Shown here: positions 1-25,571 of the stretch, one piece after another
How the letters are laid out: every line of letters starts with the position of its first letter
Numbering within the stretch: the first letter of the stretch is position 1
Translations under genes and position numbers: made by a program
The notes under the pieces: generated by a model
Seen by the model: only the letters and a program-made list of their open reading frames with translations
Databases searched by the model: none
What the model was told of the DNA's origin: nothing
From: a virus
Reading direction: 5' to 3' (one strand)
IMG/VR virus record: IMGVR_UViG_3300042451_001946
Location: 1-25,571 of that record
Length of the DNA: 25,571 nucleotides

Positions 1-1
1 G

Positions 2-319
2 CAGGCAGCGGCTTTTCCCTTCAGATTTAGACGAGGTCGTCTTGTGACGGTTGACACGTTTGATGAGCGGTACATCGCTCAAAAAGTGGCTTCCGCCGTA
101 TCCACCTACGCAGGCGAATTGCCGCTAACGCCACAATTTGGCACCAGAGACCCAGAATTCAACGAATTTGACTCAGGAGGCGTTGTTTACACGTGCGCCA
201 TCTTTTTCCCTGAAGTCGACATTACGAGCATTTACGATGAAATCGACAATAATGGCAAACTGGCCGTAAACGTCGAATTTCAGGTAAGGAGCGAAGGAAG
301 CAATTATGGCATCTCCTGA
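2..319 (+). CDS. Baseplate wedge protein, gp25/gpW-like (5' partial)
   Basis: The reading frame is open back to base 2, so the gene starts outside the window. The residues before the first internal GTG (44) read AAAFPFRFRRGRLVTVDTF, which looks like real protein continuing into the visible part, so I do not accept 44 as the start. The segment with GELPLTPQFGT, then DPEF and EFD, matches the core of the GPW/gp25 family, small proteins that form part of the baseplate wedge in contractile-tailed phages and related injection machines. The visible part is 105 residues, close to the usual family length of about 100-140, so little is missing. The stop overlaps the baseplate J-like gene by 14 bases, indicating translational coupling. 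The baseplate J and tail protein I genes downstream support the role. Confidence 0.75.
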   Translation, partial: QAAAFPFRFRRGRLVTVDTFDERYIAQKVASAVSTYAGELPLTPQFGTRDPEFNEFDSGGVVYTCAIFFPEVDITSIYDEIDNNGKLAVNVEFQVRSEGSNYGIS

Positions 320-1727
320 CATGAGTCGCTACATTGACCTAACCGTCAACGACCTGCAACCAATCGAAATTTACGACGCATCAGTCGAATACGCAAAAAC
401 TGCTCTTCCTGAATGGGAACCGGTACCCGGCTCAGTTGAAGACGCCCTTCTTCAAGCCGCATCGTCAATGACCGGGCAACTTATTGGCGCAATCAATCGC
501 CTGCCATCCGGTGTACTTGAAGGCTTGTTGCAACTCTACGGAATTGACCGCAACGCTGGCACCCCAGCAACTGCAATTGTCGAATTCACAACGTTAGATA
601 ACGCTACGGGGTACACCATTCCGATCGGCACCCGTGTCGGTTACGTGGACACCGTTGGTGATGAGCCAGTCCTGTTCGTATTCGAGACGACTGAAACTGC
701 GGTTTTGGCCATTGGCCAGACAACCGCAAACATCCCTGTTGTTGGCGTCTCCTTTCAGCAGTATCCGGCTTTGCAGACCGATGATCCGCTACAACTTTTG
801 TCGGCCATCTCCTTCATCGAAGAGGTAAAAATTTATCAAAATTATGAGCCGGGCAGTAATGCTGAAAGTGACACCGCTTTTCTTGACAGGGCCGTCACAA
901 TCCTTGGAAGTTTCTCCGAATCTTTAACCCTTCCCGCTCAGGTCGACCGTTACGCCCTTGCGAACTATCCAAGCGTATATCGTGCCAAAACCTACAGTCG
1001 GGTTAGAGCCGACCGGCCCATCGTTTCACTGGTGCGATCTAGTGACGTCGCGACCGCAACCTTGTCTGCGAGTTGCACTGTTGAAGCGGGTGACATTGTT
1101 CGTGTTGTCGGTGCGGACACCGAATTCAACGGGTTGTTTGTTGTTGACGGAACGACACCAACCACTGTTTACTGGACGCAGGATGGCGAAAACGCTTCTG
1201 CCAGCGTTTCCGGCGAACTTTACTCGCTGCGTTTCCAAGACGATTGGCGAGACGAAGAAACCCTTGAGTACACCCCACAAAACGGTTATGCAACGGTTTA
1301 CGTCAGCGCCGTCGGTGGCGCATCGACGTCTATTAGCAACTTGACGCTTGAGACGCTACAAGAGGATTTGATCGAGCGCACCGTGGCAGGACTTATCACG
1401 CATGTCGACATTGCACGCGTTGCTTCTGTTGGCGTGCAAATTGAAGTGGAGAAACAAAACGCTGTTTCTATCGCCACAGTGACCACCGCAATTGAGGAAG
1501 CGATTGATGACTATTTGCATCCCGATCATTGGAGTTGGGGTGACGCAATTTACGTCAACGAACTTATTGCGCTTGTTGATGGTGTTGCAGGCGTTGTGCG
1601 AGTGAAGTCAATTGTTTTGGACGACTCGGCGGGAGACGGCCTGACCGAACTTGACGAAAACGGCAACATCGTTTTTGTTTACAGCGGTGTTCTCCCGTTG
1701 CATGAAACTTCTGTCACGGTGAGTTAA
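306..1727 (+). CDS. Baseplate J-like protein (gp47/gp6-type)
   Basis: This 473-residue protein has the look of the baseplate J family: a helical N-terminal part with a GLLQLYGIDRNAGTPA-type segment (about residues 70-90), then a beta-rich stretch beginning VEFTTLD, and a region around residues 180-195 (GSNAESDTAFLDRAV) that resembles the family's conserved acidic-and-arginine segment. The C-terminal ~130 residues (ITHVDIARVASVGVQIEVEK onward) have the alternating strands common at the end of J proteins. Family members form the wedge ring linking the tail-tube hub to the fibres. One difference is an inserted beta-rich region at about residues 240-330. The start at 306 has a GGAAG-type ribosome site about 10 bases upstream; ATG at 321 is an alternative. 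It overlaps the gp25-like gene and is followed 4 bases later by the tail protein I-like gene. Confidence 0.75.
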   Translation: MASPDMSRYIDLTVNDLQPIEIYDASVEYAKTALPEWEPVPGSVEDALLQAASSMTGQLIGAINRLPSGVLEGLLQLYGIDRNAGTPATAIVEFTTLDNATGYTIPIGTRVGYVDTVGDEPVLFVFETTETAVLAIGQTTANIPVVGVSFQQYPALQTDDPLQLLSAISFIEEVKIYQNYEPGSNAESDTAFLDRAVTILGSFSESLTLPAQVDRYALANYPSVYRAKTYSRVRADRPIVSLVRSSDVATATLSASCTVEAGDIVRVVGADTEFNGLFVVDGTTPTTVYWTQDGENASASVSGELYSLRFQDDWRDEETLEYTPQNGYATVYVSAVGGASTSISNLTLETLQEDLIERTVAGLITHVDIARVASVGVQIEVEKQNAVSIATVTTAIEEAIDDYLHPDHWSWGDAIYVNELIALVDGVAGVVRVKSIVLDDSAGDGLTELDENGNIVFVYSGVLPLHETSVTVS

Positions 1728-1731
1728 AAAA

Positions 1732-2988
1732 ATGCATCTCCGCAACTATGGTGTCGTCCCAAACTTTGTTGAAGAAGAAAGCAGAATTTTTCATTTTTCA
1801 ACAGGTTTATGGGAAGCGATTGGCGGCGAAGGAATTGAATTTTTTCGTTACACCGGTCCAGATATTGACGAAATCCAGCACGCTGCTCTTGGTGTAAGCG
1901 TTTACGAAACTGCTGTTGCTGGCGCTTCGGTCGGACCGTTTGACATTCCACACTTCTACCGGACCGCTCCCGTTCGTGGCCATTTCATGATCAAACTAGA
2001 TGCAGCGGCTTATGTTGTTGGCGGAATCACCATTGAAGGTGAAGGTGCTGGAGTCTGGGCGTCAAATGAAGAACCCGGTCAACTCGTTGGGCCAAATAAA
2101 TGGACGTTAATCAGTGCCGAAAGTGATGGGATTGAAAACCCAAATCCGTCAGCGTCATGTACGGCCACGCTGGTCGTTGTCGTCTCGTGGATTGATGATG
2201 AATACGCTGGTGCACAAAACTTTTACGTCAAATGGCCAACTATTTCAGTTCCAAACGCTGCAACACTAAACATTTCCGCAGCAGAAACGTTTATCCGCCT
2301 GCCCGAATATATGCGAAACGCCGACGCCACCGAAACCGAACCAAATTTTCCATTTTTTAAATTTATCGACGCGATCACCCCTGTTGCTCATTCCATCGAT
2401 CAAAAATGGGGCGAGTACAGGTACATTCCTGCGGAATTGAACGACGGAGTCATTAAACCGTCGGCTTTGGTTGACGTAAACACGGCTGGTGAGCCTGAGG
2501 TGAAATGGCTTTCCCAGTTTTTTGGCGTGGATCTGGTTGATCCACGTTCTGGTGCCACTTCTTGGGGTTCTTTGCTTTCTGCCGCCGATGCTGCCGGTGA
2601 CAACAGTGGGGAGGCGTCGTGGGCGGAGTTGGAAACACTTCTTGACGAGGATGATCCAACTGACGGGGTTCAATGGGACGAGGTTCAAAACTTTGCTATT
2701 GACACAGATTTTTCCCCCGAGTTGTTACTTGCGTTTTCTCGGTGGCAGGTTGAGTCTGCGGTTTATGGGTTGCGCGGCGGCACGACGGCAAGTCTTATTG
2801 AAGCCGCACGCAAGGGTCTGAAAACTGTTGACGCTTCGGTCGTAGTTGTCCCTCACTATGAAGATGACCCGTTCAAAATTGCGGTACAGGTCGCTAGCAC
2901 CGACATAATCACGCAAATTGACGACGTCCAAATTTTGATTAATCCAGCGATACCGCTCGGATATGAAGTCGTTGCCGTTGCCGTGTAG
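1732..2988 (+). CDS. Tail protein I-like baseplate protein
   Basis: The 418-residue product sits directly after the J-like gene, the standard place for tail protein I (P2 gpI-like), which joins the baseplate to tail fibres. The family-like part is the second half: RLPEYMRNAD near residues 190-200, a helix with FKFIDAI, the segment WLSQFFGVDLVDP around residue 258, and YGLRGGTTASLIEAARKGL at about 343-361, which matches the conserved end of these proteins. The first ~180 residues are beta-rich and not typical of short gpI proteins, so this looks like a fusion of an N-terminal beta domain (perhaps carbohydrate-binding or structural) to a gpI core. The start ATG at 1732 lies 4 bases after the previous stop, with an A-run instead of a strong Shine-Dalgarno, so coupling is likely. 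Confidence 0.65.
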   Translation: MHLRNYGVVPNFVEEESRIFHFSTGLWEAIGGEGIEFFRYTGPDIDEIQHAALGVSVYETAVAGASVGPFDIPHFYRTAPVRGHFMIKLDAAAYVVGGITIEGEGAGVWASNEEPGQLVGPNKWTLISAESDGIENPNPSASCTATLVVVVSWIDDEYAGAQNFYVKWPTISVPNAATLNISAAETFIRLPEYMRNADATETEPNFPFFKFIDAITPVAHSIDQKWGEYRYIPAELNDGVIKPSALVDVNTAGEPEVKWLSQFFGVDLVDPRSGATSWGSLLSAADAAGDNSGEASWAELETLLDEDDPTDGVQWDEVQNFAIDTDFSPELLLAFSRWQVESAVYGLRGGTTASLIEAARKGLKTVDASVVVVPHYEDDPFKIAVQVASTDIITQIDDVQILINPAIPLGYEVVAVAV

Positions 2989-3019
2989 CAACGTGCAATA
3001 AACTGGGTCGGGAGTAAAA

Positions 3020-4210
3020 ATGGCAGCAGAACAAACAGATCGCCTTAAGGTTTACACGTGGTCAAGCGACGCCGACGACTTTACGCGTCAGCAAATGACT
3101 GCGTCGCATCAAGAACTTGAAGATCGTGCAGCCATTTTTCTTGAGCCTTCAGCCGCCTTGCCATCTGAGGCTCCTGCCGATCAAACCCGGTCGTTTCATC
3201 TTGTAACTTCCGGAACGCCTGTCCTTTACTTCACTGGCGATGGTGAAAACTGGACACCTCTTAACTCGTTTGCCGCTCCAAGCGGTGTAGTGACTCCGGG
3301 AAGCACAAACACGCAAGGTGTGTCTTCAAGCATCGTTCGAGCCGACCACGTTCACGCCCTTCCCGCATGGGGAAGCACAACTGAACCTGTTGGCACTTCT
3401 GCTTCTGCCGGTGAAGACGTTCTGTTTGCACGGGCCGACCATGTCCATGTTGTCGGAACCGGTGCCATTAACTCTGCTTCGATGCTTGCATCGAATGTGG
3501 TTGAGGCTTCTGCGATTGCCAGCAGTGCGGTTGTGACAGCAAAAATTCAGGATGCTGCTGTGACGGCAGCGAAACTTGCTGCCGGTGTCGGGATTCCTGC
3601 TGGGTCAATTATGGCGTTTGGTGGGACGACGAAACCTACTGGTTGGGAGTGGTGCGACGGTGCTGCTTACTCGTCGTCAAATCCCTCATACACGGCTCTT
3701 TTCAACGCAATTGGCACGAATTACGGAAGTGGCAGTGGCGGCAATAACTTCAATGTTCCCAATCTAAACAACAACAAATTCCCTAGAGGGGGAACTCCCG
3801 GCGCTACTGGCGGGCAGGACGCCGTAACGCTCACGCAAGGTAATCTTCCTGCTCACACGCACCTCCTTGCCGGTGCTGGTGCAGGAACCACAAACTCTGG
3901 GTCTCATGCGCACGTGGTAACGGGTTTCACTTCAGAAGAACCGGCCCATGACCACGGAATGCCCAATGTGGCCTACACGTTTACGGGATCTAATACAGGT
4001 TTTTGGTTGCAAGGATCTGGTGGCCTTCAGATTAAGACAACCGCTTTTGCCGATGAGTTAGCACACAGTCACACTCTTGTGGCCGAGGCTTCGTCGGGAA
4101 ACAGCAGCCATGTTCACGGCCTTGAAGGCTCAACTTCAAGTGTCGGTTCGGGTTCCTCCGTTGAAACGCTTCCTGCATACTTGGGTGTCAGGTTTATCAT
4201 TAAACTTTAA
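3020..4210 (+). CDS. Tail fibre with collar domain and HxH motifs
   Basis: The 396-residue protein contains a phage tail-collar domain from about residue 195 (AGSIMAFGGTTKPTGWEWCDG, then NNFNVPNLNNNKFPRGG), the fold that caps many receptor-binding fibres. N-terminal to this are two copies of an ADHVH motif (about residues 109 and 139), common in phage fibre shafts. After the collar core are five more HxH motifs (about residues 279, 295, 310, 350 and 365). In T4-type fibre tips HxH pairs bind metal along the trimer axis. The last residues (LPAYLGVRFIIKL) are the classic collar-domain ending. The start has a GGGAG ribosome site about 6 bases upstream. It follows the tail protein I-like gene by 31 bases and precedes a dyad and a new group of membrane genes. 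Confidence 0.8.
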   Translation: MAAEQTDRLKVYTWSSDADDFTRQQMTASHQELEDRAAIFLEPSAALPSEAPADQTRSFHLVTSGTPVLYFTGDGENWTPLNSFAAPSGVVTPGSTNTQGVSSSIVRADHVHALPAWGSTTEPVGTSASAGEDVLFARADHVHVVGTGAINSASMLASNVVEASAIASSAVVTAKIQDAAVTAAKLAAGVGIPAGSIMAFGGTTKPTGWEWCDGAAYSSSNPSYTALFNAIGTNYGSGSGGNNFNVPNLNNNKFPRGGTPGATGGQDAVTLTQGNLPAHTHLLAGAGAGTTNSGSHAHVVTGFTSEEPAHDHGMPNVAYTFTGSNTGFWLQGSGGLQIKTTAFADELAHSHTLVAEASSGNSSHVHGLEGSTSSVGSGSSVETLPAYLGVRFIIKL

Positions 4211-4214
4211 TTGA

Positions 4215-4232
4215 TTTACCATTTCTGGTAAA
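4215..4232. promoter_or_regulatory. Perfect 7-bp inverted repeat after tail fibre
   Basis: TTTACCA and TGGTAAA form a perfect 7-bp stem around the tetraloop TTTC, starting 4 bases after the fibre stop. A short TTTT follows at 4235-4238. It could be a weak terminator, but the stem is A/T-rich, so an operator is as likely. A TATCCT (4244-4249) lies 6 bases before the GTG start at 4256, so the dyad would cover the -35 region of a possible near-leaderless promoter. A similar TTACC-N6-GGTAA dyad recurs at 18202-18217. Confidence 0.45.
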
Positions 4233-4255
4233 GATTTTATCGCTATCCTTACTAT

Positions 4256-4600
4256 GTGAAACTGGCAAACACACTAAGCGCAAGTTTGCGACAAGACAAC
4301 GGCTTCCTCATCGGGCGAACCCTAGCATTTATTGCCGTTGCTTTTATCAGCCAAACAGCAATCCCACTGCCACTAATAGTCCTTGCCTTTGCAGTGATTG
4401 CAACATCACTTGCATCAATCTCAACAAAACTTAAAGGGCTACTGCCATACGCATTTCTTGGGGCCGCCGCACTATGGGGCGGCGTTGCCGCAACCTTGCT
4501 CGTAGACGGAACAGACGGAATCGGAGTTATGCTTGGGCTCATTCTTGCCGTCATGGACGGATCTTCTTTTGTCGCCTTCAGGTGCACCGAGCGTGAATAA
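4256..4600 (+). CDS. Small membrane protein, about four TM segments (holin candidate)
   Basis: The 114-residue product is mostly hydrophobic, with likely membrane segments near residues 19-36, 38-56, 62-82 and 88-106, separated by short polar turns (STKLKG, DGTDG). I do not recognise a named family. A small multi-spanning membrane protein after the tail genes, followed by a one-TM coiled-coil protein and a two-TM protein, suggests a lysis or superinfection role, so holin is a reasonable guess only. The start is GTG at 4256; the overlapping ATG at 4254 reads straight into a stop. There is no ribosome site upstream, and the TATCCT box 6 bases before the GTG would fit a leaderless transcript. 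The stop TAA shares one base with the next ATG. The coding strand is A/C-rich, unlike the G/T-rich genes after 4800. Confidence 0.6.
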   Translation: MKLANTLSASLRQDNGFLIGRTLAFIAVAFISQTAIPLPLIVLAFAVIATSLASISTKLKGLLPYAFLGAAALWGGVAATLLVDGTDGIGVMLGLILAVMDGSSFVAFRCTERE

Positions 4601-4938
4601 TGTGGAACAACGTATTCATCGCAGCAGCAACAATTATTACTGGTGTTCTTTCATGGGCGGCAGGTAGGCGAGCGCAACAAATTCAAGCAAATCACCATGT
4701 GGATGAGCACGAACTTGATCGGGCTCGCAGGATTGATGAGGCAACAAAAACGGTGCTTGACGGATACAAAGACATGGTTGAAAACCTTCAGGCTGAGGTT
4801 GAACGCCTCAATAGTGTGATTAATGATTTGCGACTCGAACAGGAAGAGTGTGAGCGTCGTAATGATGAGATGGAATCTTTGATTCACGATTTGCAGCGTC
4901 GTTTGGCCAATTTGGAGGGGGAGCGAGATAGTGGATGA
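4600..4938 (+). CDS. Membrane-anchored coiled-coil protein
   Basis: The protein has 112 residues: a single N-terminal membrane segment (about residues 4-20, VFIAAATIITGVLSWAAG), then a highly charged heptad-like helix from about 35 to the end, rich in E, R, L and D (VENLQAEVERLNSVINDLRLE). This matches the shape of spanin- or Rz-like accessory lysis proteins, but many unrelated small phage proteins share it and no family motif is visible. It starts one base inside the previous stop (TAATG) and overlaps the next gene by 8 bases, so the four genes from 4256 to 5387 are likely translated as one unit. Alternative role: an inner-membrane scaffold or superinfection-exclusion protein. Confidence 0.6.
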   Translation: MWNNVFIAAATIITGVLSWAAGRRAQQIQANHHVDEHELDRARRIDEATKTVLDGYKDMVENLQAEVERLNSVINDLRLEQEECERRNDEMESLIHDLQRRLANLEGERDSG

Positions 4939-5146
4939 CACGTCGGCTTTTTCGGAGATTATTCGTGGGGCGATGCCGGATCGTGTTATTTCAAATTTTG
5001 TTTTAGTTTGTGAGGTTTTGACTGAGGATGGGGCGGAGTTGACGATTGCGACTTCGGATGCGATAACGCCGTGGCTTGGCCTTGGCATGCTAGTATCTGC
5101 TACGAACATGTTGCAGGAGACAGCAACCGGCGAAGACGAGGATTGA
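4931..5146 (+). CDS. Small acidic protein of unknown function
   Basis: This 71-residue acidic product has no membrane segment. The middle part (VISNFVLVCEVLTEDGAELTIATSDAITPWLGLGML) has two strands followed by a helix and resembles small proteins that actinophages often encode near lysis or tail genes; I cannot give a function. The start is GTG at 4931, preceded by a strong GGAGGGGGAG purine run inside the end of the previous gene. The stop is one base before the ATG of the next gene. The coding strand is G/T-rich. Confidence 0.6.
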   Translation: MDDTSAFSEIIRGAMPDRVISNFVLVCEVLTEDGAELTIATSDAITPWLGLGMLVSATNMLQETATGEDED

Positions 5147-5147
5147 C

Positions 5148-5387
5148 ATGGAAAACCACACCACTACTGGGGAACAGACTCTTGATCAGGCTTTGAAGGG
5201 TCTTGTTCTTGGGGTTCTTGCTTGGCTTGCTGTGAAGTATGAGATTCCTGAGACGATTATTGTTCCGGCTACGGCTGTTGTTGCTGCGTTGTTGGCTTGG
5301 GCTTCTTCTCGGGTTGGTAAGGATCGTGCGACGGCTTCGTTTTTTGGTCCGGTGCATGATGGCCCGTCTTTGTTTGAAGACGAGTGA
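5148..5387 (+). CDS. Two-TM membrane protein, holin candidate
   Basis: The 79-residue product has a short polar N-terminus, two hydrophobic helices (about residues 16-32, LKGLVLGVLAWLAVKYE, and 36-54, TIIVPATAVVAALLAWA), a basic turn (SSRVGKDRA) and an acidic tail ending FEDE. Size, two-helix shape and charge order fit a small class II-type holin, which forms the membrane lesion releasing endolysin. There is no sequence motif that proves it, and the only recognisable endolysin is 7.5 kb away. A good ribosome site (GAGG, 6 bases before ATG) supports the start. Confidence 0.6.
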   Translation: MENHTTTGEQTLDQALKGLVLGVLAWLAVKYEIPETIIVPATAVVAALLAWASSRVGKDRATASFFGPVHDGPSLFEDE

Positions 5388-5413
5388 ATCTCTGCTTTTT
5401 TGCGGGTTTTTGT

Positions 5414-5441
5414 CTCCTAGAATGGGGTAGTCCGCTAGGAG
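5414..5441 (+). promoter_or_regulatory. Hairpin covering the ribosome site of the 5452 gene
   Basis: CTCCTAG (5414-5420) and CTAGGAG (5435-5441) are a perfect 7-bp inverted repeat around a 14-base loop. The right arm contains most of the GGAGG ribosome-binding site (5438-5442) used by the ATG at 5452, so in RNA the left arm would hide it. A TAGAAT (5418-5423) inside the dyad resembles a -10 box, but no -35 at normal spacing is seen. Upstream, 5390-5411 is T-rich with no clear terminator stem. Confidence 0.45.
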
Positions 5442-5451
5442 GTTCCTGTCA

Positions 5452-5812
5452 ATGATTGCCGGTGTTTATAGGATTAATTGTGATCAGGGCGCAACTTTTG
5501 AGCGCACTATGACAATTTACAATCCTTCTGTCGGCGGCGCTTCGGCAACTCCTGTGAATTTAACGGGCTATAGCGCCCGCATGCAGGTTCGTCCTGAAAC
5601 CGATTCCAATGAAATTATGGTTGAGTTGACTACCGAGAATGGTCGACTGACCCTTGGCGGGGTTGCGGGAACCATTGAAATGGAAATTGAAGCGGACGTA
5701 ACAGAAACATTTGACACCGACGGTGTTTACGACCTCGAAATTTACAACAACGCTGGCAAGGTGTACAGGGTAATCAAGGGTCGGTTCGTTGTTGAACCAG
5801 AGGTGACCCGCG

Positions 5813-5823
<11 letters not shown>
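5452..5823 (+). CDS. Beta-rich phage structural protein, tail/fibre-associated
   Basis: The 123-residue protein starts with an RG-less variant of a common phage pattern: a strand and [11 protein letters not shown], then [15 protein letters not shown] at about residues 43-57, ENGRLTLGG at 69-77, and a final [28 protein letters not shown]. This layout of short strands separated by 'LTGY.ARMQVR' and 'YDLEI' segments recurs in many tailed phages beside fibre genes, where it is usually annotated as hypothetical or as a baseplate/fibre adaptor. I infer a structural role from that and from position: its end overlaps the collagen-like fibre by 11 bases. The GGAGG site 9 bases before the ATG is strong but lies in a hairpin. 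Confidence 0.6.
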
Positions 5824-9865
<4,042 letters not shown>

Positions 9866-9874
9866 AGGCACATC

Positions 9875-10270
9875 ATGGCTTCAACACCAAACTTCACATC
9901 AACACCACGCATCGGCTTAGGTTCCGTCTCCACGGCAAACACGAACCGTGACGGCACCGGCACCATCGTCGACATCATCACCGGCGCCGCCAGCGGCACC
10001 AAAATCAACGAGGTGGTCATCAAATCCACCGGGCGACCCGCCGACTCGATCATCACCCTGTTCGTGAACGATGGGACGACGAACTGGTTGTTCGACGAGA
10101 TCGACCTCGGCGCCCCTGCCGCCTCATCGGCGACAGCGACCGCCTACCGGACCTCGGTGCAGTACGCCAATCTCGTACTTCCCAACGCCAGTTGGAAACT
10201 ACGAGCAGCGGTCACTGTCGCACCAACAACGGGTGCAATCAATGTGATTGCATTGGCGGGCGATTTCTGA
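9875..10270 (+). CDS. Small conserved phage particle protein
   Basis: The 131-residue product begins MASTPNFTSTPRIGLGSVSTANTNRDGTG and ends AINVIALAGDF. The pattern 'TPN.T.TPR.....STANT.RDGTGTI' followed by beta strands, a 'LFVNDGTTNWLFDEI' segment and a final 'I.GGDF'-like end recurs in many phage and metagenomic viral genomes next to fibre genes. It is usually unassigned; I infer a beta-sandwich head-fibre or tail-decoration protein. It starts 9 bases after the collagen-like gene stops, with only a weak AAAGG ribosome site, and its stop TGA overlaps the next ATG by one base. The first ~150 bases are A/C-rich. Confidence 0.6.
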   Translation: MASTPNFTSTPRIGLGSVSTANTNRDGTGTIVDIITGAASGTKINEVVIKSTGRPADSIITLFVNDGTTNWLFDEIDLGAPAASSATATAYRTSVQYANLVLPNASWKLRAAVTVAPTTGAINVIALAGDF

Positions 10271-12615
10271 TGCCAGAATCTGGCTTGCTTGGCTATCCGG
10301 GCAAGGGGCCACCGGTTGACCTTGACCCCAATACGCAACTGTTTACGTCTAGTGGTACGTGGACAAAGCCTGCCGACTGCCAGTGGGTGAGGGTCATTCT
10401 TGTCGGTGGTGGCGGAGGCGGCGGCGGGGGCGGACGAGGTACGAGTGTTGCCGGTTCGCAAAGCGCTGCGGGCGCCGGTGGCGGTGGTGCGGGGATGTCA
10501 TTTATTGACGTGCCTGCCGGTTTGCTGCCTTCCACTGTGCCAATCACTATTGGGGCTGGCGGTTCTGGGGGTAGCGGTTCAACTACTGCTAACACTCTTG
10601 GTTCAAACGGTTCGAGTGGTGGCACTTCTACTTTCGGAGACATTCTTTCTGCTTCTGGCGGGAATGGTGGCTCAAATAACACTGTCGTTGCTACTGGCAC
10701 TGGTGGGAGTGGCCATTTGCTTGGAGGGGCTGGCAGCACTGCATTTTTTGGCCAGTCAAACACATCTATCTCATTTGCAACTGCTGGCGGTGCTGGCGGT
10801 GGAGCACCGTCATCCGGAGGTGTTGACATCGGCACGACACCAGCGGGTTGCGCCAATTCCGCAAGATCCCCATTCCTAGAACCACAAAAATATGGTTTGA
10901 TTGGACAAGCGGGCCACGGAGGCGGTTTTAACATTTTTGGAACTCGCATTAACACCGTTTCCAATGGCACTTTTGGCAATGGTGGTGGAGGAGGAGGAGG
11001 AGGTAAATCCGACTTAAATGGTGAAACCGGTGGTTCGGGCGGCGACGGCTACTGCCTTGTCGTGGCTTACGGCACACGATCGAAACCTGTTGATGTTCAA
11101 GAATTTACGACTAGTGGGCAGTGGAATAAGCCTACTGATCCGAGGCTTTCAACGGCTCGGGTGTTCGTGATTGGTGGCGGTGGCGGTGGGGGGTCGGGCC
11201 GCAGGTGGGACCGCAACAACGGTGCACGTTTGACGGGTTCGTATTTGGGTCTGTCTTCAGGTTCCGCTTCCGCTTATGCTTCCGCACCGGACTCTGCGGC
11301 ACTGTCAATCACAGGCGACATTGACATCCAAGCAAAAATTGCAGCGTTCAGTTGGTGTGAAGGCGATCGCATTATTTACCAAAACAACATTCAGAATCGC
11401 TCAATTGTTTCAAAATGGACCACAACGGGAAATCAACGCTCATACGATTTGTCAATAAACTCTTACGGTCAACTCATACTTGGCTGGTCAAATAACGGAA
11501 CTACAGAAAACTCAATTATTGCAGACGCCACCCTTGATTTTCAAAGCATGACCGTGAAATGGGTGCGCGCAACTCTTGATGTCGACAATGGGGCATCAGG
11601 CCGTACCGCCAAGTTTTATACGTCTGACGACGGAAGCACATGGAGCCAACTCGGCACGAACCGTGTTGTTGCGGGAACAACTGCTATTTTTGACTCTACC
11701 TCCATTTTAAAAGTTGGCAGTTTGACTGTAGGGACCACGGCCAACAAATTTGAAGGGCACATTCACAGGGTCATTATTAAAAATGGCTACGACGGCGCAG
11801 GAACAACTGTTTTTGATGCTAATTTCGAAACGGCGACAGCAGGTGCAGCAACTTTTACTGAATCTTCCGCTAATGCTGCAACCGTAACGATCAATAATCA
11901 ATCAACGAACGTGTGTGGTGGCGCTGGAGGAGCAGGCGGCGGAGTTTCATACTCTGAAATCCCACTCGTTTTATTGCCAGCAACCGTGGATGTAACTGTC
12001 GGTCTTGGCGGTGCCGGTGGCGCAGGCAAAACTGTGGATTACAGCAACGGAAGTCATGGTTCTTGGGGAGGAAAATCTTCTTTTGGAGGGCTCTGCGACG
12101 CCTTAGGCGGACAGTGCGGTTACGGTGGGTGCGCCCCAACGGGAGTAAACGCTATTGGGAGAGGTTCGAGCATTTACGCAATGGAGTACACCTCTTATAA
12201 CCCCGGCACTTTGACCGGTGGAGGGAACTCGGGTTTGGGCGGCACTACTACCGGCGGTTCTTCAGCCACCACCACACACTTGGGTTGTTTTATTACGGGT
12301 GGCGGTGGTGGTGGGGCTGGCATCAATTCCAGTGGAACAAGTGGAGCGGGCGGAACGTCACCCCGATCTTTGGGTTATGGAACCATTAGCAGTGCAACGG
12401 CTGCGGCAAGTGATGGTGCAACCATTTACCCGACCACGCTCGGCATGTTCGGTTCAACGGGTGGTGGCGGAGGCAACAGCAACGCCGCTTCGGTCAACGG
12501 AGGCAATGGGGTGAAAGGCTCTGGCGGCGGTGGTGGGGCGGCCACAACGACTGGCACGACCTCGGGCGCTGGTGGCAACGGTGGCGACGGATACGTCGTG
12601 GTGGTGTGCGTCTGA
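10270..12615 (+). CDS. Glycine-rich fibre with inserted LamG-like domain
   Basis: I start this gene at ATG 10270 (781 residues), where it shares one base with the previous stop; an upstream ATG at 10192 lies wholly inside the preceding gene. Two units begin with the same signature, FTSSGTWTKP (about residue 25) and FTTSGQWNKP (about 279), followed by a strand and a run of glycines, typical of glycine-rich phage receptor-binding tips. The second unit is interrupted: between GGGGGGGSG (about 303) and GGAGGAGGG (about 552) lies a ~225-residue domain with strands such as RSYDLSINSYGQLILGWS and KFEGHIHRVIIKNG, resembling LamG/concanavalin-like sugar-binding folds. The product is probably a receptor-binding fibre. 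It ends GDGYVVVVCV and is coupled to the next gene by TGATG. Confidence 0.75.
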   Translation: MPESGLLGYPGKGPPVDLDPNTQLFTSSGTWTKPADCQWVRVILVGGGGGGGGGGRGTSVAGSQSAAGAGGGGAGMSFIDVPAGLLPSTVPITIGAGGSGGSGSTTANTLGSNGSSGGTSTFGDILSASGGNGGSNNTVVATGTGGSGHLLGGAGSTAFFGQSNTSISFATAGGAGGGAPSSGGVDIGTTPAGCANSARSPFLEPQKYGLIGQAGHGGGFNIFGTRINTVSNGTFGNGGGGGGGGKSDLNGETGGSGGDGYCLVVAYGTRSKPVDVQEFTTSGQWNKPTDPRLSTARVFVIGGGGGGGSGRRWDRNNGARLTGSYLGLSSGSASAYASAPDSAALSITGDIDIQAKIAAFSWCEGDRIIYQNNIQNRSIVSKWTTTGNQRSYDLSINSYGQLILGWSNNGTTENSIIADATLDFQSMTVKWVRATLDVDNGASGRTAKFYTSDDGSTWSQLGTNRVVAGTTAIFDSTSILKVGSLTVGTTANKFEGHIHRVIIKNGYDGAGTTVFDANFETATAGAATFTESSANAATVTINNQSTNVCGGAGGAGGGVSYSEIPLVLLPATVDVTVGLGGAGGAGKTVDYSNGSHGSWGGKSSFGGLCDALGGQCGYGGCAPTGVNAIGRGSSIYAMEYTSYNPGTLTGGGNSGLGGTTTGGSSATTTHLGCFITGGGGGGAGINSSGTSGAGGTSPRSLGYGTISSATAAASDGATIYPTTLGMFGSTGGGGGNSNAASVNGGNGVKGSGGGGGAATTTGTTSGAGGNGGDGYVVVVCV

Positions 12616-12806
12616 TGGTCTACCTAGTGATCGCCAACAATGTTTGCGTTAACCGCATCACCTACGACGGCGGCGACTGGTCACCACCCTCCGGCACGAC
12701 CATTGAACCCGAAGGCGAGCAAATGGTTGACATCGGTTGGGTTCGTGTTGGCGGGGTGTGGGGTCCTGCGCCTGTTGTTGATGTTGAAGAAACAGACCAA
12801 AGTTAA
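12615..12806 (+). CDS. Small fibre-companion protein
   Basis: I choose ATG 12615, which overlaps the fibre stop by one base (TGATG), giving 63 residues; an upstream GTG at 12606 is possible but adds only three residues inside the fibre gene. The sequence (YLVIANNVCVNRITYDGGDWSPPSG, then DIGWVRVGGVWGPAP) has the 'GW.y..G.w..P' ending seen in small phage proteins encoded right after fibre genes, often thought to be fibre chaperones or tip caps. Function is inferred only from position and this motif. It is the last gene of the + strand tail block; a promoter-like region follows. Confidence 0.55.
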   Translation: MVYLVIANNVCVNRITYDGGDWSPPSGTTIEPEGEQMVDIGWVRVGGVWGPAPVVDVEETDQS

Positions 12807-12824
12807 AGCATTGGCTTAACAAAT

Positions 12825-12854
12825 TTGTGGCTTTAAAACCAAAACTGGTATACT
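12825..12854 (+). promoter_or_regulatory. Putative promoter before the endolysin gene
   Basis: TATACT (12849-12854) is a strong -10 box and is preceded by TGG, an extended -10 element. The -35 at 18 bases is TTGTGG (12825-12830), a partial match. The start would be near 12861, just before the hairpin at 12864, giving a leader of about 60 bases to the ATG at 12921. Confidence 0.55.
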
Positions 12855-12863
12855 AGAAACCTG

Positions 12864-12890
12864 CGACCGCTCCCCCAATAGGGGCGGTCG
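12864..12890 (+). terminator. GC-rich hairpin: terminator or 5' leader structure
   Basis: CGACCGCTCC pairs with GGGGCGGTCG (10 bp, one G-T wobble) around a 7-base loop and is followed by TTTGCATTAT. It may end transcription from the tail block. It also lies just after the predicted start of the local promoter, so it could be an attenuator or mRNA-protecting 5' hairpin. The T-run is short, so termination may be partial. Confidence 0.5.
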
Positions 12891-12920
12891 TTTGCATTAT
12901 AGGCCGACCTAGGAGGATCA

Positions 12921-13475
12921 ATGTCCACCAGCCGCAAACCCAGCAAACCCCTTACTATCGTCACCCTTCTACTATTCGCAGGAATCGCAATGTTCGTGCT
13001 CACCGCACCAAGCATCGCCCCCGAGCCGCCACCCACAGCGGCACCACCCGTCGAAACAACGACACAACCCCCAACAACTCTCCCACCAACAACGGTGCCA
13101 CCAACAACCGCACCACCCGCAACAGTTGCACCCGCAACCGTGCCACCAACAACAACCCCACCGGCACCACCCACAACCGCACCACCAGCACAAACCATCG
13201 AATACGAACCCGGCAGCATCGAAAACATGATCTGTGCCGCATTCGGTGACCAATGCTCAAAAGCCCTATCAGTAGTCCACTGCGAAAGCCGGTTCAACCC
13301 CGGAACAGTCGGAGCCGCAGGCGAACGCGGACTATTCCAAATCCACCCCGTTCACATCCCCTACCTTTCCGACCGTGGAATGTCTTGGGAAGCAATGTTC
13401 GACCCAGCCTCAAACATCGCTTACGCCCACGACCTTTACAGTCGTTCAGGTTGGGGGCCATGGACATGCGCGTAA
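12921..13475 (+). CDS. Endolysin: membrane-anchored SLT/lysozyme-like muramidase
   Basis: The 184-residue protein has three parts. Residues 11-33 are a hydrophobic segment after a basic start (SRKPSKP), so it is a signal anchor or export signal. Residues 34-92 are a proline/threonine-rich linker of PPTT-type repeats, suited to crossing a cell wall. Residues 95-184 resemble the transglycosylase/lysozyme-like fold: HCESRFNP with E122 as probable catalytic glutamate, then GAAGERGLFQIHP and DPASNIAYAHDLYSRSGWGPWTC. Four cysteines (105, 112, 121, 183) could form two disulfides, fitting an extracytoplasmic location. This catalytic domain is also seen in resuscitation-promoting-factor-like and virion lysozymes, so an entry role is possible. 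AGGAGG, 6-7 bases before ATG, is a strong ribosome site. Confidence 0.75.
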   Translation: MSTSRKPSKPLTIVTLLLFAGIAMFVLTAPSIAPEPPPTAAPPVETTTQPPTTLPPTTVPPTTAPPATVAPATVPPTTTPPAPPTTAPPAQTIEYEPGSIENMICAAFGDQCSKALSVVHCESRFNPGTVGAAGERGLFQIHPVHIPYLSDRGMSWEAMFDPASNIAYAHDLYSRSGWGPWTCA

Positions 13476-13490
13476 TATAAGGTTTCCCGC

Positions 13491-13682
13491 ATGGAAATTG
13501 GTGTTGATTCCTCAGAACTGATTGATGCCCTTTCAACAAAAATTGCAAAGTTGGTAGTTGAGTTGGAAACAACGCGTCTTGCGCTAATGAAGGCTCAAAA
13601 AGCAATTGTTGAACTTGAGGGTGTCGCTGTTCGTGACGGCAGTGTTGATCCTCTTCCGTATGCGCCGGGGATTCAACGATGA
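13491..13682 (+). CDS. Small coiled-coil protein, unknown
   Basis: This 63-residue product is mostly one predicted helix (about residues 8-46, heptad-like IDALSTKIAKLVVELETTRLALMK) with a short non-helical tail. It may oligomerise; no function is recognisable. It starts 15 bases after the endolysin stop, with an AAGG about 11 bases before the ATG, and its stop overlaps the next start as ATGA. The composition changes here from A/C-rich (endolysin) to G/T-rich. Confidence 0.5.
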   Translation: MEIGVDSSELIDALSTKIAKLVVELETTRLALMKAQKAIVELEGVAVRDGSVDPLPYAPGIQR

Positions 13683-14005
13683 CTGCTGTTGATGCTGATG
13701 TGGTGTGGCATAACGACGGCCACGTCATGCTTTTGCAGTTAAATCGTTCTGAAATTCAGGCTTTGTATGTTTCGTGCCCTGAGGAGGGAGCCTGTCAACA
13801 TCCTGTTCATGGCTGCATGGTCAGGTATTTCATGTTGCGGTTTGGTCTTGAATGCAACGTTGGTGTTGCCCCACCTTCACCCGAAATGCCGATTGCTTGG
13901 AGTCTTGTAGGCGATCCGCATGATCTTGATGCGGCCCAAGTTTGGATTATTCCAACAGCGGATGAGGCGTTCGCTGCTTGGCTGATCACTCAAGATGGTG
14001 GTTAG
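13679..14005 (+). CDS. Unknown small protein, Cys-containing
   Basis: The 108-residue product has an N-terminal strand region (VVWHNDGHVMLLQLNRSEIQALYVSC), a CPEEGACQHPVHGC segment with three cysteines and two histidines that could bind a metal (about residues 33-46), and a C-terminal VWIIPTADEAFAAWLI. I do not recognise a family. The start overlaps the previous stop (ATGA). Its stop codon overlaps the stop codon of the opposite-strand gene at 14002 (TTAG read both ways), so the two transcripts converge without a terminator between them. Confidence 0.5.
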   Translation: MTAVDADVVWHNDGHVMLLQLNRSEIQALYVSCPEEGACQHPVHGCMVRYFMLRFGLECNVGVAPPSPEMPIAWSLVGDPHDLDAAQVWIIPTADEAFAAWLITQDGG

Positions 14006-15069
14006 GCGGACTTAAGGACGGGTCGGACGGCAGGGGTGAACTTACCTGCATCGGCGGCAACAAGAGTTTGAGACACCCATCGAAGCACCAGTTTGCGGTC
14101 TCCTGTGCGGGGACCAGTCCAGTACCGGTGCCAGTGAGCACGCCGCAGATGCGGAGTAACTGCCCTACCTGTGGGGTCACTGGCGGTACTGGCAGCACGA
14201 GCGTTGCGTAGTACCGCCCCCACCCGGTAGCCAAGATAATGGACATTCGGAGCGTGAGCCGGACCGACGCGACGCCCCCCCACAACGGGTTCCGGAATCT
14301 CTTCCAAATCGGGATCCGCCGCAGATATATAAAGCATGAGGTTCACGGCAAGAAAAAACAGGTCGCTCGCTGATTTCCATTCGTGCATAATTGTTTGCTC
14401 GTCAAAACAGTAGTCACGGTCGTGGAGATGCAACTTCTGCAAGTTGACGGTTGTGGCATTGGAAAGTTTTTTCCAGTGTTCTTCGCTTTCAAGTGGTAGC
14501 AACTCCCAAAACTCGCCCAATGGGACAGTGAACGTGATGGACATGGTGCGACCAGTTTCCTGTTCGTGGCCCACCGCAGTCATCCAAATACTTGGCAATA
14601 CGTTTTTTCGGGCGTCTGTGGCTTTGTGTTCGTGTACGAGAATGCCGTCAAACACCATGAGTGTTGGCGGCTGGTCAAGTTCGGGTGTCATGGCATGGAT
14701 CTGCGGCTTAGGAAATACGAAGTAGCCGATGTTGTGAGGCCGACGCAAAAAAACTTCATGGGGGGTTTCGCCATCAGGTAGTGGTGTGGCGACAAGTTCT
14801 TCACTGAGGTCGGGGTCGACGAGGTAGGTTGCTTTGCCTTGTTTTGCCCATGCGTCGATGGACTCACCGATTAGGTCGTGTTGGGACACGTTCAATTCGG
14901 TTTTGCGGTTGGTGATGCTGGCCCGGTATCGCATGAGGAAAGCGTTGGCGGTGAGCGCTGGTCCGACTTGTTGTTCCCATTTTCTTTTGGTTTTTGCTAG
15001 TACGTGTTTGGATCCCATAAGAAAAGAATAGTCCGACGTCAACAATTTGGCAAATCCGCCTGCTATCAC
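14002..15069 (-). CDS. AcrVA2-like protein (putative anti-CRISPR family)
   Basis: The 355-residue product ends with PHLRRAHWHRYWTGPR followed by a strand, LVLRW (about residues 306-331). As I recall it, AcrVA2 from Moraxella mobile elements (about 322 residues) ends in the same arrangement: PH.RR.HWH.YW, then a strand with RW. Other parts correspond in order: a hydrophobic helix then AADPDLEEIP near residue 250 (AcrVA2 has AEPDI), a YLGYRVGAVLR segment, and a VFLRRP...YFVFP region near residue 125. AcrVA2 lowers Cas12a levels by acting during Cas12a synthesis. The wider family occurs in many plasmids and phages, where targets are mostly unknown, so family membership is better supported than function. 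The start is GTG at 15069, overlapping the winged-helix gene's stop by 4 bases; ATG 15018 is an alternative. Confidence 0.6.
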   Translation of the reverse strand: MIAGGFAKLLTSDYSFLMGSKHVLAKTKRKWEQQVGPALTANAFLMRYRASITNRKTELNVSQHDLIGESIDAWAKQGKATYLVDPDLSEELVATPLPDGETPHEVFLRRPHNIGYFVFPKPQIHAMTPELDQPPTLMVFDGILVHEHKATDARKNVLPSIWMTAVGHEQETGRTMSITFTVPLGEFWELLPLESEEHWKKLSNATTVNLQKLHLHDRDYCFDEQTIMHEWKSASDLFFLAVNLMLYISAADPDLEEIPEPVVGGRRVGPAHAPNVHYLGYRVGAVLRNARAASTASDPTGRAVTPHLRRAHWHRYWTGPRTGDRKLVLRWVSQTLVAADAGKFTPAVRPVLKSA

Positions 15070-15470
15070 CCCTGCTGATCTACGGCTTTTTCCCTTAAAT
15101 AAGCGGATACTGAAGCGTATCTAACAATATCCGGATGACTGTTAACGCCTTGGGCATTAACCTCATAAGTATTACGACCATTGACTTTTGTTCTTGCTAT
15201 GACATTAGAAGCAACCAATTTACCCACCGATTTAGCGACATTCGCCTCAGTAACACCCAAAGCAACAGAAATCTCACGCAAAGTCACATGCGGATTTTCG
15301 GCAACAATAACCAAAACCCGACCAGCCGGAGTCAAGATAGCCAAAGCATCTCGCGGTGTGTAAGCGATGATTCTCTGCTCATCCAACGCCCTTAAAACTG
15401 CTTCCGCCACATCAGCCGCACCAGTAGAACCCGCCGACTCAACAGCGGCCTCCAGAGGGCGACGCAGCAC
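15066..15470 (-). CDS. Winged-helix (MarR-like) transcription regulator
   Basis: The 134-residue product holds a winged-helix DNA-binding domain at about residues 38-112: PRDALAILTPAGRVLVIVAENPHVTLREISVALGVTEANVAKSVGKLVASNVIARTKVNGRNTYEV, with a helix-turn-helix (LREISVALGVTEANVAKSVGKLVA) and a wing (RTKVNGRNTYEV). I choose GTG 15470 because AGGAGG lies 6 bases upstream; an in-frame GTG at 15518 adds 16 residues but has no ribosome site. It is the first gene of a two-gene operon, overlapping the AcrVA2-like gene by 4 bases (GTGA). Regulators next to anti-CRISPR genes (Aca proteins) often repress their own operon; that role here is inference from position. The family is also common as a general phage regulator. 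Confidence 0.65.
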   Translation of the reverse strand: MLRRPLEAAVESAGSTGAADVAEAVLRALDEQRIIAYTPRDALAILTPAGRVLVIVAENPHVTLREISVALGVTEANVAKSVGKLVASNVIARTKVNGRNTYEVNAQGVNSHPDIVRYASVSAYLREKAVDQQG

Positions 15471-15564
15471 GTGATCCCTCCTGCTGTCATGGCGTTCAAT
15501 GGCATCCTGTGAGTCCACAAAAAGCGAGTCTATACTCCCCTGAACTTGTCATGGGCCATCACCA
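15471..15564. promoter_or_regulatory. Divergent promoter/operator region
   Basis: The gap separates the leftward regulator operon from the rightward 15565 gene. TATACT (15531-15536, +) and TATAGA (15529-15534, -) overlap within GAGTCTATACTC, so both directions could share one -10 region. Neither -35 is convincing. TGTCATGG occurs at 15485-15492 and 15547-15554, flanking the boxes, and is a candidate operator for the winged-helix protein. Confidence 0.35.
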
Positions 15565-15798
15565 ATGAAGACTTCTCAAAACACTTCCGACGCTTTCCGC
15601 TACGTTTCCGGACCGCTATTCCTTGCTTTGTGCGCTGCCGGGTACAACGCCCTCGCTTTTAAGCATCGGCGTCCAACAATTAGCGACGGTGTGAGATGGG
15701 TAGCAAATCAAGGTGGTGGGGCGGAAGTGGCGGGAGCAATCATTGGTGGGCTTTTAGCCCATTGGCTTTTAAACAATGGACAGGAGAAGAACCATTGA
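15565..15798 (+). CDS. Small two-helix membrane protein, unknown
   Basis: The 77-residue product has two hydrophobic stretches (about residues 14-31, YVSGPLFLALCAAGYNAL, and 52-68, GAEVAGAIIGGLLAHWL) around a basic loop (KHRRP). I do not recognise it; holin-like, exclusion or regulatory roles are all possible. No ribosome site precedes the ATG. The only nearby signal is the TATACT box about 29 bases upstream. Its stop overlaps the TTG start of the next gene. Confidence 0.5.
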   Translation: MKTSQNTSDAFRYVSGPLFLALCAAGYNALAFKHRRPTISDGVRWVANQGGGAEVAGAIIGGLLAHWLLNNGQEKNH

Positions 15799-16049
15799 CC
15801 GATCTAAAAGACCGTCTTGCCTTACTCGAAATCGCACCGCAAAACCGACCATGCCCAGTCCAAGCACTACTTGATCAGTTGGATCCAGAAACAGCAGAAC
15901 TTTTGGACCGCCTGCTGCTGGAAAGCAGCAAATCCATCCGGTCAATTCACTCCGAACTCACATCATCCGGAATTCGCATCGCACGCGAATCCCTATCCAA
16001 CTACCGCAACGGCTTAGGTCGGTGCGCAGTCAAAAGGATAAACCAATGA
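15795..16049 (+). CDS. Small HTH-like DNA-binding protein, actinophage type
   Basis: I choose TTG 15795, which overlaps the previous stop (TTGA) and has GGAG 8 bases upstream, giving 84 residues; an upstream ATG at 15696 would overlap most of the preceding gene. The protein is all-helical: ALLDQLDPETAELLDRLL, then SKSIRSIHSELTSSGIRIARESLSNYRNGLGRCAV, the second part resembling a helix-turn-helix with a basic end. Similar small proteins with '(L)D.ED...L..AL.......I...L...G...S...V..HR.G.C' occur in actinophages near terminase and nuclease genes. The role is probably DNA-binding. It is coupled to the metallophosphoesterase by ATGA. Confidence 0.55.
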   Translation: MTDLKDRLALLEIAPQNRPCPVQALLDQLDPETAELLDRLLLESSKSIRSIHSELTSSGIRIARESLSNYRNGLGRCAVKRINQ

Positions 16050-17278
16050 GTAAGCCCCCCAAGAGCCTCACCGAACGGTTGGCTTCACTAGAAAACGCCG
16101 AAGAAATCCCTGAAGCCACACGAGACAAAACTATTCCGGCGGGCTGGGAACCCGGTGTCATCTGGGAAGGAACCCACGGAACAATCACAACGGGGGCAGT
16201 AGACAGCCTACCCGGAGAATGGGACGACCTTCTCCGGGCAAGAGGGCTGGACCCAGAAATTTACGAAGTTGTTGGAGACACCATGCGTTGGTGCTCATGG
16301 GACGGATGGAAACGCGACGAACAAGGTGAACAGGCAGTAAGCACAATCCAGTACTCGTTCAAAGCGGAAATCCGTAAAAAGTGTGCCCCTCTAGCCATCC
16401 CAGAAGAGTGCTATCAGGCAGTCCGCAAGGCTAAAAGTGGCAAGAAGCCAAAGCCCACCGGAGACGCCACTTTTGTCGTTGCTTTGTCAGACTGGCAAGC
16501 AGGAAACTGTGACGGTGGCGGAATCGAAGCCCAAGCCGAAGCCGCAGCACAACTAGTTGAATCTATCCCACAAAGGCTTGCGGACCTACGGCGCAGCGGC
16601 AACAACATCGGAACCGTCTGCATCGCAGGACTAGGGGACCTCGTCGAAAACTGCTCAGGATTCTACCCATCACAACAATTCAGAGTCGAACTAGACAGAC
16701 GAGACCAAGTCAAATTCGTACGCAGAGCAGTACGAGACATCTTCATGGCCGTCGCCCCCCACGCCAACCAAATCGTAGGTGTAGCAGTACCCGGAAACCA
16801 CGGCGAAAACCGGCAAAACGGCAAATCGTTCACATCGCCACACGACAACGACGACGTCGCAACATTCGAACAAGTAGCCGAAATCCTTGCAGCCAACAAA
16901 GACGCCTACGGGCACATCGGATGGCGACTCACCAGAGACGAAATCGCTGTCAGCATGAACCTATCCGGACAAAACGTCGCATTCACACACGGCCACGTCC
17001 CCCGACCCAAAGGCAACGCCGCCGAAACCCTATGGGGATGGTGGGAAAAGCAAACAATGGGTCGCAAATACGCAGGAGTAGCAGACTCAAACATCCTGCT
17101 CGCAGGCCACTACCACCACCTCAACGTCAAAGAACAACTAGGGCGCACCGTATTCATCGCCCCAAGCCTCACCCAAGTCTCCGAATACTACGGAGACCAA
17201 ACAGGGGTACTCACACGATACGGAACACTCAGCATGGTCCTCAACCATGACGGGTGGGGAGAAATGACCCTCCTATAA
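16046..17278 (+). CDS. Calcineurin-like metallophosphoesterase
   Basis: The 410-residue protein carries the metal-binding motifs of the calcineurin-like phosphoesterase superfamily in order: SDWQAG (about residue 147; DWQ in place of the usual DxH), GLGDLVEN (about 196), PGNHGEN (about 249), FTHGH (about 312) and LAGHYHHL (about 352). The superfamily includes SbcD/Mre11 nucleases and phosphodiesterases; phages use such enzymes in DNA metabolism or in defence against host nucleotide signals, and the sequence does not decide which. The N-terminal ~130 residues contain WEPGVIWEG and MRWCSWDGWKRD, seen in phage members of this group. I choose ATG 16046 (overlapping the previous stop, AAAGGA upstream) over GTG 16022. 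The coding strand is strongly A/C-rich. Confidence 0.8.
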   Translation: MSKPPKSLTERLASLENAEEIPEATRDKTIPAGWEPGVIWEGTHGTITTGAVDSLPGEWDDLLRARGLDPEIYEVVGDTMRWCSWDGWKRDEQGEQAVSTIQYSFKAEIRKKCAPLAIPEECYQAVRKAKSGKKPKPTGDATFVVALSDWQAGNCDGGGIEAQAEAAAQLVESIPQRLADLRRSGNNIGTVCIAGLGDLVENCSGFYPSQQFRVELDRRDQVKFVRRAVRDIFMAVAPHANQIVGVAVPGNHGENRQNGKSFTSPHDNDDVATFEQVAEILAANKDAYGHIGWRLTRDEIAVSMNLSGQNVAFTHGHVPRPKGNAAETLWGWWEKQTMGRKYAGVADSNILLAGHYHHLNVKEQLGRTVFIAPSLTQVSEYYGDQTGVLTRYGTLSMVLNHDGWGEMTLL

Positions 17279-17329
17279 AGCCAAACAGCAACACCACCTT
17301 TCACCCCACCCACCAACACAGGACCCACC

Positions 17330-17728
17330 ATGAACAACAAACCCCGCCGCCGCCCACTCATGGCCATCCAAAAACCAGCCACCCCCACCAAAAAGCGGGC
17401 TACTAACAAATCCACGACCCCAAAACCCGCCAACACTCCTACAGGGGGAGAGCAAACAAACACAGGGGAAGCAAACCCCCACCAATGGCCCATCATCGAA
17501 ATCCTATGGGTAGACGCAGTAGCAGACGGACTCCTCGAATGGATGGACCCACAAGACACCGAAAACATCAAACCAGTCCAATCCCTAGTAGTCGGCTACC
17601 TCCTCCACCAAACCGACACACACACCACCGTCGCATCCCTCATAAACGAAGAATCAACAGCACACATCCTCTGCATCCCAAACCAAATCATCCTCAAAAC
17701 CCGCCACTGGCAAGGAACACCCCAGTGA
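17330..17728 (+). CDS. Small phage protein with basic low-complexity N-terminus
   Basis: The 132-residue product begins with ~48 residues rich in K, P, T and N (KPATPTKKRATNKSTTPKP) that are probably disordered. The folded part (about 52-128, PIIEILWVDAVADGLLEWMDP, then VQSLVVGYLLHQTDTHTTVASLIN and HILCIPNQIILKTRHW) resembles a widespread small phage protein of unknown function with the pattern 'v.W.DA...W......P..v.tvGyl......v.la.......IP...I'. The start is ATG 17330 with no clear ribosome site; the 51-base gap before it is nearly free of G. It overlaps the WhiB gene by 4 bases. Confidence 0.6.
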   Translation: MNNKPRRRPLMAIQKPATPTKKRATNKSTTPKPANTPTGGEQTNTGEANPHQWPIIEILWVDAVADGLLEWMDPQDTENIKPVQSLVVGYLLHQTDTHTTVASLINEESTAHILCIPNQIILKTRHWQGTPQ

Positions 17729-18069
17729 CCAACCCACTAAACAACCTAACACCCAAACAACCAAACCAAACAAATCCAAACGATACACACACAACAGACT
17801 GGCGCAACAACGCAAACTGCACCGGCAAAACAAACCAAATGTTCCCCAAAAACTACAAAGACATCACCTACATCCCACAAGCCCGAAAACTCTGCCGAAC
17901 CTGCCCAGTAAAAACCCAATGCCTCGAATACGCACTCGAATTCCCAGCCGCAGACATGCACGGAGTGTGGGCGGGGTTGACGCCTAGGCAGTTGGCGGCG
18001 GAGCAGCGGCGTCGGGGTGTGAGGCCTTCGCGTCCGACTTTGGCGCAGTTGTGGTCGGGTCGCGGGTAG
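17725..18069 (+). CDS. WhiB-family [4Fe-4S] transcription regulator
   Basis: The 114-residue product has the WhiB layout: DWRNNANC (C32), an acidic/aromatic stretch, then ARKLCRTCPVKTQC (C57, C60, C66), giving the four iron-sulfur ligands C-x24-C-x2-C-x5-C. It continues with GVWAGLTPRQLAAEQRRRG (about residues 80-98), the G-V/I-W-x-G turn and basic tail that contact sigma factor and DNA. WhiB proteins occur in actinobacteria and their phages, so this is the best host indicator here. Phage copies can alter host gene expression or act late in infection. I choose GTG 17725 because it overlaps the preceding stop (GTGA). The composition flips from A/C-rich to G/T-rich at about residue 81 without breaking the frame. 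Confidence 0.88.
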   Translation: MTNPLNNLTPKQPNQTNPNDTHTTDWRNNANCTGKTNQMFPKNYKDITYIPQARKLCRTCPVKTQCLEYALEFPAADMHGVWAGLTPRQLAAEQRRRGVRPSRPTLAQLWSGRG

Positions 18070-18187
18070 TTTATTCAGTTTTTGGTGTGTTTATTCAGTG
18101 TTTATGCAGGGGTGTGTATTTGTATACGGGTTTTTGCGGGTTGGTATCCGGGTTTTTGCATAAAGTGTTTGTACGGGTGTTTGTACG
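18069..18187. repeat. Iteron-like short direct repeats between convergent genes
   Basis: Three repeat families follow one another. GTTTATTCAGT occurs at 18069-18079 and 18089-18099, with a variant GTTTATGCAGG at 18100-18110. CGGGTTTTTGC occurs at 18127-18137 and 18149-18159 (22-base period). GTGTTTGTACG occurs at 18165-18175 and 18177-18187 (12-base period). TGCATAAA at 18158-18165 is the reverse complement of TTTATGCA. The strand is G/T-rich. No gene fits here. Confidence 0.6.
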
Positions 18188-18201
18188 TACCTAGCGCAAC
18201 A

Positions 18202-18247
18202 TTACCGAAAACGGTAAACTCGCGCCACAACAACCCCAATGGTTGTT
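18202..18247. promoter_or_regulatory. Two inverted repeats downstream of WhiB
   Basis: TTACCG-AAAA-CGGTAA (18202-18217) and AACAACC-CCAAT-GGTTGTT (18229-18247) are perfect 6- and 7-bp dyads. They sit between the WhiB stop and the end of the opposite-strand RHH gene, where a bidirectional terminator is expected, but neither is followed by a T-run on either strand. The first shares the TTACC-N6-GGTAA pattern of the 4215 dyad. 18248-18291 shows nothing further. Confidence 0.4.
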
Positions 18248-18291
18248 CACCGTCCACCCACACATAAACCAACCCAAAACGGGAACCCGAA

Positions 18292-18642
18292 CTACACAAC
18301 CCGAATCCCGCACGACACACAAAACCCCATACCGTCATGGGACCAAACACCATCCTCACCCACCGCAGCACACCGCCCCACTTTCCCGCACGGCATCAAC
18401 ACCCGTTCCCCCACAGCCCACTCCCGAATCATGTCAGCCGGAGTAGGCAAAGGTGCTTTCGCAGGAGGCGGCTCAGGAAGCCCCAGATCGTCACGCAACG
18501 CTTTTTGTAGGGCTTCCACCAGCCAAGCGTTCAAAGAACACTGTAGAGCCTCACAGCGGTCAATCACCTGATTCTTTAACGTGGCAGGTAACCGAACTTG
18601 TAGATATGCCGGGCCGTGTGCCCTTTGGGGGCTACGTGGCAT
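18292..18642 (-). CDS. Ribbon-helix-helix protein with Cys-rich tail
   Basis: The 116-residue product has an Arc/CopG-type ribbon-helix-helix at about residues 12-52: a strand (AYLQVRLP), a helix (ATLKNQVIDRCEALQ), a turn (CS) and a second helix (LNAWLVEALQKALRDDL). Residues 56-70 are a proline-rich linker. The C-terminal part has C85, C91, C109 and C112 in PCGKVGRC and FCVSCGIRV, so it could bind zinc. RHH proteins dimerise and bind operators through the strand pair; phages use them as repressors or antitoxin-like regulators. The start ATG 18642 overlaps the end of the upstream RHH gene by 11 bases. The composition of the gene switches near 18590. Confidence 0.65.
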   Translation of the reverse strand: MPRSPQRAHGPAYLQVRLPATLKNQVIDRCEALQCSLNAWLVEALQKALRDDLGLPEPPPAKAPLPTPADMIREWAVGERVLMPCGKVGRCAAVGEDGVWSHDGMGFCVSCGIRVV

Positions 18643-18817
18643 TTGTGATGGGTTCGCCTGCGTCTCGGCGGATGAGGGTGATGAGGTATTCGGTGATGGA
18701 CATGTCTAGGGCTTCGGATGTGTCGATGAGGTAGTTTTTGATGTCTGGGGGGATGCGGAGTGAGAGGGTGGTTGGGCCGTCTGCTCGGTGTGGGGGTCGT
18801 CCGGGTCTTGCGTTCAT
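18632..18817 (-). CDS. Short ribbon-helix-helix DNA-binding protein
   Basis: The 61-residue protein is little more than one RHH domain: a basic arm (NARPGRPPHRADG), a strand (TTLSLRIPP), a helix (DIKNYLIDTSEALD), MS, and a second helix (ITEYLITLIRRDAG). The layout is the same as in the next gene but the sequences differ, so this may be an old duplication or two unrelated recruits. AAGG lies 7 bases before ATG 18817. A rightward promoter (18836-18864) fires away from this gene, so it probably depends on transcription from the right or on an unrecognised promoter. Confidence 0.65.
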   Translation of the reverse strand: MNARPGRPPHRADGPTTLSLRIPPDIKNYLIDTSEALDMSITEYLITLIRRDAGEPITNAT

Positions 18818-18835
18818 GGTTTTACCTTACTGTGT

Positions 18836-18864
18836 TTGACATTGGTGTTGTGTTGTTGTATAGT
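18836..18864 (+). promoter_or_regulatory. Consensus sigma70-type promoter pointing right
   Basis: TTGACA (18836-18841) and TATAGT (18859-18864) are separated by exactly 17 bases: a perfect -35 and a five-of-six -10. The predicted start is about 18871. Every protein gene nearby is on the other strand, and a terminator stem follows about 60 bases later, so the likely product is a short noncoding RNA. Confidence 0.7.
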
Positions 18865-18870
18865 GTTTTT

Positions 18871-18940
18871 GTGGCAGGCGGGGTTTGTTTCCCTCTCCTT
18901 TCCAAACCCTTTTGGGGGTCTGCACCGTTTACGGTGTTTT
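18871..18940 (+). ncRNA. Putative ~70-nt phage small RNA
   Basis: This is bounded by the consensus promoter upstream and a terminator at 18923-18940. Predicted structure: an outer stem GCAGGC (18874-18879) with GTCTGC (18918-18923, one G-U), and an inner hairpin GGGTTTG (18881-18887) with CAAACCC (18903-18909) carrying a 15-base pyrimidine loop, TTTCCCTCTCCTTTC. The loop contains CTCCTTTC, as found near the 3' end of 16S rRNA, and is complementary to AAAGGAGA ribosome sites of early genes here. CCCTTTTGGG can form a competing hairpin. It runs antisense to the last bases of the 18929 gene. An alternative is a leaderless 23-residue peptide from GTG 18871, but the terminator lies inside that frame. 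The whole element is a prediction. Confidence 0.5.
18923..18940 (+). terminator. Short intrinsic terminator of the small RNA
   Basis: CACCG and CGGTG form a 5-bp stem around TTTA, followed by TTTT. The stem is short but GC-rich and compact. On the other strand no T-run follows, so it acts, if at all, rightward. It overlaps the last codons of the leftward 18929 gene. Confidence 0.45.
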
Positions 18941-19186
18941 GAGGTTGGGGTCGTCCCTCCCCGCCTGAAGGCCCCCTGCCTGCCGCATTTGTCTCATGCC
19001 GTTTATTACTGCGGCGTCCCTACTCATGCCGATGGCTGTTGGGATGCGTTGGGTGCTGGTGCGTCCCGCACCGTAAAACACCCAGCCTCCGGGTACGAGG
19101 TGGACTGTTCCTACGAGTGTGCCGTCGTGGAGGACGTCAAAAAATTTGAGGGTTGGGATGTATTGGATGCCTGCCATTGATTCCAT
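18929..19186 (-). CDS. Unknown small protein
   Basis: I choose ATG 19186 (85 residues), placed two bases after the stop of the preceding gene with GAGG 6 bases upstream. A longer reading from 19234 would overlap that gene for no reason. The first half looks beta-rich (IQYIPTLKFFDVLHDGTLVGTVHLVPGGWVFYGAG) and the second has a helix (MSRDAAVINGMRQMRQA). No family is recognised. It lies within a run of regulator genes. The small RNA is antisense to its 3' end. Confidence 0.55.
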   Translation of the reverse strand: MESMAGIQYIPTLKFFDVLHDGTLVGTVHLVPGGWVFYGAGRTSTQRIPTAIGMSRDAAVINGMRQMRQAGGLQAGRDDPNLKTP

Positions 19187-19188
19187 TT

Positions 19189-19506
19189 TTAGCCTCGTAG
19201 TCTTTGGCTGCAAGCAAGACAGAATTCGGCCCATGGGTACCAGCGCCGCATTTGGAGTGGGTGTTGGCAGTCAAGCAGGTTTCTGGTTGCGTCGCCTACG
19301 GTGGTTCGGATGAAGTCGGAGACGGTGAGGCCTTGTTTTTCTGCGGCTTGTTTCCACCGTTCTCGTTCTTCTGGGGTGATTCGGATGAGGACTTGTGCGA
19401 TTGCCGGGGCTCCGGGGGTGGATCCGGTGTCGGGTGTGATTGTTGGGTCGATGTGTTGGGCTTCGTGGTTCATTGCTGCCACAACGTTGTCTTCAGGCTG
19501 GTTCAT
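19189..19506 (-). CDS. RHH-like DNA-binding protein with Cys/His tail
   Basis: The 105-residue product has a disordered acidic/proline N-terminus, then an RHH-like unit at about residues 38-69 (QVLIRITPEERERWKQAAEKQGLTVSDFIRTTVGDA), followed by CQHPLQMRRWYPWAEFCLAC, whose three cysteines and one histidine could hold zinc. The strand-helix-LTVSDF-helix order is that of CopG/DUF1778-type proteins. I choose ATG 19506 over TTG 19527 because GAGG lies 6-7 bases upstream; this overlaps the HTH gene stop by 14 bases. With the 18292 gene it forms a pair of RHH proteins with Cys-rich tails. Confidence 0.6.
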   Translation of the reverse strand: MNQPEDNVVAAMNHEAQHIDPTITPDTGSTPGAPAIAQVLIRITPEERERWKQAAEKQGLTVSDFIRTTVGDATRNLLDCQHPLQMRRWYPWAEFCLACSQRLRG

Positions 19507-20125
19507 TGTTTTCCTCGTCTTCAACAATTTCTGCGTCGCTGATTTGTGTGAGTTCTCCGGCGGGGCCTAAAAGTGTGTTGACTGTTTCTGGTGGGAGTAC
19601 ACCGGCGATTCCCATGATTTCGAGAAGTTGCCGTGCTTCTGTTTCTGGGTTGAAAGCGTCGATCGCTGCGGGGTTGTTGTTTTCGTTTCCGGCGAGGACG
19701 GCTCGTTGTGGGGTGTCGTTTGTTTCGACGGAGAGGTTGATGTTGGTGGCTTCCATGCCGAGAAGTTTGGCGCGCCGGTCCATGACTGAGAGGACTTGTT
19801 GTACGGCTCGGAGGTCTGGTTCGACGGTCATTTCGCTGCCGTCGTCTAGTGTTACTTTGCGGTGTTGTGTGAGCGGCCAGATCGCTTGTTGCAATGAATC
19901 TAAACGTTCTAGTTCTAGGCGGAGAACTTCTGGGTAAGCCATCAACGCTTCCCGGTTTAATTTTTCCAGTTGCCGCCGTATGGCCGTGTTCACCGCTGAG
20001 GTTGAAACACCGAACCGTCTCGCAATTTCGTTTGCGGCGACTCCGGCCTGCCTCATTTTGAAAATGCGGAGGTCGCGTTCGGCAAGAAATTCTTTAGTTA
20101 GGCCTTGCTGCTGCTTGTCCGCCAT
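19493..20125 (-). CDS. HTH protein, terminase-small-subunit-like
   Basis: The 210-residue product has a helix-turn-helix at about residues 20-52 (LRIFKMRQAGVAANEIARRFGVSTSAVNTAIRRQL), a helix with LRLELERLDSLQQAIWPL (about 66-85), and DLRAVQQVLSVMDRRAKLLGME (about 107-128). That order, HTH then 'LE.eRLD.l..a.w' then 'a...vl.i..RRa.LlGl', is shared with actinophage proteins annotated as HTH or small terminase subunits, which recognise the packaging site. The acidic tail (DAEIVEDEENNEPA) is probably flexible. I choose ATG 20125; GTG 20143 is possible. No ribosome site is visible, but TAGTAT lies 8 bases before the ATG, so a leaderless start is conceivable. It follows the primase-helicase gene by 18 bases. 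Confidence 0.6.
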   Translation of the reverse strand: MADKQQQGLTKEFLAERDLRIFKMRQAGVAANEIARRFGVSTSAVNTAIRRQLEKLNREALMAYPEVLRLELERLDSLQQAIWPLTQHRKVTLDDGSEMTVEPDLRAVQQVLSVMDRRAKLLGMEATNINLSVETNDTPQRAVLAGNENNNPAAIDAFNPETEARQLLEIMGIAGVLPPETVNTLLGPAGELTQISDAEIVEDEENNEPA

Positions 20126-20143
20126 AAATGTTGATACTAACAC

Positions 20144-21865
20144 TTAGTCGACGTTGAGGAACTCGATAACTTCGAACGGGAAAACTTTTCCTCTTTTGAT
20201 TCGGGTTGGACGGTGCCGTGGTTCCCGGTCGTTACGAAACTTTCCCCATTTGTAAACGTGTGCTTCTTCCGCCGTGAGGTCCGGTTCAAGCGTCCACCCA
20301 AATTCCGGCCACCGTGACCACACCGCTGACCCGAACGGGCGAAGTTCTCGTCCGCCTGAACCTCCGAGTGGTGCGTGATGCTCGAGCCATAAAGCGAAGT
20401 CGTAAGTGGTTCGAAGGTAGTCAAGGTATTTGGCGATGTCGACGGCAAGTGCTTCTGATGTGCGAGCCCCGGTATCAACGAAAGATTTGTAGAGGGGGCC
20501 GAGGCATACGAGTGCAGGTTGGGTTCTTTCGATCGCTTCTTCTAAAACGATACGGTCGGCTGGGTTAAGGAGGTCCATACCGGCGGGTCGGATCAGTAGG
20601 TTTGCGTCGACGGGACCTCTGCCGTGCGAGAAACGTGTTGCTGCTCCGACGATGCGTGTGCTCATACGCCGGATGATGCGTTCCGGGTTTTCGAGGTCCA
20701 CCGTGAGGGTTTTGATGGGGTCCATTGCCGAGAAGGTGAATGGGTGAACTCCTGCGGCGGAACAGATTGCAACTTGCCGTGCAAGCATGGTTTTGCCGAC
20801 GCCTTCTGCTGCGACGACGATCACTCGGTCTTGTCGTTCGATGACACCGGGGATTGCCCAGTTGTATGTGTCGTCGGTTTCTTCGTTTACGAACGAGGTC
20901 CAGTCGACTAGCCGTCCTGTTTCACCGATCGTTTCGATTGCCGGGTCGATTCGGTCAAGCAGCCCTCTGACTCGTTGGATTTTTTTGGCAAGTTCAAAAG
21001 GTTTTGTTTTAATTTGATCGACTGCTGTTATGAATTCATCCAAAGGATCTTTGGATTTAGCCACCGGCTCTTCTGGTGCCGCAACAACAACCGGACCGTC
21101 ATCAAGAAGTTCCAACTCCTCAAGCCGACCACCCGCATCAAAAAAATCGGTTACGTCCTTATGGGCCGACGGAGGAGCCACCAACGTCACCGTCACCCCA
21201 GCCGCCCTCAACCGATCACAAACCTCACCGGCGTGCTTCGCACCAACTTCGTCATTGTCACGCACCACCCAAACATCAGCACCAGCCAACGCCTCAGTAT
21301 GAATGTCAAGCCACTTACCAGCCCCGCCCGGCATCGTCGTCGCCGTATGACCCAACGCCACAAGAGTGTCAGCATCTTTTTCGCCCTCTACAACAAACAC
21401 CATCTCGTTCGCCGCCACCGCAGCCAAAACCTGCGGCAACCTGTACAAAACTTTCGGTGTAGCACCAAGCGAATAAACCCAACCGTCACCATCAGGTCGA
21501 CGCTGCCGAAACGTTTTCTTACCTTCCGCATCAACGAACCGTTGCTTCTGGAAAAGAAGAACACCTTCCGCATCCCGATAATCGTAAGTGTGCGTCAACT
21601 TCAACCGAGGCGAACCCTTCTTCTTCGGAGTCTCAGGAAACAAATCGTTCACCGTCACCCCAACCGCCTCACAAATCTGTTCCAAATCACAAGGATCGCC
21701 ACGATGACAAGTGACCAGCACACGACCGTCCCGCCCCTCACCAACATGCAACGAGGGATTGCTGTCATCGTTCCGGCAAGGACACCGTGCACTCCACCCG
21801 GAACCGTCCGACCTAACCCCTTCAAGACGGGTCAAAAAAGACTGCACCGGCTGTGAAGCGTTCAC
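20144..21865 (-). CDS. Primase-helicase (Zn ribbon, TOPRIM, RepA-like ATPase)
   Basis: The 573-residue protein has three parts. Residues 25-60 form a CHC2-like zinc site (C28, C30, H40, C53, H54, C59 available). Residues ~155-245 are a TOPRIM domain: FVVEGEKDADTL with E160, then VWVVRDND with D203 and D205 for magnesium. Residues ~335-570 are a RecA/RepA-type ATPase with Walker A AEGVGKT (353-359), a Walker B-like TLTVDLEN (about 385-395), and LWLEHHAPLGG near 487. It probably primes and helps unwind at the phage fork; the RepA-like ATPase may unwind DNA or only act as an accessory. The start GTG 21865 overlaps the previous stop (GTGA). Composition switches near 21056, between the TOPRIM and ATPase parts, with no frame break. 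Confidence 0.82.
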   Translation of the reverse strand: MNASQPVQSFLTRLEGVRSDGSGWSARCPCRNDDSNPSLHVGEGRDGRVLVTCHRGDPCDLEQICEAVGVTVNDLFPETPKKKGSPRLKLTHTYDYRDAEGVLLFQKQRFVDAEGKKTFRQRRPDGDGWVYSLGATPKVLYRLPQVLAAVAANEMVFVVEGEKDADTLVALGHTATTMPGGAGKWLDIHTEALAGADVWVVRDNDEVGAKHAGEVCDRLRAAGVTVTLVAPPSAHKDVTDFFDAGGRLEELELLDDGPVVVAAPEEPVAKSKDPLDEFITAVDQIKTKPFELAKKIQRVRGLLDRIDPAIETIGETGRLVDWTSFVNEETDDTYNWAIPGVIERQDRVIVVAAEGVGKTMLARQVAICSAAGVHPFTFSAMDPIKTLTVDLENPERIIRRMSTRIVGAATRFSHGRGPVDANLLIRPAGMDLLNPADRIVLEEAIERTQPALVCLGPLYKSFVDTGARTSEALAVDIAKYLDYLRTTYDFALWLEHHAPLGGSGGRELRPFGSAVWSRWPEFGWTLEPDLTAEEAHVYKWGKFRNDREPRHRPTRIKRGKVFPFEVIEFLNVD

Positions 21866-22323
21866 TGCGACAACCCATAACGTTCGGCGTTATGCGCTGA
21901 AACGGCATCTTCATACCGACGCATAAACAACTCACGATCACCGTTAGTGTGCAACGCCCTCCCCTGACTGACACCCATCTGCCGAGCGACAAGCCTCACC
22001 ATAGGATGCAACGGCACCACATCGCCACCGTGCATCACGGCATCCTCAACAGACACCAACTGTGCCCAAGCCTCACTAGCCGACGGGACTTCCTCGCCGC
22101 TGCACCCATCAATTACACGCCGTCGAAGAGTTCCCGGACGGGGGGGCCAAGGGCGATCTTCAATGACTAAATCATCTAACGCTTTTTCGCAGTCTTCTGC
22201 GTTGAGGTCGTGGATGATTCTGTGCCATGCACCGTACGTGCCACGCCGAACCGCTTGCGGGAGATCGATTCCCCAAGTTGCCCAAATGCGGTCAACGAGA
22301 GCAACCGTCTCTTCCTTGTTCAC
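21862..22323 (-). CDS. Replisome organizer/helicase-loader-like protein
   Basis: The 153-residue product is mainly helical. It begins MNKEETVALVDRIWATWGIDLP and has WHRIIHDLNAEDCEKALDDLVIEDRPWPPRPGTLRRRV (about residues 33-70). This 'W...L.d.....a...a...L......wPP.pg.lr..v' pattern recurs in actinophage genes next to primase-helicase genes and resembles helicase-loader or DnaC-partner proteins. No ATPase motif is present, so it is not a DnaC-type AAA loader. The start GTG 22323 has AAAGGTG 5 bases upstream. Both ends overlap neighbours by 4 bases, placing it in one translational unit with the replication genes. Confidence 0.55.
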   Translation of the reverse strand: MNKEETVALVDRIWATWGIDLPQAVRRGTYGAWHRIIHDLNAEDCEKALDDLVIEDRPWPPRPGTLRRRVIDGCSGEEVPSASEAWAQLVSVEDAVMHGGDVVPLHPMVRLVARQMGVSQGRALHTNGDRELFMRRYEDAVSAHNAERYGLSQ

Positions 22324-22721
22324 GAATCACCTTTCAGGAAATCTTCAGTTGCCTGATCGATGTCTGCTTCCGCATAAATGGTTGCGAACCGTTCAATGTG
22401 CGCCGAATCACGCAAAATCAACTCGATGTCGTCGTAACGTTTCCGCCTCGGGTTATCACCCATGTGCCAGTCCGACATAGCGCATCCGCTAATTGCTTGT
22501 AAACAAATTTCAACACCGTAGTCACGAATTGCTCTAGCAATTTTTGCTTGACGCTTCTCTCCGAGGACGGGTGTAGGTCCCGCACGGTTTTCACGGTGGG
22601 TGACTACCCAATGGTTGAACACCGTGGTGATGTCCGTGGAAGCAACCGTGGCTGAAGTCTCTACCGGAGGAACGTCAAACAGTCGGATTTCTTCAAAACC
22701 TTTTCCTTTGATGCTCAACAC
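22320..22721 (-). CDS. Phage replication protein, replisome-organizer C-terminal type
   Basis: The 133-residue product contains VFNHWVVTHRE (about residue 35), TPVLGEKRQAKIARAIRDYGVEICLQAISGCAMSDWHMGDN (about 50-90) and RYDDIELILRDSAHIERF (about 94-111). The run 'W...H......R..KI...l..G......AI.G...S.WHMG.N....YdDIelILRd..hierF' is a well-known ending of phage replication initiators and replisome organizers, thought to contact the helicase. Here it lacks the N-terminal origin-binding winged helix, so that function may lie elsewhere. I choose GTG 22721, with GGAGG 6 bases upstream, over 22745. It is the first gene of the leftward replication operon and follows a 373-base noncoding region. Confidence 0.65.
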   Translation of the reverse strand: MLSIKGKGFEEIRLFDVPPVETSATVASTDITTVFNHWVVTHRENRAGPTPVLGEKRQAKIARAIRDYGVEICLQAISGCAMSDWHMGDNPRRKRYDDIELILRDSAHIERFATIYAEADIDQATEDFLKGDS

Positions 22722-22759
22722 GTCATTCCTCCCTCGCGCGCGCACGCAGCGTTACGTAG

Positions 22760-22780
22760 AACCGTTAGTAAGTAACGGTT
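22760..22780. repeat. 8-bp perfect inverted repeat
   Basis: AACCGTTA and TAACGGTT surround the 5-base loop GTAAG, about 40 bases upstream of the GTG start at 22721 (leftward gene). In a leftward transcript it would form a hairpin shortly before the ribosome site. It could equally be a protein-binding site. Confidence 0.5.
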
Positions 22781-22839
22781 ATTTGGTTTTCCACGACTGA
22801 AGGAACATCTTTCAGTCAATAAGGTTTTCTTCTCCCTAG

Positions 22840-22872
22840 GGTTCAAGTTATACCGACAGGTATAACTGAACC
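22840..22872. repeat. 14-bp inverted repeat with bulge
   Basis: The arms 22840-22854 and 22859-22872 match over 14 positions apart from one extra A on the left, with loop GACA; the core is GTTATACC / GGTATAAC. A shorter dyad (22795-22817, GACTGAA / TTCAGTC, 9-base loop) lies 22 bases to the left, and G-tracts begin at the next base to the right. Confidence 0.55.
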
Positions 22873-22919
22873 GGGGGGGTTCGGGGGGTCTAACCCCCCG
22901 GGAAGGGGGGTTCGGGGGG
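22873..22919 (+). repeat. G-tract cluster with duplicated 15-mer
   Basis: GGGGGGTTCGGGGGG occurs at 22874-22888 and 22905-22919, separated by TCTAA, CCCCCC, GGG and AA. Four G-runs of at least six could form a G-quadruplex on the + strand. The central C-run can instead pair with either neighbouring G-run as a hairpin. Confidence 0.55.
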
Positions 22920-22966
22920 AAACCAATCCCAACCGCTTGACAGACCGTGGGGCGCGTTGAATGAGA

Positions 22967-22991
22967 CCTGCCCTGTTGGGGGCGGTTTTTT
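22967..22991 (+). terminator. Terminator-like stem pointing right
   Basis: CC(T)GCCC pairs with GGGCGG with one bulged T around a 6-base loop, followed by TTTTTT (22986-22991). It has the form of an intrinsic terminator for rightward transcription, though no rightward gene lies upstream for about 4.9 kb. A TTGACA at 22937 lacks a good -10, so the source of any such transcript is unclear. Confidence 0.4.
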
Positions 22992-23034
22992 CGAACGGCT
23001 ACCCGGCGCCGGTCTTTTTCACACGTCGCGTGAT

Positions 23035-23080
23035 GCGTCGTGCGATCGGTGACTATACCGACTCCGGTCGCACGACGCAA
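23035..23080 (-). promoter_or_regulatory. Leftward promoter embedded in a 15-bp inverted repeat
   Basis: On the - strand TATAGT (plus 23052-23057) is preceded at 17 bases by TTGCGT (plus 23075-23080). The -10 lies in the 14-base centre of a 15-bp inverted repeat (23035-23049 with 23064-23078, one G-T). A protein bound to the dyad would cover the promoter. It probably drives the replication operon, starting near 23045. Confidence 0.5.
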
Positions 23081-23094
23081 GCAACTTTCGGTAA

Positions 23095-23634
23095 TTACTT
23101 CAGTTCTAGTCGGAAAGTGTCCATTTCCCACATGATGCCGATCGCTGAATAGCCGATGATGTCCATGATGGTGTCTTCGATCGACTCGTTGTTGGGCTTT
23201 CCGTTTTCCCCGTTAAGCAAATTCTCGAGCCGTGCGATTTTGTCGTGGGTTCTGATGAGGAGTCCGATGCGACCGAACCGTGAAATGTTTTCGTGCCCGT
23301 AGTCGTGCTGTTTGCGGAGCAGGGTCCGGTGAACGTCTACCGGGTTCAGTCCATAACCTTTGCGGTCAAGTTGCTGGCTGTACCGAAGCGCTACGCCGCC
23401 GAGCAGCAACCATCGACCGATTACGTCGTTGGGTGTGAACGGTTCGATTCTTTCGTCGTTTCGGTGATCGTCGTAAAACTTTTCCCAAACGTCTCGTAGG
23501 TGCTTTAGTGTGTCTCCTGTTGTTGGCAGGGTGAGGATGGTTGGGTAATCGTCTTGGACGGAAGCGATCGCTGCTACTGCTGCTAGTGATGCGTCGTCCC
23601 AACTTTCAAACGGGCGTACTTGGTCAATTGTCAT
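23095..23634 (-). CDS. Nmad1-like (DUF1599-type) phage protein
   Basis: The 179-residue all-helical product has a C-terminal half like the DUF1599/nucleotide-modification-associated domain 1 family: LRKQHDYGHENISRFGRIGLLIRTHDKIARLENLL (about residues 106-140), then NESIEDTIMDIIGYSAIGIM (about 148-167). The pattern 'KnhDYg......G......DK..Rl.nL......ES..D...D...Y' is typical. The family has been linked by genome context to nucleotide or DNA-base modification; its enzyme activity is not established. The first ~70 residues contain DDASLAAVAAIASVQDDYPTI and vary in the family. The start ATG 23634 overlaps the previous stop (ATGA) with GGAGG 4 bases upstream. Confidence 0.65.
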   Translation of the reverse strand: MTIDQVRPFESWDDASLAAVAAIASVQDDYPTILTLPTTGDTLKHLRDVWEKFYDDHRNDERIEPFTPNDVIGRWLLLGGVALRYSQQLDRKGYGLNPVDVHRTLLRKQHDYGHENISRFGRIGLLIRTHDKIARLENLLNGENGKPNNESIEDTIMDIIGYSAIGIMWEMDTFRLELK

Positions 23635-23909
23635 AGTTCCTCCAAGGAGAGTTCGGGTGGGCAGGTTGCTGCCGCTGCGATTGCTGCTTTTGCTAGGTCT
23701 TTGTGGATTTCTTCGGTTCCCATTTCTTGAACCATCATTTTTAGGGTGACAATGTTGATTGCCACGATGGTTTCATTGGGGTCAAGTGTTGGAATGGCGT
23801 GGAGGTCTTCGCCGTTGATGGCGTTGGGTTCCACAAGGATGATTTTAATTTTTTCTCCGTCTTGGTTTTCCATTATTCCGAAGATTTCGTCGTTCAGTTC
23901 TTCGTGCAT
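23631..23909 (-). CDS. Small acidic protein, unknown
   Basis: I choose ATG 23909, which overlaps the preceding stop (TGATG), giving 92 residues; the longer frame to 24035 lies inside the neighbouring gene and reads as basic nonsense. The sequence has a strand region (KIKIILVEPNAING), IPTLDPNETIVAINIVTLKMMVQEMG, and a C-terminal helix rich in alanine (HKDLAKAAIAAAATCPPELSLEEL). I do not recognise a family. It belongs to a coupled run of early genes from 24160 down to 23095. Confidence 0.5.
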   Translation of the reverse strand: MHEELNDEIFGIMENQDGEKIKIILVEPNAINGEDLHAIPTLDPNETIVAINIVTLKMMVQEMGTEEIHKDLAKAAIAAAATCPPELSLEEL

Positions 23910-24160
23910 CAGGCTCCGATCGTGATTTCGTCTACCCAGTAAGACTCGCCGCTGAACAGATCGAAGTATTCCTCGATGGCTTTTGACTTGTCTCTGGGGA
24001 TGCCAGCGGAAAGAGTCCAGTTTTCTACGATCCACTCGTAGAAGGCGTCCATAAGGCCGTCGTGGGTGGCGTGGACGAGGGTGGTGACCCCGTATTTGTG
24101 TTCGATGGAGCAGATGTGGACCTTGTGACCCACAATGCTCGGTGTTTCAGTAATGGTCAT
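23909..24160 (-). CDS. Small unknown phage protein
   Basis: The 83-residue product starts with strands (HKVHICSIEHKYGVTTLVHA) followed by an aromatic helix (DGLMDAFYEWIVENW) and ends KSKAIEEYFDLFSGESYWVDEITIGA. The 'YFDLFSGESYWVDEI' ending resembles small actinophage early proteins, but no function can be given. The start ATG 24160 has AAAGGAGA six bases upstream, the same ribosome site as the 24903 and 25203 genes. The gap to the preceding gene is 15 bases. Confidence 0.55.
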   Translation of the reverse strand: MTITETPSIVGHKVHICSIEHKYGVTTLVHATHDGLMDAFYEWIVENWTLSAGIPRDKSKAIEEYFDLFSGESYWVDEITIGA

Positions 24161-24175
24161 GTTGTTCTCCTTTGG

Positions 24176-24370
24176 TCAGGTGGGGTCGATTTCGATGTCT
24201 ACTGAACCGAGTCCGGTCTTGATCGGATCGATCCCGTAGTAGTTGGTCAGGGTAGTAGTCGCTGCGTCGATGATGGCGTCGTCGTTGTCTTCATGCTCGT
24301 CTTCGACGGTGACGGTGGTGGTGATGTGGGCGTAGTCACCGATGAAAGTGACGTTATACATAAGTGCCAT
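24176..24370 (-). CDS. Small acidic protein, unknown
   Basis: I choose ATG 24370 (64 residues), with GGAG 7 bases upstream; the longer frame from 24433 would run through the local promoter. The sequence is two strands (MALMYNVTFIGDYAHITTTVTVE), an acidic stretch (DEHEDNDDAIIDAATTTLTNYYG) and a final strand (GSVDIEID). It looks like a small alpha/beta domain; no family is recognised. The leader GGAGAACTGAAATG is shared with the 25203 gene. Confidence 0.5.
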   Translation of the reverse strand: MALMYNVTFIGDYAHITTTVTVEDEHEDNDDAIIDAATTTLTNYYGIDPIKTGLGSVDIEIDPT

Positions 24371-24404
24371 TTCAGTTCTCCGTTGGTAGTAGTTGATGTA
24401 GGTA

Positions 24405-24433
24405 AGTATGACATGTTTGTCTATGGTCGTCAA
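24405..24433 (-). promoter_or_regulatory. Early promoter copy 3
   Basis: On the - strand TTGACG (plus 24428-24433), 17 bases, then CATACT (plus 24405-24410). The -35 contains the TGA stop of the upstream gene. The GATTTGAC context is shared with the copies at 24956-24961 and 25257-25262. It drives the 24370 gene and probably the run down to 23095. Confidence 0.6.
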
Positions 24434-24903
24434 ATCTCGATAAGATCGACGTTGTACCTATCCCAAGCAGCAAGCGCAACATCTTCAGACAAAGTTGTCA
24501 CCACCGGCTCCTTAAACCAGTCCACGAAACCGATTTCTGCGCGATCCAAACCGCCGTCGATGTCAAGACGGAACTCGATCCAGCCAGCAGGCCCGCCACC
24601 GGCAAGTGTGATGCGAATAACTTTGTAGGCGTCGTAGCCGTATCCGCCCGTTTCGGCTAGGTGGGTTTGTAGGGCTTCGGATGCCTGCCATACGAGGTCG
24701 TCGGTGTTCGGGATGTCGAACCCGATGGCTTCGGCTAGCCGGTCGGCTTCTGCTGCCTCTTCGGGGTTGTTCTCTCGCCATTCGTAAAGAGTGCCGTCGC
24801 CGTTGGCGAGAATGGTTGCGAGGGCCTGTGCTTCAAGCGTTTCCTTGATGATGTAGTCGGTGAACGCTTTCGCTTGAGTTTCGTAGTTTGTGGTGTCGGT
24901 CAT
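24430..24903 (-). CDS. Acidic phage protein of unknown function
   Basis: The 157-residue acidic product starts with a helical part (TNYETQAKAFTDYIIKETLEAQALATILANGDGTLYEWRE), has EEAAEADRLAEAIGFDIP, then a beta-rich second half (YKVIRITLAGGGPAGWIEFRLDIDGGLDRAEIGFVDWFKEPV) and a helix (SEDVALAAWDRYNVD). The 'YEVRLLL..GGP..W.EF..D.....G...Y.DW' type ending recurs in phage hypothetical proteins; no activity is known to me. ATG 24903 has AAAGGAGA 5-6 bases upstream and a perfect consensus promoter 30 bases upstream. The stop lies within the -35 of the next promoter. The 3' part (24430-24600) is A/C-rich on +, the 5' part G/T-rich. Confidence 0.6.
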   Translation of the reverse strand: MTDTTNYETQAKAFTDYIIKETLEAQALATILANGDGTLYEWRENNPEEAAEADRLAEAIGFDIPNTDDLVWQASEALQTHLAETGGYGYDAYKVIRITLAGGGPAGWIEFRLDIDGGLDRAEIGFVDWFKEPVVTTLSEDVALAAWDRYNVDLIEI

Positions 24904-24932
24904 GTTGGTCTCCTTTTGTAGTAGGTGGTGTC

Positions 24933-24961
24933 ATTATAGGCCAAATGTAAAGCGATGTCAA
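24933..24961 (-). promoter_or_regulatory. Perfect consensus early promoter (copy 2)
   Basis: On the - strand TTGACA (plus 24956-24961), exactly 17 bases, TATAAT (plus 24933-24938): a full match to the sigma70/SigA consensus. The TGA stop of the 24958 gene is inside the -35. The leader to ATG 24903 is about 23 bases and contains ACCACCTACTA and AAAGGAGA. Confidence 0.8.
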
Positions 24962-25203
24962 ATCACTTGTTCGAGGCGCCCAACAGCACGAGCAAGAGCG
25001 TTGCTCGAAAGGTCACCATCGAAATAAGCGGTCACCGGCCAATACTCCTTACTCGCAAGAAGCACAAGAGCCTCCTCCGAGCCGCAGTCGGAACAGATTT
25101 CAGTTTCATTATCGGTTCGACTTAGCGCACCGGGGTAAGCCCCGGGCCTAGAGTTTGACGGGATGAACCCGTTACATCTCGGGCAAATCAGTTCGATGGT
25201 CAT
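24958..25203 (-). CDS. Small zinc-ribbon protein, unknown
   Basis: The 81-residue product has two CxxC knuckles: ICPRCNGFIP (C7, C10) and ICSDCGSEEAL (about C37, C40), spaced as in zinc ribbons. The rest (ALVLLASKEYWPVTAYFDGDLSSNALARAVGRLEQVI) includes a final helix. Such proteins occur among early phage genes and may bind nucleic acid or a host protein; that is inference. AAAGGAGA is 6 bases before ATG 25203, and a consensus promoter lies 31 bases upstream. The coding strand is G/T-rich (A/C on +), opposite to the neighbouring 5' half of the 24903 gene. Confidence 0.6.
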   Translation of the reverse strand: MTIELICPRCNGFIPSNSRPGAYPGALSRTDNETEICSDCGSEEALVLLASKEYWPVTAYFDGDLSSNALARAVGRLEQVI

Positions 25204-25233
25204 TTCAGTTCTCCTTTATTAGTAGGTGGTAAT

Positions 25234-25262
25234 AGTATAACTGGTTTGTCTAGGGATGTCAA
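25234..25262 (-). promoter_or_regulatory. Near-consensus early promoter (copy 1)
   Basis: On the - strand TTGACA (plus 25257-25262), 17 bases, TATACT (plus 25234-25239). The context GATTTGACATC, the downstream ACCACCTACTA (plus 25220-25230) and the AAAGGAGA ribosome site (plus 25210-25217) match the copy at 24933-24961, so promoter plus leader look duplicated. 25263-25318 holds no gene. Confidence 0.75.
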
Positions 25263-25318
25263 ATCGCGTGTGGGGTGAGCGACACGACACCGCCCACCCC
25301 ACACACACCTGTTAGTCG

Positions 25319-25570
25319 TCAGAAACCGGCACCGGCATCAGAAACAACCCTGTCACGAAGAGCCCACATTGCCTCCTCGAAAGCGTCCCAGTCCTCCTGA
25401 CCGTCCTCATCGGTTGTCAGTTCAGGCCACTCGTCGTTACTCAAATAGGCCTCACCGATAAGTTCGCCTGCCTGATGAACCGTTGCTCCGAGCAGACACG
25501 ATCCGCCCTCCTCGTACACAACCTCAAACAGCAAAGTTGGGAACCGCTTAGAGATGTTGGCTATTGCTTG
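25319..25570 (-). CDS. Unknown acidic protein, 5' partial at right edge
   Basis: The frame stays open to the window edge, and residues before the first internal TTG (25534) read QAIANISKRFPTLLFEVVYEE, which looks like genuine protein, so the gene starts outside the window. The visible 83 residues have 'ISKRFP...FEVVYEEGGSCLLGATVHQAGELIGEAY', then an acidic region (DEWPELTTDEDGQEDWDAFEEAMW). The 'a..lSk.fP...f...Y.EE......G......G' pattern recalls YubB/Api92-type ferredoxin-like phage and plasmid proteins of unknown role, a weak resemblance only. The coding strand is G/T-rich. Confidence 0.55.
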   Translation of the reverse strand, partial: QAIANISKRFPTLLFEVVYEEGGSCLLGATVHQAGELIGEAYLSNDEWPELTTDEDGQEDWDAFEEAMWALRDRVVSDAGAGF

Positions 25571-25571
25571 C

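Follow-up and report, generated by a model that had tools for sequence, protein, structure and literature searches.

A gene in the viral DNA analysed here (25,571 bases of an IMG/VR virus record, termed the window) was found to encode a protein of the AcrVA2/FinQ family, though a divergent one, and the sequence evidence is decisive for this homology. The explanation that we favour, with modest confidence, is that the protein is phage-borne cargo of this family which would silence the mRNA of one particular protein during its translation, the target probably being something other than Cas12a.

The window virus most likely infects an actinobacterium, because the nearest relatives of its exonuclease and primase genes are found in Streptomyces, Mycobacterium, Arthrobacter and Gordonia phages and because one of its genes codes for a WhiB protein (PF02467, E 4.4e-14). 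The host was resolved to no finer level, which, along with the fragmentary nature of the 25.6-kb record, counts against the favoured explanation. Elsewhere in the window, positions 5813-9865 hold a 1350-codon collagen-like gene with GPQGxTG repeats, probably a tail fibre gene, in repeat-rich DNA.

The AcrVA2-like gene lies on the minus strand in a slot bordered on the left by a conserved, convergent 108-aa gene (13679..14005, plus strand) and on the right by a divergent gene for a membrane-like protein of 77 aa (15565..15798, plus strand). Upstream of it on the same strand is a gene for a 150-aa MarR-like winged-helix protein (15066..15518, recognised by Pfam MarR_2/HTH_24 and by its homologues), and the MarR-like character proposed in an initial annotation of this DNA was borne out by the MarR_2 match (E 4.7e-6). 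The same annotation had correctly placed the winged-helix ORF and a 355-codon ORF (14002-15069) on the minus strand, opposite to the flanking genes, and had correctly read PHLRRAHWHRYW...LVLRW and AADPDLEE in the latter.

The limits of both genes were revised by comparison with two near relatives, L001 and L002, which carry the same gene pair and are 99.98% identical to each other over their overlap. The AcrVA2-like gene of L001 and L002 aligns from codon 18 of the 355-codon ORF onward, in L001 the position corresponding to GTG 15069 falls in another frame, and the DNA similarity between the window and L001 rises from about 64% to more than 92% at ATG 15018. A leaderless-type -10 box, TATTCT (15025..15030, minus strand), stands 6 nt ahead of this ATG, and a hexamer resembling a -35 element, TTGCCA (15048-15053, minus strand), lies 17 nt above the box; L001 has TAGGCT at the same position, exactly 6 nt before the ATG. 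Given the out-of-frame GTG in L001 and the box 6 nt before the ATG, the product is most likely a protein of 338 aa starting at codon 18 (14002..15018, minus strand; supported by profile, phmmer and phrog_6160 matches, the last with E=2.5e-19) instead of the 355 residues first assumed. The 4-base overlap of the two genes is present as a GTGA shared by the ORFs, but its biological use is unlikely, the true spacing probably being 47 bp.

The start of the winged-helix gene was likewise moved from 15470 to 15518, because the 16 residues at its N-terminus, which include RHDxRRDH, are conserved in L001. The box TAGACT (15527..15532, minus strand) precedes its GTG by 8 nt, and similar -10 boxes precede the winged-helix homologues in L176, L179 and L181; as background, TANNNT at a spacing of 5-9 nt occurs at 2% of positions. 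A -10 box directly before the start codon is a mark of leaderless transcripts, which are common in actinobacteria, and we infer leaderless starts for both window genes. Because such a box precedes its ATG, the AcrVA2-like gene probably has a separate leaderless promoter within the 47-bp spacer, and it is possibly also transcribed by read-through from the winged-helix gene.

The initial annotation had noted a C-terminal resemblance to AcrVA2. This resemblance proved real, far beyond chance and full-length: in a phmmer search of the PDB with the single sequence, AcrVA2 (7CI1) was the sole match (E 1.9e-5), and the profile comparison proposed at that time, run with 27 relatives from which AcrVA2, its Moraxella kin and FinQ were left out, matched AcrVA2 significantly (E=3.3e-40, profile positions 19-321 against residues 9-319 of the chain). 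A profile match with E=3.1e-63 had been discarded in favour of this independent one, since its alignment included AcrVA2. The protein carries the conserved W, P, P and G and the C-terminal HxRRxHWH...W...G...W that form invariant columns of the family alignment; W57, H290, R292, H295 and H297 are invariant among 88 family members, the last four lying in the motif HLRRAHWH (residues 290-297; 14128..14151, minus strand). Our guess is that the HxRxxHxH residues constitute a catalytic or metal site. No Pfam or NCBIfam family covers the protein, and PADLOC returned nothing for it. Among its homologues, an AcrVA2-like protein of Erwinia phage RisingSun (128815-129138) is labelled 'putative mycothiosynthase', probably a misannotation.

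Structure prediction, also proposed initially as a check, gave a divided answer. The AlphaFold2 model of the window protein (pLDDT 77, pTM 0.79) and a control model of AcrVA2 (pLDDT 88) have the same order of helices and strands, but Foldseek did not match the window model to 7CI1 or 7CI2 in the PDB, whereas the control model was matched with E 7e-52. We attribute the missing match to the quality of the model and do not take it as a refutation, while still listing it against the favoured explanation. A search of BFVD with the window model returned 11 viral proteins at E<=1e-3 (best 6e-15), phage members of the family among them, the matches to family members having TM scores of 0.31-0.55.

The homology to AcrVA2 could be taken to mean that the protein is a true anti-CRISPR against the Cas12a (type V-A) of its actinobacterial host, as in Moraxella phages. 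We consider this highly improbable. When carrier genomes were searched for type V systems, Cas12a was detected in one of the 50 bacterial genomes carrying a family member, that of Moraxella lacunata, and was absent from the actinobacterial carriers (L107, L109, L134, L137, L154 and L160), making Cas12a an unlikely target of the window protein and bearing out the earlier remark that the family is much wider than Cas12a. Furthermore, a FastTree phylogeny placed the window protein with Nocardia and other actinobacterial members and, more deeply, with members from Deinococcota, away from AcrVA2, with moderate local support for the grouping (0.75-0.91).

FinQ is a long-known protein by which plasmids block their rivals; it was sequenced in 1989, and to our knowledge its mechanism is still unclear. 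In a search of plasmids, matches were obtained in Moraxella, Nocardia, Streptomyces, Thermus and others, together with hundreds of enterobacterial plasmids in which the matching gene is annotated finQ; FinQ of IncI1 plasmids accounts for 524 matching plasmid records. FinQ of pE36_2 is 27% identical to AcrVA2 over 286 residues (pairwise E 2e-18; the AcrVA2 sequence used, L091, was identified by its model, which matches 7CI2 at 99% identity), and one FinQ from the E. coli IncI group matches the same sequence with E 5e-14. The window protein itself matches FinQ with a pairwise E=5e-11 and tblastn E values of 6e-5 to 5e-4. Judged from these sequence comparisons, the plasmid fertility inhibitor FinQ is a member of the AcrVA2 family, a point beyond the initial annotation. 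No joint mention of AcrVA2 and FinQ was found in the literature searched, which did not extend to the original AcrVA2 preprint, and earlier notice is possible. Two further features of finQ loci were observed: the finQ of pJIE113 (L221, 2501-3586) is annotated as a 259-codon CDS although its homology reaches about 361 aa, a possible start misannotation or truncation, and a DUF2913-type gene lies immediately upstream of enterobacterial FinQ-like genes in L012, L016 and L139 (three of 94 upstream neighbours).

The genomic setting was examined in related phages, with the conserved exonuclease/metallophosphoesterase gene (16022..17278, plus strand; phrog_284, E=4.8e-50) as the anchor by which L176-L183, L185 and L187 were found. 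Homologues of the winged-helix gene, 38-67% identical, occupy the same place in L175-L183, L185 and L187, and the left-border gene is conserved in L175-L181, L183, L185 and L187. In the ten contigs L176-L183, L185 and L187, which represent seven distinct phages, the winged-helix gene is kept between the same neighbours and the AcrVA2-like gene is absent. Their slots contain a gene for a protein of 179 aa that includes the stretch WEIKTK (L176), small genes with mutual similarity, the larger being 44% identical (L179 and L181), a LuxR-type HTH (L185), genes on the opposite strand that read as methyltransferase-like (L183 and L187), or little (L178). Since the winged-helix gene persists in these relatives, whose slots hold different cargo or none, it belongs to the core genes of this phage group; the AcrVA2-like gene is variable cargo.

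Several occupants of the slot merit description. The 179-aa gene of L176 (1810-2349, minus strand), whose WEIKTK resembles a PD-(D/E)XK nuclease, is a candidate anti-defence or defence gene, and its product had no match in Pfam, PHROG or PADLOC. The two-gene cargo of L179 (3331-4250) and L181 (2249-3073), both on the minus strand, includes a larger gene whose product begins NRPCF and has CxDCDG, possibly zinc-binding. A small cysteine-rich gene (MGxLTGxLxVGW...) is conserved at the left edge of the slot in L001 (about 6015-6450), L176 (1275-1541) and L178 (3752-3982) and is absent from the window.

The initial annotation had suggested that the gene pair may be an anti-CRISPR or wider anti-defence operon; in a dedicated regulator-acr operon of this kind the winged-helix protein would repress the AcrVA2-like gene as an Aca does. 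The two genes are indeed neighbours on one strand in L001 and L002 as well as in the window, but the dedicated operon was left unsupported and appears improbable to us: since the winged-helix gene is kept in the ten related contigs lacking the AcrVA2-like gene, it is not a dedicated Aca partner, the cargo gene seems to have a promoter to itself, and neither the window nor L001 showed an inverted repeat, at a minimum arm length of 6, upstream of the winged-helix gene. A search for an operator upstream of this gene across nine phage loci likewise yielded no shared inverted repeat. In the wider family, MarR_2 occurs in two of the 94 genes upstream of members, and members are not regularly accompanied by any regulator family, the only recurrent upstream partners being DUF2913 and ParB_N (three of 94 each). 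The regulator may control the cargo after all.

Comparison of the AcrVA2-like gene with that of L001 revealed a mosaic. Codons 1-239 (14302..15018, minus strand), which encode the N-terminal and middle regions and are poorly conserved across the family, differ from L001 at 2 of 717 bases; codons 240-338 (14002..14301, minus strand), encoding the C-terminal region, within which the best-conserved part of the family lies, differ at 48 of 300 bases, stop included. A test for mosaicism with the cut at base 735 gave p about 1e-22, a value that is only approximate because neighbouring sites are not independent. The stretch that is nearly identical in DNA (window 14302-15018, L001 5001-5717) is flanked on both sides by more diverged sequence (roughly 60-97% identical). 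Since silent differences are nearly absent from it, the front of the gene was exchanged recently, within the gene, and selection is not the cause. The breakpoint falls after a long helix (residues 207-232) and ahead of the conserved C-terminal region, so that the mosaic fits, without proving, a protein in which the recognition part can be swapped and the effector part stays constant. Codons 1-239 would be the recognition part; this division derives from conservation only and is counted against the favoured explanation. That two phages have exchanged the front of the gene in nature gives a hint as to where specificity resides.

AcrVA2 is reported to recognise the nascent LSKT peptide of Cas12a and thereby to trigger degradation of the mRNA, described as the first documented prokaryotic mRNA decay triggered by a nascent peptide in defence (PMC13131331). 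By analogy with its homologues, the window protein may recognise, probably by means of its variable N-terminal and middle region, the start of one particular nascent protein at the ribosome, and the conserved C-terminal region with HxRRxHWH would then cause loss of the mRNA of that protein. FinQ is reported to block F transfer and, independently of Rho, to end transcripts of the F tra genes at several sites; the effect described is transcription termination and not mRNA decay, which counts against the favoured explanation (PMC8744291). The target might be another defence protein of the host, or it might be a gene belonging to a rival phage or plasmid, in the way that F tra genes are the target of FinQ.

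These two targets represent two forms of silencing during translation. Inhibition of another host defence protein (another CRISPR effector, restriction or abortive infection) by the same nascent-chain mechanism would suit a gene located in the variable slot where these phages carry cargo and a family common on phages and conjugative plasmids; Cas1, however, was present in 24 of 50 carrier genomes, a count that has no matched baseline and gives no strong signal of enrichment, and we rate this form as less likely than not. A weapon between mobile elements, which would silence a gene in a rival phage or plasmid, is suggested by the presence in the family of FinQ with its block of F transfer, but FinQ acts between plasmids and no competitor is known in the present case, and we rate this form as slightly less likely still.

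Because FinQ belongs alongside AcrVA2, the targets silenced by the family are probably many and diverse, and not one CRISPR enzyme. Its members are found in actinophages and jumbo phages as well as conjugative plasmids, with hosts that mostly lack Cas12a, which suggests a general, retargetable silencing tool. We tentatively propose, with less than even confidence, that AcrVA2 and FinQ represent one large, unrecognised family of proteins from mobile elements, which recognise the nascent product of a chosen gene and silence that gene by destroying or halting its transcript, an exchangeable front module picking the target and the HxRRxHWH tail being the effector, with the window protein as an actinophage member directed at a target other than Cas12a. 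FinQ also offers a genetically easy E. coli system in which the nascent-peptide mechanism can be tested.

Compared with known systems, the locus resembles those of Aca regulators in having a small HTH gene next to an acr-like gene; the window gene differs in being a MarR-like winged-helix gene that lies upstream, is core to its phage group and occurs without the acr-like gene. ORF43 of Shewanella phage vB_SbaS_Y11, a putative AcrVA2, belongs to the same family as the window protein, as do unnamed homologues in Erwinia, Dickeya, Klebsiella and Lactobacillus phages, mostly annotated as hypothetical, which come from other hosts and genome contexts and are about 19-27% identical to the window protein where aligned. 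FinQ is homologous to it most clearly over the last 120-150 residues, and both are borne by mobile elements; FinQ differs in adjoining plasmid transfer genes (trbA and trbB in pJIE113) and in having a known effect on F tra transcripts. AcrVA2 comes from Moraxella bovoculi (PDB 7CI1, 7CI2) and the window protein from an actinophage, and their overall identity of 17-18% counts against the favoured explanation; the two nevertheless share size, homology over the full length, the predicted order of elements and the invariant W, P, P, G, HxRRxHWH, W and G residues.
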